From NCBI RefSeq assembly GCF_009495755.1, contig NZ_WIBJ01000033.1, positions 147,067 through 211,066 on the forward strand: a stretch of DNA of 64,000 nt, read 5' to 3'. The stretch is from Flavobacterium sp. LMO8. GTDB taxonomy: Bacteria > Bacteroidota > Bacteroidia > Flavobacteriales > Flavobacteriaceae. Positions 1-64,000 of the stretch are shown one piece after another (the stretch's first letter is position 1; the number at the start of each line of letters is the position of its first letter). The notes under the pieces were generated by a model. That model was not told the DNA's origin and made no database searches. It saw only the letters and a program-made list of their open reading frames with translations. The translations under genes were made by a program, and so were the position numbers.

Positions 1-1164
1 TGCTAAAAATTCGGTATCTAATTCCTCTGATTTTTTCAAAGGTTTTAAATGCACTTCAAATATTTCTTTACGTTCTCTAATGTCTGGTAAGTCTACATAA
101 ATTTGTCTGTCAAAACGACCAGCACGTAATAAAGCTTTATCTAAAACATCGGCACGGTTTGTTGCAGCCAAAACAATTACGTTTGAATTAGTGCCAAAAC
201 CATCCATTTCAGTCAATAACTGATTTAATGTATTTTCTCTTTCGTCGTTAGCGCCTGTCATGTTGTTTTTTCCACGAGCTCTACCCACAGCGTCAATTTC
301 GTCAATGAAAATGATAGATGGTGATTTCTCTTTGGCTTGTTTGAATAAATCTCTAACACGAGAAGCTCCAACTCCTACAAACATTTCCACAAAATCAGAA
401 CCTGATAAAGAGAAGAAAGGTACTTTAGCTTCACCTGCAACAGCTTTAGCTAATAATGTTTTTCCCGTTCCAGGAGGTCCAACTAATAAAGCTCCTTTTG
501 GGATTTTACCACCAATTGAAGTGTATTTTTCAGGATTTTTAAGAAATTCTACTATTTCTTGAATTTCTTCTTTTGCACCTTCTAATCCGGCAACATTTTC
601 AAAAGTTACACGAGTATCGTTCTTTTCATCAAATAGTTTAGCTTTCGATTTACCAATGCTGAAGATTTGTCCACCTCCGCCACCAGAACCACCTGACATT
701 CTTCGCATCATAAAGACCCAAAGTCCAACTAAAAGTAGGATAGGTAAAAGCATTGAGATGATTTCACCCCACATGCTCTCAGGTTCTTTTTCGTAATCTG
801 AAAGTTTGCCTTCGCTTGATGCTTTTTGTAGGTTTTCTTGAAAAGTTTTTAAATCACCAATTTCTGTAAAATAGTGAGGTCCTTTCGTATTTAATTTTCC
901 TAAAACATCATTCTTTACTTTGTCATGTGCTTTATCTGTTAAAGCTGTTTTTTTTAGGTAAACTGTTGCTTTTGTATTGGTAAATACTACTTTTTCTACC
1001 TGATTTTTATCTAAATATTGATAAAATTTTGATAATGTGGTTGGCGCAGGATTGCTTAAATCAAAACCAGTAGTAAATAAATTAATGGTTAAGAAAATGA
1101 CAATAACCAGTCCAATACTCATCCATGGACTAAACTTAAAGTTAGAATTACTATTTTGTGCCAT
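1..1164 (-). CDS. ftsH: ATP-dependent zinc metalloprotease FtsH (partial, N-terminal 388 residues)
   Basis: Membrane-anchored AAA+ protease that extracts and degrades membrane and some cytosolic proteins. Only the N-terminal 388 codons are in the window; the reading frame runs off the left edge, so the zinc-binding HExxH protease domain is not visible. Visible parts are a short cytoplasmic N-terminus with a first membrane segment (about residues 15-32), an extracytoplasmic domain, a second membrane segment ending in MMRRM, a Gly/Ser-rich linker, and the AAA module with Walker A GPPGTGKT (about 228-235), Walker B IIFIDEID and the GRFDRQ region. The ATG at 1162-1164 follows rsfS by only 8 bases, so the two are likely co-transcribed. 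Confidence 0.97.
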
Positions 1165-1172
1165 AAGAAATT

Positions 1173-1544
1173 TTAGTATTTAGTTTCAATGGTTGTGATT
1201 TTTGCATCACCCCATAAACTCTCAATTCGGTAGTATTCGCGAATGTGTTTTTGGAAAACATGTACTACAATATTAACGTAGTCCATTAAAACCCATTCTC
1301 CATTTTCAGCACCTTCAACGTGCCATGGTTTATCTTTTAATTCTTTTGAAACGATTTTTTGTACTGAACCTACAATTGCATTTACTTGTGTATTTGAATT
1401 TCCATTGCAAATAATAAAGTAATCACAAACCGTATTGTCAATTTCTCTTAAATCAAGAATATCAATATTTTCGCCTTTTACTTCTTCAATCCCTTTGATG
1501 ATGTTTGCTAATAAATCATCATTATTAATCTGCTTCTTCGCCAT
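1173..1544 (-). CDS. rsfS: Ribosome silencing factor RsfS (Iojap/YbeB)
   Basis: Small cytoplasmic factor that binds ribosomal protein uL14 on the large subunit and blocks subunit joining when nutrients are low. At 123 residues it has the usual family length. Family hallmarks are [15 protein letters not shown] (about 40-54), [13 protein letters not shown] (about 77-89), VVHVF, and [11 protein letters not shown] near the end. It sits directly upstream of ftsH on the same strand, an arrangement common in Bacteroidota. It is divergent from birA across 85 bases that must hold both promoters. Confidence 0.96.
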
Positions 1545-1629
1545 TTATTATTTTTGTATTTATGCAAAGGTATCATTTTTTGTGATTATTTTTGAACCTT
1601 AACATAAGATTAAATTTTGTTATTGTATT

Positions 1630-2361
1630 ATGAAGATAATCAAACTCGATGCCATAGATTCTACCAACCATTTTTTGAAAGCACTTTCATCTGAAGAAAG
1701 CTGTGAAAATTTCACTGTAGTTACTACCGAATCACAAACAGCAGGCAAAGGACAAAGAGGTTCGGGTTGGGCTTCTGAAGTAGGTAAAAATCTAACTTTT
1801 AGTGTTTTATATAGTCAAAAAATAGATGAGATTACAAGTTTATTTACCTTGAATATCGTAGTAGCTTTAAGTGTGGTAGAAGTGCTGAAAACCTTTAGTA
1901 ATTTAAATTTTGCCATCAAATGGCCAAATGACATCTTGGCAGAGAATAAGAAAATTGCTGGCATTTTAATCGAAAATACATTTAAAAACTCTAACGAAGT
2001 GCAATCGATAATCGGAATTGGTTTGAATGTGAACCAATCTCAGTTTGAAAATTTACCACAAGCATCGTCTTTATTTTTATTGGAAAACCAATTATTTGAT
2101 AGAGAAGCACTTTTAATTTCCATCGTAAACCGATTAGAATTCAATTTAAATCAACTTAGAATTCTTAAAGAAGATTTTTTTTGGGACGCTTATCATGCTA
2201 CTTTGTTTAAGAATGATGTAGTTTCTAGTTTCGAATCGGTATCAGGAAATCGATTTGTTGGAAAAATTCAAAAGGTAACAAAAGACGGCAAATTAGAAGT
2301 TTTATTGGAAGATGATTCGGTAGCCTTTTTCGATGTCAAAGAAGTAAAAATGCTGTATTAA
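1630..2361 (+). CDS. birA: Biotin--[acetyl-CoA-carboxylase] ligase BirA, catalytic-only form
   Basis: Activates biotin to biotinyl-AMP and transfers it to the biotin carboxyl carrier protein. Motifs are the biotin-binding loop GKGQRGSGW (about 39-47), KWPND (97-101) and KIAGILIE (108-115), followed by a short C-terminal SH3-like domain. At 243 residues it is a monofunctional ligase. The N-terminal helix-turn-helix of the E. coli repressor form is absent, so it should not act as a transcriptional regulator. It is divergent from rsfS-ftsH. Confidence 0.95.
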   Translation: MKIIKLDAIDSTNHFLKALSSEESCENFTVVTTESQTAGKGQRGSGWASEVGKNLTFSVLYSQKIDEITSLFTLNIVVALSVVEVLKTFSNLNFAIKWPNDILAENKKIAGILIENTFKNSNEVQSIIGIGLNVNQSQFENLPQASSLFLLENQLFDREALLISIVNRLEFNLNQLRILKEDFFWDAYHATLFKNDVVSSFESVSGNRFVGKIQKVTKDGKLEVLLEDDSVAFFDVKEVKMLY

Positions 2362-2425
2362 AATCATTCGAATATAAATTACTCAAACCTTTGTTAAACT
2401 TCGCGGAAATGTTTTTGTTTTTGAG

Positions 2426-2433
2426 TACATTTG
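2426..2433 (+). promoter_or_regulatory. Candidate -7 promoter element of ccsBA
   Basis: TACATTTG matches the Bacteroidota -7 consensus TAnnTTTG and lies 32 bases before the ccsBA ATG. The only clear upstream TTTG (2390-2393) is too far away (32 bases instead of about 19), so the -33 element is weak or absent. Confidence 0.45.
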
Positions 2434-2464
2434 TGCCAATTTATAAAAAACGTATTCCCAACTC

Positions 2465-5400
2465 ATGGAGAAAAAAATACTATCCCTGTTATCTTCCACA
2501 CGCTTAATGGCTTTTTTATTCATTGCATTTGCTGTAGCCATGGCAGCCGGAACTTTTATTGAAGATGCTTATAATACTGATACCGCACGAGTTATTGTTT
2601 ACAATGCCGTTTGGTTTGAAGTTATTATGGTGTTTTTTGTAATCAATTTTATTGGAAACATCAAACGTTATCAATTACATAAAAAAGAAAATTGGGCTAC
2701 CTTATTATTGCACCTTTCTTTTATTCTAATTATTATAGGAGCTTTTGTTACTCGTTATATTAGTTACGAAGGAATGATGCCTATTAGAGAAGGAGAATCA
2801 GCCAATATTATTTATTCGGATAAACCGTATTTAACTGTTTTAGTTGACGGAAATCACGAAGGTCAAATGCGACGTAAGACTTTTGAAGAAGGATTATATT
2901 TAGCACCAGAAGTTAAAGATGATGCTTTTTTGAACACATTTGCTAGTAACTATTTTTCAATAGATGAGGAATTTAGCGGAATTCCATTTGAAGTAGAACA
3001 CCAAGAGTTTGTTATGAACGCAACGGAAACTGTAGTAGCTTCAGAAAACGGACAGTTGATGGTTAAAATGGTAGAGTCGAGTGGAGGAACTCGTCACGAA
3101 CATTACTTAAAAGAAGGTGAAGTTCAAAACTTACATAACGTACTTTTTGCTTTTAATAAATATACAGAAGGAGCAATCAACATTACCAAAATTGCAGAAG
3201 CTTATACCATTCAAACGCCTTTTGAAGGTGATTTCATGAGAATGGCAGATAAATTACAAGGTAAAGTGGTTAAAGATTCAGTACAACCTTTAATGTTACG
3301 TTCGTTGTATAATATTGGTGGAGCTCAATTTGTATTTCCAGAGCCAGCAATTAAAGGAGAATTGACTTTTAAATCGAATAATGATTTTAAAGACAAACAA
3401 ACCGATGATGCGTTGAAAGTTAAAATCAAAACACAAGGAAAAGAAGAAGTTTTAACTTTAGTAGGAGCAAGAGGAAAACAAGGAGTTCCACAAAGCGTAA
3501 AAATTGGTAATTTAGAGTTTACACTTTTTTATGGAAGTAAAGTTTATAATACTCCATTTACAATCAAATTAGACGATTTCATTGCTGATAAATATCCAGG
3601 AACAGAAAATAGTTATTCGGCTTTCAAAAGTAAGATTGAAGTGATTGATACTGAACAAAAGAAAACATTTAAAGACAGTGTTTTTATGAACAATATCTTA
3701 GATTACAGAGGATTTAGATTTTTCCAAGCCGGATTTGATCCAGATGAAAAAGGAACAAATTTATCGGTAAGTCACGATTTCTGGGGAACTTGGATTACGT
3801 ACATTGGTTATTTCTTATTATACTTCGGAATGATGGCTATCTTATTCAATAAAAATACTCGTTTTGCTAGTTTGAAAGAAAAATTAGAAAAAGTGAAGAA
3901 AAAGAAAGCAAGTTTATTGAGCGTGTTTTTGATTTTATTTTCGACTTTAACTTTTGCTCAAGAGCACAATCACCAACCAAGTAAAGAAGAAATTCTAAAA
4001 TTATTAAAGGAGCACGAAATTTCGAAAGAGCACGCAAGCGAATTTGGAAAAGTAGTAATTCAGGATAACGGGCGAATGAAGCCTATCAATACGTTTTCAT
4101 CAGAATTACTTCGTAAAGTATCAAAAAGCGATACGTATGAAGGGATGAATTCGGATCAAGCTTTTTTATCGATGACACAATTTCCTCAGTATTGGTATGG
4201 ATTGCCAATCATTTATTTGAAAAGAGGAAATGATAGTATTCGTAAATTAATTGGAGTTGAAAAAGAGGCTAGATATGCACCACTTATCTCGTTTTTTGAC
4301 GAAACTGGAAATTACAAATTAGCCAAATTTTTAGAAACCGCTTACAAAGAACCAGTTCCAAATCAATTTCAAAAAGATTTTATTGAAGCGGATAAGAAAG
4401 TAAATCTTTTATATTCGGCTTTAAGTGGACAAATTTTAAAAGTGTTCCCAGTTCCAGGTGATAAATCGAATAAATGGGTTTCGTTTTTAGAAGTCAACCA
4501 ACCAACAGGAACCGCTTTAGATTCGATTAAAAACGTAATGCCATTTTACTTAAACGCTTTAGAAAAAGCTTCGAAAAGTAATAATTACGAATTACCAAAT
4601 AGTCTTTTAAAAGGATTAAACGAATACCAAAAGAAATACGGTGCTGCCGTTATGCTTTCAGAAAGTAAAATCAGTTCTGAAATTACATACAACAAATACG
4701 ATATTTTCAAACGATTATATTATATGTATATGTTGGCTGGGGTTTTAATGTTGATTTTCTGTATAGTTCAAATTTTCATAGATTCAAAAGTAATCCGAAC
4801 AATTATTAATGTTTTTCACGGATTGATTGGTTTGTTTTTCATATTGCATTTAGCAGGTTTAATTGTAAGATGGTACATTTCAGGACACGCGCCTTGGAGT
4901 GATGCTTATGAAAGTATGATTTATGTAGCTTGGGCAACGATGTTCTTTGGCTTGGCTTTCGGAAAAGATTCAAAACTTACTGTAGCTTCAACCGCATTTG
5001 TAACTGCAATGATTTTGATGATTGCACATTGGAATTGGATGGATCCATCTATCGGAAACTTACAACCGGTTTTAAATTCGTACTGGTTAATGATTCACGT
5101 AGCGGTTATTGTGGCTAGTTACGGACCATTTACTTTAGCGATGGTTTTAGGTTTAGTTTCGTTATTCTTGATGATTTTCACTAATGAAAAGAACAAAGAA
5201 AGAATGAAATTAAGCATAGACGAAATCACATACATCAACGAAATGGCGTTAACCGTAGGTTTGGTCATGTTAACCATTGGAAACTTCCTTGGCGGACAAT
5301 GGGCAAACGAAAGTTGGGGACGTTATTGGGGTTGGGATCCAAAAGAAACTTGGGCATTAATTAGTATTATGGTATATGCGTTTGTAATTCACGCACGTTT

Positions 5401-5623
5401 TGTGCCAGCTTTAAGAGGAAGATGGATTTATAACGTAATGAGCGTTTTAGCTTTCGCTTCAATTTTAATGACCTATTTTGGAGTAAATTTCCACTTGAGT
5501 GGTTTACATAGTTACGCTTCAGGTGAAAAACAAAACGTAACTTATTACTTTATTATTTTAGCAATTGTCATAGTAATATCGGCAATAGCTTACTTTCCGT
5601 ATAAGAAGTATTATAAAAAATAA
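2465..5623 (+). CDS. ccsBA: System II cytochrome c maturation protein, ResB-CcsA fusion
   Basis: Exports haem and attaches it to apocytochromes c on the periplasmic face of the inner membrane. The N-terminal half (about 1-470) is ResB-like, with two membrane segments near the start (RLMAFLFIAFAVAMAAG), a large extracytoplasmic domain, and a membrane segment near 450. A hydrophobic stretch near 490 ends in FAQ and resembles an internal signal sequence, followed by a second soluble domain. The C-terminal part (about 750-1052) is the multi-pass CcsA domain with the tryptophan-rich haem-handling motif WGWDPKETW (about 957-965) and conserved histidines. At 1052 residues it is the full fused form usual in Bacteroidota. 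It ends in open intergenic space holding a long hairpin. Confidence 0.95.
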   Translation: MEKKILSLLSSTRLMAFLFIAFAVAMAAGTFIEDAYNTDTARVIVYNAVWFEVIMVFFVINFIGNIKRYQLHKKENWATLLLHLSFILIIIGAFVTRYISYEGMMPIREGESANIIYSDKPYLTVLVDGNHEGQMRRKTFEEGLYLAPEVKDDAFLNTFASNYFSIDEEFSGIPFEVEHQEFVMNATETVVASENGQLMVKMVESSGGTRHEHYLKEGEVQNLHNVLFAFNKYTEGAINITKIAEAYTIQTPFEGDFMRMADKLQGKVVKDSVQPLMLRSLYNIGGAQFVFPEPAIKGELTFKSNNDFKDKQTDDALKVKIKTQGKEEVLTLVGARGKQGVPQSVKIGNLEFTLFYGSKVYNTPFTIKLDDFIADKYPGTENSYSAFKSKIEVIDTEQKKTFKDSVFMNNILDYRGFRFFQAGFDPDEKGTNLSVSHDFWGTWITYIGYFLLYFGMMAILFNKNTRFASLKEKLEKVKKKKASLLSVFLILFSTLTFAQEHNHQPSKEEILKLLKEHEISKEHASEFGKVVIQDNGRMKPINTFSSELLRKVSKSDTYEGMNSDQAFLSMTQFPQYWYGLPIIYLKRGNDSIRKLIGVEKEARYAPLISFFDETGNYKLAKFLETAYKEPVPNQFQKDFIEADKKVNLLYSALSGQILKVFPVPGDKSNKWVSFLEVNQPTGTALDSIKNVMPFYLNALEKASKSNNYELPNSLLKGLNEYQKKYGAAVMLSESKISSEITYNKYDIFKRLYYMYMLAGVLMLIFCIVQIFIDSKVIRTIINVFHGLIGLFFILHLAGLIVRWYISGHAPWSDAYESMIYVAWATMFFGLAFGKDSKLTVASTAFVTAMILMIAHWNWMDPSIGNLQPVLNSYWLMIHVAVIVASYGPFTLAMVLGLVSLFLMIFTNEKNKERMKLSIDEITYINEMALTVGLVMLTIGNFLGGQWANESWGRYWGWDPKETWALISIMVYAFVIHARFVPALRGRWIYNVMSVLAFASILMTYFGVNFHLSGLHSYASGEKQNVTYYFIILAIVIVISAIAYFPYKKYYKK

Positions 5624-5632
5624 TTGATGTAT

Positions 5633-5698
5633 TGTCATGCTGAACTTGTTTCAGCATCTCGAAAATGATTTAGAAGCTGAAATGAATTCAGCTTGACA
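5633..5698. repeat. Imperfect long inverted repeat between ccsBA and gpx
   Basis: Arms 5633-5659 and 5672-5698 (27 bases each) are reverse complements at about 22 positions, with a 12-base loop. The core words are TGTCATGCTGAA and TTTCAGCATCT. Shorter relatives of the same word (GTCATGCTGA...AGCATCTC) recur near 29290, 30710, 31003 and 34125, so this is a dispersed intergenic element and may also terminate transcription. Confidence 0.7.
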
Positions 5699-5781
5699 GA
5701 TAGGAGTTTTGTTTGTGAGTGTTTTATGAAATGTTTATCAAAAAATGCGTTTTAAAATCCTAAATTTGAAATAAAAAAGAG

Positions 5782-6375
5782 ATGAAAAAATTAGTAACCT
5801 TGTTTTCAGTAGTAGCTTTGTTTTTCAGTTGTCAAAATCAGGCACAAAAAAAGCAAACGACTACAGCAACAGCAACCACGACACCAATGGCAAAAGAAAC
5901 GATTTATCAGTTTAAAGTAGAAGATTTGAGCGGAGATACTTTTGATTTTTCAACCTTAAAAGGGAAGAAAATCTTAGTGGTCAATACCGCTTCAGAATGT
6001 GGTTTAACACCGCAATACGAACAATTACAAGCAATTTACGAAAAGTACAAAGACCAAAACTTCGTAATCGTAGGATTTCCAGCGAATAACTTCGGAGCGC
6101 AAGAACCAGGAACAAATGCGCAAATTGCTACTTTTTGTCAAAAAAATTATGGTGTTTCGTTTCCAATGATGGCTAAAATTTCGGTAAAAGGTGGTGATAT
6201 GCACCCAATTTATCAATTTTTAACACAAAAGGCTAAAAACGGATTAGAAGACAGCGAAGTACAATGGAACTTCCAAAAATACTTAATCAACGAAAATGGT
6301 GAATTGGCAAAAGTAGTTTCTCCAAGAACGTTACCTACTGATGCTGAAATCGTAAATTGGATTGAAGGGAAATAG
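5782..6375 (+). CDS. Glutathione peroxidase-family lipoprotein
   Basis: Thiol peroxidase that reduces hydrogen peroxide and lipid hydroperoxides, probably using thioredoxin-like donors. A lipoprotein signal peptide ends in LFFSC, making Cys17 the lipidated residue, so the enzyme should sit on the periplasmic side of a membrane. After a Thr-rich linker comes the thioredoxin-like fold with peroxidatic Cys73 in NTASECGLTPQY, and the Gln and Trp of the triad in FPANNFGAQEPG and VQWNFQKYL. This is the cysteine form, not the selenocysteine form. It stands alone, flanked on both sides by repeat-type intergenic DNA. Confidence 0.93.
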   Translation: MKKLVTLFSVVALFFSCQNQAQKKQTTTATATTTPMAKETIYQFKVEDLSGDTFDFSTLKGKKILVVNTASECGLTPQYEQLQAIYEKYKDQNFVIVGFPANNFGAQEPGTNAQIATFCQKNYGVSFPMMAKISVKGGDMHPIYQFLTQKAKNGLEDSEVQWNFQKYLINENGELAKVVSPRTLPTDAEIVNWIEGK

Positions 6376-6383
6376 TTTTTTGA

Positions 6384-6522
6384 AACACATAGTCACATAG
6401 GTATTTATTGTTTGTTTTTAGTCGTTTCACTTGGCATAGATTACATAGACAAAGCTATGTGTAAATGAAATGCTTAAATAAACCTTTTTTTAATTTTTTT
6501 CTATGTGTCTATGTGTTTAAAA
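6384..6522. repeat. CACATAG-type dispersed intergenic repeat
   Basis: The segment opens with AACACATAGTCACATAGG and closes with the near-inverted CTATGTGTCTATGTGTTT. Its centre has CGTTTCACTTGGCATAG at 6423-6439. The same central word occurs at 30959-30975, and CACATAG words recur near 30526-30546, 30768-30780 and 30919-30930. It lies between convergent genes. Confidence 0.65.
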
Positions 6523-7017
6523 TCACAACATTTTTTGAACAAAAACAGAATGCAACCATCGGTTAAATTTAAAACCTGATTCTTTTATAAATCCTACTTC
6601 TTCAAAGCCGAATTTTTTATGAAAATCGATACTATTGGTGTTTTCTGAATCAATAACGCCAATCATCGTGTGGAGATTTTGTTTTTTTGCTTTTTCGATT
6701 AATTCGGTCAATAATAATTTTCCTATTCCTTTTCCAATAGAATTCTTATTCGCATAAACCGAATGTTCTACTGTAAATTTATAAGCTTCTCTGAAACGGA
6801 ATTCGCTGTAATAACCGAAACCTAAGACTTCATTATTCATTTCGGCAACGATAACAGGAAACCCTTTCTGAATTTTTTCTTCAAAAATAGCTTCTTGCGT
6901 GGCTAAAGTTCGTACGTTGTAATCATATAAAGCAGTCGAGTGCAAAATTGCATCGTTGATGATGTCTAAAATTGCAGGACAATCTGCTATTTGGTAGTCT
7001 CTAATTTTTATATCCAT
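6523..7017 (-). CDS. GNAT-family N-acetyltransferase, phosphinothricin acetyltransferase-like
   Basis: Acetyl-CoA-dependent N-acetyltransferase of the Pat/Bar/YncA type. The opening IRDYQIADCPAILDIINDAI, the central GFGYYSEFR, the acetyl-CoA loop GKGIGKLL (95-102) and the C-terminal FHKKFGFEEVG are typical, and 164 residues is the usual length. Members acetylate the herbicide phosphinothricin or methionine sulfone/sulfoximine; the actual substrate cannot be read from sequence. It is divergent from menD with 76 bases between start codons. Confidence 0.88.
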   Translation of the reverse strand: MDIKIRDYQIADCPAILDIINDAILHSTALYDYNVRTLATQEAIFEEKIQKGFPVIVAEMNNEVLGFGYYSEFRFREAYKFTVEHSVYANKNSIGKGIGKLLLTELIEKAKKQNLHTMIGVIDSENTNSIDFHKKFGFEEVGFIKESGFKFNRWLHSVFVQKML

Positions 7018-7066
7018 TTCGTAAAGAAATTACGTAGTAAAAGTACTAAAAACCTTTTCAACTTCG

Positions 7067-7074
7067 TAACTTTG
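7067..7074 (+). promoter_or_regulatory. Candidate -7 promoter element of menD
   Basis: TAACTTTG fits the phylum -7 consensus TAnnTTTG, 19 bases before the menD ATG, implying a very short leader. No good -33 TTTG is visible. Confidence 0.45.
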
Positions 7075-7093
7075 TAGTCCAGTTATTTTTAAA

Positions 7094-8746
7094 ATGATGT
7101 ATCCAAAAATTCCTTTAGCGCAAAGCATTATCGAAATTTGCCAACAAAAAGGAGTCCAACATATCGTAATTTCACCAGGTTCGCGCAATGCTCCTTTGAC
7201 CATTGGATTTACTAAAAATCCGTTTTTCAAATGTTACAGTATTGCTGACGAACGTTGTGCTGCATTTTTTGCTTTAGGAATTGCCCAACAAATTCAGAAA
7301 CCCGTTGTTGTAGTTTGTACTTCGGGTTCGGCTTTGCTGAATTATTATCCTGCGATTGCGGAGGCGTTTTATAGCCAAATTCCATTAGTAGTAATTTCTG
7401 CGGATAGACCACAAAACAAGATTGATATTGGAGACGGACAAACTATTCGTCAGGAAAATGTATTTGCGAATCACAGTTTGTACAATGCTAATTTGCAAGA
7501 AAATGTATCGACTGAAAACGACAATAATATTCAATTGGCGTTGCATGTTGCGGTTACCCAAAAAGGGCCAGTTCACATCAATGCGCCTTTTGAAGAACCT
7601 TTGTACGAAACCGTTTCCGAATTACAAGTGCAACCTGAGATTATCAATTTTAATACCGAAATCAAGTCTTTTTCTTTAGGAAATTCAACTATTGAAACTT
7701 GGAACAAAGCCACTAAGAAATTGGTTTTAGTAGGAGAGTTGTTCCCAAATTCAGTAGAGCAAAAATATTTAGATGTTTTAGCGAATGACCCAAGTGTGGT
7801 GGTTTTAACCGAAAAAACATCGAATTTACATCATTCAACATTCATCGACCAAATTGATACGTTGATTACGCCATTTACAGAGGATGATTTCAAAGCGTTT
7901 CAACCTGAAATTTTGTTGACTTTTGGCGGAATGGTCGTTTCGAAACGTATTAAAGCGTTTTTACGAAAATACAAACCAGCTCATCATTGGCATGTAGATG
8001 AATTACGTGCGTATGATACTTTTGGAGCACTTACAAATCATTTTGAAACTAAAATAAATACTTTTTTAAGTCAGTTATTGACAGAAAAAACGATTGAAAG
8101 TACATATAAATCAAATATTGCGAATATTAGGAAAGAAAGAGTTGCGAAACACCAAGAATACACCGCAAAAATTCCGTTTTCGGATTTTAAAGTGTTTGAT
8201 TTTATTTGCCAAAATCTGCCAAAAAACAGTCAGTTACAAGTGAGTAATAGTTCTGCGATACGTTACTTACAGTTATTTGATTTAGACAAAAGCATACAAG
8301 TTTTTTGCAATCGTGGTACAAGTGGTATTGATGGAAGCACTTCTACAGCCATTGGAGCAGCTTTAGCATCTGATTTACCAACGATGTTGATTACTGGAGA
8401 CATTAGTTTTTTATACGACAGTAACGCCTTGTGGAACAATTACATTCCTACAACCTTCAAAATTATTTTACTGAATAACAGCGGTGGCGGTATTTTCAGA
8501 ATTTTACCTGGACATCAAGAAACCGAAACGTTTAACACGTATTTTGAAACGTCGCACCAATTAAATGCCTCACATTTGGCTAAAATGTATGGACTGAATT
8601 ATTTTGAAGCGAATGATGAAGCTTCATTACAACAACAATATACTGCATTCCTAAACCAAAATGAAAAACCAAGTATTCTAGAAATTTACACTCCAGAGAA
8701 AGAGAATAATGGAATTTTGTTAGATTATTTTAGAGGGTTGAAGTAA
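7094..8746 (+). CDS. menD: MenD, 2-succinyl-5-enolpyruvyl-6-hydroxy-3-cyclohexene-1-carboxylate synthase
   Basis: Thiamine-diphosphate enzyme of menaquinone synthesis that joins 2-oxoglutarate to isochorismate. The N-terminal pyrimidine-binding domain has SPGSRNAPLT (about residue 28) and the family signature DRPQNKIDIGDGQTI. The C-terminal domain holds the thiamine diphosphate/metal motif GDISFLYDSNALWNN (from about 434) and NNSGGGIFRILPG. Its 550 residues are full length. No other men gene is adjacent, and a terminator follows directly. A decayed copy of its last third lies 1.9 kb downstream. Confidence 0.97.
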   Translation: MMYPKIPLAQSIIEICQQKGVQHIVISPGSRNAPLTIGFTKNPFFKCYSIADERCAAFFALGIAQQIQKPVVVVCTSGSALLNYYPAIAEAFYSQIPLVVISADRPQNKIDIGDGQTIRQENVFANHSLYNANLQENVSTENDNNIQLALHVAVTQKGPVHINAPFEEPLYETVSELQVQPEIINFNTEIKSFSLGNSTIETWNKATKKLVLVGELFPNSVEQKYLDVLANDPSVVVLTEKTSNLHHSTFIDQIDTLITPFTEDDFKAFQPEILLTFGGMVVSKRIKAFLRKYKPAHHWHVDELRAYDTFGALTNHFETKINTFLSQLLTEKTIESTYKSNIANIRKERVAKHQEYTAKIPFSDFKVFDFICQNLPKNSQLQVSNSSAIRYLQLFDLDKSIQVFCNRGTSGIDGSTSTAIGAALASDLPTMLITGDISFLYDSNALWNNYIPTTFKIILLNNSGGGIFRILPGHQETETFNTYFETSHQLNASHLAKMYGLNYFEANDEASLQQQYTAFLNQNEKPSILEIYTPEKENNGILLDYFRGLK

Positions 8747-8764
8747 AACTTATTTAAGTAAAAT

Positions 8765-8800
8765 AAAAAACGCTGTCAATTTTTTTTGACTGCGTTTTTT
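8765..8800. terminator. Rho-independent terminator after menD
   Basis: A-rich stem AAAAAACGC-T-GTCA pairs with TGAC-T-GCGTTTTTT around a T-rich loop, just after the menD stop. It is symmetric, so it could also stop reverse-strand transcripts from the small genes that follow. Confidence 0.8.
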
Positions 8801-8803
8801 ATT

Positions 8804-8862
8804 ATTATGGGCACGGAATGCAATTCCGCGCTATCTGGATTTTTTAGAGGGTTGAAGTAGGT
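8804..8862 (+). repeat. Short repeat unit and second copy of the menD stop region
   Basis: Contains GGGCACGGAATGCAATTCCG (8808-8827), whose core GGAATGCAATTCC is palindromic, then CGCGCTATC. A close copy lies at 10661-10690. It is followed at 8839-8860 by TTTTTAGAGGGTTGAAGTAGG, almost the same as the last bases of menD (8727-8748). The region was built by local duplication. Confidence 0.65.
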
Positions 8863-9170
8863 TATTTATAAATTTCCCATTTCTCACCACGCTTTTTTCT
8901 CTCAGCTACGTGTCCTAAGGGTATCTCTGCAATTTCGTTTAGCGTTGAATCAAGTTTAATTATATGCTCTAAACAAATAAGTTTACCATTTTCAGGAACG
9001 TGATTGCTTTCGCCACACATAAATTGCCAATCTCCATCTTCATCATGTGAAACATATAATATATCTTTTCCTTCTTCAAATACATGTTCAAATGTAAAAC
9101 AAATGGTTTCTTTAGGTAAAGAAAAATTGTATGAGTCAGATTTTGTTTTCTTTTTTAAATTGAAAATCAT
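8862..9170 (-). CDS. Small hypothetical protein with DEDGDWQF motif
   Basis: Not confidently recognised. It has 102 residues, no signal peptide and no membrane segment, and looks cytoplasmic. The central part reads ILYVSHDEDGDWQFMCG and then CLEHIIKLDSTLNEIAEIP, a pattern I associate with small uncharacterised bacterial proteins that have no assigned role. The C-terminus is basic (ERKKRGEKWEIYK). It follows the VOC gene on the same strand with a 5-base gap, so the pair is probably one transcript. Its stop codon lies next to the duplicated menD-tail fragment. Confidence 0.65.
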   Translation of the reverse strand: MIFNLKKKTKSDSYNFSLPKETICFTFEHVFEEGKDILYVSHDEDGDWQFMCGESNHVPENGKLICLEHIIKLDSTLNEIAEIPLGHVAERKKRGEKWEIYK

Positions 9171-9175
9171 TTTGC

Positions 9176-9613
9176 TTATACTTTTCCTTTATACTTTGGA
9201 TCAAAATCAACCATCCATTCGATGCCGTATTTGTCTCTAAACATGCCAAAATAAGAGCCCCAAGGACTATCGCTCATTGGATATTCGACAGTTCCACCTG
9301 CTGAAAGTCCGTTGAACAATTTATCGGCTTCTTCGCGACTTGCAGTACTAATGGATATTTTAGAACGGTTTTCATTTTCATTAACTGGTCCCATGCTTTC
9401 TGGAACATCGTTACCCATTAAAATATTGTTGCTAATAGGTAAAGCAATGTGCATGATTTTGTTGACTTCGCTTTCTGGAACAGGAAATTCATCGCTTGCC
9501 AAGTCTTTGAAACGCATAATTTTGGCAAATTCGCCACCAAATACCGATTGGTAAAAAAGAAACGCTTCTTCAGCATTGCCATTGAAGTTAATGTGTGGAT
9601 TGATTAGTGCCAT
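9176..9613 (-). CDS. VOC-family (PhnB/glyoxalase-like) protein
   Basis: Vicinal-oxygen-chelate fold protein of the PhnB-like group. It starts INPHINFNGNAEEAFLFYQS, typical of these 140-150-residue proteins, and ends with DSPWGSYFGMFRDKYGIEWM, where family members place a metal-ligand region. Members are often annotated as 3-demethylubiquinone methyltransferase-like or bleomycin-resistance-like, but the substrate is not known. It is the first gene of a two-gene reverse unit with the 102-residue protein. Confidence 0.88.
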   Translation of the reverse strand: MALINPHINFNGNAEEAFLFYQSVFGGEFAKIMRFKDLASDEFPVPESEVNKIMHIALPISNNILMGNDVPESMGPVNENENRSKISISTASREEADKLFNGLSAGGTVEYPMSDSPWGSYFGMFRDKYGIEWMVDFDPKYKGKV

Positions 9614-9683
9614 AGTTTTGTGTTTTTATTAGATACAAAATTGCTCTATTTATACTTCGCTCGGTAAACTACCATTTAAAACT

Positions 9684-9714
9684 AAAAAAAACTTCAATCA
9701 TTTGAAGTTTTTTT
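9684..9714. terminator. Terminator downstream of the DUF4468 gene
   Basis: Perfect inverted repeat AAAAAAACTTCAA / TTGAAGTTTTTTT with a 5-base loop, 19 bases past the end of the reverse-strand DUF4468 gene. It also insulates the VOC gene. Confidence 0.85.
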
Positions 9715-9733
9715 AGTATATCTTGTAATTAAA

Positions 9734-10276
9734 CTACCAGTCGCTTTTTGCTGCGCTAGATTTAGCCATTTCCTTTTTAATGTCGCTTTTAATGGTTTCA
9801 ATTGTAGAATTGATTCCTGCATAATAGGCTCTAAGAGTTTCCATTAATTTTGGGTTATCCACCGCTTTTTCGGAAGCCAACTTGTCAAACATTTTCTCTA
9901 CAGTTGTTTCAGTACTCGATTTGACAAATATATTTTTTATTTCGTATTTGTATTTGCCGTCTTTTGACATAATAGTAATAGTATAAAATAATTTTACTTT
10001 TGTCTCGCTTCCGTTTGCCTTAATTGTCATAAAAGAATACTGGGTGTCAGTAACCGAAGACGCTTCCTTGTCCTGCTTAATCTTATCCTGTGTTTCTTTA
10101 TAGATATTTACAAAGAACATTTTGGAGTTGTTATACAAGTCATCTTTGGTTTTTCCATCCGCAGATACAACTTCCGTAAAAATAATCTGCCCGTTTTCAT
10201 TCAATGGGAAATCAAATTTTTCTTGGGCATTCATGGTGAACGTAGTTAATGCTAATAATAAAAGGATTTTTTTCAT
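9734..10276 (-). CDS. DUF4468 domain protein, exported
   Basis: Exported protein of unknown function. A signal peptide (MKKILLLLALTTFTMNAQ) is followed by a DUF4468 domain (about 20-120), recognisable by FPLNENGQIIFTEVV and by the TBP-like beta-rich pattern with KLFYTITIMSKDGKYKYEI. DUF4468 proteins are common in Bacteroidota and have no established role. The C-terminal part is helical and charged. It stands as a single gene between a terminator and the menD remnant. Confidence 0.85.
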   Translation of the reverse strand: MKKILLLLALTTFTMNAQEKFDFPLNENGQIIFTEVVSADGKTKDDLYNNSKMFFVNIYKETQDKIKQDKEASSVTDTQYSFMTIKANGSETKVKLFYTITIMSKDGKYKYEIKNIFVKSSTETTVEKMFDKLASEKAVDNPKLMETLRAYYAGINSTIETIKSDIKKEMAKSSAAKSDW

Positions 10277-10345
10277 ATTTATGGAGCTTGGTTTAATAAA
10301 AGCTTAGTTGAATACAATGATAATATATTTTTTTTAAAATAAAAA

Positions 10346-10643
10346 AAACTTTAAAATTATTTTACTGAATAACATCGGTTGAGATTTTTTCAGCATTCTA
10401 CCCTAACATCAAGAAAATGAAACGTTTAAAATATATTTTTTAAACTTTGCATCAATTAATTGCCTCTCAATTTAGCCAAAATGTACGGTTTTGTTTATTT
10501 TGAAGCGAATGATGAAACGACTTTACAACAACAATATGCTGAATTCCTAAACCAAAATGAAAAACCAAGTATCCTAGAAATTTTCACACCAGAAAAAGAG
10601 AATAATGGTATTTTGTTAGATTTTTTTTTGAGGGTTGAAGTAA
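10346..10643 (+). pseudogene. Decayed copy of the menD 3' third
   Basis: Reads in parallel with menD from about 8455 to the stop codon at 8746. The stretch 10470-10643 is very similar to 8575-8747 (by eye most bases match) and still encodes YFEANDE, LNQNEKPSILEI and EKENNGILLD. Upstream, the reading frame is broken by a TGA at 10380 where menD has a glycine codon, further stops, and a one-base shift. There is no start codon or promoter. It fills most of the 423-base gap between the DUF4468 gene and the photolyase gene. It is a non-functional relic of a duplication. Confidence 0.85.
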
Positions 10644-10660
10644 AATACCTTTTTAGTATT

Positions 10661-10690
10661 ATGGGCACGGAATGTAATTACGCGCTATCG
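10661..10690 (+). repeat. Second copy of the GGGCACGGAATG repeat
   Basis: GGGCACGGAATGTAATTACG followed by CGCTATCG matches 8808-8837 with only a few substitutions. It lies in the same position relative to the menD remnant as the first copy does to menD, showing that the duplication included sequence downstream of the gene. Confidence 0.7.
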
Positions 10691-10699
10691 AGATTTAAA

Positions 10700-12160
10700 T
10701 TAACCCATTTCTCTATCTTGAAACGTGTGTCTTTCTACTATTCGTTTGCTATCTTTTTTAACGGATTCGTCTTTTCGCATCGACCAAAAGAAATCACTTG
10801 AAAATTTACGTGCTTCTTCCAAATTTACAATAGGAGAAGGGTAATCGCGACCTATCTGAAAATCATACAACATTTGTTCTATTGGAGTTAATTTCCAAGG
10901 TTCGTGAATAAATTCTGCTGGAATATTCGCTAATTCAGGAATCCATTTTTTGATAAAAGTGCCATCAGCATCGTGTTCGTAAGAGTTTTTTACGGGATTA
11001 TAAACGCGTAATGTATTAATTCCAGTCACACCAGCTTGCATTTGAATTTGCGGATAATGTATACCAGGTTCAAAATCTAAGAATTGTTGTGCCAAATGCG
11101 GACTACAATTCTGCCAAGGTTGAAACAAATGATGGGTATAAAACGAAACCACCAAAGCACGCATTCTAAAATTCAAATAACCTGTTGTATTTAAACAGCG
11201 CATGCAAGCATCAACAAGTGGAACACCTGTTTTTCCGGTTATCCAAGCTTTATGATATTTTTCGTTAACTTTTTGATTCAAATTGCGATAACCTTTATTT
11301 ACGGCAATAAATTCCATAGTACTTTCCATTTCAAATTTCTGAATGAAATGAGCTTGCCAACGCAATCTTGACGCAAAATTTGAAATTTGACGTTTGAATT
11401 TTCCTTGTTGGTGAGTTTCCCAAGCTTTAGTATACACTTGTCGAATAGATAAATTTCCCCAAGCAATATAAGGCGATAATCGGCTACATCCTTTTCTACC
11501 TAATTCGGGTTTAGAAATATGATTGCTATAATTTTGCACACGTTCTTCAAAAAAAGATTTCATATAACGTAAAGCTGTTGGAACGCCACCTTTTTGAAAA
11601 TTGGTATTGTGAATTGTTTTAATCGAAGGAACATCAAAAGCATTTTCTAATTCTTCAATTTCGATATATTTTACAAAACTTCTTGGCGTTGGTTGAAATG
11701 GTAAACAATCTTTATCCATGTAATCATACCAATCTTCTTTCCACGTTTTTCGGTTTTTGATGCCACGAATTACAGCATTTGTGATGTATTCTTTCCAGAT
11801 GATTCCTTTTTCTTTAAGCAATTCAGCCACGGCTAAATCTCTTTCGTAAGTCAGTTTTATTCCTGTTTCTTGATGAGAATAAACTGTTGAAATTTCAATT
11901 TGTTCAGAAAGTTTTTTAAAAATGGTAGTCGCTTCGCCTTGAACAATTAAAATTTGTGTGTGATATTTTTGTAATTCTTTTTGAAGTGCTTCTAACGATT
12001 GTTTTATAAAATCGAAATGACGCTGACTATAATGATAATCTTTCATCAGCGAAGGTTCAAAAATATAAAGCAATAAAGTTTTGCCCGAAGTCGATAAGGC
12101 TTCATGTAAGGCTTCATGATCGTGCAAACGCAAATCTCTCTTGAACCAAACAACTTTCAT
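10700..12160 (-). CDS. Cryptochrome/photolyase-family flavoprotein (divergent paralogue)
   Basis: FAD-binding photolyase/cryptochrome superfamily protein of 486 residues. The N-terminal alpha/beta antenna domain begins [16 protein letters not shown]. The C-terminal helical FAD domain has [40 protein letters not shown] and [19 protein letters not shown]. Where standard photolyases have a Trp-rich NWQWAAG segment, this protein reads [12 protein letters not shown], so the substrate/electron-transfer surface differs. It could be a repair enzyme with another lesion preference or a light sensor; sequence alone does not decide. It follows phrB on the same strand after 51 bases. Confidence 0.88.
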
Positions 12161-12211
12161 TTTTAAACAGTTTTTTTACTGAACACTATATGCTGTACAC
12201 TGAATACTGAA

Positions 12212-13498
12212 CTAACCAACCGCTTCTTTATACACTTTTAAGCAACGTTCTCGTGCTTCTTTGTGGTCTACAATTGGTTTTGGATAATATTGGGTTTCCA
12301 ATTCAGGAATCCATTTTTTAATATATTTTAAGTCTTTATCAAACTTTTTGATTTGTTCTGTTGGGTTGAAAATTCGGAAATATGGAGCTGCATCTACACC
12401 AGAACCTGCTGCCCATTGCCAATTCCCCACATTACTTGCCATTTCGTAATCTAATAGTTTTTGAGCAAAATAAGTTTCGCCCCAACGCCAATCGATTAGC
12501 AAATGTTTGCATAGAAAACTTGCTACAATCATTCGAACTCGGTTGTGCATATGACCAGTTGTGTTTAATTCGCGCATTCCTGCATCAACAAATGGATAAC
12601 CTGTTTTTCCTTGACACCATTTTTGATACAATTCTTCATTGTTTTCCCAAGTAATGGCATCGTATTTTGGTCGGAAACTTGCATTTTTAGTATGTGGAAA
12701 ATGCAATAGAATTTGCATGAAGAATTCTCGCCAAATCAATTCATTCCAAAAGGTTTCGTTCTTTTCAGCAATAGCTTTTTCAACCATTTTTCGAATAGAA
12801 ACCGCACCAAATCTTAGGTAAATTCCCAAATAAGAAGTTTTATTCAAAGCTGGAAAATTTCGCGTAGCTTCATAATTTTGAATTAAATTTTCGGAAACAT
12901 CAAATGCTGAAACTTTTATATTCGATTTTTCAAAACCAATTTCTGTCAACGATAAAAAAGAGTAGGAGTGCTGCGCAATTTTATCCAATTTATCTTCCGA
13001 ATTGTAATGAACTAACTTAATTTTTCTAAAGTTCTCTTTCCATTTTTTGGAATAAGGTGTGTAAACCACATAAGGCGTTCCGTCGTCTTTTACGACTTCG
13101 CTTTTTTCAAAAATAACTTGGTCTTTTGAGGTTAAAAACGAAATTCCATTGGCAACAAATAACTGATTCATTTCCTTGTCACGCTTTCGAGCGTAAGGTT
13201 CGTAATCGTGATTGGTATAAACTGATGTGATTTTATTTTCGGAAATTAATTTGGTAAAAACATCAATCGGATTTCCGTGAAATATTGCTAATGACTTCCC
13301 AATTTTACTCAATTCTGACTGAATTTTTTCTAATTGTTCGTGAATAAAAGTAACGCGAGCATCATCTTTTGGAAGTTCCGACAAAATAATTTCGTCAAAA
13401 ATAAAAATTGGTAATACTTCTTCATTACTATTTAAAGCATGAAAAAGTCCTACGTTGTCTTCTATTCTTAAATCGCGTCTAAACCAAAAGATATTCAT
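12212..13498 (-). CDS. phrB: Deoxyribodipyrimidine photolyase (CPD photolyase, class I type)
   Basis: Light-driven repair of cyclobutane pyrimidine dimers. The N-terminal antenna domain starts NIFWFRRDLRIEDNVGL. The FAD domain has TSYLGIYLRFGAVSIRKM, FWNELIWREFFMQIL, GKTGYPFVDAGMRELNTTG and the canonical SNVGNWQWAAGSGVDAAP followed by RIFNPTEQ. All standard FAD and dimer-site segments are present. At 428 residues it is slightly short for the class but complete. The downstream gene is a divergent paralogue, and the upstream SDR and SRPBCC genes suggest a light-stress cluster. Confidence 0.94.
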   Translation of the reverse strand: MNIFWFRRDLRIEDNVGLFHALNSNEEVLPIFIFDEIILSELPKDDARVTFIHEQLEKIQSELSKIGKSLAIFHGNPIDVFTKLISENKITSVYTNHDYEPYARKRDKEMNQLFVANGISFLTSKDQVIFEKSEVVKDDGTPYVVYTPYSKKWKENFRKIKLVHYNSEDKLDKIAQHSYSFLSLTEIGFEKSNIKVSAFDVSENLIQNYEATRNFPALNKTSYLGIYLRFGAVSIRKMVEKAIAEKNETFWNELIWREFFMQILLHFPHTKNASFRPKYDAITWENNEELYQKWCQGKTGYPFVDAGMRELNTTGHMHNRVRMIVASFLCKHLLIDWRWGETYFAQKLLDYEMASNVGNWQWAAGSGVDAAPYFRIFNPTEQIKKFDKDLKYIKKWIPELETQYYPKPIVDHKEARERCLKVYKEAVG

Positions 13499-13510
13499 GT
13501 TTTTTTATTT

Positions 13511-13572
13511 GTTTCAAGTTTCAAGTTTCAAGTTTCAGGTTTAAGGTTTAAGGTTTCAAGTTTCAAGTTTTA
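13511..13572. repeat. TTTCAAG heptamer array
   Basis: Tandem copies of TTTCAAG with variants TTTCAGG and TTTAAGG fill the space between phrB and the SDR gene. Arrays of the same word lie at 17618-17670 and, in reverse complement, around 29482-29510. Confidence 0.85.
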
Positions 13573-13604
13573 TTTTTGAATTTGAACTTGTCCTTGAATT
13601 TGTT

Positions 13605-14303
13605 TTATCCGTTTACTAATAAAGTAGACATTCCGCCATCAACATGGAAAATTTGTCCTGAAATCCAACTGCTTTTATCACTCAATAAAAAGCTTGCCAT
13701 TTGTGCGCTGTCTTCTGGTTTTCCAAATCGTTTTAACGGATGACGTTCGGCTGACTTTTCTTGTTTGGTTTCGTTATTTAAGAATTTATCTGCTAATGGC
13801 GTATCGGTTAATGATGGTGCAATTACGTTTACTCTTATTTTTGGCGCATATTCTGCCGCTAAAGCTTTTGCAAATCCTTCTATTGCACCTTTTGCTGCGG
13901 CAACACTTGTATGAAATGGCATTCCCATAGAAGCAGCAACACTACTAAAAAGCACAATGCTCGAATATTCACCAGCTGTCAAATTAGGTAAAACAGCTTG
14001 AATTACTTTTACTAAACTAATGAAATTAATTTGTAAATCGGCTTCAAAAGCTTCAGGTTTTAATCCTCTAAACGGACGTAAATTAATACTTCCTGGACAA
14101 TAAACCAAACCATCTAAAATTGCAGGTAATTTTGAGGTATCTAAAGTATCTGTTGAAGCATCAAACGGAATATGATTAACATTTAAACCTGCTAAATTTT
14201 CATTAGTTCTGGAGGCAACAAAAATATTGTTTTCGTTTTGAAGTTCTTGTGCTATGGCTAATCCAATTCCATAAGAACCGCCTATTAATAATATATTTTT
14301 CAT
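13605..14303 (-). CDS. SDR-family oxidoreductase lacking the usual catalytic Tyr
   Basis: Short-chain dehydrogenase/reductase fold with a nucleotide-binding GGSYGIG at residues 8-14 and a C-terminal SWISGQIFHVDGGMS. I use ATG 14301-14303 (MKNILLIGG) rather than the upstream in-frame ATG at 14336, because the latter lies inside the preceding gene and adds 11 unrelated residues. In the expected YxxxK site the sequence is FHTSVAAAKGAIEG: Lys is present but the Tyr position is Val. The catalytic chemistry may therefore be altered. It is 4 bases after the SRPBCC gene, so the two form an operon. Confidence 0.88.
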   Translation of the reverse strand: MKNILLIGGSYGIGLAIAQELQNENNIFVASRTNENLAGLNVNHIPFDASTDTLDTSKLPAILDGLVYCPGSINLRPFRGLKPEAFEADLQINFISLVKVIQAVLPNLTAGEYSSIVLFSSVAASMGMPFHTSVAAAKGAIEGFAKALAAEYAPKIRVNVIAPSLTDTPLADKFLNNETKQEKSAERHPLKRFGKPEDSAQMASFLLSDKSSWISGQIFHVDGGMSTLLVNG

Positions 14304-14307
14304 GATT

Positions 14308-14775
14308 TTATCCTTTAAATTCCCCAAACATTTCAATTAATTTTTTTCTTCTGTATTCAAAAATTTCATTCAATTTCGGTTTTACCAAAAACGGATGAAC
14401 TAATTGACCAATAATTCCCATTGGAACTTTATAATCTACAATATCTTCCATTTCTACACCGCCAGGAATTTCTTTAATGAAGTGTTTGTGATGCCAAAGC
14501 GCATAAGGACCAAAACGTTGTTCATCTACAAAATACTGCTTATCTACCACATGAGTAATTTCGGTTACCCATTTGGCTGGAATTCCTAAAACAGGAGTAA
14601 CAATATACTGAATGATTTGTCCTGGAAACATTGGTCGGTCTGCACCTGAAAGAATTTTAAATCCCATATATTCAGGTGTAATTTTTTGAAGATTTTTCGG
14701 ATCAGAAAGTAAATCCCATGCTTCATCTATTGTAATGGGTAAATTTTGTTTGGTATGTAATCGATATATTTTCAT
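14308..14775 (-). CDS. SRPBCC-family (START-like) protein
   Basis: 155-residue START/Bet v1-like fold protein with the familiar opening HTKQNLPITIDEAWDLLSDP and ending VHPFLVKPKLNEIFEYRRKK. Such proteins form a hydrophobic pocket; the ligand is unknown. No signal peptide. It is the first gene of the reverse SRPBCC-SDR unit followed by phrB and its paralogue. In other bacteria, similar SRPBCC and SDR genes sit with photolyase and light-response genes, which supports a light-stress role by inference. Confidence 0.85.
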   Translation of the reverse strand: MKIYRLHTKQNLPITIDEAWDLLSDPKNLQKITPEYMGFKILSGADRPMFPGQIIQYIVTPVLGIPAKWVTEITHVVDKQYFVDEQRFGPYALWHHKHFIKEIPGGVEMEDIVDYKVPMGIIGQLVHPFLVKPKLNEIFEYRRKKLIEMFGEFKG

Positions 14776-14910
14776 GTCAATTTTTTTGTAAAGATATAAA
14801 TTTGTTTAATTTTTTTTATTAAAAATTAAACAAAAAATAATTCATTTAAGTTTATATTAACATTTGATTCTAATACAATTTGTAAATTTGAAAATCTAAA
14901 ACAAAAACCT

Positions 14911-15762
14911 ATGAGAAAAATTATTGTTATGTTGGCAATGGTATTAGCCAACTTAGTTGTTGAAGCGCAAGTAAAGACGCCTCAATCAAGTCCTTTAGCT
15001 AAAGTTGAACAAGTTGTTGGGTTATCTACTGTTCAGGTAGAATACTCAAGACCAAGTGCAAAAGGAAGAACTGTATATGGTGACTTAGTTCCTTTTGGAA
15101 AAATGTGGCGTACAGGTGCCAATGCAAATACGATCATTACTTTTAGTGAAGATGTAAAGATTGATGGTAAAGATTTAAAAAAAGGTAAATACGCTTTATA
15201 TACAACACCTAAGGCAGATAGCTGGGATGTTATTTTTTACTCAGACACAAATAATTGGGGATTACCAGAAAAGTGGGAAGAATCAAATGTAGCTTTGAAA
15301 ATTACAGTTAAACCTGAAACATTACATAAGTCTATAGAATCTTTGTCTATTTTCTTAAATAATTTGACAAATGACACTGGTGTTATTGAATTGGCTTGGG
15401 AAAGAACTATGGTATCAGTTCCTTTTTCTGTACCTACACAAGATATTGCAATGAAAAGTATTGAAAAAGCATTAGCTGGACCTACTGCTAATGATTATTT
15501 TGCTTCGGCACAATATTTTTATCAATCTAATGGCGACATGAATAAGGCTTTGTCTTGGGTAAATAATGCTATTTCAAACTCTCCAAAGGATAGAGATGTT
15601 CCTTTTTGGTATTTGAGATTAAAATCGTTAATTCAGGCAAAACAAGGTGATAAAAAAGGAGCTATTGCAACTGCAAAAGAATCATTAGCATTATCAGTTA
15701 AAGCTGGAAACGGTGATTATGAAAAAATGAATAAAGACAGCATTGCTGAATGGTCAAAATAA
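14911..15762 (+). CDS. DUF2911 domain protein, exported
   Basis: Exported protein of unknown function. The signal peptide MRKIIVMLAMVLANLVVEAQ is followed by a DUF2911 domain (about 25-170) with VEYSRPSAKGRTVYGDLVPF, MWRTGANANT and LKKGKYALYTTP, all typical. The last ~100 residues (LAGPTANDYFASAQYFYQ onward) are helical and look like one or two TPR-type repeats, a common addition in Bacteroidota. It stands alone and is closed by a strong terminator. No enzymatic motif is apparent. Confidence 0.9.
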   Translation: MRKIIVMLAMVLANLVVEAQVKTPQSSPLAKVEQVVGLSTVQVEYSRPSAKGRTVYGDLVPFGKMWRTGANANTIITFSEDVKIDGKDLKKGKYALYTTPKADSWDVIFYSDTNNWGLPEKWEESNVALKITVKPETLHKSIESLSIFLNNLTNDTGVIELAWERTMVSVPFSVPTQDIAMKSIEKALAGPTANDYFASAQYFYQSNGDMNKALSWVNNAISNSPKDRDVPFWYLRLKSLIQAKQGDKKGAIATAKESLALSVKAGNGDYEKMNKDSIAEWSK

Positions 15763-15785
15763 TAGTTAAGCATTAATTCAAATGG

Positions 15786-15816
15786 AAAGTCCCGAAATAT
15801 TCGGGACTTTTTTTAT
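15786..15816. terminator. Bidirectional terminator between the DUF2911 and symporter genes
   Basis: Perfect stem AAAGTCCCGA / TCGGGACTTT with a short loop and T-tract, between the convergent DUF2911 gene and the symporter gene. Confidence 0.92.
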
Positions 15817-15818
15817 TT

Positions 15819-17504
15819 TTATATATCTGATTTATTAAATATTTTCTGGAGTACTACTGATAATCCGATTGTAAGTAAAGCTCCAATAAAATTCAACCAC
15901 AAGTAACCAACAACATCTAGGTAAAAAATATAGAAAATTGCTGACTGACTAATACATGCAGCAATGAAAACAGCTTTCCCTTTAACATAGTTAATGTAAA
16001 ATCCAATTAAGAAAATTCCTAAAACGGTTCCGTAAAATATAGATCCAATTATATTTACTAATTGAATTAAGTTTTCGAACAACGAACTAACACAAGCGAA
16101 TCCGATGGCAACAATTCCCCAAAAAACGGTGAAATATTGTGTTGCATACACATAATGTTTGTCTGATTTAGCATTGACATTTCGCTTGTAAATATCAATA
16201 GCTGATGTAGCACCTAAGGAATTTAAACCCGAAGCACTCGAAGACATAGCTGCGCTAAAGATAACGGCTAAAAGCAAACCTAAAAGTCCTTTTGGAAGAT
16301 AGTTTAAAATGAAATACAGAAAAACATAATCTTTATCGTTGGTTTCGGTTTTCTCATCTACTTTAGAAATAACCACTTTGGCTTTTTCTCTCAAATCTTT
16401 TTCTTTTAAAGAAAGCGCCACCATTTGTTTTTTTAGAATCGGATTGTCGTATTCGTTATGTTTTAATTGTTCAATATAGATTTGATTGACAATTTTTTTA
16501 TCGGTGTTTAATTCCGTTAATTTTTTTTCTAAATTTTCATACGCTCCTTTTTGTTCAGATGTTTTTACTTTTTCAACATTAGTTGGGTTAAAATGCAAAG
16601 GCGCATCATTAAACTGAAAGAAAACAAACACCAAAACTCCAGTTAAAAGAATAAAAAATTGCATTGGAACTTTTAGTAATCCGTTCATGATTAATCCCAT
16701 TTGGCTTTCCTTTACAGATTTTCCAGAAAGATAGCGACCTACTTGCGATTGATCGGTTCCGAAATAGGAAAGCATTAGAAAAAATCCTCCTGTGATTCCG
16801 CTCCAAAAGGTGTAGCGTGTTTCGGGATTGTAGGAGAAATCTAAAATATCCATTTTTCCATTGGCACCAGCAATGTGCAATACATTTGAAAAATCAACTT
16901 CTTCTGGTAAATTCGCTAAAATGTAGAAGAAAATGATAAACATTCCACTCATAATCACAAACATTTGTTGCTTTTGAGTGACATTCACTGCTTTTGTTCC
17001 ACCTGTAACAGTGTATACAATTACCAAAATTCCAATGATGATATTCAGCATATTCAAATTCCAACCTAAAAGTGCCGACAGAATGATAGAAGGAGCATAA
17101 ATCGTAATTCCGGTTCCTAAACCTCTTTGGATTAGGAATAAAATTGCTGCTAATGTTCGAGTTTGAACATTAAAACGCTGTTCTAAATATTCGTAAGCCG
17201 TATATACTTTTAATCTGTGATAAATTGGAATAAAAGTGTAAGCAATTACAATCACCGCTAGCGGAAGTCCGAAATAGAACTGCACAAAACCCATTCCGTC
17301 ATGATAGGCTTGCCCTGGAGTGGATAAAAAAGTAATGGCACTTGCTTGCGTAGCCATAACCGAAATCCCAACGGTAAACCAAGGCGTTTGGTTGTTGTCT
17401 AATAAATAATCTTTTACGTTGGCGCTACCTTTTGTTTTTAAAGCACCATAAATCACGATAAAAAATAGGGTAGTGGATAATACAATCCAATCTAAAACTT
17501 CCAT
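15819..17504 (-). CDS. Sodium:solute symporter (SSS family)
   Basis: Inner-membrane secondary transporter that couples solute uptake to sodium. It has about 13 membrane segments over 561 residues and the family features ISVMATQASAITFLSTPGQA near the N-terminus, YTVTGGTKAVNVTQKQQ, and FSAAMSSSASGLNSLGATSA in the second half. A charged soluble insert of roughly 100 residues (about 290-390, rich in Lys/Glu, probably coiled coil) separates two membrane segments. The solute cannot be named. One base upstream ends a 33-residue membrane peptide gene that may be a partner. Confidence 0.92.
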   Translation of the reverse strand: MEVLDWIVLSTTLFFIVIYGALKTKGSANVKDYLLDNNQTPWFTVGISVMATQASAITFLSTPGQAYHDGMGFVQFYFGLPLAVIVIAYTFIPIYHRLKVYTAYEYLEQRFNVQTRTLAAILFLIQRGLGTGITIYAPSIILSALLGWNLNMLNIIIGILVIVYTVTGGTKAVNVTQKQQMFVIMSGMFIIFFYILANLPEEVDFSNVLHIAGANGKMDILDFSYNPETRYTFWSGITGGFFLMLSYFGTDQSQVGRYLSGKSVKESQMGLIMNGLLKVPMQFFILLTGVLVFVFFQFNDAPLHFNPTNVEKVKTSEQKGAYENLEKKLTELNTDKKIVNQIYIEQLKHNEYDNPILKKQMVALSLKEKDLREKAKVVISKVDEKTETNDKDYVFLYFILNYLPKGLLGLLLAVIFSAAMSSSASGLNSLGATSAIDIYKRNVNAKSDKHYVYATQYFTVFWGIVAIGFACVSSLFENLIQLVNIIGSIFYGTVLGIFLIGFYINYVKGKAVFIAACISQSAIFYIFYLDVVGYLWLNFIGALLTIGLSVVLQKIFNKSDI

Positions 17505-17505
17505 A

Positions 17506-17607
17506 TTAGTTGTATATTTCCATTAGTAAATAGAAAATTAAAATGTAGATAGCATTCATTATAAGAACGATACTATAACTTTTTTTCCATTTGTGTTTTT
17601 CTTCCAT
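17506..17607 (-). CDS. 33-residue single-pass membrane peptide upstream of the symporter
   Basis: Short open frame with ATG at 17605-17607 and TAA at 17506-17508, one base before the symporter ATG. The product starts MEEKHKWKKSYSIVLIMNAI and continues with YILIFYLLMEIYN. It has a charged N-terminus followed by about 20 hydrophobic residues, so it should insert as a single helix with the positive end in the cytoplasm. The spacing implies translational coupling. It may assist or stabilise the transporter, as DUF4212 small subunits do for other SSS carriers, though it is much shorter and not recognisably related. Confidence 0.6.
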   Translation of the reverse strand: MEEKHKWKKSYSIVLIMNAIYILIFYLLMEIYN

Positions 17608-17617
17608 GTTGTTTTTT

Positions 17618-17670
17618 GTTTCAGGTTTCAAGTTTAAGATTTCAGGTTTCAAGTTTCAGGTTTCAAGTTC
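17618..17670. repeat. TTTCAAG heptamer array (second site)
   Basis: Repeats of TTTCAAG/TTTCAGG immediately upstream of the 33-residue ORF, same family as 13511-13572. The following 17690-17725 is low-complexity CATC/TTCATCA sequence running into the stop of the PIG-L gene. Confidence 0.8.
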
Positions 17671-17728
17671 AAAATCAAATAATATTTCAATTATCAATCA
17701 CTCTTCATCAAACACCCATCACCCTTCA

Positions 17729-20173
17729 TCAATCTAAAGCAATCAAATTAGCTAATAATCGATAAGCGCCACTAACGCCTTCTGGTAATTCTCTAAAGAA
17801 ACTCAAACCTGTGTAAATGTAATTTCCTTTACCAAATTTAGCAATTACTAAACCACCTGTTTTTGAAGATTCGCCTTCGTCATTGGAAGCTAAAATAGGA
17901 ATAAATTCTGAACTCCATTTGTTTGGATAGTATAAACCTTGTTCTTGTACCCAACCTATGAAATCTTTCTCAGTGATTTTATTCGGTTGATTCAATACTT
18001 TATGATTTGGAGTTAAGAAAATAACCTTGGCATTTTCATCAGTAACTCGATCTCTTGATAATTCTAAATTAAATGGTGCTATTTCTTTGGTAACCAAATT
18101 ATTAGTAGTGTTGTACTGAATGATTAAATTACCACCTTTTTCTACATATTGAAATAAGATTTTATTCTTATATTTTAATTCATCAACCACATTAAAAGCT
18201 CTAATTCCTAAAATTACAGCATCAAATTGTTGCAGTTTTTCTATTGAAATTTCGTTCGGATTAATCGTTGAAACTTTAAAACCGAGATTTTCTAAATTCT
18301 TGTTTACTTCATCTCCAGCGCCCATAATGTATCCAATATTTTTGCCTTTAATTTCTATGTCTAATTTTACTAATTTAGATTCAGAATGCACTAAAATGGT
18401 TTGTTTAGGAATATGTGGATATTGAATCGTAATTAATTTATTATCAAATGTTTGATTACCAATTTGAGCTTTAGCACTCAACTTTGTAGCAATTTCTGGT
18501 TTGGTTGGATATAGAGTGAATGTGAATTTTTTCTCTTCGTTTTTGGTAGTAATTTCAAATGGAATTTCTTTCGGATTTACTTTCCAATCCGTTGGAATAT
18601 TTAATGATAAAACGCCTTTTGCATTGGCTTTGTGTGCTTTTAGTGAAACTGTAATTTCTTTAGATTGCGTTCCGTTAAAAATTATAACTTCAGGTTCAAT
18701 TTTAGTCGTAACATCTGGTAAAACGGTAAAAGGAACATAGGTTTCTCCGTCATCAGGATTATTGAATTTGTAGCAAATATTCTTTACGAATTCAATTGTT
18801 TTTCCTTCAATTTCAATGGTGAAAACGACCGGAAAATTAGATGAAACTTCAGGTAAAATTCGAATTGATTTATCCGAAACACGATACATTCCTTCAGTTT
18901 GTTGTTCTTTTAACCAAAATAAATTGGAATAATCAACACTTTCGCCAATGACCACATTTTTAAGTTGGAAACTTGTTTTCTCGTTGTTTTTTAAAACGGC
19001 ATTTTTTGTTTCTATTGGAAGTTGTAAGGCTTTCACAGAAATCAATTTTGCATTCGACTGACTTCGGTTAATGACTTCAATATTAATGTTGAAATTACTG
19101 TCTTTTGTTGTGGTTTCGGTGTCGGCAACGGCTTCCATAAACAAACCGCTACAAGCTTCAATAATCTTAATAATTTGTTTCGATTTAATGTCTTTCCAAT
19201 GCGAATCTTCTAGTTTTTGAATCAAATCATACGCTTTAATCAAATTTGGAATATGAACTGATGGATTTCCAAAGTTGAAATTCTTTTCTATTTCGTATAG
19301 AATTTTTCCAATTTCATTGCCACCTTTTACTCGATTCCAAGACGTATCAATTGCTTCGAAAAGATTGGTATTACTTGGCAAATCTCCTTTTAAAAGTTCT
19401 AAATATTCGGTTTCGTCACCACGACTTCCTAACGTTCCAAATCCCTGACATTTGTGCTGACTTCTGCTCAAAGCTGCAATTTCGTTGTTACTTTTTCCTT
19501 TTAACGGATAATAAACATTGGAATTAATGGCTAATAATTTTGATTTATCGGCAGCATCAAACGCTTCCTGACTTCCGTAAAACCACCAAGACGTGTTGAA
19601 AAAGATACGTTTTGGTTGGTGTTTTACTAAATCATACGCTTCTAAACTCAACATTGCCGAAGCCGTGTGATGTCCGTGAGTTGTGCCTGGCGTATTGTGA
19701 CTAAAACGATTTACAATGATGTCTGGACGAAAAGTTTCAATGACTTGAATAACATCTTCCATAACTTCGTTTTTGTTCCAAATGGCAAAAGTTTCATTAG
19801 GTTCTTTTGAAAATCCGAAATCGTTGGCGCGTGAAAAAAACTGCTCGCCACCGTCAATTCTTCTAGCCGCTAATAATTCTTGTGTTCTTATGGCTCCAAG
19901 TTTTTCCCTCAATTCAGTTCCAATTAAATTTTGCCCGCCATCACCACGCGTTAAGGATAAATAAGCAGTTTGTGCGTGATAATGATTGGAAAAATAGGTG
20001 ATAAGTTTCGTGTTTTCATCATCTGGATGTGCAGCAACGTAGAGTACTTTTCCTAAGAAATTTAGTTTTTGAACTTGTTCGTAAATTTCAACAGAATTCA
20101 GTTTTTGAGGTGCTTGAGCGAATGCTATTATTGAAATAAAAAATATAAATATTGAAGTAAAGCTTCTGTTCAT
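17729..20173 (-). CDS. PIG-L family deacetylase (LmbE-like), exported, multidomain
   Basis: Secreted or periplasmic zinc-dependent N-deacetylase. The signal peptide MNRSFTSIFIFFISIIAFAQ precedes a PIG-L/LmbE domain with the metal motif AHPDDE at 48-53, GDGGQN and GTTHGHHTASA, which carries the other metal histidine. About 280 residues of catalytic domain are followed by two beta-rich Ig-like regions and a C-terminal domain (about 590-814) resembling a ThuA/glutamine-amidotransferase-like fold (YIMGAGDEVNKNLENLGF, AVILGIRAFN). At 814 residues it is the long Bacteroidota form. The substrate is probably an N-acetylated glycan or sugar, but this is not shown. It stands alone. Confidence 0.88.
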   Translation of the reverse strand: MNRSFTSIFIFFISIIAFAQAPQKLNSVEIYEQVQKLNFLGKVLYVAAHPDDENTKLITYFSNHYHAQTAYLSLTRGDGGQNLIGTELREKLGAIRTQELLAARRIDGGEQFFSRANDFGFSKEPNETFAIWNKNEVMEDVIQVIETFRPDIIVNRFSHNTPGTTHGHHTASAMLSLEAYDLVKHQPKRIFFNTSWWFYGSQEAFDAADKSKLLAINSNVYYPLKGKSNNEIAALSRSQHKCQGFGTLGSRGDETEYLELLKGDLPSNTNLFEAIDTSWNRVKGGNEIGKILYEIEKNFNFGNPSVHIPNLIKAYDLIQKLEDSHWKDIKSKQIIKIIEACSGLFMEAVADTETTTKDSNFNINIEVINRSQSNAKLISVKALQLPIETKNAVLKNNEKTSFQLKNVVIGESVDYSNLFWLKEQQTEGMYRVSDKSIRILPEVSSNFPVVFTIEIEGKTIEFVKNICYKFNNPDDGETYVPFTVLPDVTTKIEPEVIIFNGTQSKEITVSLKAHKANAKGVLSLNIPTDWKVNPKEIPFEITTKNEEKKFTFTLYPTKPEIATKLSAKAQIGNQTFDNKLITIQYPHIPKQTILVHSESKLVKLDIEIKGKNIGYIMGAGDEVNKNLENLGFKVSTINPNEISIEKLQQFDAVILGIRAFNVVDELKYKNKILFQYVEKGGNLIIQYNTTNNLVTKEIAPFNLELSRDRVTDENAKVIFLTPNHKVLNQPNKITEKDFIGWVQEQGLYYPNKWSSEFIPILASNDEGESSKTGGLVIAKFGKGNYIYTGLSFFRELPEGVSGAYRLLANLIALD

Positions 20174-20207
20174 TGCAATGGTTTTGTTTCAAAAATAAGG
20201 AAATAAA

Positions 20208-20237
20208 AAAAAGGAAGTTTTAATCGCTTCCTTTTTA
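20208..20237. terminator. Terminator after the mscS gene
   Basis: AAAAAGGAAG / CTTCCTTTTT inverted repeat with a 9-base loop, just past the stop of the reverse-strand MscS-like gene and before the PIG-L gene promoter. Confidence 0.82.
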
Positions 20238-20257
20238 ACACTATTTTATAAGTTGAT

Positions 20258-20794
20258 TTAATCAAAAAATTCTTTTTCTTCTGTTGGTTTATAGATTACA
20301 GAAATACCTTTTTGCATTAGTAAATTATTTGGGTATGTGATTGTTTCACCATCACTAGTTTTTAATACCACGTAAAATGCTTTAATGTCTTCGATTTCAC
20401 CTTCTATTGGAAAATCTTTATCGTGAATTTTTATTCTATCTCCAATTTTAAAAGGATACGAAAAGAAAATAATAATTCCAGCAGTAATGTTGCTCAGAAT
20501 AGACCATTGCGCAAAGGATGTCACACCTACAACGGCAAAAACTGAAGAGATGAAAAGTAAAATTTGGTCTTTTTTAACTCCCCAAATGATAGTTATAGAA
20601 ATCAAAGCTAAAATGCTAAGAAGTAAATTTATGTATTTGATAATCAAATTGGTACGATGTTCTAAAACTTCATTCAATCGAGCAAAACGCTTAACAACTT
20701 TGGCAATACTAATTCGCAAAATAGTATAAACTAAAACTACTATTAAAGTTGCAATTTCTTGATCTAAATAAGGATTATCAATAAATTTAAGCAT
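20258..20794 (-). CDS. Small mechanosensitive channel (MscS family)
   Basis: Small-conductance mechanosensitive channel that opens under osmotic down-shock. At 178 residues it is a minimal member. It has three membrane segments (about 10-30, 52-72, 78-110), the last containing AVVGVTSFAQWSILSNITAGI, the pore-lining helix region. The beta-domain with SYPFKIGDRIKIHDKDFPIEG follows. The large C-terminal vestibule of E. coli MscS is mostly missing. Its start overlaps the end of maf by 8 bases, making it the last gene of the operon. Confidence 0.9.
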   Translation of the reverse strand: MLKFIDNPYLDQEIATLIVVLVYTILRISIAKVVKRFARLNEVLEHRTNLIIKYINLLLSILALISITIIWGVKKDQILLFISSVFAVVGVTSFAQWSILSNITAGIIIFFSYPFKIGDRIKIHDKDFPIEGEIEDIKAFYVVLKTSDGETITYPNNLLMQKGISVIYKPTEEKEFFD

Positions 20795-21371
20795 AATTCA
20801 TTAATTTTTGAAATAACATTTCCGTTGGTAAACCTACTACATTTGTGTACGAACCCTCAATTTTTGAAATTCCGATTAAACCAATCCAATCTTGAATTCC
20901 GTAGCTTCCGGCTTTATCAAAAGGTTGGTAATTATCAAGATAATATTTGATTGCTTCATCTGATAAATCACTAAAAGTAACTTTGGTAACACAATGAAAA
21001 ACATCAGTTTTATCAATAGATTTCAAGCAAACCGATGTAATTACTTCATGCGTTTGATTAGCCAATTGTTGTAGCATTTTAAATGCATCGTCATAATCTT
21101 TTGGTTTGCCCAAAGCTTTTCCGTTTAACCAAACAATGGTATCACTTGTAACTAAAACATCGTTTTCATTTAGTTCGTTTTCGAAAGCACTTGCTTTTAA
21201 TTCGGCTAAAAAATTGGTAATTTCTTCCGCTTGTAAATGTTCAGGATAGATTTCTTCAATTTCTTTGAGACGAATGGTGTAATGCAAATCCATTTCCTTA
21301 AAAAACTGCTGTCTTCTTGGTGAACCCGAAGCTAAAATGATATTGATTTTATTTAGTTTTTCTTTAAGCAT
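20787..21371 (-). CDS. maf: Maf-like nucleotide pyrophosphatase
   Basis: House-cleaning pyrophosphatase that hydrolyses non-canonical or excess nucleoside triphosphates such as dTTP, UTP or modified pyrimidines. It shows the signature ASGSPRRQQFFKEM (about 14-27), VTSDTIVWLNGKALGKP, and FDKAGSYGIQDW with the conserved Asp and Lys. Its 194 residues are typical. Its start overlaps the end of the UbiA gene by 8 bases and its end overlaps the MscS gene by 8 bases, so these three genes are translationally coupled. Confidence 0.93.
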   Translation of the reverse strand: MLKEKLNKINIILASGSPRRQQFFKEMDLHYTIRLKEIEEIYPEHLQAEEITNFLAELKASAFENELNENDVLVTSDTIVWLNGKALGKPKDYDDAFKMLQQLANQTHEVITSVCLKSIDKTDVFHCVTKVTFSDLSDEAIKYYLDNYQPFDKAGSYGIQDWIGLIGISKIEGSYTNVVGLPTEMLFQKLMNYA

Positions 21372-22287
21372 TGGCTAATTTTAAATTGTAAACAATTACA
21401 GCAACAGATAAAATTCCGAAAAATAAAATGATTTTCAAAACCAAACTCAAATGATGAAACTCTTTTTTAGCAGTAGCATTTATTAGCTTAACTCCGAAAT
21501 AAATTAGTGGTCCAACTATTAAAACCATTGCATAATACACCACGTAATCCAATTCGAATAAATTAGAATTTACATAGTAAGCTAAAATTCCAATTGAAAG
21601 TACTGTTAAAACACCAACAATTATTTTCGTTTTTTGAATTCCGATAGCGATAGGTAAGGAATTAATTCCTGATTGATAATCGCCATCCATATCTTCCATA
21701 TCCTTAACGATTTCACGAATTAAATTAATGATAAAAGCGAAAATAGCATAATGCATTAAAATATCAAAAGCTTCTTTCATTCGGAAACGATTATCCATAT
21801 CAATTGCAGGTAAAATATCAAATAATCCAATGATAATTATACTTGTAGAAAGCATTAATGCCACTACAACATTACCAAGAACAGGAATTTGTTTAAAACT
21901 TGTAGCATACATATAAAGTAAGGTTGCAACCAAAATAAACATCGAAGCAAATGTGGGTTTGTAAATTACATTGGATAAATAAAATCCAATTCCCACACCC
22001 ACAATTGTTAAACCAATGTACCAATTATAGGCCACTGTTTCCGTAACAGAAACACCAACTACACGATTTTGAGGTTTCGCAATTTCGTCTGTATCTTGAT
22101 CCATAATGTTATTGATGACATAACCTCCAGCAGCAATACAAACCGTTGCAATGACTAATAAAATATAATTAAAATCGGTTAAAGCTAAATCTACATACGA
22201 TTGTTTTAAAAATAAATAACGAAATACCAATTGCATGAAGGCAAGCATTAATAAATTTTGGTATCGAATTAGTTTTAAGTATTTCAT
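21364..22287 (-). CDS. UbiA-family prenyltransferase (geranylgeranylglycerol-phosphate geranylgeranyltransferase-like)
   Basis: Inner-membrane prenyltransferase with about nine hydrophobic segments. Two Asp-rich, magnesium/diphosphate-binding motifs are visible: NNIMDQDTDEIAKPQNR and DMEDMDGDYQSGINSLP. Bacteroidota proteins of this type are usually annotated as geranylgeranylglycerol-phosphate geranylgeranyltransferase; the real acceptor is unproven. I use ATG 22285-22287 (MKYLKLIRYQN), because the upstream in-frame start adds 13 residues with no membrane character that derive from intergenic repeat DNA. It overlaps maf by 8 bases. Confidence 0.88.
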   Translation of the reverse strand: MKYLKLIRYQNLLMLAFMQLVFRYLFLKQSYVDLALTDFNYILLVIATVCIAAGGYVINNIMDQDTDEIAKPQNRVVGVSVTETVAYNWYIGLTIVGVGIGFYLSNVIYKPTFASMFILVATLLYMYATSFKQIPVLGNVVVALMLSTSIIIIGLFDILPAIDMDNRFRMKEAFDILMHYAIFAFIINLIREIVKDMEDMDGDYQSGINSLPIAIGIQKTKIIVGVLTVLSIGILAYYVNSNLFELDYVVYYAMVLIVGPLIYFGVKLINATAKKEFHHLSLVLKIILFFGILSVAVIVYNLKLANA

Positions 22288-22310
22288 GTTTGTTTTTTTG
22301 TTTTCTATTG

Positions 22311-22432
22311 TTACACAAAGTAACACAAAGTTAATCTCAAAGTTTCGCAGAGTTAAATAATAACCATGTTAGTCATATAAGTTTATTTAAGAAGCTATTC
22401 AAACTTCCATCTTCCATCTTCCAGCATCCATC
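22311..22432. repeat. Dispersed intergenic repeat, copy A
   Basis: Runs from TTACACAAAGTAACACAAAG through CATATAAGTTTATTTAAGAA and CTATTCAAACTTCCA. The reverse complement of 37014-37156 carries the same blocks in the same order, with the middle block nearly identical. It separates the KdsC-like gene from the UbiA gene within the operon. Confidence 0.8.
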
Positions 22433-22434
22433 AA

Positions 22435-22962
22435 TTAATCAAACTTTGCATCAAAATGTTCCATCCATTTGCCTTGTACTTTCATCACTTGTTCAATCAC
22501 ATCGCGAACGGCACCTTTTCCGCCTTCTACGTGTGAAATGTATTTGGATATTCCTTTGATTTCTGGAACTGCGTTTTGTGGACATGTTGGTAAACCTACT
22601 AATTGCATTACGTGATAATCTGGAATGTCGTCTCCCATATATAACACGTTTTCGGGTTTGATATTGTAAATATCGGTGAATTCTTTGAAGGTTTCTACTT
22701 TGTTTGGAACGCCTAAATGAATATCGGTAATTCCTAAATTTCTCAAGCGAACACGAACACCTTCATTACTTCCGCCAGAAATAATACAAACGGTGTAACC
22801 ATTTTCGACAGCGGCTTTCATGGCATAACCATCTCTAATGTTCATATTGCGAAGCATTTCGCCTGTTGGGGTTACGTGAATAGTTCCGTCGGTTAGCACT
22901 CCGTCTACGTCGAAGACAAAAGTGGTAATTTCGTTCATGAGTTCTTTATAACTTTTTGACAT
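22435..22962 (-). CDS. KdsC-like HAD phosphatase
   Basis: HAD-superfamily phosphatase of the KdsC type, which in lipopolysaccharide synthesis removes phosphate from 3-deoxy-manno-octulosonate 8-phosphate. The catalytic motif is FVFDVDGVLTDG (about 17-28, nucleophile the first Asp), with IISGGSN as motif II, NKVE carrying the Lys and YMGDDIPD as motif IV. The 175-residue capless form is typical. Its first bases overlap the end of the DUF2520 gene by 17 bases. The neighbours do not include other KDO genes, so KDO-8-phosphate is a family-based guess. Confidence 0.88.
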   Translation of the reverse strand: MSKSYKELMNEITTFVFDVDGVLTDGTIHVTPTGEMLRNMNIRDGYAMKAAVENGYTVCIISGGSNEGVRVRLRNLGITDIHLGVPNKVETFKEFTDIYNIKPENVLYMGDDIPDYHVMQLVGLPTCPQNAVPEIKGISKYISHVEGGKGAVRDVIEQVMKVQGKWMEHFDAKFD

Positions 22963-23704
22963 GTTGTATCGATTGTGTAAGTAATTGATATAGGTTTTTA
23001 TATTCAGGATTTTCTAAGAAATCTAAATGTTTTTCAATGGTTTTGGTATCGTTTCGAAAAGCCGGACCCGTTTGTGCTTCTTCTGGTTTTAAAGTACTTA
23101 TTTTTTGTGCTGTTTCCATAATTAAAGGTTGTAAAACTTCAAATGGAACGTTGTGTTCTTCACAAATTTGGTTTCCAATACTATACATGTGATTCACAAA
23201 ATTACAAACAAAAACGGCTGCTACATGAAGACTTTTTCGTTGTTCGGAAGAAATTCTGTAGGTTTTTTGTGTAATTGTATTTGCTAATTGTTCCAATAAA
23301 AGTAAGTCAGTTTCATTTTCAGCTTCTAAACAAATGGGAATAGAAGAGAAGTCAATTTCTTTACTTTTACTAAATGTTTGCAACGGATAAAAAACACCTT
23401 TTCTATTTTTAGAATCTAAAACAGAAAGCTCAGAAGTTCCAGATGTATGTACCACTAAACGATTTTGAAAAGGTAAATTTTCGGCTACTTCTGCAATGGC
23501 ATTGTCTGAAACTGAAATAATGTAAACATCGGCTTCTTTAATTGCATTGTAATCAGACGTTATTTTGTCTTCAGCAATTAAATGAAGTACACTTTCTTTA
23601 TTACGAGCAAAAACCTGAAACAAATTTACATTTGCAGCAATTTGCATCACTTTAATTAAGTGTTGTGCTACATTTCCGCTACCAATAATGACTACTTTAA
23701 TCAT
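22946..23704 (-). CDS. Rossmann-like and DUF2520 domain protein
   Basis: 252-residue cytoplasmic protein with an N-terminal NAD(P)-binding Rossmann fold (KVVIIGSGNVAQHLIKVM at 3-20, YIISVSDNAIAEVAENLPF) and a C-terminal helical DUF2520 domain with VFVCNFVNHMYSIG and TGPAFRNDTKTIEKHL. It resembles ketopantoate reductase or pyrroline-5-carboxylate reductase folds, but no activity is established for the family. It is the first gene of the reverse operon with the KdsC-like, UbiA, maf and MscS genes. Confidence 0.9.
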   Translation of the reverse strand: MIKVVIIGSGNVAQHLIKVMQIAANVNLFQVFARNKESVLHLIAEDKITSDYNAIKEADVYIISVSDNAIAEVAENLPFQNRLVVHTSGTSELSVLDSKNRKGVFYPLQTFSKSKEIDFSSIPICLEAENETDLLLLEQLANTITQKTYRISSEQRKSLHVAAVFVCNFVNHMYSIGNQICEEHNVPFEVLQPLIMETAQKISTLKPEEAQTGPAFRNDTKTIEKHLDFLENPEYKNLYQLLTQSIQHVKKL

Positions 23705-23762
23705 GTGGCTAAAATAGTGAATTTTGAGGAAATTTTGTAATCTAAATATTTTTAGATTATAG

Positions 23763-23792
23763 TTTGATATTTAAGTAATTATATTATTTTTG
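23763..23792 (+). promoter_or_regulatory. Promoter of the LRR surface-protein gene
   Basis: TTTG (23763-23766), an 18-base spacer and TATTTTTG (23785-23792) match the Bacteroidota promoter pattern. The ATG follows 19 bases later. Confidence 0.65.
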
Positions 23793-23811
23793 ATACTATA
23801 TATTCTTACAA

Positions 23812-26424
23812 ATGAAAAAACTTTACATTTTATTCTTTTTAATTATTGGTTTTATTGTTAAAGCACAGATTGTTAATATACCAGACGCTAATTTTAAAGC
23901 GAAGTTATTGAATGCGAGTACTAGTAATCAGATTGCGTCAACCGAAGAGCCTTTTTATGACCCAGGAAATAATTCATGGGTAGTTTTAAACGAGCATAGA
24001 ATTGATACAAATAATGATGGGCAAATTCAAGTAAGTGAAGCTCAAAATATAAAATGGCTTAATATTGAAAATTCAAATATAAATAATTTAACAGGTATTG
24101 AAAAATTCACAAACTTAAAGGTTTTATTTTGTGGACTAAATTCACTTGTAAGTCTTGATATTTCTCAAAATGTAAATTTATTACAGTTAGAGTGTAATGA
24201 TAATCAATTTGCTAGTTTAGATCTATCTCAAAATTCATCTTTAACATTTTTAAATTGTGTGAATAATCAACTTTCAATGCTTAATATTTCTAGTTGTCCA
24301 AATTTATTTTCATTAGAATGTTCTGGGAATAGGCTTAATAGTTTGGATTTTTCTCAAAATATAGCTTTAAAAAATGTGGGTTGTTCAAATAATCAATTAC
24401 TTTCTCTTAATGTTTTAAACCAAAATAATTTAGAAGTTTTAACTTGTTATAGTAATCAACTTACCTCATTAGATGTTTCAGGGCTGACAAACTTAAAGCG
24501 ACTAGACTGTGTTTTAAATTCACTCTCATCACTAAATGCTTCAAATTGTATAAGTTTAAATTATTTAGATTGTAATAGGAATCAACTTTTATCACTAAAT
24601 GTTTCTGGTTGTTTAGCTTTATCTAATTTAGATTGTGATGACAATTTACTCCAAGCGTTGGATGTTTCTAACTTAAGTAGTTTGGAAACTTTAGATTGTT
24701 CAAATAATCAACTTACATCACTGAATACTTCTGGATGTATAAATTTAGGTTATTTAATGTTTGGTTATAACCAAATTGGTTTGATTGATGTTTCTGAACT
24801 AACAAATTTACAAGTATTAGAATGCCCTTATAATAGAATTACTTCGTTAGATCTTTCTAATTGTATTGCCTTGCGACGTATATACTGCAACAACAACTTG
24901 CTTTATTTTTTAAATATTAAAAATGGAATAAATAATACAGATTTAGGGTTTTATTCTAATCCTAATATAAATTTTATATGTTCTGATGATTTTGAAGTAG
25001 CATCTGTAGAAAATAATTTATTTTATTATGGTTATACTAATTGCCATGTAAATACATATTGCTCATTTGAACCTGGAGGTAATTTTTTTAAAATCTTAGG
25101 GAATACAAAATATGATAGTGATATCAATGGTTGTGATGTTTCAGATATAAATTATCCTAATTTAATTTTTAGATATACAAACGGTACAAATAATAGTAGT
25201 TTTATTTCTAATAGAACAGGTAATTATTACCTGCCAGTTCAAGCAGGAAACCATACAATTACACCCGTTTTAGAAAACCCAAGCTATTTTACTATTTCAC
25301 CACCTAGTTTTGTTGCAAATTTTCCAACAGATGCTAGTCCGTTTACGCAAGATTTTTGCGTAACTGCTAATGGAGTGAAATCGGATGTTGAAGTAATGAT
25401 TTTGTCAACAGTTCCTGCAAGGCCTGGTTTTGATGCTACTTATAAAATTGTATATAGAAATAAAGGAAATCAAGTTGAAAACGGTTCAGTAAGTTTAACA
25501 TTTGATGATGCAAGATTGGATTATGTTTCTTCAAATCCTGTTTATGATAGTTCTGCTATAAATAGTTATACATGGAATTATAGTAATTTACAACCTTTTG
25601 AAACTAGAGAGATTGGAATTGTTTTCAATGTAAACTCTCCTATGGAAACACCAGCTGTTAATAATGGAGATGTTTTGAATTATACAGCTACAATTACAAT
25701 AGCAAACACTGATGAAACGCCATTAGATAACACGTTTATATTAGATCAAACAGTTGTGGGCTCTTATGATCCAAACGATAAAACGTGCTTACAAGGCGAA
25801 ACTATTCCTCCAAGCGAAGTTGGTAAATACGTACATTATGTTATCCGTTTTGAAAACACAGGAACTTTTCCTGCAGAAAATATTGTAGTAAAAGACATGA
25901 TTGATTTGGCTAAGTTTGATATTGCAACCTTAGTTCCATTAAAAAGTAGCCATGATTTTTATACCAGAATCAATGGAAACAAAGTGGAATTCATTTTTGA
26001 AAACATCAATTTAGATTTCAATGATGCTACAAATGATGGTTATGTGGCTTTTAAAATTAAAACATTACCAAGTTTAGTTTTAGGTGATACTTTTACAAAC
26101 AATGCGAATATCTATTTTGATTATAATTTTCCAATTACAACCAATACATACACCACAACTGTTGCTGCTTTAAGTACGCAAGATTTTGATTTTGGAACTT
26201 ATTTTACCTTATATCCAAACCCAGCAAAAGATGTTTTGAATATTCAAACAAAACAAGATTTACAAGTAAATTCAATTGAAATTTATAATCAATTGGGGCA
26301 AATTGTTATGGCAACTACAAATGCTATTAATATGATTGATGTTTCCAACTTATCTTCAGGAGCGTATTTCGTAAAAGTAAATACCGAAAAGGGTAGTTCA
26401 AATGCAAAGTTTGTGAAGGAGTAA
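23812..26424 (+). CDS. Secreted leucine-rich-repeat protein with T9SS type A sorting domain
   Basis: 870-residue surface or secreted protein. The signal peptide (MKKLYILFFLIIGFIVKAQ) precedes a short domain with IPDANFKAKLL and DTNNDGQIQVSEA (calcium-loop-like). About 15 leucine-rich repeats of roughly 21 residues follow (about 85-370), with a Cys in most units, as in LNYLDCNRNQLLSLNVSGC. Beta-sandwich domains come next, including the conserved GSYDPNDKTCLQGE segment (from about 650) that precedes many type IX substrates. The end is a T9SS sorting domain (about 799-870) with YPNPAKDVLNI and SSGAYFVKV. A role in adhesion or protein binding is inference. It stands alone with its own promoter and terminator. 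Confidence 0.92.
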   Translation: MKKLYILFFLIIGFIVKAQIVNIPDANFKAKLLNASTSNQIASTEEPFYDPGNNSWVVLNEHRIDTNNDGQIQVSEAQNIKWLNIENSNINNLTGIEKFTNLKVLFCGLNSLVSLDISQNVNLLQLECNDNQFASLDLSQNSSLTFLNCVNNQLSMLNISSCPNLFSLECSGNRLNSLDFSQNIALKNVGCSNNQLLSLNVLNQNNLEVLTCYSNQLTSLDVSGLTNLKRLDCVLNSLSSLNASNCISLNYLDCNRNQLLSLNVSGCLALSNLDCDDNLLQALDVSNLSSLETLDCSNNQLTSLNTSGCINLGYLMFGYNQIGLIDVSELTNLQVLECPYNRITSLDLSNCIALRRIYCNNNLLYFLNIKNGINNTDLGFYSNPNINFICSDDFEVASVENNLFYYGYTNCHVNTYCSFEPGGNFFKILGNTKYDSDINGCDVSDINYPNLIFRYTNGTNNSSFISNRTGNYYLPVQAGNHTITPVLENPSYFTISPPSFVANFPTDASPFTQDFCVTANGVKSDVEVMILSTVPARPGFDATYKIVYRNKGNQVENGSVSLTFDDARLDYVSSNPVYDSSAINSYTWNYSNLQPFETREIGIVFNVNSPMETPAVNNGDVLNYTATITIANTDETPLDNTFILDQTVVGSYDPNDKTCLQGETIPPSEVGKYVHYVIRFENTGTFPAENIVVKDMIDLAKFDIATLVPLKSSHDFYTRINGNKVEFIFENINLDFNDATNDGYVAFKIKTLPSLVLGDTFTNNANIYFDYNFPITTNTYTTTVAALSTQDFDFGTYFTLYPNPAKDVLNIQTKQDLQVNSIEIYNQLGQIVMATTNAINMIDVSNLSSGAYFVKVNTEKGSSNAKFVKE

Positions 26425-26436
26425 TATATTATTAAT

Positions 26437-26468
26437 TAAAACGCCCAAAAGTAATTTTGAGCGTTTTA
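26437..26468. terminator. Bidirectional terminator between the LRR and M28 genes
   Basis: AAAACGCCCAAAA / TTTTGAGCGTTTT hairpin (one imperfect pair region) between the convergent LRR and M28 peptidase genes. Confidence 0.8.
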
Positions 26469-26489
26469 TTAATTATTAATAATGAAAAA

Positions 26490-27512
26490 TTATTTTCCGT
26501 CTCTATCTACTTTAATTCTTTCAGGACGATTTGCTAGTTCCCAAGCCAGGCCAAAAGCTAATTGTGCTCGTTTTGCTAACGCATCATATTCAATTTTATC
26601 TGGTGTATCACTTGGTAAATGATAATCTGCATGAATTCCGTTAAAAAAGAAAATTGAAGGAATACCTTTTTTTGCAAAGTTATAATGATCTGAACGATAG
26701 TAAATTCTTTCAGGATCGTTTCTATCGTTATATTTATAGTCAAAATCTATCTTAGTGTATTTTGTGTTTACTTCTTCGTTAATGTTGTGTAATTCGCTAC
26801 TTAATCTATCTGAACCAATTACATAAACATAATTATTGGTGTTTGGATGTAAGGTATCGCGTCTTCCAATCATATCAATGTTAATATCTGCAACCGTATT
26901 TGCTAGAGGAAATAACGGATTTTCTGAATAATATCTCGAACCATGTAAACCATGCTCTTCTCCAGTTACGTGTAAAAATAAGATAGAACGTTTTGGTCCG
27001 TGTCCTTTTTTCTGAGCTTCTTTGAAGGCTTGAGCAATTTCTAATAATGCAACAGTTCCAGAACCGTCATCATCAGCTCCGTTATAAATTTCACCATTTT
27101 TCATTCCAACGTGGTCGTAATGTGCCGAAATAACAACGATTTCTTCTGGTTTTTCTGAACCTTTTATGAATGCCCAAATGTTTTCTGAATCATTTAATTT
27201 AGGAGCAAATCCTCTTTTCATAAATTCAGAAGGCACTTTTTGATACCAATCTGCAGCAGCTTCAGGAAAAGAAATACCCATTTTTTTGTATTCTTCAATC
27301 AAGTATTTTCCTGCTTTTTTTTGTCCATCTTCTCCGGTGTTTCTACCTTGCATATCATCTCCGGCAACTATGTATAAGTGTTTGCTTAATTCTGGAGCTG
27401 TAATGGTGTTCATGTAAGTACCAAGGTCTGCTGGGGTTTGTGTCTTTTGAGCTGAAGAACAACTTGAAAGCAACAATGTTATAACAGCACCTGAAAACAA
27501 TATTTTTTTCAT
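26490..27512 (-). CDS. M28-family zinc peptidase, lipoprotein
   Basis: Membrane-anchored aminopeptidase-type metallopeptidase. I use ATG 27510-27512, which gives a lipoprotein signal MKKILFSGAVITLLLSSC with Cys18 lipidated; the upstream in-frame start at 27593 would add 27 residues and spoil this. Metal ligands are in SAHYDHVG, NGADDDGSG, VTGEEHGLHGS, DINIDMIG and GIHADYHLPSDTPDK. Its 340 residues match the family. It cleaves N-terminal residues from peptides in the periplasm or at the surface. It stands alone. Confidence 0.92.
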   Translation of the reverse strand: MKKILFSGAVITLLLSSCSSAQKTQTPADLGTYMNTITAPELSKHLYIVAGDDMQGRNTGEDGQKKAGKYLIEEYKKMGISFPEAAADWYQKVPSEFMKRGFAPKLNDSENIWAFIKGSEKPEEIVVISAHYDHVGMKNGEIYNGADDDGSGTVALLEIAQAFKEAQKKGHGPKRSILFLHVTGEEHGLHGSRYYSENPLFPLANTVADINIDMIGRRDTLHPNTNNYVYVIGSDRLSSELHNINEEVNTKYTKIDFDYKYNDRNDPERIYYRSDHYNFAKKGIPSIFFFNGIHADYHLPSDTPDKIEYDALAKRAQLAFGLAWELANRPERIKVDRDGK

Positions 27513-27675
27513 AAAAAGTGGGTTTTGATTTTTAATTCTTAGACAAATATAATTAGTTAGTAGTAAAAATGAATTTTTTATTACACTTTGCAACTAATTT
27601 TAACAAAATTTGAAGAATAGTACAGATTATTACAAATTTACATTGAGTAACTTTGCATAGAACAAGATTTTTAAA

Positions 27676-29235
27676 ATGAAACTAAACCCAAGCGATACTT
27701 TCAATAAGCAATTGCCAGCTGATTCAAATGTTTCAAATACACCAAGACAGGTATTTGATGCTGCTTTTTCATTTGTAGCACCTCGCATTCCTTCTGATCC
27801 AAAATTAATTCATGTTGCCGATGAGGTGGCTCAATTAATAGGAATTTCAGAAGCAGAATCGAAATCGAACGATTTTTTGAATTTAGTCTCAGGAAGAGCT
27901 ATTTACCCAGATACAAAACCTTATGCTATGGCGTATGCAGGACATCAATTTGGAAATTGGGCTGGACAATTAGGCGATGGGAGAGCTATTAATTTGTTTG
28001 AAGTTCTACATCAAAACAAACGTTGGACATTACAGTTAAAAGGAGCAGGGGAAACACCTTATTCCAGAACTGCCGATGGTTTGGCAGTTTTGCGTTCGTC
28101 TATTCGCGAGCATTTATGTAGCGAAGCTATGTATTATTTAGGTGTGCCAACCACACGTTCGTTATCTTTGGTAACATCGGGTGACAAAGTATTGCGAGAT
28201 ATTTTGTACAACGGGAATGCCGCTTATGAAGACGGAGCTGTGGTATGTAGAGTAGCTCCTTCGTTTATTCGTTTCGGGAATTTTCAATTGTTTACTGCTC
28301 GAAAAGATATCAAAAATTTAAAAGCGTTAGCAGATTATACAATTCAGTATTTTTATCCTGAAATTACAGTTTCGGGAAAAGAAAAGTATTTGCAGTTTTA
28401 TCAAGAAGTGGTGAATAGAACTGTTGAGATGGTGTTGCATTGGCAACGCGTTGGGTTTGTGCATGGGGTTATGAATACCGATAACATGTCTATTTTAGGA
28501 CTTACGATTGATTATGGTCCGTATGGATGGTTGGAAGATTATGATCCAGATTGGACACCAAATACTACAGATGCCGAAGGCAGAAGATATCGTTTTAGAA
28601 ACCAACCTGATATTGCTTTGTGGAATTTAGTACAATTCGGAAATGCTTTATATCCGTTGATTGAAGATATTGTTCCAATGGAAGAAGTATTGAATAGTTA
28701 TAGTCAACAATTCGATTCTCAGTTTCCTATTATTCAACAGCAGAAGTTGGGATTAGAAGCTGAATATGATGCTGATTTTCAGGATGAACTGACTGCTTTG
28801 TTGACAGCATCAGAATCCGATATGACGATTTTCTATCGCAATTTGGCCAATGTATTAAAATCAGATGCCCCTGAACATGCTTTTAGTAAAATTGAATTTT
28901 CGTTTTATGAACTGGATAAAATTATCGATGATTTAAAAACGCGTTGGTTCAATTGGTTTGCATTGTATTTGGAAAAAATCAAAGCAGAAAATATTTCTGA
29001 TAGTGAACGAAAACAAGCTATGAATCAAGTGAATCCAAAATATGTGTTGCGAAATTACATGGCACAATTAGCCATTGAAGCTGCTGAGAAGGAAGATTTC
29101 ACGTTAATTGACGAATTATATACGTTGCTTAAAAATCCTTATGACGAACAACCGCAGTATGAAAAATGGTTTGCCAAACGACCTGATTGGGCTCGAGATA
29201 AAGTTGGTTGTTCTATGTTGTCGTGTAGTTCTTAG
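27676..29235 (+). CDS. selO: Protein adenylyltransferase SelO (YdiU)
   Basis: Pseudokinase-fold enzyme that transfers AMP to Ser, Thr or Tyr of target proteins and is linked to redox stress. It has AYAGHQFGNWAGQLGDGRA, the nucleotide-binding QLKGAGETPYSRTADG (about 119-134), HGVMNTDNMSILG and IDYGPYGWLEDYDP, all hallmarks. The protein ends CSMLSCSS, where eukaryotic homologues have selenocysteine near the C-terminus; here it is Cys. The 519 residues are full length. It stands alone, followed by repeat-rich intergenic DNA. Confidence 0.95.
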   Translation: MKLNPSDTFNKQLPADSNVSNTPRQVFDAAFSFVAPRIPSDPKLIHVADEVAQLIGISEAESKSNDFLNLVSGRAIYPDTKPYAMAYAGHQFGNWAGQLGDGRAINLFEVLHQNKRWTLQLKGAGETPYSRTADGLAVLRSSIREHLCSEAMYYLGVPTTRSLSLVTSGDKVLRDILYNGNAAYEDGAVVCRVAPSFIRFGNFQLFTARKDIKNLKALADYTIQYFYPEITVSGKEKYLQFYQEVVNRTVEMVLHWQRVGFVHGVMNTDNMSILGLTIDYGPYGWLEDYDPDWTPNTTDAEGRRYRFRNQPDIALWNLVQFGNALYPLIEDIVPMEEVLNSYSQQFDSQFPIIQQQKLGLEAEYDADFQDELTALLTASESDMTIFYRNLANVLKSDAPEHAFSKIEFSFYELDKIIDDLKTRWFNWFALYLEKIKAENISDSERKQAMNQVNPKYVLRNYMAQLAIEAAEKEDFTLIDELYTLLKNPYDEQPQYEKWFAKRPDWARDKVGCSMLSCSS

Positions 29236-29521
29236 GTAATAGTTCAATATTCAACATTCGTTAATCGAAATTCAATATTCAAGAGATGCTTGACAGCATG
29301 ACAAACAATGCGGATAGATAATTAAGAAATGTGTATTATCTCTGTGTGAAAATTTGAAACCTGAAACAAAAATTAAAAACATATAAGTCATATAAAAAAA
29401 ATAAGTCAAGCCTCACGTTGAATAAAGTTCATAATAGATTTTAAAGATTACTCTTATTTTTACAATCTGTGTTCCAAAAGCCTGAAACCTGAAACCTGAA
29501 ATTTGAAACAAAAAATTAACT
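29236..29521. repeat. Repeat-rich intergenic segment after selO
   Basis: No gene seen. It contains GAGATGCTTGACAGCATGAC (29281-29300, the hairpin family of 5633-5698), an AACATATAAGTCATATAA word related to the 22.3 kb repeat, and CCTGAAACCTGAAACCTGAAA (29481-29501), a reverse-complement TTTCAGG array directly before the ytxJ gene. Confidence 0.7.
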
Positions 29522-29857
29522 ATGAAAAACTGGAATCCTATTACTACAGAAGAACAAGTAAGAGAAATTGTTGAGAAATCAAATGAAAAACCTCAAATCA
29601 TTTTTAAAGACAGTGTAACTTGTGGTATTAGTGCTTATGCTAAAGAACGCTTGGTTAGTGGAAATGATTTATTGATTGCTAAAGCCGATTTCAATTATTT
29701 GGATTTGCTATCGTTTCGCAATGTGTCTAACTTTATTGCAGAGGAATTGAACGTGATTCATCAATCGCCACAAATTATAGTGTTGAAAGATGGGGAAGTG
29801 GTGTATCGTGTTTCACATCATAGTATTCAGGCGGATGAGATTGCGAAGTATTTGTAG
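29522..29857 (+). CDS. ytxJ: YtxJ, monothiol bacilliredoxin-type protein
   Basis: 111-residue thioredoxin-fold protein of the YtxJ family (DUF2847), thought to remove bacillithiol from proteins. The start NWNPITTEEQVREIVEKSN, the active-site segment FKDSVTCGISAYAKERL with a single Cys (about residue 37), and the end HQSPQIIVLKDGEVVYRVSH are typical. Flavobacteria commonly make bacillithiol. The Cys-Gly context marks it as a single-thiol bacilliredoxin. It is convergent with the next gene, with only 2 bases between stops. Confidence 0.9.
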   Translation: MKNWNPITTEEQVREIVEKSNEKPQIIFKDSVTCGISAYAKERLVSGNDLLIAKADFNYLDLLSFRNVSNFIAEELNVIHQSPQIIVLKDGEVVYRVSHHSIQADEIAKYL

Positions 29858-29859
29858 TG

Positions 29860-30411
29860 CTAATAATGTAAAACAAAGCCCATAGCTTTGGCTAAGGTGT
29901 ACTGCTTTTCGAATAATTCTTCTACAATATCGGTTACATTATCATATTCTTGGCATAAAGCAAAGAACGGATTGTCGATAATGGTACTTAGTATTGGTGC
30001 TGGGTTGCGATAGCCTGAAATAGAAATAGCTCCTGTGACATCCAAGAAATATTGAGCGGTTTCGGAATCGAGGTCTAGTTGTAAGGTATTGGCAAAATGG
30101 ATGCGTTTGTTGGTGAGTTTGCCTTCAAAGAACTCGGCTATTTCTTCTAGGCTGTATAAATAATTATCGATGATAATGTTGTTGTCTCTTCCTTGGAATA
30201 CGAAGTAGATGATTTCGTAGTCATGGAAGTTTCGGTCTTCGTAGAGTAGGGTGGATAGGCTTTCTTCTAACCCTTCTATGCTATCACAGGTTTGGTAAAC
30301 ATTAGTGATGTTGTATTGCAATGCTAGTTTTTCTAAAGAGGGTAGGATGATGCTGGATGTTTGGGAAGTGACATCGGGAACGCTTTCTAGGCAGAATAGT
30401 TTGGAATGCAT
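29860..30411 (-). CDS. Hypothetical protein resembling a catalytically inactive caspase-like family
   Basis: 183 residues, no signal peptide. From memory its pattern matches a family I know as DUF6642, in which YFAFHG and a later IYFGSCS suggest a caspase/CHAT-like His-Cys pair, followed by FL..TGALAVSGY. Here the matching segments are IIYFVFQGRDNNI, KRIHFANTLQLDLDS and FLDVTGAISISGYRN. The His is replaced by Gln and the Ser-Cys by Asn-Thr. If the match is right, the protein is an inactive member that may bind rather than cut. Family assignment is uncertain and no search was possible. It stands next to a repeat-rich spot. Confidence 0.5.
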   Translation of the reverse strand: MHSKLFCLESVPDVTSQTSSIILPSLEKLALQYNITNVYQTCDSIEGLEESLSTLLYEDRNFHDYEIIYFVFQGRDNNIIIDNYLYSLEEIAEFFEGKLTNKRIHFANTLQLDLDSETAQYFLDVTGAISISGYRNPAPILSTIIDNPFFALCQEYDNVTDIVEELFEKQYTLAKAMGFVLHY

Positions 30412-30458
30412 TGTTTTTTTTACAAAGATAATAGATTTTGTTGGGACAAGTATTTAAC

Positions 30459-30546
30459 GTTGCACTTGGTTTGGCACGCGGATGAAACGGGTCCGCCAAG
30501 GCGGAGCGCTGGTGATGCGGATTTTTAAACACATAGACACATAGAC
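30459..30546 (+). repeat. Direct repeat R1, first copy
   Basis: Begins GTTGCACTTGGTTTGGCACG, contains palindrome TCCGCCAAGGCGGA and AGCGCTGG, and ends in TTTTTAAACACATAGACACA. It matches 30846-30932 along its whole length with scattered substitutions. Confidence 0.85.
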
Positions 30547-30690
30547 GTTTTACTTAATTTAGAACAGGGATTTTTATTTAAACGCAAAGAGCGCTGAGTT
30601 TTTTTCGCAAAGGAGGCAAAGGCGTTGCACTTGGATGTGGATTGTGTTGAGAGAGCTACACATAGGCGCTGCACTTTTATAGTTTACAAT

Positions 30691-30730
30691 AGACTACACG
30701 ACTAGTTTGTCATGCTGATAAGCATCTCTT
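30691..30730 (+). repeat. Direct repeat R3, first copy
   Basis: Forty bases starting AGACTACACGACTAGTTTGT and ending AAGCATCTCTT, identical to 30984-31023. It includes the GTCATGCTGA word of the 5.6 kb hairpin family. Confidence 0.9.
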
Positions 30731-30845
30731 GAACAAGTGATACTTTCTTTATTAGAAGTTTATACCACATAGGCACATAGTTTTTTACACAGAGATGCAC
30801 GGAGTTTTATTGGAAGTGGATTGTGTTGAGAGAGCTACACAGAGG

Positions 30846-30932
30846 CGTTGCACTTGATTTGGCACGCGGATGATACAGGTCCGCCAAGGCGGAGCGCTGG
30901 TGGAGGCGGATTTTTTAAACACATAGGCACAG
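30846..30932 (+). repeat. Direct repeat R1, second copy
   Basis: Same order of blocks as 30459-30546, including TCCGCCAAGGCGGA and AGCGCTGG, followed by TTTTTTAAACACATAGGCAC. Confidence 0.85.
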
Positions 30933-30983
30933 TAGTTTTGGTTTGTGTTGATTTTAGGCGTTTCACTTGGCATAGCTCACATA

Positions 30984-31023
30984 AGACTACACGACTAGTT
31001 TGTCATGCTGATAAGCATCTCTT
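30984..31023 (+). repeat. Direct repeat R3, second copy
   Basis: Identical over 40 bases to 30691-30730, implying recent duplication or ongoing gene conversion. Confidence 0.9.
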
Positions 31024-31195
31024 TTACTACTATGCATATGAAAAAAACGGTACAAATGATAACTTTGGATTTGTAGTTGCTCTTGTACTTGATTTTTTCT
31101 AAAATTTTTAGTTTTATTTATTTACTGACATTCAAATGGTTGGGAATGGGGTAAGGAGGAAAGTGTGTTTTTTTTACTTTTTTCTTTTGAAAAGG

Positions 31196-31226
31196 TTTGC
31201 AGAAATAAAAAATCGTTCTATATTTG
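31196..31226 (+). promoter_or_regulatory. Promoter of tRNA-Ser
   Basis: TTTG (31196-31199), a 19-base spacer and TATATTTG (31219-31226): a near-perfect Bacteroidota promoter. The tRNA begins 34 bases after the -7 element. Confidence 0.85.
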
Positions 31227-31259
31227 CACTCGCAATACGGAAGTAGTGCGCGATTTATT

Positions 31260-31344
31260 GGAGAAATGGCAGAGTGGTCGAATGCGGCAGTCTTGAAAAC
31301 TGTTGACTGTAACAGGTCCGGGGGTTCGAATCCCTCTTTCTCCG
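31260..31344 (+). tRNA. tRNA-Ser (anticodon UGA)
   Basis: 85-base class II tRNA. The acceptor stem GGAGAAA (31260-31266) pairs with TTTCTCC (31337-31343), with discriminator G. The D-arm is GCAGAGTGGTCGAATGC, the anticodon loop CTTGAAA gives anticodon TGA (reads UCA), and there is a long variable arm and T-loop GGTTCGAATCC. CCA is not encoded. It has its own promoter and terminator and borders the accessory MazG-helicase pair. Confidence 0.96.
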
Positions 31345-31350
31345 CAGGGT

Positions 31351-31384
31351 AAAACCGATTCAGAAATGAATCGGTTTTTTTTTA
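31351..31384 (+). terminator. Terminator of tRNA-Ser
   Basis: AAAACCGATTC / GAATCGGTTTT hairpin followed by a run of T, seven bases after the tRNA 3' end. Confidence 0.93.
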
Positions 31385-31480
31385 TGTTTTTTTTAACGTT
31401 TACAGTTTTCTATATTTTTAACTCAATCAGGTTATTTACTTTAGCTACCAAATTTACCCCTGTATTTTTGTATGTTTTGT

Positions 31481-31531
31481 AAACCAGCTGTTTTTATGGG
31501 TTGCAAGGGGATTTTTTTTTCGTTATTTTTG
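31481..31531 (+). promoter_or_regulatory. Promoter and possible operator of the MazG-helicase unit
   Basis: TATTTTTG at 31524-31531 fits the -7 consensus and GTTG at 31500-31503 a degenerate -33 with a 20-base spacer. The ATG of the MazG-like gene comes 16 bases after the -7, so the leader is only a few bases. An imperfect palindrome AAACCAGCTGTTTT (31481-31494) lies just upstream of the -33 element and could be an operator; this is speculative. Confidence 0.45.
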
Positions 31532-31547
31532 AAGAAATGTTTTAAAA

Positions 31548-31886
31548 ATGGATAAGTATAGAAATGTTATTGATGAACTTATTAAGTTTAGAGATGATAG
31601 AGATTGGAAACAGTTTCATGATTCTAAAAATCTTGCGGTTGCTATTTCAATTGAAGCTTCTGAGCTAAATGAACTTTTCTTGTGGAAATCTCCTGAACAA
31701 TCTGATAAGGTTGAAATTGAGCGTATAAAAGAAGAATTGGCGGATATTTTGTCTTTTTCCTTTTTATTAGCAGAAAAACATGGATTGGATCCATTTGATA
31801 TTGTATCTGAAAAAATTAAGCGAAATGGAGAGAAATATCCAGTTGAAAAAGCTAAAGGTAAATCAGATAAATATGATCAATTATAA
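31548..31886 (+). CDS. MazG-like nucleotide pyrophosphohydrolase
   Basis: All-alpha NTP pyrophosphatase of the small MazG/iMazG type, which cuts (deoxy)nucleoside triphosphates to monophosphates and pyrophosphate. At 112 residues it is a single-domain protein. The metal-binding acidic residues are in IEASELNELFLW (E36, E39, E42) and KEELADIL (E63, D66), the ExxE...ExxD pattern of the family, followed by KIKRNGEKYPVEKAKG, the usual basic tail. Its TAA is followed at once by the ATG of the helicase gene, so the two are translationally coupled. The coupling suggests a joint role, perhaps nucleotide depletion or sanitation during DNA stress. Confidence 0.9.
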   Translation: MDKYRNVIDELIKFRDDRDWKQFHDSKNLAVAISIEASELNELFLWKSPEQSDKVEIERIKEELADILSFSFLLAEKHGLDPFDIVSEKIKRNGEKYPVEKAKGKSDKYDQL

Positions 31887-34064
31887 ATGAAGAATAGATT
31901 TTCGATTTCATGTTATAATTTTGATTCAAACTTAGAAAGAGAAATTATTGATAATCACCGGGACTACCTTTCATGGCCTTTGGTGTATTTTCTAAATGAT
32001 CAACAAACTAAATATGCTTATGTCGGTGAAACAACTGATGTTGTAAAACGCATGAAAGCGCATTCAAAAACACAAAACAAAAAAGATTTAACAGCTGTCA
32101 ACCTTATAACGAGTGATTTATTCAATAAATCAGCTACACTTGATGTAGAGGCTAATCTTATACGCTACATCAATGCTGATGGACAATATCATCTTAAAAA
32201 TGCAAACCTAGGAATTGCAAACCATCGTTTTTATCAACAAAAAGAAGTTTATTGGGAATTATTTTCGGATATCTGGGATGAATTAAGAGCAATGGGAATT
32301 GCTCGTCATTCATTAGAAAATATAGACAATTCTGATTTATTTAAATATTCACCCTACAAATCCCTTTCAACCGAACAAGTTACGAGTTTGAAATTAATTT
32401 TAGAATGTTTACTTGATGATAATACAAATGTCAGTTTAATTCAAGGAGGAGCAGGAACAGGTAAATCCATACTAGCAATATTTCTATTCAAGTTACTTAA
32501 AACAAATCTTGATGATTTTAACTTTGCTGATTTTGATGAAGAAGATTTGGAATTATTCAATCTTTTGAAAGCAGTTAGAGCCAAATATGGTGAGTTGGAA
32601 ATGGCTTTAGTTATTCCGATGGCTTCATTTAGAAAAACAATTTCAAAGGTTTTTAAAAATATTCAAGGTTTATCACCAAAAATGGTAGTAGGTCCATCAG
32701 ATTTGGCAAAAAACAACTATGATTTAGTAATTGTTGATGAAGGCCATCGTTTAAGAAGACGTGTAAATCTAGGGCCTTATTTTAAACCTTTTGATGACAC
32801 CTGTAAAGCTTTAGGGTTAGATGAATCAACTGCATCTGAATTAGATTGGCTGTTAATTCAATCAAAAAAATCACTTATTTTCTATGATCGTTTTCAGTCT
32901 ATAAAACCATCTGATGTTCTACGTTCTCGTTATGTTGCACTTGAAAATGCACCATCGACACGTATTGAAACTCTTAAAACTCAATTTAGATGTAGAGGAG
33001 GTAATGAATATGTTAAGTTAATTCATGACTTACTTGATAATAAGATTAATTCTACTAATAAGTTTCAATCCTTAGAATACGAATGTTATTTGTTTGAAGA
33101 TCTTCAACAAATGGTGGATGAGATTAATAAACGAGAAAAATTAGATGGCTTATCACGAATGGTTGCAGGTTATGCATGGGAATGGGTTTCTAATAAAGAT
33201 AAATCTGCTTTTGATATTGTAATTGAAGATACAAAATTACGTTGGAATAGTGTTGCTATAGATTGGGTTAATTCACCAAAATCGGTAGATGAAATTGGTT
33301 GTATTCATACCACTCAAGGATACGATTTAAATTACACAGGCGTAATTATTGGGCATGAACTTGATTATGATTTTGAGGCTAAGCAGATGGTGATTGATAA
33401 AAGTAAGTACAAAGATAAAGCTGGTAAAAATACAATTAAGGATGATCAGATTCTAAAAGAATATATTCTAAATATTTATAAAACAATTCTTTTACGTGGT
33501 GTAAAAGGTACTTTTATTTATGCTTGTAATGATAACCTAAGAAAATACTTAAGTCAATTCATTGCTTTAAAAACCACAACGGAAGAAAAACTTCAGTTAA
33601 AAATTATAGATGAACCGAATATAAATACAATTCCATTCTACGATTTAGAAATTGCTGCAGGTTCATTTTCTGAACTACAATTAGTTGAAGACATTCGATA
33701 TATAGAACTTGATGATGCAATACATAATCAGGAACATTACTTTGCCTGCAGAGTAGTTGGGGAATCTATGAATAAAATTATCCCTAATGGTTCTATATGT
33801 CTATTTGAAAAATACACTCATGGATCTCGTAATGGTTTAATTACACTAGTAGAAATGACTGATTTTATCGATGCTGATTTTGGTTCAAATTATACTGTTA
33901 AAGAGTATAGTAGTAAAAAAAATACTACTGAAGACAATTGGAGACATGAAGAAATAACGCTTTTGCCAAAATCAACATTAGATTATACATCCATTGTTCT
34001 TCGGGATGAGGAGACTATTAACCTGAAAGTGATTGGTGTTTTTGTTAGAGTGTTAGGTTTTTAA
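31887..34064 (+). CDS. GIY-YIG nuclease / DUF2075 helicase / S24 peptidase fusion
   Basis: 725-residue multidomain protein. Residues about 30-118 look like a GIY-YIG nuclease: LVYFL (33), YVGETTDVVKRMKAH (45-59) with Arg and His, and the Glu in LDVEANLI (85-92). Residues about 155-560 form a DUF2075 superfamily 1-type helicase or NTPase: Walker A GGAGTGKS (187-194), Walker B VIVDEGH (281-287), QFRCRGG (366-372) and IHTTQGYDLNYTGVIIG (473-489). Residues about 588-725 resemble a LexA/UmuD S24 peptidase: cleavage-type EIAAGSF (Ala591-Gly592), GESMNK with Ser627, and a candidate catalytic Lys672 in YTVKEY. There is no helix-turn-helix. It is the second gene after the MazG-like gene. Base composition is like that of its neighbours. 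A phage-defence or DNA-damage role is inferred. Confidence 0.88.
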   Translation: MKNRFSISCYNFDSNLEREIIDNHRDYLSWPLVYFLNDQQTKYAYVGETTDVVKRMKAHSKTQNKKDLTAVNLITSDLFNKSATLDVEANLIRYINADGQYHLKNANLGIANHRFYQQKEVYWELFSDIWDELRAMGIARHSLENIDNSDLFKYSPYKSLSTEQVTSLKLILECLLDDNTNVSLIQGGAGTGKSILAIFLFKLLKTNLDDFNFADFDEEDLELFNLLKAVRAKYGELEMALVIPMASFRKTISKVFKNIQGLSPKMVVGPSDLAKNNYDLVIVDEGHRLRRRVNLGPYFKPFDDTCKALGLDESTASELDWLLIQSKKSLIFYDRFQSIKPSDVLRSRYVALENAPSTRIETLKTQFRCRGGNEYVKLIHDLLDNKINSTNKFQSLEYECYLFEDLQQMVDEINKREKLDGLSRMVAGYAWEWVSNKDKSAFDIVIEDTKLRWNSVAIDWVNSPKSVDEIGCIHTTQGYDLNYTGVIIGHELDYDFEAKQMVIDKSKYKDKAGKNTIKDDQILKEYILNIYKTILLRGVKGTFIYACNDNLRKYLSQFIALKTTTEEKLQLKIIDEPNINTIPFYDLEIAAGSFSELQLVEDIRYIELDDAIHNQEHYFACRVVGESMNKIIPNGSICLFEKYTHGSRNGLITLVEMTDFIDADFGSNYTVKEYSSKKNTTEDNWRHEEITLLPKSTLDYTSIVLRDEETINLKVIGVFVRVLGF

Positions 34065-34479
34065 ATTAGTTTTCAAAGTAAGTTATTACTTTTTGATCGT
34101 AATGAGATTTTGAAATGGGTTCAGCATGACAAAGAAGTGGGAGTGTTGATTGATGATTAATGAATCTAGACTTCGCTCGATTTGACAAGTGCAGTTGAGT
34201 GACGAATGAAGATTAACGAATCATGAGTGGTGAAGCTAGCTTTACTTCGCAAAGCAAAAGTCTACTTTGTAGGAATTTTTTATCTATGAGAAAGAAAAAA
34301 GGAACTTAAAAAGTGTAATTTTAGTGAGTTGAATATTTAATTAAGACAAAAAAAAGTAATTTGAATTATACTCTAATTGGATTGACCTTAATATGAATTA
34401 TTATTTATTTAATTGCCTCAATATGTATTTAACAATTGAGGCAATTTTTATAGTAATTCGTAATATAAATTAGTAATTA
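34065..34479. other. Intergenic region after the helicase gene
   Basis: About 415 bases with no believable gene. It contains GGTTCAGCATGACAAAG (34118-34134, hairpin-family half-site), low-complexity GATTAATGAATC/GACGAATGAAG words, and the terminator at 34411-34449. No copy of the tRNA-Ser 3' end was seen here, so there is no visible attachment-site repeat. Confidence 0.6.
34411..34449. terminator. Bidirectional terminator between the helicase and pheT genes
   Basis: Perfect 12-base stem AATTGCCTCAAT / ATTGAGGCAATT followed by T-rich sequence, between convergent genes. Confidence 0.9.
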
Positions 34480-36909
34480 TTAACGTAAGCTAGCTCCTAA
34501 CTTACTTTCAAAATTACCTTGTAACTTACTCATAATTTTATCAATTTGAGTGTCGGTTAGCGTTTTAGAATCGTCTTGTAAAATGAAACTTAAGGCATAT
34601 GATTTTTTCCCTTCTGGTAAATTATTTCCAGTGTACACGTCGAATAAATTTACTTCTTTTAACAAGCCTTTTTCGGTTTGTTTGGCGATGTTGTAGATTT
34701 GTTCGAATGGTACGTTTTCGTCTAGCAACAATGCTAAATCTCTACGAACTTCAGGATATTTTGGAATATCGGTGAATTTAATTTTCGTAGAAACGTATTT
34801 CTGAATTTTATCCCAAGCAAAATCAGCGTACAATACTTCTTGTTTGATATCGAAATGTTTCAAAACTGATTTTTTAATCGTTCCAAATTCTACAACGACT
34901 TCTTTTCCAACCGCTAAAGCTAACCCTTCTGCGAAAACATCATTTTCAAATGGTAATGAAGTCACTTTCTTGTCTAATCCTAAACGACTTAAAATCGTAT
35001 TGATATAACCTTTAAACAAGAAGAAATCGGATTTTGTTTGAGCATTTGTCCAACTTTCGTTTTGTCTGTTTCCAGTTACTAATAACGTTAAGTGTTTGTT
35101 TTCATCATGGCCGTTAGCCGTTTTGTGGTAACTTTTTCCAAATTCGAAGAATTTTAAATCACTTCTTCTTCTGTTGATGTTGAAAGAAACCGCTTCTAAT
35201 CCAGAAAATAATAACGATTGGCGCATTGCTGATAAATCGCTACTCAATGGATTTAACATCATTACGTTCAATTCATCTTTTAAATTTTCAGAAAGTTTTA
35301 CGTAATCTGGCGTAGTTAGTGAATTCGCCATCATTTCGTTAAAACCTAATGAACACAATTGATTTGCAATTATATTTTGTACTTTATATTCTTCCGTTCT
35401 TGATGAATTTGCTGTGGTAGCATTCACTTTAGAAGGAATTTTGATGTTGTTGTATCCGTAAACACGTAAAATTTCTTCAATAACATCAATTTCTCTAGTA
35501 ACATCAACACGATATGATGGAATCATCATGCCTAATCCTGTTTCGGTAATACTATTTACTTTAATATCTAAAGAAGCCAAAATATTTTTGATTATTTCAG
35601 GCTTAATTTCTTCACCAATGATTTTATTCACCTTGTTGAAATTGATAAACACACTGAAATCTTCAATCTTTTTCGGATAAATGTCCACGATATCCGAAGT
35701 AATTTCACCACCTGCCACTTCTTGAATTAACAAAGCCGCACGTTTTAAAGCATATTCTGTAATATTTGGGTCGATTCCTCTTTCAAAACGGAAAGAAGCA
35801 TCGGTACTCAACGTATGTCTTTTTGCTGTTTTTCTAACTGAAACTGGATTGAAATAAGCACTTTCCAAGAATATAGCCTGAGTACTTTCAGAAACTCCCG
35901 AAGTTTTTCCTCCGAAAACCCCAGCAATACACATTGGACCACTTTCGTCACAAATCATTAAATCTTCTTCGTGTAAGGTACGTTCGATATCATCTAAAGT
36001 AACAAATTTAGTTCCAGCTGGAACTGTTTTTACCACTACTTTATTTCCTTTTATTTGAGCGGCATCGAAAGCGTGTAAAGGTTGACCTAATTCGTGTAAA
36101 ACGTAATTCGTAACGTCAACAATATTATTTTTTGGAGTTAAACCAATCGATTTTAAACGATTTTGTAACCAAGTTGGAGATGGTTTAACGGTAATTCCCG
36201 AAATCGTAACGCCACAATATCTTGGGGCTAATTTGTCATTTTCAACTTTAACATCGATTTTTAACGTACGTTTTTCGACCTTGAATTTACTCACTGATGG
36301 TGTAATCAATTCCGAAGTAGTTCCTTTTTGTAATAATCCAGCACGTAAATCGCGAGCAACACCCATGTGCGACATAGCATCGGCACGGTTAGGTGTTAAT
36401 CCGATTTCGAATACTTCATCGGTTTCAATTTCGAATACTTTTGAAGCTGGAGTTCCAGGTTTTAAATCCTCGTTCAGAATCATAATTCCGTCATGACTTT
36501 CGCCAAGACCTAATTCGTCTTCAGCACAAATCATTCCGTGACTTTCTTGTCCGCGGATTTTACCTTTTTTGATTTCGAATGCGTTTCCTTCTTTGTCAAA
36601 TAATTTTGTTCCAATAGTCGCCACAGGAACTTTTTGTCCCGCTGCCACGTTTGGAGCACCACAAACAATCTGAACAGGCGCGTTTCCATCGCCTAAATCA
36701 ACCGTAGTGATTTTTAGTTTATCAGCATCTGGATGTTTTTCGCATTTTAGTACATGACCAATTACAACGCCTTGTAAACCTCCTTTTAAACTTTCGTATT
36801 TATCAACGCCTTCTACTTCTAAACCTAAGTCGGTAAGAATGTCGGCAATTTCTTCAGATTTTAAATCGGTTTTAATAAATTGTTTTAACCAATTGTAAGA
36901 TATACGCAT
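34480..36909 (-). CDS. pheT: Phenylalanine--tRNA ligase beta subunit
   Basis: Large subunit of the alpha2-beta2 phenylalanyl-tRNA synthetase, which charges tRNA-Phe. I use ATG 36907-36909 (MRISYNWLKQF), the classical N-terminus; the upstream in-frame ATG adds eight residues. Domains are the tRNA-binding OB fold (EMAP-like, VVIGHVLKCEKHPDADKL), the B3/4 editing domain, the B5 domain and the C-terminal ferredoxin-fold anticodon-binding domain (FTDIPKYPEVRRDLALLLD). Its 809 residues are full length. pheS is not adjacent, as is usual in Flavobacteriia. Confidence 0.97.
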   Translation of the reverse strand: MRISYNWLKQFIKTDLKSEEIADILTDLGLEVEGVDKYESLKGGLQGVVIGHVLKCEKHPDADKLKITTVDLGDGNAPVQIVCGAPNVAAGQKVPVATIGTKLFDKEGNAFEIKKGKIRGQESHGMICAEDELGLGESHDGIMILNEDLKPGTPASKVFEIETDEVFEIGLTPNRADAMSHMGVARDLRAGLLQKGTTSELITPSVSKFKVEKRTLKIDVKVENDKLAPRYCGVTISGITVKPSPTWLQNRLKSIGLTPKNNIVDVTNYVLHELGQPLHAFDAAQIKGNKVVVKTVPAGTKFVTLDDIERTLHEEDLMICDESGPMCIAGVFGGKTSGVSESTQAIFLESAYFNPVSVRKTAKRHTLSTDASFRFERGIDPNITEYALKRAALLIQEVAGGEITSDIVDIYPKKIEDFSVFINFNKVNKIIGEEIKPEIIKNILASLDIKVNSITETGLGMMIPSYRVDVTREIDVIEEILRVYGYNNIKIPSKVNATTANSSRTEEYKVQNIIANQLCSLGFNEMMANSLTTPDYVKLSENLKDELNVMMLNPLSSDLSAMRQSLLFSGLEAVSFNINRRRSDLKFFEFGKSYHKTANGHDENKHLTLLVTGNRQNESWTNAQTKSDFFLFKGYINTILSRLGLDKKVTSLPFENDVFAEGLALAVGKEVVVEFGTIKKSVLKHFDIKQEVLYADFAWDKIQKYVSTKIKFTDIPKYPEVRRDLALLLDENVPFEQIYNIAKQTEKGLLKEVNLFDVYTGNNLPEGKKSYALSFILQDDSKTLTDTQIDKIMSKLQGNFESKLGASLR

Positions 36910-37013
36910 TTTGTATCGAATTTTAAACGGCAAAGATACTTTATAAAATTAGAATTTAGAAATTAGAATTTAGAAATTTTGAACAGCTTTTTGGTGATAA
37001 GTTTTGTTAAATT

Positions 37014-37156
37014 GCTGGAAGCTGGATGAGGGAAGCTGGAAGTTTGAATAGCATTCTTAAATAAACTTATATGGCTATATTGTTATTATTTAAAATAAAG
37101 ATCGCAAAATCTTACTTTGTAAAACTTTGCGCTTTACTTTGTGAGACTTTGTGTCA
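37014..37156. repeat. Dispersed intergenic repeat, copy B (inverted relative to 22.3 kb)
   Basis: Reverse complement of the 22311-22432 element: GGAAGTTTGAATAGC, CTTAAATAAACTTATATGGC and CAAAG-rich tail words ending GACTTTGTGTCACC. It lies between the pheT start and the end of the hydrolase gene. Confidence 0.8.
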
Positions 37157-37157
37157 C

Positions 37158-38171
37158 CTACTTTTTCAAGAACGAAATCAATCCACTAAAATAGGTTTTT
37201 TGGTCGTCGTAAAACGCCATGTGACTTCCTTTTGGACAGAATAAATACGAACCGTTTGGTAAGATTTTCGAAATTTCTTCCATGTGTTTTGGATCCATGG
37301 TATCGTGTTTAGCTCCGATTACTAATGTTGGGATTTTTACGTTTTTTAAATCAGCTTTTCTGTCCCAATTTTCTAATTTACCTGAAATTCCAAATTCACT
37401 CGGACCTTGCATGGTAACATAAAGTGATTGATTCATTTTTCCTAACGAACGATTTACTGGCTCTGGCCAATCTTTTGCAGGGAAACGAAGAATGTGTTTT
37501 TCATAGAAATTCGGAAGCAATAATTCCATATATCTTGGATTGGAAAAGTCGTTATTAGCTTCAATTTTCATAAGTTCTGCCAATACTTCTGGATTCATTT
37601 GTTTACTTAAAACTTCGTTGGCATATTTATCATATTCAGGGCAACTTGCCATCATATTCGAAATGATTAAGCCTTTCATGTTGTTTTGATATTTTGTAGC
37701 GTATTCCATAGCTAAAATACCGCCCCATGAATGTCCTAACAAGTAGAAATTGGTGTTGTCTAACTTCAAAGCTTTTCGAACTTGTTCTACTTCTTCGACA
37801 TATCTTGCCAAATCCCACATCGAAGTATCGTTTGGATTATCGGCATTTCCACAACCTAATTGATCGTAATAAATGAACTCGATGCCTTCAGCTGGTAGGA
37901 AATTCTCGAAACATTCAAAATATTCATGCGTTGCACCCGGACCACCATTTAAAAGTAAAACTTTCACCTTTGGATTGTTACCAATGCGCTTTGTCCAAAC
38001 ATTAAAAGTGCCTTTTGGAGTTGTAATGGGAATGACTTTTACACCACCATTTTGAATGCTATCAGAAGATTGTGCAAAATACTCGTTTTGAGTAGCTAGG
38101 GTTTCTTGTTTACAGCTTGTGAATAAAGCTATGGTGAAGAGTAGGAGTGTTGTGTGGAATAGGTTTTTCAT
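37158..38171 (-). CDS. Proline iminopeptidase-family alpha/beta hydrolase, lipoprotein
   Basis: Alpha/beta-hydrolase of the proline iminopeptidase (S33) type anchored by a lipoprotein signal (LLFTIALFTSC, Cys20). The oxyanion segment LLLNGGPGATHEYFE, the nucleophile elbow GHSWGG (146-151, Ser148), an Asp in VIGAKHDTMDP and a His in PKGSHMAFYDD complete the triad. At 337 residues it is full length. It probably releases N-terminal proline or other residues from peptides in the periplasm. It stands alone. Confidence 0.9.
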   Translation of the reverse strand: MKNLFHTTLLLFTIALFTSCKQETLATQNEYFAQSSDSIQNGGVKVIPITTPKGTFNVWTKRIGNNPKVKVLLLNGGPGATHEYFECFENFLPAEGIEFIYYDQLGCGNADNPNDTSMWDLARYVEEVEQVRKALKLDNTNFYLLGHSWGGILAMEYATKYQNNMKGLIISNMMASCPEYDKYANEVLSKQMNPEVLAELMKIEANNDFSNPRYMELLLPNFYEKHILRFPAKDWPEPVNRSLGKMNQSLYVTMQGPSEFGISGKLENWDRKADLKNVKIPTLVIGAKHDTMDPKHMEEISKILPNGSYLFCPKGSHMAFYDDQKTYFSGLISFLKK

Positions 38172-38233
38172 GGAGGTATTTATTAAAGAGTAATAAAAGT
38201 TATTATCAAATATACCAAATTTCCTCCAAACCC

Positions 38234-39097
38234 TTACAAAATCTCTTCCACGTGTTTTTTAATATTCGAAGCTATTTTTGTCATGGGTAAATCATTGGCA
38301 TCGTTGCCAAATGGGTCTTCAATTTCTTCGGCGATTAATTCTAAACTCGCTAAAACATAAAAGATGAAAATCACAACCGGAATTACGTAGTAACCCAAAC
38401 TAAATACAAATCCGAAAGGTAAGGTCATCACAAAAAAGAAGATGAATTTTTTGATAAAAGAACTGTACGAGTAGGGAATAGGTGTGTTTTTAATTCGTTC
38501 GCAAGCGCCACAAATATCGGTAAACGATTGCAGTTCCGAATTAATGATGTAAAATTGGTCACCCGTAATTTTACCAGATTTGTACAAGTCGTTTGCTTTT
38601 TGAAACAACATTTTTGCCACTTGATTCGGACGATGTTTGTGATGATCCATTTCTAAATCCAAACCTTCAAACAACATTTTGCTTACTTCTTCATTCAATA
38701 GATGTTTGGAAAGCACCGAAGCATATGCTGGAATCACTTTTCTGTAGAAATTTCTATCGTTTTCATCAGATAAATAAGCAGAAATTTTTAAAGCTAAATT
38801 TCGACTATTATTCACTAAAGAACCCCATTGTTTTCGACCTTCCCACCAACGGTCGTAAGCAGTATTGGTTCGGTAAGCCAATAATAACGACAACACAAAA
38901 CCTACGGTAGTGTGCATTAGGTTTAGGTTTTTTACATGACTAGTTTTGGAAAGTTTCCAATATTCTAATTCCAAATACGCAATTCCATAGGAATAAAATC
39001 CAATGAAAAACATCATCGGAATTAGTTGACGAAAGGTATCCGATTCGTGAAAGCGGAAAATAAAAGTAATCCAGTCTTTTGGGTTGTATTGAACCAT
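38234..39097 (-). CDS. Bestrophin-family (UPF0187) membrane protein
   Basis: Inner-membrane bestrophin-like channel of 287 residues. The opening VQYNPKDWITFIFRFHESDT, the central LLAYRTNTAYDRWWEGRKQWG with the conserved Arg-Thr-Asn and Trp-Trp-Glu-Gly, and RIKNTPIPYSYSSFIKKF are diagnostic. Four main membrane segments are expected. Bacterial members form pentamers and conduct cations or anions; the physiological role is unknown. It is separated from the upstream efflux operon by 89 bases containing GTGATTAGTGAAAA repeats. Confidence 0.92.
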   Translation of the reverse strand: MVQYNPKDWITFIFRFHESDTFRQLIPMMFFIGFYSYGIAYLELEYWKLSKTSHVKNLNLMHTTVGFVLSLLLAYRTNTAYDRWWEGRKQWGSLVNNSRNLALKISAYLSDENDRNFYRKVIPAYASVLSKHLLNEEVSKMLFEGLDLEMDHHKHRPNQVAKMLFQKANDLYKSGKITGDQFYIINSELQSFTDICGACERIKNTPIPYSYSSFIKKFIFFFVMTLPFGFVFSLGYYVIPVVIFIFYVLASLELIAEEIEDPFGNDANDLPMTKIASNIKKHVEEIL

Positions 39098-39186
39098 ATT
39101 TTAGTGATTAGTGAAAAGTGATTAGTGAAAAGCGGATTCTCAATTTCACAGTTTCACAATTAAACATTTTAACAAATCTAAAAATA

Positions 39187-40491
39187 TTAATTCAATTTTA
39201 AAGTACCGGCTAATTCTTTTAAGTTAATTTCTGAAAGTTTGGTTACATATTGTGCATTCGAATAACGAACTGATGCATCTATAAAGTTTTGCTGAGCTGT
39301 TCTAAATTCGATAGTTGTGATTGTTCCAATTTTGAATTTCGCTAACGTAATATCTAAGTTTTGTTTGGCGATTTCTAAGTTTTTTTCTTCCACTTTTACC
39401 AACTCTAAATTGGTTTGATAGCTCGCAAATAAAGAAGATAATTGTGAACTTAGCGATAATTTTTGTTGTTCTAAAAGTAAACTAGCATTCTCCACTTGAT
39501 ATTTGGCTACTTTTTCGTTTCTGTTTTGAAGAAAGCCATTAAAGATTGGCACTGTCGCAGTAACTCCATACACAAAACCTTGTCCAGAAGATTGCGTGAT
39601 GAATCCTAAAGAAGCTTCCGAACGTGTGAAATTATAACCTGAAGTAATACGAACCGTTGGATAACGATTGCCTTTGACTTGTTTTAAATTCAAATCGGCT
39701 ACTTTTTTAGACAGAATTTGTGCTTGCAATTGTGGATTTTGTTTTTCGGCCGTAGATTTTAATTCGTTGAAATCTAAATTTTGTTCGAATGTAACTTCGT
39801 TAGCTACTTTAAAATCGGTTTGTACATCACGAATCAGTATTTCGTTCAATCTAATTTTACTGATTTTGATGAGTTCTTTTTGTCTCAATTGTAAACTCAA
39901 ATCGCTGTTCAAATCTACTTGTGCATTCAAAACTTCTAATTTTGATGCTTTTCCAATGCTAAAACGATTTTGAGCAGTTGTCAAACGTTGGTTTGAAATT
40001 ACAATCGCTGTATCAATGGAAGTTAAAACTTGCTGTTGTTGTACCAAATCGAAATACGTAGTATAAACATCACTAATTCTGGTCAAAATCGCAGTTTGTA
40101 ATTCGGCTTTTCCTTGTTGTTCTAAAACATTTAATTGCTCTTTTCGGGCAAACATACTTAAACCATCAAAAATTGTCCAATCTAAACCAATACCATACGT
40201 TAAATTCATGTTTTTGGCATTGTCTAATTCTCTTACAGTTCCATCTGCTTGGGTTTGTTTCGTATCAATTTGACTGTTGTTGTTAGTGAAATTCGCATTC
40301 AACGAAGGCAACATTCCAGCATTGGCTAAATTGTTATTGGTAGCATCAATTTTCGAATTGTTTTCAGCTATTTTAATATCGTAATTGTTTTCCAAAGCAA
40401 TTTTTACAGCATCTTCAAGCGAAAGTAATTCTTGTGCTTGCGTTGAAAATCCGATGATGAAAAGGAATACTATTTTATATAAATATTGCAT
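39187..40491 (-). CDS. TolC-family outer-membrane efflux protein
   Basis: Outer-membrane channel of a tripartite efflux pump. The signal peptide MQYLYKIVFLFIIGFSTQAQ is followed by SLEDAVKIALENNYDIKIAENN, the usual TolC-family opening, and two long coiled-coil halves with NAQVDLNSDLSLQLRQKELI and KFKIGTITTIEFRTAQQNF. At 434 residues it is typical. Its ATG lies 4 bases after the RND gene stop, and the operon order is adaptor, pump, channel. Confidence 0.93.
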   Translation of the reverse strand: MQYLYKIVFLFIIGFSTQAQELLSLEDAVKIALENNYDIKIAENNSKIDATNNNLANAGMLPSLNANFTNNNSQIDTKQTQADGTVRELDNAKNMNLTYGIGLDWTIFDGLSMFARKEQLNVLEQQGKAELQTAILTRISDVYTTYFDLVQQQQVLTSIDTAIVISNQRLTTAQNRFSIGKASKLEVLNAQVDLNSDLSLQLRQKELIKISKIRLNEILIRDVQTDFKVANEVTFEQNLDFNELKSTAEKQNPQLQAQILSKKVADLNLKQVKGNRYPTVRITSGYNFTRSEASLGFITQSSGQGFVYGVTATVPIFNGFLQNRNEKVAKYQVENASLLLEQQKLSLSSQLSSLFASYQTNLELVKVEEKNLEIAKQNLDITLAKFKIGTITTIEFRTAQQNFIDASVRYSNAQYVTKLSEINLKELAGTLKLN

Positions 40492-40495
40492 ACTA

Positions 40496-43400
40496 TTATT
40501 TCTCTAAAGCGTCTAAATTATCAAATTCTGGTCGGTGTTTTTTAGCTTTCGACCACATTAAATAGATTGCTGGAATTACGAATAAGGTTAAAATTAACGA
40601 AAACATCGTTCCACCCACAATAACAACTCCCATTCCCATTCTACTTGCAGAAGCCGCTCCAAGCGAAAGAGCAATTGGTAAAGCTCCTAAAGCAATAGCT
40701 AAACTGGTCATTAAAATTGGTCGTAAACGCGCTTCCGAAGCTTCTAAAATGGCATCGTATTTTGATTTTCCTTGTTCTCGAAGTTGGTTGGCAAATTCGA
40801 CTATCAAAATTCCATTTTTGGTAACGAGCCCGATCAACATGATGGTTCCAATTTGACTAAAAATATTCCAAGTTTGTCCAAATAACCAAAGCGAGAATAA
40901 TGCTCCAGCAACTGCCATTGGTACTGTTAGAATGATGATAAATGGATCAATAAAACTTTCAAACTGAGCAGCTAAAATCAAATAGATTAATAATAACGCT
41001 AAGCCAAATGCAAATGATGTATTTGAACTACTTTCTACGAAATCTCGAGATTCACCACCTAAATCTGTAGTAAAGGTCTTGTCAAGAACTCGTTCTTTAA
41101 TTTCGTTCATGGCTTCAATACCATCTCCTATACTTTTTCCTGGAGCTAATCCCGCAGAAACTGTTGCCGACATGTATCTGTTGTTATGATACAATTGTGG
41201 TGGATTGCTTTTTTCTTCAATTTCTACTACATTATCCATTTGAATCAATTCACCTTTGTTATTTCTTACAAACATTGAGGTTAAATCAAGTGGTTTTGAA
41301 CGATCTTGTTGGTTAAATTGTCCGATTACTTGGTATTGCTTTCCGTTTTTTATAAAATATCCAAAACGTTGTCCACTTAATGATAATTGAAGTGTCTGTG
41401 CAATATCTAAAACTGAAATTCCTAAACTTTCAGCTTTTTCACGATTAATAGTTACATTAAGTTCGGGTTTATTAAATTTCAAATTCACATCAGCCATAGA
41501 GAATGTTCCGTTTTTATTCACTTCATCCATAAAAACTGGAATCTTCTCTTGTAATTTTTCAAAGTTTTGCGCTTGTATGATGTATTGTATTGGTAAACCA
41601 CCTCTACGACTTACCGAAATAGTTGGTTGTTGAATTACAGATGTTTTTGCATCAGGATAACGTTTTACCCATTTTCCTAGTTCGTCTGCGATTTCCATTT
41701 GTGATTTTTCTCTGCCATCGGGATTTTTTAATGAAATACGAATAAATCCACTGTTAACAGATGATGAACCTCCAAATCCAGGTGATGAAATTACTAGACT
41801 TACTTGCTTTTCTGGAATAGAATCATCAACTAATTGCGACATTTCTTGCATAAATCGATTGGTATATTCGTAAGAAGCACCTTCGGGAGTAGACATTCTC
41901 ATTACAAAACCACTTCGGTCATCTAAAGGAGCAGTTTCTTTTTGTAAAATTGTAAAAAAGAGAAAAATTAGTCCAAAACAACCAATAATAATAGCAAAAC
42001 TCCATCCTTTTTTTGGAATAAAACGTTTTAGATTATTGGCGTAAACTGCATTTAATTTTTCAAAATAGGGTTCAGTTGCTAAATAGAATTTTGATTTTTT
42101 TTGTTCTCCACCTTTCATTAAATACGCATTTAACATAGGAGTAAGTGTAAGCGAAACAAATGCAGAGACTAAAACGGCTGCACCGATAACAATTCCAAAT
42201 TCTCTAAATAATCGTCCTACAAACCCTTCTAAAAATATTACAGGTAAAAAAACCGCTGCAAGAGTAATTGAAATAGAAATTACCGCAAAGAAAATTTCGT
42301 TTGAACCCTTTATTGCCGCTTCAATTGGCGACATGCCTTCTTCAACTTTTTTGTAGATATTTTCAGTTACTACAATACCGTCATCTACTACTAAACCTGT
42401 TGCTAATACAATGGCTAAAAGTGTTAATACGTTTATTGAAAATCCAAAGAGCCACATGATAAAGAAAGTAGCAATTAAAGAAACCGGAATATCAACTAAT
42501 GGTCTAAAAGCAATTGCCCAATCTCTAAAGAATAAATAGATGATTAAGATTACCAGAATTATTGAAATAACTAATGTTTCAGCTACTTCAACTACTGATT
42601 TTTTTACAAAGGTTGTGGTATCAATTGCAATATTTAAATCGATATCTTTTGGAAGATCTTTCTTTAATTGGTCAAACTCTTTATAAAAAGCTTTTGATAT
42701 ATCTAAATAATTTGCACCTGGTAATGGTACAATGGCTACTCCAACAAGTGGCTTGCCAGATTGAGTCATTTGAGTCTCAATATTTTCAGCCTCAAGGCTT
42801 GCATTTCCAACATCGCTTAATCGTACAATTTTATTATTTTCTGATCGAATTATGATGTCGTTAAATTCTTGTTCAGAAGTTAAATTACCTATTGTTTTAA
42901 CGGTTAATTCAGTATTATTACCAGTTATTTTTCCAGATGGAAGTTCAACGTTTTGTTTATTTAATGCTGTTCTAACATCTGCTACAGTAATTCCATAAGC
43001 GGATAATTTATCAGGATCAATCCACAAACGCATTGCATATCTTTTTTGACCCCAAATTTGAATACCACTTACTCCAGGAATAGTTTCTAAACGTTGACTA
43101 ATAACATTTTCAGCATATTCACTTAATTCTAAAGCGCTTTTAGTTTTGCTCTGAACAGTCATTGAAATTATAGCTTCGCTATTAGCATCTGCTTTTGAAA
43201 CAATAGGTTGTGAATCGATATCTTCTGGCAAACTTCTAACGGCTTGTGAAACTTTATCACGAACATCATTAGCTGCAGCTTCTAAATCTTTATCTAAATT
43301 AAATTCAATTGTAATTATACTACTACCTTGATTACTTGATGAAGTTATGTTTTTGATTCCATCTATAGAATTTATTGCTTTTTCTAAAGGCTCTGTGATT

Positions 43401-43585
43401 TGAGATTCAATTATATCAGCATTAGCACCTGTGTAATTAGTTCTAACAGAAATTTGTGCAGGATCAATAGAAGGATATTCTCTAACGCCTAAAAACTTGT
43501 ATCCAATAAAACCAAAAAGAATAATGGTTAAATTTAAAACAATCGTTAGAACAGGTCTTTTTATGCTTAAGGTGGATAAACTCAT
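40496..43585 (-). CDS. RND multidrug efflux transporter permease (HAE1/AcrB type)
   Basis: Proton-driven inner-membrane pump of 1029 residues with twelve membrane segments and two large periplasmic porter loops. Visible hallmarks are the N-terminal SIKRPVLTIVLNLTIILFG, GLVVDDGIVVTENIY in TM4 with the paired Asp of the proton relay, and IGLVTKNGILIVEFANQ in TM10 with the conserved Lys. It belongs to the hydrophobe/amphiphile efflux group, exporting drugs, detergents or similar molecules; the substrate is not predictable. It is 26 bases after the adaptor gene and 4 bases before the TolC gene. Confidence 0.95.
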   Translation of the reverse strand: MSLSTLSIKRPVLTIVLNLTIILFGFIGYKFLGVREYPSIDPAQISVRTNYTGANADIIESQITEPLEKAINSIDGIKNITSSSNQGSSIITIEFNLDKDLEAAANDVRDKVSQAVRSLPEDIDSQPIVSKADANSEAIISMTVQSKTKSALELSEYAENVISQRLETIPGVSGIQIWGQKRYAMRLWIDPDKLSAYGITVADVRTALNKQNVELPSGKITGNNTELTVKTIGNLTSEQEFNDIIIRSENNKIVRLSDVGNASLEAENIETQMTQSGKPLVGVAIVPLPGANYLDISKAFYKEFDQLKKDLPKDIDLNIAIDTTTFVKKSVVEVAETLVISIILVILIIYLFFRDWAIAFRPLVDIPVSLIATFFIMWLFGFSINVLTLLAIVLATGLVVDDGIVVTENIYKKVEEGMSPIEAAIKGSNEIFFAVISISITLAAVFLPVIFLEGFVGRLFREFGIVIGAAVLVSAFVSLTLTPMLNAYLMKGGEQKKSKFYLATEPYFEKLNAVYANNLKRFIPKKGWSFAIIIGCFGLIFLFFTILQKETAPLDDRSGFVMRMSTPEGASYEYTNRFMQEMSQLVDDSIPEKQVSLVISSPGFGGSSSVNSGFIRISLKNPDGREKSQMEIADELGKWVKRYPDAKTSVIQQPTISVSRRGGLPIQYIIQAQNFEKLQEKIPVFMDEVNKNGTFSMADVNLKFNKPELNVTINREKAESLGISVLDIAQTLQLSLSGQRFGYFIKNGKQYQVIGQFNQQDRSKPLDLTSMFVRNNKGELIQMDNVVEIEEKSNPPQLYHNNRYMSATVSAGLAPGKSIGDGIEAMNEIKERVLDKTFTTDLGGESRDFVESSSNTSFAFGLALLLIYLILAAQFESFIDPFIIILTVPMAVAGALFSLWLFGQTWNIFSQIGTIMLIGLVTKNGILIVEFANQLREQGKSKYDAILEASEARLRPILMTSLAIALGALPIALSLGAASASRMGMGVVIVGGTMFSLILTLFVIPAIYLMWSKAKKHRPEFDNLDALEK

Positions 43586-43611
43586 GAATTTGTTTTTTTG
43601 AATTCAAAATT

Positions 43612-44670
43612 CTATTGTAAAATTATTTTTACTGGAGTATCAGCTTTTAAACTCATAATGCCGCTGGTAATTAGCGTATCACCTTTATTTAATCCATCGG
43701 TAACTAATACATTATTTTCAGTTCTTGTATCCGTTATTATAATTTTTTCAGTGGCAATATTGTTTTTAGAAACAAATACTTTTTTTCCATTTTGAATTGG
43801 GATTATTGCTTCGGTTGGAATTAAAATGGCATTTTTAACAACATCTAGTGGTAGTTTTATATCTGCATATGTTCCTGGAAACAATTTATTGTTCTTATTT
43901 TCCGTGACAGCTCTTACTTGTAATGTTCTTGTAGAGATATCAATGCTAGGTTCTAAAGCATAAATTTTAGCTTCAAATTCGTCAGGAGTTCCAGCAACTT
44001 TAAATTTAATTGTTGAATTAATTTTAACTTGTGATGCATGTTTTTCTGGAATAGAAAAAGTAATTTTCAATTGATTGGTATTAACCAAATTGGTAATTAA
44101 AAGGGAAGGAGTTACGTAGCTTCCTGGAGAAATATTTCGTAAGCCAATTTTACCAGAAAATGGTGCTCTAATAGTTGTTTTGGCAATTTGGGCTTGTATT
44201 AATTGTGTTTGGGCTTTTAGACTTCTAAATTCGGCACTTGCAATATCATATTCTTCTTGACTTATGGCTTCTTTTTGAAGTAGTAATTTAGCTCTTCTTT
44301 CATTTTCAGAGGCCAAATTTTGACGTGTTTTTGCTTGAGAAAGTTGTGCTCGTAATTCAATATCATTGACTTTAACTAGAACTTGTCCTTTACTTACATT
44401 AGTTCCTTCAGTGAAATAAATTTTTTCTACAATTCCTGATATTTCACTTTTTATTTCAACTGTTTCATTTGCCTCAATTGAACCGGATAGGGAGATTGTA
44501 TTTGCAAAATCATTTTCATTGATAATTATTGCATTCACCTCCATAGGAGTTTTTTTATCTCCTGTTTTATTTTTGTAATCAGAATTTGAACTATTTGATA
44601 CTATTCTATATCCAATTAAACCAAGTAATGTTGCGCTTAATAGTATAAGACTAATGGATTTTATTTTCAT
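43612..44670 (-). CDS. RND efflux periplasmic adaptor (membrane-fusion protein)
   Basis: Adaptor linking the RND pump to TolC, 352 residues. It has an N-terminal anchor (ISLILLSATLLGLIGYRIV), a lipoyl half-motif with IKSEISGIVEKIYFTEGTNV, a helical hairpin (LRAQLSQAKTRQNLASENER), the second lipoyl half with TIRAPFSGKIGLRNISPGSY, and beta-barrel and membrane-proximal domains. It is the first gene of the efflux operon. No TetR or other regulator is adjacent; the 168 bases upstream are AT-rich without a clear operator. Confidence 0.93.
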   Translation of the reverse strand: MKIKSISLILLSATLLGLIGYRIVSNSSNSDYKNKTGDKKTPMEVNAIIINENDFANTISLSGSIEANETVEIKSEISGIVEKIYFTEGTNVSKGQVLVKVNDIELRAQLSQAKTRQNLASENERRAKLLLQKEAISQEEYDIASAEFRSLKAQTQLIQAQIAKTTIRAPFSGKIGLRNISPGSYVTPSLLITNLVNTNQLKITFSIPEKHASQVKINSTIKFKVAGTPDEFEAKIYALEPSIDISTRTLQVRAVTENKNNKLFPGTYADIKLPLDVVKNAILIPTEAIIPIQNGKKVFVSKNNIATEKIIITDTRTENNVLVTDGLNKGDTLITSGIMSLKADTPVKIILQ

Positions 44671-44838
44671 AAGAAAGGCTATTATTTCTTACAAAGCTAG
44701 TTTTTCGAAATTAATTAAACCAAAGTCTTACCATTTATTTAACATATTTGTAGGTACAAATGTATGTTTAGAAAATGTATGTAGATTAATTAAAAACAAC
44801 ATTTCAAAATGTAATTAGAAGGATTGTAATTGAGGTAA

Positions 44839-46953
44839 TTAACTAATGTAATTCCAGATCGTTTTCTTTTTGCTTAACTCGATAAAAGCCTCGCGAAGTT
44901 TTGCGTGTTCTGATTTTTCCATTGGAGCATCATCTCTTAAAAGTTTTATAGCATGATGACGTGCTAATTGCAAAATGTCTTTGTCTTTGACTAAATCAGC
45001 AATTTGAAGATTTAAAACGCCACTTTGTTGTTTGCCCATAATGTCACCCGGACCACGCAATTTTAAATCGACTTCCGAAATTTCGAAACCATCATTCGTA
45101 CGAACCATCGTTTCCATTCTTATTTTGCTATCACTACTTAGTTTGTGACTTGTCATTAAGATGCAATAACTTTGTTCAGCACCACGACCTACACGACCGC
45201 GTAACTGATGCAATTGCGATAAACCAAAACGTTCCGCACTTTCAATAACCATTACAGAAGCATTGGGAACATTCACACCAACTTCAATAACAGTTGTCGC
45301 TACCATAATATTGGTTTTTCCTTCCGAAAAGCGACGCATTTCTTCGTCTTTATCGGCGGGTTTCATTTTTCCATGAACTATAGAAATAGAGTATTGTGGT
45401 AATGGAAAATCTCTCGATATACTTTCATAACCATCCATCAAATCTTTGTAATCCATTTTTTCCGATTCTTGAATTAACGGATACACGATATATACTTGAC
45501 GACCTTTTGCAATTTCGTCTTTTAAGAATTTCCAAACTTTCAATCGGTTCGAATCATAGCGATGTACGGTTTGAATCGGTTTTCTTCCTGGCGGTAATTC
45601 ATCAATTACTGAAATATCTAAATCACCATACAAACTCATCGCTAAGGTTCGTGGAATAGGAGTAGCGGTCATTACTAAAACGTGAGGAGGAACATCGTTT
45701 TTCTTCCAAAGTTTTGAACGTTGCTCCACACCAAATCTGTGTTGCTCATCTATTATCGCTAAACCTAAATTATGGAATTGTACCTTGTCTTCTAATAAAG
45801 CATGAGTTCCAATTAAAATGTCTAAGCTTCCATTTTCAAGTTCTTCGTGAATGATTTTTCGCTCTGCAGTTTTAGTTGAACCAGTTAATATTTTTATATT
45901 GATATTGAGTTCTTTAGCTAATTCGGTAATACCATTAAAATGTTGATTAGCTAAAATTTCGGTTGGAGCCATTAAGCAACTTTGAAACCCGTTATCTTTT
46001 GTCAAAAGCATACACATTAATGCTACAATTGTTTTTCCTGAACCAACATCACCTTGTAATAAACGGTTCATTTGAGCGTTGCTTCCTAAGTCGTTTCTGA
46101 TTTCTTTTAAAACACGTTTTTGGGCATTCGTTAAATCGAAAGGCAAGTGATTTTTATAGAAATTATTGAAGTTTTCACCCACTTTTTCAAACGGCATTCC
46201 TTTGATTTTGTGTTTGCGAATCAGGTTCTTCGTAATCAATTGCAATTGGATGAAAAACAACTCCTCAAACTTCAATCGGAATTGCGCTTTTGCCAATAAA
46301 TCTTGACTTTTGGGAAAATGAATATTGAATAAAGCGGCATTTTTTGGAATTAACTTTAATTCGTCTAAAAGATAATTTGGAAGATTCTCTGAAAACAAAG
46401 CTTGTGTTTCCACAAACAATTGTTGCATCATTTTATTGATGACTTTATTCGAAATCCCTTTGTTTCCTAATTTTTCAGTGCTTGGATAAACGGGTTGCAT
46501 TGCCGAACGAAGACTGGCTTTGTGTTCTTCTAATAATTCCATTTCGGGATGCGCCATGTTGTAAGTTGCACCAAATTGAGAAACTTTTCCAAAAATCACA
46601 TACGGAATATTGATTTTTAAACTTTCTCGAATCCATTTTTGACCTTGAAACCAAACCAATTCCATTTGACCGGTATCATCTACAAATGTCGCAACCAATC
46701 TCGATTTTCCTTTTCCTTGCTCAACTGTTTTGATATTGATGATTTTCCCAACAATTTGAACTTCTGAGTTACTATTTTGGAGTTCGTTAATTTTATAATA
46801 ACGGGTTCTATCAATATAACGATTTGGGAATAAATTCAGTAAATCTGCATACTTATGAATGCCCAACTCCTTGCGCAATAAATCGCCACGTTGCGGACCA
46901 ACGCCTTTGAGATATTCTATGGGAGTTTCGAGTAGATTCAAGTTCAAGTGCAA
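44839..46953 (-). CDS. recG: ATP-dependent DNA helicase RecG
   Basis: Branch-migration helicase that remodels stalled forks and recombination intermediates. It has the wedge/OB domain near the N-terminus, the helicase motifs LLQGDVGSGKTIVAL (Walker A), LAIIDEQHRFGVEQR (DEQH box), MTATPIPRTLAM and QLRGRVGRGAEQSYC, and the C-terminal accessory region. No ATG or GTG fits the N-terminus: the frame opens at TTG 46951-46953 right after a TAA, and two more TTG codons follow. These TTGs lie inside a TTCAAG-type repeat, so the start codon assignment is uncertain. At 704 residues the protein is full length. Confidence 0.93.
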   Translation of the reverse strand: MHLNLNLLETPIEYLKGVGPQRGDLLRKELGIHKYADLLNLFPNRYIDRTRYYKINELQNSNSEVQIVGKIINIKTVEQGKGKSRLVATFVDDTGQMELVWFQGQKWIRESLKINIPYVIFGKVSQFGATYNMAHPEMELLEEHKASLRSAMQPVYPSTEKLGNKGISNKVINKMMQQLFVETQALFSENLPNYLLDELKLIPKNAALFNIHFPKSQDLLAKAQFRLKFEELFFIQLQLITKNLIRKHKIKGMPFEKVGENFNNFYKNHLPFDLTNAQKRVLKEIRNDLGSNAQMNRLLQGDVGSGKTIVALMCMLLTKDNGFQSCLMAPTEILANQHFNGITELAKELNINIKILTGSTKTAERKIIHEELENGSLDILIGTHALLEDKVQFHNLGLAIIDEQHRFGVEQRSKLWKKNDVPPHVLVMTATPIPRTLAMSLYGDLDISVIDELPPGRKPIQTVHRYDSNRLKVWKFLKDEIAKGRQVYIVYPLIQESEKMDYKDLMDGYESISRDFPLPQYSISIVHGKMKPADKDEEMRRFSEGKTNIMVATTVIEVGVNVPNASVMVIESAERFGLSQLHQLRGRVGRGAEQSYCILMTSHKLSSDSKIRMETMVRTNDGFEISEVDLKLRGPGDIMGKQQSGVLNLQIADLVKDKDILQLARHHAIKLLRDDAPMEKSEHAKLREAFIELSKKKTIWNYIS

Positions 46954-46978
46954 TTACAAGTTCAAAATTCAATTTTGG
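46938..46978. repeat. TTCAAG repeat overlapping the recG start
   Basis: ATTCAAGTTCAAGTGCAATT followed by ACAAGTTCAAAATTCAATTT. The repeat words cover the apparent TTG start of recG and the first five codons (encoding MHLNL). Confidence 0.6.
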
Positions 46979-47125
46979 AACACTGATTTAAGAAATTTTA
47001 AAAATTTATATAATTACTTTAATCTGTGTTCCTAATTCAAAAGCGAAGATAGTTTATAATTTGTTAATTTAAAAAGGAGAGAAATTGAAAATGTTTATAT
47101 TCGTTCATTATTAAAATCCATCAAG

Positions 47126-49186
47126 ATGTTTCGAATTCTTTTAGTATTGTTTTTCATTAATATATCTTTTGCACAACAAATTGATAAAGTTGATTTTATC
47201 AAATGTGATGCTTTGGTTGCTCCAAATCATGCTGAGAAATCAATTTCTGGAACTATTACTTTTGAGTTTAAAGTAAAAAAAGCAATCGATACCATTAAAA
47301 TCGATGCTAAAAACATGGAGTTTTCGGGAGTTATGATCAATGGAAAATCCGTAAAATTCAAAAATTCAGGAAAAACATTGGATTTGTTTGAAGGTTTTAA
47401 AAAAGGAAAAAATAAGCTAGTTTTTAGTTATTCCGCAAAACCAAAACAAACGCTTTATTTTACAGGTCAAGATGAAAATTTACAAATTTGGACACAAGGA
47501 CAAGGTCGTTATACGAGTCATTGGTTACCCAGTTTTGATGATGTAAATGAGAAAGTGATTTTTAATATTTCTGTTGAATTTAGAAATGATTTCCCAGTGA
47601 TTTCAAATGGTGCTTTTGTCTCAAATAGTTACAATTCGAAAGGGAATTTAATCACTTGGAAATATCAAATGCAAAAACCAATGTCTTCTTATTTGGTAAT
47701 GTTGGCCATTGGAAATTTTGAAAAACAAACAACAACTACCAAATCCGGAACATCATTAGAATTTTATTTAGATAAAAACGATGTTACAAAATTTGAACCA
47801 ACGTATCGCTATTCCAAAGAAATGTTCGATTATTTGGAACAAGAAATAGGAGTGAAGTATCCTTGGGGCATTTACCGCCAAGTTCCAGTTCGTGACTTTT
47901 TGTATGCGGGAATGGAGAATACGACTTCAACGATTTTTGCACAAGATTTTGTGGTAGATGAAATAGGGTTTAACGACAGAAATTATGTCAATGTCAACGC
48001 ACACGAATTAGCGCATCAATGGTTTGGCGATTTGATTACGGCACAATCAGGAAAACACCATTGGTTACAAGAAGGTTTTGCTACTTATTATGCGTTATTG
48101 GCGGAACGTCATTTGTTTGGTGATGATTATTTCTACGAAGAATTAAATGATTACGCCGAACAGTTAAAGCGTGCCTCTAAAACGGATACGATTCCGGTGA
48201 TGAATGAAAAGGCGAGTTCGTTGTCGTTTTATAAAAAAGGCGCTTGGGCATTGCATGTTTTACGTGAAGATATTGGAGCAAAGAATTTTCAAAAAGCAGT
48301 TAAAAAATATTTAAAGAAATACCAATATAAAAACGTCAACACAGATGATTTCTTGAAGATTGTGAAAGATGTTTCGGGTTATGATGTGGAGAATTTCAAT
48401 AGGGTTTGGTTAGAAAAGCCTGGATTTGAAATGGAAATCGCTCAAAAATATCTTTCTAAAAATAAATTCATTCAAGACTATTTTGCTCTAAGGAGAAGTA
48501 AAAAATCATTATCTGAATTAACAGAAATTTTAAAATCAGATGCGTATTATCCGATTAAACAATATATTGTATATCAAACACGAAGTTTGCCTTTTGATGA
48601 ACGTAAAGTAATTTTAGAAACTGCTTTAGCCACAAATGATATTTTGGTAAGAAGAGCGGTTGCAGAATCAACACCAGTAATTCCAGAAGCTTTTAAATTG
48701 CAATATGAAACGTTGTTAGAGGATAATTCATATCAAACAAAAGAAATTGCGTTAGTGAATTTATCTACAAACTTTCCTGAAGACAGAGAAAAATATTTAT
48801 TTCAAATTAGACGTTTAAATGGAAATAACGATAAAAGTTTACGAATTACATGGCTAAAGTTAGCTTATGAAACTCCAGAGCTTGAAACCCAAAGAATAGA
48901 TTTTTATTTAGAATTGTTGCATTATGCATCGTCTCAATATGAAAGTTCTATTAGGCAAAATGCTTTAGAAGCTCTTCTTTCAATTGATTTCATGAATAAA
49001 AAAGTAATTACACAATTATTTTTAGCAACCAATCATCACAAATGGCAGTTTACTCTTTTTGCAAGAACAAAAATTCGTGAATTGCTAAAAAATCCCGTAT
49101 ATCGTAAAACGGTTGAAACAATTGCAGAAACTTCAGATGAAAGTAGCATGAAAGCTTTGTATGCAAAGTTTTTAAACGAAAAATAA
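47126..49186 (+). CDS. M1-family metallopeptidase (aminopeptidase N-like), exported
   Basis: Zinc aminopeptidase of 686 residues with a signal peptide (MFRILLVLFFINISFAQQ). The substrate-amine motif GMEN is at 262-265 and the zinc site HELAH at 293-297, with the third ligand Glu316 in WLQEGFAT, 18 residues after the motif. It has an N-terminal beta-sandwich saddle, a thermolysin-like catalytic domain and a C-terminal helical region with HEAT-like character. It trims N-terminal residues from peptides outside the cytoplasm. It is divergent from recG and ends at a strong terminator. Confidence 0.94.
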   Translation: MFRILLVLFFINISFAQQIDKVDFIKCDALVAPNHAEKSISGTITFEFKVKKAIDTIKIDAKNMEFSGVMINGKSVKFKNSGKTLDLFEGFKKGKNKLVFSYSAKPKQTLYFTGQDENLQIWTQGQGRYTSHWLPSFDDVNEKVIFNISVEFRNDFPVISNGAFVSNSYNSKGNLITWKYQMQKPMSSYLVMLAIGNFEKQTTTTKSGTSLEFYLDKNDVTKFEPTYRYSKEMFDYLEQEIGVKYPWGIYRQVPVRDFLYAGMENTTSTIFAQDFVVDEIGFNDRNYVNVNAHELAHQWFGDLITAQSGKHHWLQEGFATYYALLAERHLFGDDYFYEELNDYAEQLKRASKTDTIPVMNEKASSLSFYKKGAWALHVLREDIGAKNFQKAVKKYLKKYQYKNVNTDDFLKIVKDVSGYDVENFNRVWLEKPGFEMEIAQKYLSKNKFIQDYFALRRSKKSLSELTEILKSDAYYPIKQYIVYQTRSLPFDERKVILETALATNDILVRRAVAESTPVIPEAFKLQYETLLEDNSYQTKEIALVNLSTNFPEDREKYLFQIRRLNGNNDKSLRITWLKLAYETPELETQRIDFYLELLHYASSQYESSIRQNALEALLSIDFMNKKVITQLFLATNHHKWQFTLFARTKIRELLKNPVYRKTVETIAETSDESSMKALYAKFLNEK

Positions 49187-49187
49187 A

Positions 49188-49215
49188 AAAATCCCGAGCT
49201 TCAACTCGGGATTTG
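49188..49215. terminator. Bidirectional terminator after the M1 peptidase gene
   Basis: AAATCCCGAG / CTCGGGATTT stem with a short loop, right after the M1 peptidase stop and before the convergent gene's stop. Confidence 0.93.
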
Positions 49216-49218
49216 TAT

Positions 49219-49743
49219 TTAAAATACTCTTTTCAATTCTTCTTTTAAATAGCTAATTGCTACTGAACTTGGAGCCTCGGTTTCGGTCATTTCTAACATG
49301 ATGGCTTCTCTTAATTTATCAGCACTTGTAATATCTTCTCTTGCTGCATTTTTACGAATAATTTGTACCGTACTGTTTTTAGTTTTCAATACGATATCCC
49401 AAGTTTCCGCAGTCAAATAAATTTGTTGGGTCAAATTATGCTCATATTCGGTTTGTATATGGTGAACCAACAAAGTAGCATAATCGTCTTTTGACTGACT
49501 AATAGGCGCCACACGAATCAACAATTGTGCTGGATTAATTCGCTCTAAAAATAAAACCATTCGCTCATACGCTTGTAAACGAATTGGTAACGCTTGTTTT
49601 TGATTCTCTCTTAATAATTCAAATTTGCGTTTACTTTCTTCGCTGTTATAAAATTTTTGCATCATTACAAAAGCGACACCACCTGTAATTAAAGCAGGTA
49701 AGGTATAAGCAGCAATTTCTAATAATTTATCTTCGATTGTCAT
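49219..49743 (-). CDS. Conserved hypothetical protein with one N-terminal membrane segment
   Basis: 174 residues. A single hydrophobic segment (YTLPALITGGVAFVMMQKF, about 13-31) anchors a soluble, helical, charged domain containing LRLQAYERMVLFLERINPA-like helices (seen as QALPIRLQAYERMVLFLER) and LTQQIYLTAETWDIVLKTK. I associate this pattern with a widespread Bacteroidota family of unknown function (possibly DUF7935; from memory). No catalytic motif is apparent. It sits alone between a terminator and low-complexity intergenic DNA. Confidence 0.72.
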   Translation of the reverse strand: MTIEDKLLEIAAYTLPALITGGVAFVMMQKFYNSEESKRKFELLRENQKQALPIRLQAYERMVLFLERINPAQLLIRVAPISQSKDDYATLLVHHIQTEYEHNLTQQIYLTAETWDIVLKTKNSTVQIIRKNAAREDITSADKLREAIMLEMTETEAPSSVAISYLKEELKRVF

Positions 49744-49937
49744 TTTTAAGTTGGTTTAATTTCATCGCAAATTAAGATTAAAATTATCAAATATCAAATT
49801 CAATTTCAAAAATCAAATTCAAATTTCTAAACTCCTTCAACCAACATCCATCATCCAACATCTAAAATTTTTAAAAACTTGTATTAACCCTTTTCATGAT
49901 GTATTTTTGTAAATTAGTTAAAAAGTTATAGTACACT

Positions 49938-52274
49938 ATGAAAGAAATGCAACGATATATTAGCCAATTAAACGAAGCACAGCAAGCACCTGTTTTGCAA
50001 AAAGACGGTCCCATGATTGTTATTGCAGGCGCAGGTTCTGGTAAAACACGTGTGTTAACCGTTCGTATAGCTAACTTGATGAGTCAAGGAGTAGATGCTT
50101 TTAATATTTTGGCCTTAACTTTTACCAACAAAGCCGCACGTGAAATGAAAAAACGTATTGCGGATATTGTTGGAAACAATGAAGCGAAAAACCTTTGGAT
50201 GGGAACCTTTCACTCTGTTTTTGCTAAGATTTTACGAAGTGAGGCTGATAAATTAGGCTATCCATCAAATTTCACGATTTACGATTCTCAAGATTCTTTG
50301 CGTTGTTTGGGTGGAATCATCAAAGAAATGCAATTGGATAAAGACATTTACAAACCAAAGCAAATTTTAGGCAGAATTTCATCCTATAAAAACTCCTTAA
50401 TCACAGTTAAAGCCTATTTCAATAATCCCGAATTACAAGAAGCCGATGCCATGAGTAAAAAACCGCGTATGGGGGAAATTTACCAACAATATGTGGAGCG
50501 TTGTTTTAAATCGGGTGCGATGGATTTTGATGATTTGTTATTGAAAACCAATGAATTATTGAATCGTTTCCCAGATGTATTAGCGAAATATCAAGATAGA
50601 TTCCGTTATATTTTAGTAGATGAGTACCAAGATACGAATCACTCACAGTATTTGATTGTTCGTGCGTTGTCGGATAGATTCCAAAATATATGTGTAGTAG
50701 GAGATGATGCGCAGAGTATTTACGCTTTCCGTGGTGCGAATATCAACAATATTTTAAATTTTCAGAAAGACTACGAAAACGTGCAATTGTATCGTTTGGA
50801 ACAAAATTACCGTTCATCGAAAAACATTGTAGAAGCAGCAAATAACGTAATCGACAAGAATAAAACCAAGTTAGATAAAATCGTTTGGACATCCAATGAT
50901 GACGGACCAAAAATAAAAGTCCACCGAAGTTTAACAGATGGTGAAGAAGGTCGTTTTGTTGCAGCAACCATTTTCGAACAGAAGATGCAAAACCAAATGC
51001 TTAACGGACAATTTGCTATTTTGTATCGTACCAATGCGCAATCTCGTGCGATGGAGGATGCGTTGCGTAAACGCGATATTCCGTATCGAATTTATGGTGG
51101 TTTATCGTTCTATCAACGTAAGGAAATTAAAGATGTTTTGGCCTATTTGCGTTTGGTGATTAATCCAAAAGATGAAGAAGCACTTGTACGTGTGATTAAT
51201 TATCCAGCAAGAGGAATTGGTGATACAACGGTTGAGAAATTAACAGTTGCTGCCAATCATTACAAGCGTTCTATTTTTGAAGTAATGGAACACATTGATA
51301 AAATTGATTTGAAACTGAATTCGGGAACAAAAGCGAAGTTGAATGATTTTGTGACGATGATTAAAAGTTTTCAAGTCATCAATGAAAATCAAGATGCGTT
51401 TTTCTTAACCGATCATGTTACAAAGAAAACCGGATTAGTTCAAGAACTCAAGAAAGATGGTACTCCAGAAGGAATTGCTAAAATTGAGAATATAGAAGAA
51501 CTACTAAACGGTATTAAAGATTTCACTGAAGGCCAAAAGGAAATCGATGGTGCAAGAGGTGCGTTAGCTGAATTCTTAGAAGACGTAGCTTTAGCAACCG
51601 ATTTAGATAAAGATACAGGCGATGACGATAGAGTAGCACTAATGACGATTCACTTGGCAAAAGGATTAGAATTTCCACATGTGTTTATTGTGGGATTAGA
51701 AGAAGATTTGTTTCCAAGTGCCATGAGTTTGAATACCCGTAGCGAATTAGAAGAAGAACGTCGATTATTCTACGTTGCCTTAACACGTGCCGAACATCAA
51801 GCGTATTTAACCTATGCGCAATCGCGTTACCGTTGGGGAAAATTGGTAGATAGCGAACCATCGCGTTTTATTGAAGAAATCAACGACCAATATTTAGAAT
51901 ATTTGAATCCAGTGGATTCGGGTTATCGCTACAAACCGGTTATGGATATTGATGTTTTTGGTGATATTGATAAATCAAAATTACGATTAGCAAAACCAAC
52001 TGCAGGAACGCCACCAAAATATTTAACGCAAGACCAACCAAGTCCCACAGCAAATATCAGACGATTAAAACCAGTTTCGAGCAATTCAGGAAGTTCAAAT
52101 GTAGTCGATGCGAATTTATCCGTTGGTAATATCGTAATGCACGAACGTTTTGGAAAAGGGAAAATTGTAAACATTGAAGGAATAGGAGCCGATAAAAAAG
52201 CAGAAATCCGTTTTGATGTTGGCGGATTAAAGAAGTTGTTGTTGAGATTTGCTAAATTGGAAGTAATAGTATAA
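49938..52274 (+). CDS. UvrD/PcrA-type superfamily 1A DNA helicase
   Basis: ATP-dependent 3'-5' helicase of 778 residues acting in repair and replication. It has Walker A AGAGSGKT (30-37), TFTNKAAREMKKRI, Walker B with LVDEYQDTNHSQY (about 227-239), VGDDAQSIYAFRGAN, YRLEQNYRSSKNI and the C-terminal LMTIHLAKGLEFPHVFIVG and LFYVALTRAEHQAYL. The last ~55 residues (NIVMHERFGKGKIVNIEG onward) form a Tudor-like domain that in PcrA contacts RNA polymerase. This favours the PcrA group over UvrD proper. It probably co-transcribes with the next two genes. Confidence 0.95.
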   Translation: MKEMQRYISQLNEAQQAPVLQKDGPMIVIAGAGSGKTRVLTVRIANLMSQGVDAFNILALTFTNKAAREMKKRIADIVGNNEAKNLWMGTFHSVFAKILRSEADKLGYPSNFTIYDSQDSLRCLGGIIKEMQLDKDIYKPKQILGRISSYKNSLITVKAYFNNPELQEADAMSKKPRMGEIYQQYVERCFKSGAMDFDDLLLKTNELLNRFPDVLAKYQDRFRYILVDEYQDTNHSQYLIVRALSDRFQNICVVGDDAQSIYAFRGANINNILNFQKDYENVQLYRLEQNYRSSKNIVEAANNVIDKNKTKLDKIVWTSNDDGPKIKVHRSLTDGEEGRFVAATIFEQKMQNQMLNGQFAILYRTNAQSRAMEDALRKRDIPYRIYGGLSFYQRKEIKDVLAYLRLVINPKDEEALVRVINYPARGIGDTTVEKLTVAANHYKRSIFEVMEHIDKIDLKLNSGTKAKLNDFVTMIKSFQVINENQDAFFLTDHVTKKTGLVQELKKDGTPEGIAKIENIEELLNGIKDFTEGQKEIDGARGALAEFLEDVALATDLDKDTGDDDRVALMTIHLAKGLEFPHVFIVGLEEDLFPSAMSLNTRSELEEERRLFYVALTRAEHQAYLTYAQSRYRWGKLVDSEPSRFIEEINDQYLEYLNPVDSGYRYKPVMDIDVFGDIDKSKLRLAKPTAGTPPKYLTQDQPSPTANIRRLKPVSSNSGSSNVVDANLSVGNIVMHERFGKGKIVNIEGIGADKKAEIRFDVGGLKKLLLRFAKLEVIV

Positions 52275-52286
52275 ATTTAATTTGAA

Positions 52287-52796
52287 ATGGATTTGAAAGA
52301 ATGTATTTGTTGTAAAAATGAAGTACTAGAAAATAGTACAAATTGTAAATTTTGCGATTTTCCATTTTTGGGAAGTGATGAAGAAAAATCGAAACACATT
52401 GGTAGATTCATAGTTAATAAAAGAGTAATTTCTGAATCAGAAGATTCATTGGAAAAGAATCAATATTTATTGTATATTATTTCTGCCATAACATTTTTAT
52501 CAGCAATAATTTTTATCAATAAATTTGAAGGCTTATATTTTGAGACGATTTTAAATTTTTTTAATGGACTTGTTATCTTTTTTTGTGGTTTCTTTTTAAA
52601 AAGAAAACCTGTTGTTTTAACAATAATTCCTTTAGTTTTAATTTTGAGTATGTATTTCTTGAATTATTTAATAGATCCAAATACACTTTTTAAAGGAATT
52701 ATTTTCAAATTGATAATTACAGCAAGTCTAGTTTATAACATTTTTTTAATTCAAAAATCAAATTCATTTAAAAAGAATTACAATCTAACAAATTAG
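52287..52796 (+). CDS. Zinc-ribbon membrane protein of unknown function
   Basis: 169 residues. The N-terminus has two Cys pairs (CICC and NCKFC within residues 6-24) forming a likely zinc ribbon. It is followed by a cytoplasmic linker and four hydrophobic segments (about 72-90, 95-110, 113-128, 135-155). No known function. It sits 12 bases after the helicase gene and 2 bases before the YrdC/Sua5 gene, so it is part of that transcription unit, but the context does not reveal its role. Confidence 0.75.
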   Translation: MDLKECICCKNEVLENSTNCKFCDFPFLGSDEEKSKHIGRFIVNKRVISESEDSLEKNQYLLYIISAITFLSAIIFINKFEGLYFETILNFFNGLVIFFCGFFLKRKPVVLTIIPLVLILSMYFLNYLIDPNTLFKGIIFKLIITASLVYNIFLIQKSNSFKKNYNLTN

Positions 52797-52798
52797 AC

Positions 52799-53419
52799 AT
52801 GACCGAATTCATAAAAATATACGAAGATAAACCTAGCGAAGCGGCTATTAAAAAAGTAGTTGCCGTTTTGAAAGAAGGCGGTTTAGTAATTTATCCAACT
52901 GATACTGTTTATGGTTTAGGTTGTGATATTACCAATTCGCGTGCGTTAGAAAAATTGGCTAAAATCAAAGGAATTAAGTTGGAAAAAGCGAATTTCTCCT
53001 TCGTTTGTTCGAGTTTGAGTAATCTTTCTGATTATGTGAAACAAATTGACACATCGACTTTTAAAATCTTAAAGCGTGCTTTACCTGGACCTTACACGTT
53101 TATTTTACCAGGAAATAACGATTTACCAAAAGAATTCAGAAAAAAGAAAACAGTCGGAATTCGTGTTCCAGCTAATAATATTGCGTTGCAAATTGTAGAA
53201 ATGCTTGGAAATCCTATCGTTTCCACATCGATTCATGATGAAGATGAAGTAATTGAATATTCAACAGACCCAGAATTAATTTTCGAAAAATGGAATAATA
53301 AAGTCGATTTAGTTATTGATGGCGGTTACGGAGACAATGTAGCTTCAACCATTATAGATTTAACAGGTCATGAACCTGAGGTAATTCGTGAAGGAAAAGG
53401 AAGTTTAGATGTTTTGTAA
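52799..53419 (+). CDS. L-threonylcarbamoyladenylate synthase (YrdC/Sua5 family)
   Basis: Makes threonylcarbamoyl-AMP for the t6A37 modification of tRNAs reading ANN codons. It has the YrdC-domain signature GGLVIYPTDTVYGLGCDITN (about 29-48), the KxR-type KIKGIKLEKANFSFVCS, and PGPYTFILPGN and KKTVGIRVPAN. At 206 residues it is the short form without the C-terminal Sua5 domain. It is the third gene of the unit with the helicase and the zinc-ribbon protein. Confidence 0.92.
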   Translation: MTEFIKIYEDKPSEAAIKKVVAVLKEGGLVIYPTDTVYGLGCDITNSRALEKLAKIKGIKLEKANFSFVCSSLSNLSDYVKQIDTSTFKILKRALPGPYTFILPGNNDLPKEFRKKKTVGIRVPANNIALQIVEMLGNPIVSTSIHDEDEVIEYSTDPELIFEKWNNKVDLVIDGGYGDNVASTIIDLTGHEPEVIREGKGSLDVL

Positions 53420-53515
53420 ATTCATTCACTATTAAATTTAGCTCATTCACTATTATTTTTTTAGAATTTTGATGCGTAATTGAGACTTTTGAAATGAATT
53501 TAAAATCTATCTAAA

Positions 53516-54892
53516 ATGTCATTATTTAAAAAGTTTCTAATCTTAACAACTCTTCCCTTCGTTATAATTTTAGGTGTTTTTGTTTTTTCAAAAAACACAA
53601 CAAACGAATTTAAAGATGTCTTTGTAACGATTTTTTCACTTGGCTTTTTTGTTATTATAGCCTTTAATTCAGTTTATGTTTCTAATTTTTTAAAGACACT
53701 AAACATCAATAATTTTCTAAAATTTATTTTAGTATGTTTAACTACTTTTATTAGTATTGCTTTTTTTTCATTTGTTTTAAACATTATTTTACGAGATTCA
53801 AATGTTAGATTGACCGTTGTTTTTTCTCAGGCAATTCTTGGGATTTGTATTTTTCTTTTAGAATATTTGGTTTTGTATGTTTTAGAAAAAAAAGATAATT
53901 CAATTCTAAAATTTGAAGATAGAAAGCATCATTATTTTTGGCTTATTCTATCTGTGATTTTTATAGAATTTACATTGTATTTATCAATGATATACAGAGA
54001 TATTAATGATTTGTTTCAATTTATATCGTTAAACAAGCTCATAATAATCTATATGATTATTGTCCCTATTTTCTCTTTTCTATTCATTCGATTGTTTAAT
54101 TATTTAAAATTTGGCGGTTTATTAAATGTGATATCGAGTTCAATACTTACTTTTTTTTCTACATTTTTTATTACTGTTTTATTTGTTATTGGTGAATTCA
54201 AATTTTATAATAATCGTTTAGGGATTTATCTCATTTTTTATTTAATTTCTTTGTTCTCTTCGCTATCAATTTATGCTTTTTTATACTATAGAAATCAAAT
54301 CAATGAAAAGAAACTATTAAAACTTCAAAATATTCAAAAAGATGCACAATATCTGGAACTAAAAAACCAAATTAATCCTCATTTCCTATTTAATAATTTG
54401 AATACTTTAATTTCGTTTATAGAAGTTAATCCAACGAAAGCCATTGATTTTGGTCATAATTTAGCAAACGTTTACAGACATTATTTAAAAAAGCATGATG
54501 AGGATTTTATTTTACTTAAAGATGAATTGTTATTTATCAAAGAATATTTAGAAATTTATAAAGCAAAATTTGAAAACGGATTTAATTTTTCAATTTCTGA
54601 AGAATTTATAAATAATCAATACGTGTTATCATCATCAATTCAAGAGTTGATAGATAATATTTTTAAACATAATAATTTAGATGAAGATCAGCCAATTGAG
54701 ATTAAAATTTATGCGGATAATGATTATTTGGTAATTTATAATTCGATTGATTCAAATAATTTAGCAGATTCAATGAATACTGGTTTGGATAATATTAATA
54801 AAAGATATCAGATTTTGACCAATTCATCAATAGTTATTACAAAAGATAAGAATAGTTTTAGTGTTCAATTGCCAATATTAAATTTAGAATGA
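53516..54892 (+). CDS. LytS-type sensor histidine kinase
   Basis: Inner-membrane sensor kinase of 458 residues with eight predicted membrane segments (first 260 residues) and no obvious extracytoplasmic sensor domain, so the stimulus may be sensed within the membrane. The His_kinase domain has ELKNQINPHFLFNNLNTL with the predicted phosphorylated His289, an N-box ELIDNIFKHNN and a G-box NTGLDNINKRYQIL. Its stop overlaps the regulator ATG by 4 bases. It is convergent with the curli operon and a regulatory link is plausible but unproven. Confidence 0.92.
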   Translation: MSLFKKFLILTTLPFVIILGVFVFSKNTTNEFKDVFVTIFSLGFFVIIAFNSVYVSNFLKTLNINNFLKFILVCLTTFISIAFFSFVLNIILRDSNVRLTVVFSQAILGICIFLLEYLVLYVLEKKDNSILKFEDRKHHYFWLILSVIFIEFTLYLSMIYRDINDLFQFISLNKLIIIYMIIVPIFSFLFIRLFNYLKFGGLLNVISSSILTFFSTFFITVLFVIGEFKFYNNRLGIYLIFYLISLFSSLSIYAFLYYRNQINEKKLLKLQNIQKDAQYLELKNQINPHFLFNNLNTLISFIEVNPTKAIDFGHNLANVYRHYLKKHDEDFILLKDELLFIKEYLEIYKAKFENGFNFSISEEFINNQYVLSSSIQELIDNIFKHNNLDEDQPIEIKIYADNDYLVIYNSIDSNNLADSMNTGLDNINKRYQILTNSSIVITKDKNSFSVQLPILNLE

Positions 54893-55617
54893 CAGCTATA
54901 ATTATAGAAGATGAAATCCCCGCAGGAATCCGTTTAGAGCGACTTTTGATTCAATATGAATTTCAAGTTTTGGTTGTTTTGAATTCTGTAAAAAAAGCAA
55001 CAGCTTGGTTTAAAGACAACAAACATCCAGATATAGTTTTTATGGATATTAAACTACGCGATGGAAATTGTTTTGAAATTTTAGATAAAGTTAAAATTGA
55101 ATCAAAAATTGTTTTTACTACAGCTTTTGATGAATATGCACTTAATGCCTTTAATTATAATTCAATTGATTATCTGTTAAAACCAATTGACGAAAGCAAA
55201 CTGAATAGATTATTAGAAAAAATTGAAACTTTAAAATCAGGTTTTCACAATGAAATTAATTGGTCAAACTTTAAAGAATCAACTTTTATTAATTCTTATT
55301 TAGTCGCTTTTGGAACTCATTTGAAAAAAATCGAAGTTAAAGAAATTCTATATTTTTTTAGTGAAAACAATTCTACGTTTATTTTTACAACAGAAAATAG
55401 ACAGTTTTTACTTCATAAATCATTAGAAAAAATAGAACAAGAGGTTGATAATAATCATTTTTTTAGAATTAATAGAAAATTTATTATCAATAAAAAATAC
55501 ATTCATACTGTCAAAAATAATTCAAGAATTGAGTTATCATTAAAGAATGCCGAGTTGTTTTACTATGAAGTAAGTATTTCAAAATCTAGGGCGTTTATTC
55601 AATGGTTTTCAGTGTAA
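54889..55617 (+). CDS. LytTR-family response regulator
   Basis: Response regulator of 242 residues. The receiver domain (1-120) has the acidic pair EDE (7-9), phospho-acceptor Asp53 in FMDIKLRDGN, a Thr in VFTTAFDEYALNAF and Lys in DYLLKPID. The LytTR DNA-binding domain (about 140-240) has EILYFFSENNSTFIFT and FFRINRKFIINKKYI. It is translationally coupled to the kinase gene by an ATGA overlap. Targets are probably direct repeats near promoters, but none could be identified here. Confidence 0.93.
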   Translation: MTAIIIEDEIPAGIRLERLLIQYEFQVLVVLNSVKKATAWFKDNKHPDIVFMDIKLRDGNCFEILDKVKIESKIVFTTAFDEYALNAFNYNSIDYLLKPIDESKLNRLLEKIETLKSGFHNEINWSNFKESTFINSYLVAFGTHLKKIEVKEILYFFSENNSTFIFTTENRQFLLHKSLEKIEQEVDNNHFFRINRKFIINKKYIHTVKNNSRIELSLKNAELFYYEVSISKSRAFIQWFSV

Positions 55618-55799
55618 TAAATATGTTTTATAGTTAATAATTTGGTTTTATCACTATAATATCTTAAATTAGCATTATTATTCTCAATTTTAACCAATTA
55701 TAGATAAGACATTCACAGTTTTAGGATAAATATATTAAAACTATGTGTTTCTTAATTTAATATTTAATTGGTTATTAATAAAAAAATTAAGGATACATT

Positions 55800-55825
55800 A
55801 AGCAGGTCTTTGACCTGCTTTTTTA
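55800..55825. terminator. Bidirectional terminator between the lytTR and curli units
   Basis: AAGCAGGTC / GACCTGCTT perfect stem with a 3-base loop and T-run. It overlaps the stop codon of the reverse-strand lipoprotein gene. Confidence 0.92.
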
Positions 55826-57310
55826 TTTCCAGTCGGGCATGATGGCATTATCAAATAATTGTACTCTTGAACCTGTTATTCCAATGGAGTATTTAAAAAT
55901 ATTTCTAGCAGATATTCCATCATTTGAAGTACTCACAAAAAGAAATTCAGCTTCGTTTGGAGAATATCGAACTTCTAAATCGTTGAAACCTGCTGGTTTT
56001 TGAACATTTACTTCTGTTGCAGTATCAGTTAAAAAATCATATTGAAATATTCTTGAATCTAATTGTCGGTAATCAAAACTTTCAAAACCAGTAATATCTC
56101 TTGTAAAAACTAATTTATTATTAGTAACCGATAAATGTAAACCGCTAATCGCACCCATGGTTCCAGAGATTACATTTTCTACGATTATTCCGTTTGAATC
56201 AATTACGTAGATTTCTATTTCATAACCATTCAAATTATTTACTTTAAGCGCAATAATTGAACTATCAACACTCCAATCACATTCAGAAATGAATTTTCCG
56301 TTGGGCGTTTGAAAGATCAATTCTAATCCACTTCCATCGGCATTGATTTTGTACAGTTTATCAAAATTGGAATAGATTAATTGACTTCCGTTGCTTATCC
56401 AACTGAAATTGTAATAGTCCAAATTAAATCCCGCAGCTGGAATTCCGGCAGTGACTTTAAAAACATCAGAACCATCAGGATTCATGGTATAAATATGAGC
56501 TTGTCCGCCTGTGGTTCTCAAAAAAGCAATTTTATTTGCAGGAATATTTTTTCGTGGTCTGAAACTATTGGTTGCATCAGACGTAATTTGTAGCTCATTT
56601 CCAGCATCGTCAGCAGTGAAAATTACATTGTTGTCAGCAATTTTTCGAGTAAAAAGATAACGGGCATTTGGAAATTCTAATGTTCTAAATGATTGTGTCA
56701 AGCTATTTACTTCTGGGTTTATTCCATCTGAAACAGAAATTTGCCAAAAATATTTGGTACTATAATTAAGACCTGTTAAAGTATATGATGTCGTTGTAAT
56801 ATCTTCATAGATTGTGATTTCGTTTGTAATATCATTTCTAAGTGTAATTTTATAAGTTAGTTCGTCATCTTCTGCGTCTGTTGATTGCCAAGTTAAATTA
56901 ACGCTTAAGCTTAAATCTTCGGCATTATCCAAAGGTGTTAAAAGTTCTGGTACAGTTGGTGATTGGTTGATTTCTTCAATAGGTTCTAATTCAAAAACCA
57001 AATCTGTTTCTAATTCTTTTAGTACAGTTCCCGCTTCAAATTTGGCAATAAAACCATCTTTTCGGGCTTCAAAAGCATAATCTCCTGTTGGCACGTTTTC
57101 TATTGTAAAATATCCATCTTCATCAGTAAAAACAGCACTTGTATTAGGATTTGATGAAACACGAGCGTTTTCAATTGGCTCAAATGTAACGGCTTCTACT
57201 ACACGACCAGTTACTGTTCCAAAGCCTGTATCGTCAATAGTTTCTTCGGAACAAGAATATGAAAACGCAAGAATTAGTATAAAAAAACTGAATTTATATA
57301 TTTTGTACAT
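55823..57310 (-). CDS. Lipoprotein with carboxypeptidase-regulatory-like, Fn3 and beta-propeller repeats
   Basis: 495 residues. The lipoprotein signal ends in LAFSYSC (Cys20). Next is a carboxypeptidase-regulatory-like beta-sandwich (about 30-115, TGRVVEAVTFEPIENARVSS, YFTIENVPTGDYAFEARKDG), an Fn3-type domain (about 120-220, ITTTSYTLTGLNYSTKYFW), and TolB/PD40-like propeller repeats (about 225-495, such as RTTGGQAHIYTMNPDGSDVF). It starts 2 bases after the csgG stop, so it belongs to the curli operon. It may anchor or organise the amyloid at the outer membrane; this is inference. No homologue of it is part of the E. coli curli system. Confidence 0.85.
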   Translation of the reverse strand: MYKIYKFSFFILILAFSYSCSEETIDDTGFGTVTGRVVEAVTFEPIENARVSSNPNTSAVFTDEDGYFTIENVPTGDYAFEARKDGFIAKFEAGTVLKELETDLVFELEPIEEINQSPTVPELLTPLDNAEDLSLSVNLTWQSTDAEDDELTYKITLRNDITNEITIYEDITTTSYTLTGLNYSTKYFWQISVSDGINPEVNSLTQSFRTLEFPNARYLFTRKIADNNVIFTADDAGNELQITSDATNSFRPRKNIPANKIAFLRTTGGQAHIYTMNPDGSDVFKVTAGIPAAGFNLDYYNFSWISNGSQLIYSNFDKLYKINADGSGLELIFQTPNGKFISECDWSVDSSIIALKVNNLNGYEIEIYVIDSNGIIVENVISGTMGAISGLHLSVTNNKLVFTRDITGFESFDYRQLDSRIFQYDFLTDTATEVNVQKPAGFNDLEVRYSPNEAEFLFVSTSNDGISARNIFKYSIGITGSRVQLFDNAIMPDWK

Positions 57311-57312
57311 GA

Positions 57313-58743
57313 TTATTTTGTTGTGTTTGAAGTTGCTTCAATGGATAGATCTTTTACATGTTTTTTAATGGCTTTTTCATCATATTTTTTTCGAGGAAAA
57401 TAATAGTTTACGCTGATGAAAAACCGCCAATAATTGTCATCTCTAATTCCTGATGTGATGTTGTCAATTTTATCAGATTGTGTTAAATTGATTTCGCCAA
57501 GCATACGGATTCCTAAATTATCGGTTGCTAAATATTCTACACCTAACCCTGATTGTATTTTATAATAAGGTGATTCATAGCTAGATGTTGCTCCTAAACC
57601 AATTCCGATGAAGAAAAAAGGTGTTAATCTATCATAAGGTAGAAAAAGTACTTCAGTATTCAAATCAAAAGAAGTGTGTGCATCTTCAAATTTGTTTTTG
57701 TTTTTCATCCAAAATAGATTCACAGAAGTATTAATACTAAACGTGGGCAAAATGAAATAGCGCATTCCAGCACGCAAGGCAGGTTTTAAAACTGCACTTG
57801 GATAATCGCCTTGAATTAATGATCCACCAACGTCTAAGTTAACTCCAAATTTTGCTCTGCGTTCTTTGAAATAACGTTTGTATAGTAGTGTTGATTCTGA
57901 TTCTTCTTTTTCTTTGTTGTATTCGTTTATAACTTCGGTTAATGTTGAAATTGGCGCATTGGCAACCCAAATATTATCTTGAATTCCTTCTACAATTAAA
58001 CCTTCAACCGCTTTTTCAATTGCTTCTGTAACGGCCAACTGTAAAGGTTCATTTTTTGTAAAACCCGTTTCAACTTCCAATAATCTTTTAAATTTTACAT
58101 AGCGAAATAAACTTGCGTCTAACGATTGCGACAAAATGGTTTTTGAAACATAAATTGTTTTTAGAATTTTTCCATTTTGGGTAGAAACCAATCGAAGATA
58201 AACTGTTACTCGATCTTGTCTATAACTTGTAGAACTTCCGGCACCAAAATAGCGTGCACCAAAACCACCAGTTATGATATTAGAATCATAAGAAACAATT
58301 CCGCCTTCTAATAAAACTCCAGCATAGAGTAGTGGAGTTAGTTGTTGATCTTTTGAATTGGTATCTTTTAAATATTCTTGACGTGTTGATCTAATGATGT
58401 TTCTTTCTTGCAAAAGATTGGCTAAATTTTCTCGTTCAATTGGAATAAACCATTTTGAGTCTTCAAGTGCTTTTATTAAAATAGATGTTGAACCTTGTGT
58501 TACTGCTGTACTAAAATTACTTCCATTATCTGAAGGTTTGTATTGCCCCGTTTGGTCTCTAAATTTATACACACCTACAACAATTTGTTCTTTTGGTGGT
58601 GGTAATGATTTTAACGATAGAGTAGCAGGAGTTCCTTCTCCATAAGAAGCTTTTTGAACGGTGACTGGCTGATTAAAATAGGCTCCACAACTGCTTAATA
58701 GAATAAATAAACTGCAACCAACTATTTTTGTGCTTGTTTTCAT
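57313..58743 (-). CDS. csgG: CsgG-like curli secretion channel with C-terminal beta-barrel extension
   Basis: Outer-membrane lipoprotein that forms the nonameric pore for curli subunits. The signal ends in ILLSSCGAYF (Cys19). The CsgG domain (about 35-290) shows VVGVYKFRDQTGQYKP, STAVTQGSTSILIKALEDS, REN, GGFGARYFGAGSSTSYRQD and the final AVTEAIEKAVEGLIVEGI, close to E. coli CsgG. After it come about 180 more residues (about 295-476) of alternating amphipathic strands ending in FFISVNYYFPRKKYD, which look like a small outer-membrane beta-barrel. E. coli CsgG has 277 residues, so this is an extended form. The order upstream is csgF, csgE. Confidence 0.92.
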   Translation of the reverse strand: MKTSTKIVGCSLFILLSSCGAYFNQPVTVQKASYGEGTPATLSLKSLPPPKEQIVVGVYKFRDQTGQYKPSDNGSNFSTAVTQGSTSILIKALEDSKWFIPIERENLANLLQERNIIRSTRQEYLKDTNSKDQQLTPLLYAGVLLEGGIVSYDSNIITGGFGARYFGAGSSTSYRQDRVTVYLRLVSTQNGKILKTIYVSKTILSQSLDASLFRYVKFKRLLEVETGFTKNEPLQLAVTEAIEKAVEGLIVEGIQDNIWVANAPISTLTEVINEYNKEKEESESTLLYKRYFKERRAKFGVNLDVGGSLIQGDYPSAVLKPALRAGMRYFILPTFSINTSVNLFWMKNKNKFEDAHTSFDLNTEVLFLPYDRLTPFFFIGIGLGATSSYESPYYKIQSGLGVEYLATDNLGIRMLGEINLTQSDKIDNITSGIRDDNYWRFFISVNYYFPRKKYDEKAIKKHVKDLSIEATSNTTK

Positions 58744-58821
58744 GTGTTTTATTTTTTAGTAAAAAGAACACGTGTAAGCTAAATTTTAATAAACTTTAGG
58801 GCAGTTTATGTTTTAAGTAAT

Positions 58822-59259
58822 TTAATTTCTGGGAATAATAACTTGAGTCTCTTCACCTGTGAGAATGTCTAAAATATTGACGACTAAGCCTAAGTTTGAC
58901 TCGTATAATTCAACTGATAAACTTCCAAAAGTATATACACCATTTTGAGTCCCTGAGCCTGTGCCATCTCCTGATCCTGATGTATTGGAACCAAATTGAT
59001 TGTCGAAAAGTTCTCTTGATAAATAACTTAATAATTGTGAATTTAAGTTGTCTCTAAAACGTTCTAAATCTGATTGTTGTTCAAAACCATCTTCACCATC
59101 TGGGTCTTTTAATAAATTTTGTGACTCGGCTGAACTTAACATCCATTGATAATTGAATGTATCGCCACCAAATGCTGGGTTTTTTGGTTTATAAACTAAG
59201 TTTTGTGCGAATGAAAAACTGATAAAAAAACAAGCGAATAGTGTTATGTACGTTTTCAT
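58822..59259 (-). CDS. csgF: CsgF-like curli nucleation/assembly factor
   Basis: 145 residues including the signal peptide MKTYITLFACFFISFSFAQ. The mature N-terminus has the CsgF hallmark NPAFGG (27-32) followed by DTFNYQWMLSSAESQN, the part that in E. coli inserts into the CsgG pore. The middle is Gly/Ser-rich (SNTSGSGDGTGSGTQNG) and the C-terminus ends in LTGEETQVIIPRN, both typical. It helps anchor and nucleate fibres at the surface. It lies 10 bases after csgE and 78 bases before csgG. Confidence 0.92.
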   Translation of the reverse strand: MKTYITLFACFFISFSFAQNLVYKPKNPAFGGDTFNYQWMLSSAESQNLLKDPDGEDGFEQQSDLERFRDNLNSQLLSYLSRELFDNQFGSNTSGSGDGTGSGTQNGVYTFGSLSVELYESNLGLVVNILDILTGEETQVIIPRN

Positions 59260-59269
59260 TTTTATTGTT

Positions 59270-59995
59270 TTAGTATTGTTCGATTCTGTTTTTTAGTTTT
59301 TCTAAATCTTTGAAGTATTTCTTTGTAATTTGTATGGCTTCTTCGGCTTTTTGAGAAAGAAATTCTTCATTTGGATTTGCAATAAATTCTGAAATTAACT
59401 TGTTGTCTATTGTTATTTTAAGAATTGTTGTTCGTCCGATGTTAAGTTGCTCTTCAATTTGTACAATTTGATTTCCTTTTATGGCTTCAGAATTGTATTT
59501 TGAAAAATATATATCGTAAAAATCTTTTCCTACTTTAGTTTTGGTATCGTCTGAAACAATACCGGTAATTTCAAGTTCGGCTTCATTTTTATTTAAAACT
59601 TCACTTTTTTTTTCTTCTACAATAATTCGGTCTTTTCCCACCATAACATCATTATCGTCATAAATTAAGAGTAGAATTATAATTTCATCTTTTGTGCTTT
59701 GATTGATTTTTGTTGTTGAAAGTATTTTTTTCTCATTAGGATTTAACGTAAACTCACCATTTTGAGAATTGTTTGACGTGTTTGTTGTTTGTTTATTTTT
59801 TTTAATGACAGATAAAGTGTATGATAAATTTTTCATGCCGTCATCAAGATTTTCAGCTGTTCCTGTAGCTGAAACCATTTCTTCAAAATAACTCAATTCT
59901 ATTTTAGCTTTTACTTCTGTATTCAAAATTTGAGCATTAATAATTGTACTAAAAAGTAACGAGAAAATTAGAATATGTAGCTGATTTCGTTTCAT
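59270..59995 (-). CDS. csgE: CsgE-like curli chaperone with N-terminal CsgH-like domain
   Basis: 241 residues with a signal peptide (MKRNQLHILIFSLLFSTIINA). The C-terminal part (about 135-241) matches CsgE: ELEITGIVSDDTKTKVGKDF, GRTTILKITIDNKLISEF and EEAIQITKKYF. E. coli CsgE has about 129 residues, so roughly 105 extra residues precede it. That part (about 25-125) shows TGTAENLDDGMKNLSYTLSV, SNNSQNGEFTLNPNEKKILS and IDDNDVMVGKDR-like strands (seen as LIYDDNDVMVGKDRI), a pattern like CsgH/CsgC proteins, which hold curlin subunits soluble. The start overlaps the csgB stop by 4 bases (ATGA). Confidence 0.88.
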   Translation of the reverse strand: MKRNQLHILIFSLLFSTIINAQILNTEVKAKIELSYFEEMVSATGTAENLDDGMKNLSYTLSVIKKNKQTTNTSNNSQNGEFTLNPNEKKILSTTKINQSTKDEIIILLLIYDDNDVMVGKDRIIVEEKKSEVLNKNEAELEITGIVSDDTKTKVGKDFYDIYFSKYNSEAIKGNQIVQIEEQLNIGRTTILKITIDNKLISEFIANPNEEFLSQKAEEAIQITKKYFKDLEKLKNRIEQY

Positions 59996-60474
59996 CTGTT
60001 AATTACGATTACTGATGCGTTATTTCCGTTGATTTGAATTTTTAAACTTTCTGATATTTTGTTACTTCCAAAACTTGTAATTCGATTATTATCACCATTT
60101 TGAATGTATTGATTTTCAATTATATTATAATTTCCTATCGACATTTCATGGATTGTATTTCCATTTCCATTTTGAAGAATAAATTCATTTACTTCTGCTT
60201 CAACTCTGTTAATATCTGTCGAATTAAAATGTCCGTTTTGATATACTTGAATGAATGATTGATTGGCAATAATTGTATTTTGATTGTAATTTTGATTTCC
60301 TATTTGTGTAATTATAGCACTATTAGTTTGGTTTTGAGAAATTGATGCTTTTAGTTTATAATCAATAAGATTTTGATTTAGAATCGTTATTTCAGTTTGT
60401 GTGTTTTCTTGTGAAATAACTGTAAAGCCAATTAACAAATATATAATGGCGATTATTTTTTTTAGATTTTTCAT
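59992..60474 (-). CDS. CsgB-like minor curlin subunit (nucleator candidate)
   Basis: 160 residues with signal peptide (MKNLKKIIAIIYLLIGFTVIS). It has irregular curlin-type units with QIGNQNYNQN, QNGHFNSTDIN, LQNGNGNTIHEM, QNGDNNRITSFG and INGNNASVIVINR, closer to CsgB than to the regular CsgA-like protein upstream. The Arg at the end recalls CsgB. It could nucleate the fibre, but this rests only on similarity and position. It is 126 bases downstream of csgA with a hairpin in between, and its stop overlaps csgE. Confidence 0.8.
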   Translation of the reverse strand: MKNLKKIIAIIYLLIGFTVISQENTQTEITILNQNLIDYKLKASISQNQTNSAIITQIGNQNYNQNTIIANQSFIQVYQNGHFNSTDINRVEAEVNEFILQNGNGNTIHEMSIGNYNIIENQYIQNGDNNRITSFGSNKISESLKIQINGNNASVIVINR

Positions 60475-60558
60475 ATGTTAAAACTTCATTTATCATAGGT
60501 AACATATGGTATCGCTGTTATCACAAACTTTTATTTTTAGCGATTTCATATAATAAAA

Positions 60559-60595
60559 ATGAGACAAGCAAGAAAAACTTACTTGTCTCATTAAT
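60559..60595 (-). terminator. Hairpin (terminator or attenuator) between csgA and csgB
   Basis: AATGAGACAAG / CTTGTCTCATT perfect 11-base stem with a 12-base loop, immediately after the csgA stop codon. It would give abundant csgA message with reduced read-through into csgB and the assembly genes. Confidence 0.85.
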
Positions 60596-60600
60596 AAAAA

Positions 60601-61419
60601 TTAGTTAGATTGATTTACTAAAGAAAGGTTACCAATTCCAGTTTGGTTAACAAAACTCATGTGTAATTGACCAGTTTGATTTGTCCAAGCAGTATTTAAC
60701 GAACCATCTTGTTGGATGTAAGAGAAGTTTCCTTCACCATCTTGAGTAGTAATTGCTAAATTGCTTTGGCCATCTTGATCATGAATTGCCATGTTATCTT
60801 CACCTAATTGTAATTGATAAGAAGCATTTCCTTCACCAAATTGAAGTGCTAATCCCATATTACCATCACCAACTTGAATTTGTGATGAGTAATTGTCTTC
60901 TCCAAATTGAATTGCAGTTGCGCTATTATCATTTCCAAATTGGGTTTGATCAGCAGTATTATCTTCTCCAATTTGTAAAACGGAAGCAGTATTGTCTAAT
61001 CCAACTTGTAAAACGTTAGCTTCGTTAGTAATTCCTAATTGGTTTACTGTAGAACTATTTCTTCTGCCATATTGATCAATGTCAGAATCATTTCCTAAGC
61101 CCACTTGAGTCACATCGGCTTCATTTCTTCTACCGTCTTGATTTACGTTAGAATAATTTGCGATACCTAATTGATCCACTTTGGCATCATTTCGTCTACC
61201 CAATTGGTCAATTTCAGAACCATTGAAAGCACCAATCTGATCAACTTCTGCTTCGTTGAAGCGTCCATCTTGGTCAACATCTGAACCATTTAACAATCCG
61301 AATTGGTCTACATCAGACATGTTTCCTAAACCTGTTTGGTTTACTAAACTTAAATTGGCTTGTGCAAACATTGCAACTCCAAACAACATCACGGAGATGT
61401 TTAAAACAACTTTTTTCAT
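60601..61419 (-). CDS. csgA: Major curlin-like subunit with 22 regular 11-residue repeats
   Basis: 272 residues: signal peptide MKKVVLNISVMLFGVAMFAQ, a short leader, then residues 27-268 made of 22 units of exactly 11 residues with the pattern xQxGxxNxxxx, and a last half unit NQSN. Unit 21 has His in the Asn position. Units 2-10 are rich in DQxGRRN, units 11-17 in QxGEDN, and units 18-20 in QDG. E. coli CsgA has five repeats of about 22 residues, so this is a longer and more regular amyloid strand stack. It is the first gene of the operon, with an upstream hairpin region. Confidence 0.93.
   Translation of the reverse strand: MKKVVLNISVMLFGVAMFAQANLSLVNQTGLGNMSDVDQFGLLNGSDVDQDGRFNEAEVDQIGAFNGSEIDQLGRRNDAKVDQLGIANYSNVNQDGRRNEADVTQVGLGNDSDIDQYGRRNSSTVNQLGITNEANVLQVGLDNTASVLQIGEDNTADQTQFGNDNSATAIQFGEDNYSSQIQVGDGNMGLALQFGEGNASYQLQLGEDNMAIHDQDGQSNLAITTQDGEGNFSYIQQDGSLNTAWTNQTGQLHMSFVNQTGIGNLSLVNQSN
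60616..61341 (-). repeat. Tandem array of 22 units of 33 bases coding for curlin repeats
   Basis: In-frame 33-base units within csgA, diverged at the DNA level but constant in length. The array can be mistaken for a CRISPR; no identical repeats or spacers are present. Confidence 0.9.
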
Positions 61420-61681
61420 AATTTATATATTTAATTGGTTATTAAATTCAATATAAAATGCAACCAAAAAAAGTACGGGAAGTTGTTTTGATTAATGGAA
61501 TTTATCCATTTAGGTAGGGGGCAAAATGTGAATTATTTTTGCCAAAATTATATATAATATTTAATTATAAAAACTTTTTAAAGTTAATTTTTTAATTTTT
61601 TAGCAACTTTTCTACGAATTGTTCAAAATCATAGATAAAGTGATGTTGTATTGTAAATATCAGAATATGAAAAAATGAAAT
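61420..61681. promoter_or_regulatory. csgA upstream region with inverted repeat
   Basis: No gene seen in this region between the csgA ATG and the ompA terminator. An inverted repeat GGCAAAA (61520-61526) / TTTTGCC (61537-61543) sits about 100 bases before the ATG and might be an operator. The rest is AT-rich. No good -7/-33 pair could be placed with confidence, so the promoter is not pinpointed. Confidence 0.4.
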
Positions 61682-61713
61682 AAAAAACGCCTCAAGTGAT
61701 TGAGGCGTTTTTT
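61682..61713. terminator. Terminator of the OmpA-like gene
   Basis: AAAAAACGCCTCA / TGAGGCGTTTTTT perfect stem with a short loop, about 20 bases beyond the stop of the reverse-strand ompA-like gene. Confidence 0.93.
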
Positions 61714-61729
61714 ATATTTTAAAGGTAAA

Positions 61730-62566
61730 TTATTTCCCTTCTAAGTTTTTCATTTCCTTTTCTAACATATCGTAGAATTGGTCAATTTTTGGCATAATGA
61801 TAATGCGAGTTCTTCTGTTTTTAGCTCTGTTAGTAGGAGAATCGTTTTCCACTAAAGGAATGTAAGAACTTCTTCCCGCTGGAATTAATTGTTTTGGACT
61901 AACTCCTAATTCATTGTGTAAAACTCTTACGATTGAAGTTGCTCTTTTTACCGATAAGTCCCAGTTGTCTAACAAAACGGCATTTTTAATCGGCACATTA
62001 TCAGTATGACCTTCAACCATACATTCGAAGTCTGGTTTACTGTTGATTACTTTAGCCACTTTAGCTAAAACACCTTTTGCTTTGTCGCTTACTTCATAAC
62101 TTCCTGATTTGAATAATAAATTATCAGCAATTGAAATCATGACAACTCCTTTTTCAACATTGATATTGATGTCTGGATCATCGATTCCAACTTCGCGTTT
62201 TAAACTCGTAACTAAAGCCAATGTAACACTGTCTTTTTTAGTTAAAGCATCTTGTAAACGTGTTATTTTTAAATCTTTCTCTTTTAAACTTTCTAATGAT
62301 TTTTCAAGATTTTCAGCCCCTTTTGTAGTTAAAGTGGTTAAATTACCCATGTTATTGATTAAGTCTGTATTGTTTTTCTTAAGAAAATCAACTTGACTCG
62401 CTAACGCTTCTCTTTCTGTTAAACAAGTGTTTAATTTAACCGTTGCGGTGTTTAATAAATCTTGAATCTCTTTGTTTTTAGCCTCTAATTCCGTGTATTT
62501 CTTTTTTGAAACACATGAACTTAATGAAATAGCAGCTACTGTGGCGAATAACATTACTCTTCTCAT
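61730..62566 (-). CDS. OmpA-family lipoprotein
   Basis: 278 residues. The lipoprotein signal MRRVMLFATVAAISLSSC (Cys18) is followed by a long alpha-helical coiled coil (about 20-130) and an OmpA-like peptidoglycan-binding domain (about 140-265) with FKSGSYEVSDKAKGVLAKVA, VEGHTDNVPI and NRAKNRRTRIIIMP. It should tether the outer membrane to the cell wall. The coiled coil recalls the stalk region of gliding or outer-membrane stability proteins, but no specific link is visible. It stands alone between terminators. Confidence 0.92.
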   Translation of the reverse strand: MRRVMLFATVAAISLSSCVSKKKYTELEAKNKEIQDLLNTATVKLNTCLTEREALASQVDFLKKNNTDLINNMGNLTTLTTKGAENLEKSLESLKEKDLKITRLQDALTKKDSVTLALVTSLKREVGIDDPDININVEKGVVMISIADNLLFKSGSYEVSDKAKGVLAKVAKVINSKPDFECMVEGHTDNVPIKNAVLLDNWDLSVKRATSIVRVLHNELGVSPKQLIPAGRSSYIPLVENDSPTNRAKNRRTRIIIMPKIDQFYDMLEKEMKNLEGK

Positions 62567-62635
62567 ACGATAATTATTTTTTACAAAATTAAATGGAAAT
62601 TGTTAAAAAATAGCTTTTTTAAACCTAAACTATTG

Positions 62636-63631
62636 TTAAAAAAGGTTCGCAAAGACCTTGCCATTCTTGATAAAGTAACGATAAACGATACTGTTTGTTT
62701 TGTAGTAATTTGATTTTTGAATAACACCTCGTTTTTTATAAAATTGATTTACAAGATGATAAAATACAAAATGTGCTTCAATAATTGCCCAACAATGTTT
62801 GAATTTTCCTTTCAAAATAAATTGAATTCCTGCTAATCCATCTAAACACAAGCGCATAAAAATAATCGGAAACAACTTATTTTTCGGTAAATTTTTAGTC
62901 AACATCAACAACGAATTTCTGAAATTCAAAAACGTTTTTCTCGGATTTCCTTCGTTTAGTGTAGCTCCACCAACGTGATACACTATTGATTTTGAAGTGT
63001 ATTTTATTTTGTAACCCAAATTAAAAGCTCTCCAACACAAATCAATTTCTTCTTGATGTGCAAAGAAATCATCATCAAAACCGTTTATTTTGCGATACAC
63101 TTCTTTTCGAATAAAAAAACAAGCTCCAGTTGCCCAAAAAATTTCGATTTCATCATTGTATTGATTTTTGTCTTCTTCAACAGTATCGAAAATTCGTCCA
63201 CGACAAAATGGATAACCAAATTTATCAATAAAGCCACCAGCTCCACCAGCGTATTCAAAATGGGTTTTCTTTTTGAAGTCTAAAAGTTTCGGCTGAATAA
63301 TTGCTGTTTCAGGTTGCGTTTCAAATATATTTAAAATAGGAGCAAGCCAATTTTCAGTAACTTCAATATCAGAATTTACTAAAGCGTAATATTCTTCTTC
63401 CACAAACTTCAATGCTTCGTTATATCCTTTTGCAAATCCAAAGTTCCCAGTATTTTGAATAATTTTTACTGTAGGAAATTGGTTTTGAATCACTTCAATA
63501 GAAGAATCAGTTGAAGCATTATCGGCTACATAAATCGTTGCTTCATCAGAAAATGAAAATACAGAAGGCAAAAACTGTTCTAACAATTTGGCTCCGTTCC
63601 AATTTAATATAACTACTGCTATTTTTTTCAA
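62636..63631 (-). CDS. Family 2 glycosyltransferase
   Basis: 331-residue GT2-type glycosyltransferase that adds sugars in cell-surface polysaccharide or rhamnosyl-type linkages. It has the N-terminal VVILNWNGAKLLEQFLPSVF, the nucleotide-sugar Asp in YVADNASTDSSI, GNFGFAKGYNEAL and the DxD-like VNSDIEVTENWL. The acceptor-side motif FAHQEEIDLCWRAFNLGYK matches the WcaA/rhamnosyltransferase-like group. It starts at TTG (63629-63631), 4 bases after the stop of the preceding gene; no in-frame ATG or GTG lies nearby. Confidence 0.92.
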   Translation of the reverse strand: MKKIAVVILNWNGAKLLEQFLPSVFSFSDEATIYVADNASTDSSIEVIQNQFPTVKIIQNTGNFGFAKGYNEALKFVEEEYYALVNSDIEVTENWLAPILNIFETQPETAIIQPKLLDFKKKTHFEYAGGAGGFIDKFGYPFCRGRIFDTVEEDKNQYNDEIEIFWATGACFFIRKEVYRKINGFDDDFFAHQEEIDLCWRAFNLGYKIKYTSKSIVYHVGGATLNEGNPRKTFLNFRNSLLMLTKNLPKNKLFPIIFMRLCLDGLAGIQFILKGKFKHCWAIIEAHFVFYHLVNQFYKKRGVIQKSNYYKTNSIVYRYFIKNGKVFANLF

Positions 63632-63635
63632 GTGA

Positions 63636-64000
63636 TTATGGATTAAGTAATTGTTGAATTTTTATTTTTTTATTATTTCGTTCAAAAGAAAAGGAGTTTG
63701 AAAGTTCATCTGCCCAATCTAATACTTCTATTGCTTTTTTTAAATAGGCTTTTGATGAATTCATTTCGGCTAACAAATCAGCTAATTTTTCAAGATGTTG
63801 TTCGTTAAATTTAAAATTTGAAAGATATTTTTTCATTTCATCATTTGAGAGTGAAATAAATAAAGGAAAATCAAAATCTAATTCATTCTTAAATTCATTG
63901 GTAACTAAATCAGCAGCTTCAATTGAATTTCCTGCCGAATTACCCTTCAAAAAAATGGCTAATAATCGTTGTAGAAAAAAACCTAACTTTTCAATTTCGG
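63636..64000 (-). CDS. Hypothetical protein, partial (5' end outside window)
   Basis: The frame is open from the right edge to a TAA at 63636, about 120 visible residues, so the start lies beyond the window. The visible part begins EIEKLGFFLQRLLAIFLKGN, then EAADLVTNEFKNELDFDFPL, and ends EVLDWADELSNSFSFERNNK plus IKIQQLLNP. It is helical, without a signal peptide in the visible part. I do not recognise it. It is 4 bases upstream of the glycosyltransferase TTG, so the two are probably co-transcribed. Confidence 0.7.
   Translation of the reverse strand, partial: EIEKLGFFLQRLLAIFLKGNSAGNSIEAADLVTNEFKNELDFDFPLFISLSNDEMKKYLSNFKFNEQHLEKLADLLAEMNSSKAYLKKAIEVLDWADELSNSFSFERNNKKIKIQQLLNP

What the first reader, a model, noticed from the sequence alone, without database searches (positions are those of the whole stretch)
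31548..34064. Candidate undescribed two-gene system: MazG pyrophosphohydrolase plus GIY-YIG/DUF2075-helicase/S24 fusion
A nucleotide-pyrophosphatase gene ends in TAA immediately followed by the ATG of a protein that combines a GIY-YIG-type nuclease, a Walker A/B helicase module and a LexA/UmuD-like peptidase. One chain thus has a DNA-cutting part, an ATP-driven part and an SOS-style sensor/protease part, next to an enzyme that destroys nucleotides. That is a plausible abortive-infection or damage-response design. It sits beside a tRNA gene and a repeat mosaic, typical accessory positions. The domain reading is from visible motifs; a defence function is inference, and I cannot tell whether the pair has already been reported.
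Basis: partly seen in the sequence, partly recalled or inferred. Interest (0 to 1): 0.87.

Follow-up and report, generated by a model that had tools for sequence, protein, structure and literature searches.

The report
Self-cleaving DNA-cutting enzyme with nucleotide cleaner
Two abutting bacterial genes make a nucleotide-cleaning enzyme and a DNA-cutting motor protein that carries a LexA-like self-cutting switch; the pair travels together between genomes and looks like an undescribed relative of restriction-type phage defences.

Summary
MazG (31548-31886) and the fusion (31887-34064) are intact, abutting genes, and Pfam supports MazG-like, GIY-YIG, SLFN-g3 helicase (formerly DUF2075) and Peptidase_S24. 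The pairing is not chance: 34 of 34 other Bacteroidota loci encoding the GIY-YIG-helicase protein have MazG directly upstream, although MazG and fusion divergence disagree (rho 0.22-0.31, against 0.80-0.92 within the fusion). The S24 part is a LexA catalytic domain by predicted structure, with an invariant Ser/Lys pair and a conserved Ala-Gly site. The same S24 type also sits on SauUSI-like type IV restriction enzymes, which have a NUDIX pyrophosphohydrolase directly upstream, on type I HsdR, and once on a PD-(D/E)XK-like helicase relative (shifted frame). MazG's named solved relatives are dCTP pyrophosphatases. The module sits just after a tRNA-Ser; one relative carries a cytosine-5 methyltransferase cassette there.

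Best reading: a restriction-type DNA-degrading module with a nucleotide-pool sanitizer, switched by LexA-like self-cleavage. Self-cleavage, its direction, the DNA target and phage protection are inferred. Abortive infection specifically is not supported. PADLOC-DB (2023) holds no matching system and my paper searches found none; their listings were capped, and a 2025 Schlafen preprint was not held.

The parts
31260..31345 (+). tRNA-Ser(TGA), anchor of the insertion site; flank shared with relatives ends between 31345 and 31396
31401..31547 (+). upstream region shared with the closest copy (L003), presumably holding the promoter; left edge of the unit is about 31397-31401
   Evidence: L003 homology 31401-34067; flank homology of relatives ends at 31345-31396
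31548..31886 (+). MazG-like all-alpha NTP pyrophosphohydrolase; closest solved relatives pyrophosphatase 4qgp and dCTP pyrophosphatase 1; E39, E42, E63, D66 invariant in 20 rows
31887..34064 (+). GIY-YIG / SLFN-g3 SF1 helicase / S24 fusion, 725 aa
31980..32201 (+). GIY-YIG nuclease module (about residues 32-105; Pfam covers 32-67)
32430..33527 (+). SLFN group 3 SF1 helicase (residues 182-547; Walker A K193, Walker B D284 E285)
33633..34061 (+). LexA-type S24 domain (residues 583-725)
33657..33662 (+). predicted scissile A591-G592 bond
   Evidence: A591 and G592 each in 30 of 31 aligned proteins; same spacing to Ser and Lys on PLD-type proteins, two residues more on HsdR
33765..33767 (+). predicted nucleophile Ser627
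   Evidence: 31 of 31
33900..33902 (+). predicted general base Lys672
   Evidence: 31 of 31

Best explanation
The pair is a mobile, restriction-type DNA-degrading module. The fusion protein is an ATP-driven SF1 translocase that delivers a GIY-YIG nuclease to foreign or abnormal DNA (domains shown, activity inferred). The coupled MazG is a dCTPase-type sanitizer that removes modified or aberrant dNTPs so that host DNA does not acquire the mark the nuclease attacks, or so that phage is denied modified nucleotides (inferred). The C-terminal domain is a LexA-type self-cleaving switch; RecA filaments on damaged DNA would trigger cleavage at A591-G592 (residues and predicted fold shown, cleavage inferred). 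My preferred direction is off-switching: the N-terminal product would end in -IAA, like LexA's -VAA, and could be handed to ClpXP, giving a built-in restriction alleviation when the host's own DNA is damaged (inferred from recalled LexA and HsdR biology).
For: Domains over the curated Pfam cut-offs. MazG directly upstream in 34 of 34 other loci despite discordant MazG and fusion divergence. Catalytic residues of nuclease, helicase and S24 invariant in 31 of 31; purifying selection on all parts. S24 model resembles LexA (Z 15.0 to 1jhe, 14.4 to LexA on a RecA filament; Foldseek E 1.5e-5). The same S24 type with the same motif order sits on SauUSI-type enzymes (PADLOC mREase_IV 815 bits over residues 1-948 of L077) and on HsdR in the same gene run as hsdM (L082), which ties it to restriction motors. 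A NUDIX gene lies directly upstream of the SauUSI-type gene in 9 of 9 loci examined, a parallel to MazG; the two modules stand in tandem on one Lactiplantibacillus plasmid. [quoted passage not shown] MrcB_N genes lie directly upstream of the helicase in Paenibacillus and of MazG in Priestia. The spot behind the tRNA-Ser holds a C-5 cytosine methyltransferase cassette in relative G012.
Against: No recognised modified-base reader domain in the window protein. No protection, nuclease or cleavage data exist. Outside Bacteroidota the linkage is partial: of 15 helicase-bearing records read, 4 have an annotated adjacent MazG, 2 more show one by tblastn alone, 9 have none adjacent. In Bacteroidota, SLFN-g3 helicases of other types mostly lack it (21 of 30 loci have none; also the two Hymenobacter plasmid stretches). 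The window copy's neighbours read as housekeeping genes. S24-less cores look like complete enzymes (L038, L095, L144), so cleavage could equally release an active enzyme.
Confidence: 0.45

Rival explanations
1. Damage- or phage-activated suicide system: the S24 domain holds the nuclease off; RecA filaments formed during infection trigger self-cleavage, releasing an active nuclease-helicase while MazG drains dCTP, killing or arresting the cell.
For: The cleavage product (591 aa) is about as long as S24-less natural relatives of 553-580 aa (L038, L095, L144), so it could be an active enzyme. LexA-type fold whose matches include RecA-bound structures. dNTP-degrading enzymes in defence are known (recalled).
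Against: S24-less relatives with MazG exist without any such lock (L038; L144). Firing on every DNA-damage event would be costly. The same S24 domain on type I HsdR and SauUSI-type enzymes suggests control of restriction, not suicide.
Confidence: 0.25
2. Nhi-like nuclease-helicase: the fusion attacks phage replication intermediates marked by phage proteins (Nhi biology recalled), with MazG and S24 as accessory regulators; no modified base is involved.
For: Nhi and AbiO profiles match the helicase part of PD-(D/E)XK-like relatives (36-54 bits). SF1 helicase of Dda/UvrD type. No modified-base reader found.
Against: The window protein itself matches neither Nhi nor AbiO at E<=1. Does not explain the parallel NUDIX/SauUSI arrangement.
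Confidence: 0.2
3. SOS-regulated repair or recombination nuclease, not defence.
For: LexA-type domain, SF1 helicase, housekeeping-like neighbours in the window. The host's two other S24 proteins are UmuD-sized, each with a UmuC-like frame beside it (read by eye), and none of LexA size was found.
Against: Patchy presence: the GIY-YIG layout in 14 of 199 relatives and 12 of 395 genomes of the phylum, the window's own included. Position in a variable spot behind a tRNA, different contexts of 95%-identical copies, copies with internal stops (L033, L040).
Confidence: 0.1

Closest known systems
SauUSI-type type IV methyl-directed restriction enzymes (PADLOC mREase_IV; PLD + SF2 helicase + DUF3427)
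   Same: Nuclease fused to an NTP-driven motor; Bacteroidota members carry the same C-terminal S24 domain, and the nine loci examined have an NTP pyrophosphohydrolase gene directly upstream
   Different: Nuclease is PLD instead of GIY-YIG, motor SF2 instead of SF1, DUF3427 absent here, partner NUDIX instead of MazG
Nhi / AbiO nuclease-helicases, and PADLOC candidate PDC-S41
   Same: Single-chain nuclease plus SF1 helicase (Nhi recalled); Nhi and AbiO profiles match the helicase part of 620-aa-type relatives with 36-54 bits, PDC-S41 matches them with 44-67 bits
   Different: Window protein does not match Nhi or AbiO at E<=1 and PDC-S41 only with 16.5 bits; GIY-YIG, S24 and MazG partner added
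LexA / UmuD / CI catalytic domains (Peptidase S24)
   Same: Predicted fold, Ala-Gly site, Ser and Lys in the same order
   Different: No DNA-binding repressor domain; fused to a nuclease-helicase
dCTP pyrophosphatase 1 (DCTPP1/RS21-C6) and pyrophosphatase 4qgp
   Same: Best solved relatives of the MazG protein; RDWxQFH, ELxELFxWK and EELxD blocks shared with dCTP pyrophosphatase 1
   Different: Substrate untested; gene coupled to a nuclease gene
Type I HsdR with C-terminal S24 (L082, L083)
   Same: Same S24 type on a restriction motor
   Different: Classical HsdR motor; hsdM in the same gene run (L082)
Bacterial Schlafens in anti-phage defence (2025 preprint, doi 10.1101/2025.07.24.666596)
   Same: The helicase here is named after a Schlafen group
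   Different: Cannot tell: the preprint was seen only as a reference; passages of the citing paper speak of Schlafen RNases, which Pfam does not show here

Membership tests
Peptidase S24 (LexA/UmuD type) | Pfam Peptidase_S24 over cut-off | tested here: met
   28.9 bits vs 23.3
Peptidase S24 (LexA/UmuD type) | Ser/Lys dyad and Ala(Cys)-Gly site | tested here: met
   S627 and K672 31 of 31; A591 30 of 31 (one Cys), G592 30 of 31 (one Ser)
Peptidase S24 (LexA/UmuD type) | LexA catalytic fold | tested here: met
   Z 15.0, rmsd 2.3, 121 aligned to 1jhe; domain alone, Foldseek E 1.5e-5, TM 0.58/0.71
Peptidase S24 (LexA/UmuD type) | RecA-stimulated self-cleavage | not testable with these tools
   needs biochemistry
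GIY-YIG nucleases | Pfam match and motif residues | tested here: met
   24.1 vs 22.6 bits; motif residues invariant; score is weak
SLFN group 3 / DUF2075 SF1 helicases | Pfam PF09848 over cut-off, Walker A/B | tested here: met
   199.8 vs 24 bits; K193, D284, E285 31 of 31
MazG-like pyrophosphohydrolases | Pfam match and acidic metal ligands | tested here: met
   65.2 vs 27 bits; E39, E42, E63, D66 invariant in 20 rows
dCTP pyrophosphatase | dCTP or modified-dCTP hydrolysis | not testable with these tools
   sequence relatedness only
SauUSI / mREase_IV type IV restriction | PLD nuclease + SF2 motor + DUF3427 | tested here: not met
   no PLD or DUF3427 match and no mREase_IV match at E<=1; only a weak ResIII match (25.8 bits) under the SLFN helicase
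SauUSI / mREase_IV type IV restriction | cuts only modified DNA | not testable with these tools
   needs biochemistry
Nhi | PADLOC Nhi profile match | tested here: not met
   no match at E<=1 for the window protein, though 620-aa-type relatives match in the helicase part
Known defence systems in PADLOC-DB 2023 | match to a system's proteins along their length | tested here: not met
   MazG none; fusion only partial matches, best PDC-S14 34.4 bits over residues 24-110

The most novel reading that the evidence does not exclude
A shared regulatory principle in bacterial restriction. Unrelated nuclease-motors (GIY-YIG/SF1, PD-(D/E)XK-like/SF1, PLD/SF2 SauUSI-type, HsdR) acquired one dedicated LexA-type self-cleaving domain, so that RecA filaments switch restriction off (or on) when DNA is damaged. 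Three of these four scaffolds also come with a dNTP pyrophosphohydrolase gene (MazG or NUDIX) that would keep modified nucleotides out of host DNA.
Probability: 0.35. Interest if true: 0.86.

Novelty: new variant of a known kind. Interest (0 to 1): 0.68.

Why it matters
If true, it joins three things usually studied apart: restriction-type nuclease motors, nucleotide-pool cleaning, and SOS-type proteolytic switching. It would offer a direct molecular mechanism for relieving self-restriction during DNA damage. It would also make testable why NTP pyrophosphohydrolase genes stand beside such nucleases. The S24 switch and the MazG/NUDIX partner give two easy, separable handles (S627A; MazG acidic residues).

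Tried and rejected
Chance adjacency of MazG: rejected (34 of 34). Limits of that count: gap sizes rest on start codons chosen by a script that looks from just before the MazG stop, so they lean short. As an internal comparison, among the 30 PF09848 loci fetched from 296 genomes (5 further matches there had no locus), MazG was found in 9: 4 of 4 GIY-YIG loci, 5 of 8 with open frames of 621-636 aa, 0 of 18 others. Some loci end near contig ends, so absences are approximate.

Defence-island position of the window copy: not seen. For homologues, 145 neighbour ORFs from 30 loci matched 104 PADLOC models at 1e-20 (25 shown; among them ThsA, Drt2, bSEFIR, PDC-S02, PDC-S05), against 7 models for 138 control ORFs from 20 stretches that I picked at round coordinates in twelve of the same genomes. 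The tool counts models, not proteins, so this is a trend and not a rate. I left out 10 of 155 neighbour ORFs (5 of a near-duplicate locus, 5 of the last locus) and 20 of 158 control ORFs (size limit). 5 neighbours were MazG-like, probably the module's own MazG not fully excluded.

NUDIX linkage 9 of 9: six loci came from the S24 and fusion searches; three were opened by me from 626 matching plasmid records, one of them because its listing already named the NUDIX gene. The other records were not opened, so this is no survey.

Spread on viruses: one viral-contig scan with the family alignment found only one weak partial relative. The phage collection gave 4 records, none covering 80% of the query.

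Solved relatives of the fusion by sequence: none at E<=1. A PD-(D/E)XK nuclease in the 620-aa relatives is read from motif by eye; Pfam showed no nuclease there (L088).

Literature: ten searches, seen as listings, some capped (20 of 46, 10 of 22, 20 of 155). Searches served other questions, and one search was spoilt because one term matched 'abiotic'. The five papers naming DUF2075 or COG3410 were not opened. The Nhi paper was not held, so Nhi is described from recall. Read as passages only: PMC12839542 (no occurrence of MazG, S24, LexA, GIY-YIG or DUF2075), PMC7159879, PMC3874153, PMC7162842.
Full report
Observation. Pfam supports MazG-like, GIY-YIG (weakest, 24.1 bits against a cut-off of 22.6), SLFN-g3_helicase (the current name of DUF2075) and Peptidase_S24; weaker overlapping matches to ResIII and dUTPase_2 also pass their cut-offs. 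A tRNA-Ser(TGA) lies 200 bases upstream, and dispersed repeats lie between it and the next gene.

Homologues. The fusion was sought in genome contigs (13 loci), in 199 relatives (16 genomes matched) and in 395 genomes of the phylum (25 matched). The last two counts include the window's own genome and matches through the S24 domain or a distant helicase alone; the GIY-YIG-helicase layout itself is in 14 of 199 and 12 of 395, the own genome included. The 13 loci, 13 and 8 further ones make 34 loci besides the window. In all 34 a MazG gene lies directly upstream, by my choice of start codons at -14 to +29 nt, 25 of 34 at 0 or -4 and 33 of 34 at 17 or less, which suggests translational coupling. 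One locus (L038) lacks S24, one (L040) is broken early, and one (L033) has an internal stop. Pairwise divergence of MazG follows that of the fusion poorly (Spearman 0.22-0.31), while the three parts of the fusion follow one another (0.80-0.92), over 465 pairs from 31 sequences (window plus 30 of the 34). MazG is short, which lowers the correlation. Even so, four same-genus copies (L022, L023, L033, L034) have MazG 69-72% and fusion 53-55% identical to the window, and three of another family (L017, L019, L020) show the reverse, 54-55% and 65-67%. Linkage thus seems to have survived partner exchange, which argues for joint function.

Residues and selection. In 31 aligned fusions (the window plus 30 of the 34; left out were L033 and L040 with internal stops, L038 without S24 and L013 as a near-duplicate) the GIY-YIG residues Y34, Y45, G47, R55, H59, E88, N105, the helicase residues K193, D284, E285, and S627 and K672 are invariant; A591 and G592 occur in 30 of 31 each. 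MazG keeps E39, E42, E63 and D66 in 20 of 20 rows. dN/dS against the two closest copies is 0.03-0.16 for each part.

Structure. The AlphaFold2 model (mean pLDDT 82) matches SF1 helicases (UvrD, Dda, FBH1, SLFN11/14) and, at its C-terminus, LexA (Z 15.0 to 1jhe) and LexA and lambda repressor bound to RecA filaments (Z 14.1-14.4). The S24 domain modelled alone (pLDDT 89) finds LexA first, then lambda repressor and UmuD (ranks 1-24, best E 1.5e-5, TM 0.58 by query). In the window genome two other S24 proteins were found, of 151-153 aa, each with a long frame beside it that reads as UmuC by eye; none of LexA size was found.

The same S24 domain elsewhere. A search with the S24 domain alone matched 18 of 395 genomes of the phylum at 1e-8, the own genome included. 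By the searches these are 10 on the GIY-YIG fusion, 5 on PLD-SF2 proteins, 2 on HsdR and 1 at a contig end with unknown scaffold. The PLD group are about 1125-1155-aa PLD-SF2-DUF3427 proteins; the one scanned matches PADLOC's type IV methyl-directed restriction enzyme with 815 bits over residues 1-948, ahead of S24 (L077). The two HsdR proteins have 1181 and 1182 aa; the one whose neighbours were scanned (L082) has an HsdM gene in the same run. Spacing from Ala to Ser to Lys is 36 and 45 residues in the window protein and two PLD proteins, and 38 and 45 in the two HsdR proteins. Across 25 aligned S24 domains the Ser and Lys are invariant. A Halomonas plasmid carries the domain, in a shifted frame, after a PD-(D/E)XK-like SLFN-g3 helicase, with a MazG-like match downstream.

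Pyrophosphohydrolase parallel. A NUDIX gene lies directly upstream of the PLD-SF2-DUF3427 gene in 9 of 9 loci examined: six with S24, of which two are nearly identical, and three without, chosen from 626 plasmid records. On a Lactiplantibacillus plasmid the NUDIX-PLD-SF2 pair is followed directly by a MazG-GIY-YIG-SLFN pair. MazG also precedes SLFN-g3 helicases of a 620-aa type in Bacteroidota, Priestia and Halalkalicoccus.

Limits of the MazG link. I read 15 helicase-bearing records from outside Bacteroidota (14 plasmid records of the 38 matched, and one unassigned phage record). Four have an annotated adjacent MazG (Halalkalicoccus, Priestia, Lactiplantibacillus upstream, Ligilactobacillus downstream). 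Two unannotated ones show it by tblastn: the phage record upstream and Halomonas downstream of the S24 piece. Nocardiopsis has one more than 3 kb away. Paenibacillus, Enterococcus, Fructilactobacillus, Methanosphaera, Lysinibacillus, L. amylolyticus, Limosilactobacillus and Latilactobacillus had none in the stretch read. Two Hymenobacter plasmid stretches (Bacteroidota) with DUF2075 genes had none either. In the 30 SLFN-g3 loci, 21 had none. The link is therefore strict for the GIY-YIG type in Bacteroidota and looser elsewhere. MrcB_N genes lie directly upstream of the Paenibacillus helicase and of MazG in Priestia.

Substrate of MazG. The best solved relatives are pyrophosphatase 4qgp and dCTP pyrophosphatase 1. 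[quoted passage not shown]

Site. DUF6642 was found in 9 of 10 relatives searched. In five of the nine the flank leading to tRNA-Ser is shared in whole or part, and homology stops at window 31345-31396, at or just after the tRNA; in the other four no tRNA lay in the stretch. In the closest copy, L003 (95% identical protein), homology spans only window 31401-34067 apart from repeats and the tRNA end. So the unit is about 2.67 kb, placed behind the tRNA. After the same tRNA, G012 carries a C-5 cytosine methyltransferase and an HATPase protein, and three others read carry different genes. The side towards pheT is arranged differently in relatives.

Mechanism. Shown: domain content, gene pairing, conservation, and predicted LexA fold with intact catalytic residues. 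Inferred: a nuclease-motor degrading foreign or modified DNA; MazG cleaning dNTPs so that host DNA is not marked; RecA-stimulated self-cleavage. Direction is open. Off-switching is preferred because the new C-terminus (-IAA) resembles the LexA fragment that ClpXP removes and because HsdR is known to be removed by ClpXP during restriction alleviation (both recalled, not checked here). On-switching remains possible because the product resembles S24-less enzymes. The window protein fails tested defining features of SauUSI and of Nhi, so it is not filed as either; it may still work like them.

Novelty. PADLOC-DB 2023 has no matching system, and ten searches of an open-licence paper library showed no report (listings, some capped). 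A 2025 preprint on bacterial Schlafens in defence, seen only as a reference, and subscription-only work could hold one. I rate it a new variant of nuclease-motor restriction-type systems.

Noticed in passing
L082:8025-11567 and L083:7039-10584: Type I HsdR proteins with a C-terminal LexA-type S24 domain; in L082 an HNH gene, an AAA_21 ATPase and hsdM precede it within about 5.2 kb.
   Followed up: partly
L077, L079, L080, L081 (also L076, L078): SauUSI-type PLD-SF2-DUF3427 proteins with an added C-terminal S24 domain and a NUDIX gene directly upstream.
   Followed up: partly
L144:5583-14799: Lactiplantibacillus plasmid cluster: NUDIX, SauUSI-like, MazG, GIY-YIG-SLFN helicase, then two unknown genes (one matching PADLOC PDC-M26A) and a gene annotated DUF2357.
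   Followed up: partly
window 30458-31023: Mosaic of dispersed repeats (94, 52 and 46 nt units) between DUF6642 and tRNA-Ser; copies occur at the same place in relatives and around the L003 copy.
   Followed up: partly
L229:1974-4711 (G012:C1, about 716,473-719,210): C-5 cytosine methyltransferase plus HATPase_c_3 protein behind the same tRNA-Ser in a close relative; three other relatives read carry different genes there.
   Followed up: partly
L029:889-2922 (G040): A divergent copy whose S24 domain has a Cys-Gly site (UmuD-like) instead of Ala-Gly, retaining Ser and Lys.
   Followed up: no
G000:C18:14189-14527 and G000:C27:154781-155125: Host has two UmuD-sized S24 proteins, each with a UmuC-like frame nearby (read by eye), and no LexA-size S24 protein was found.
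   Followed up: partly
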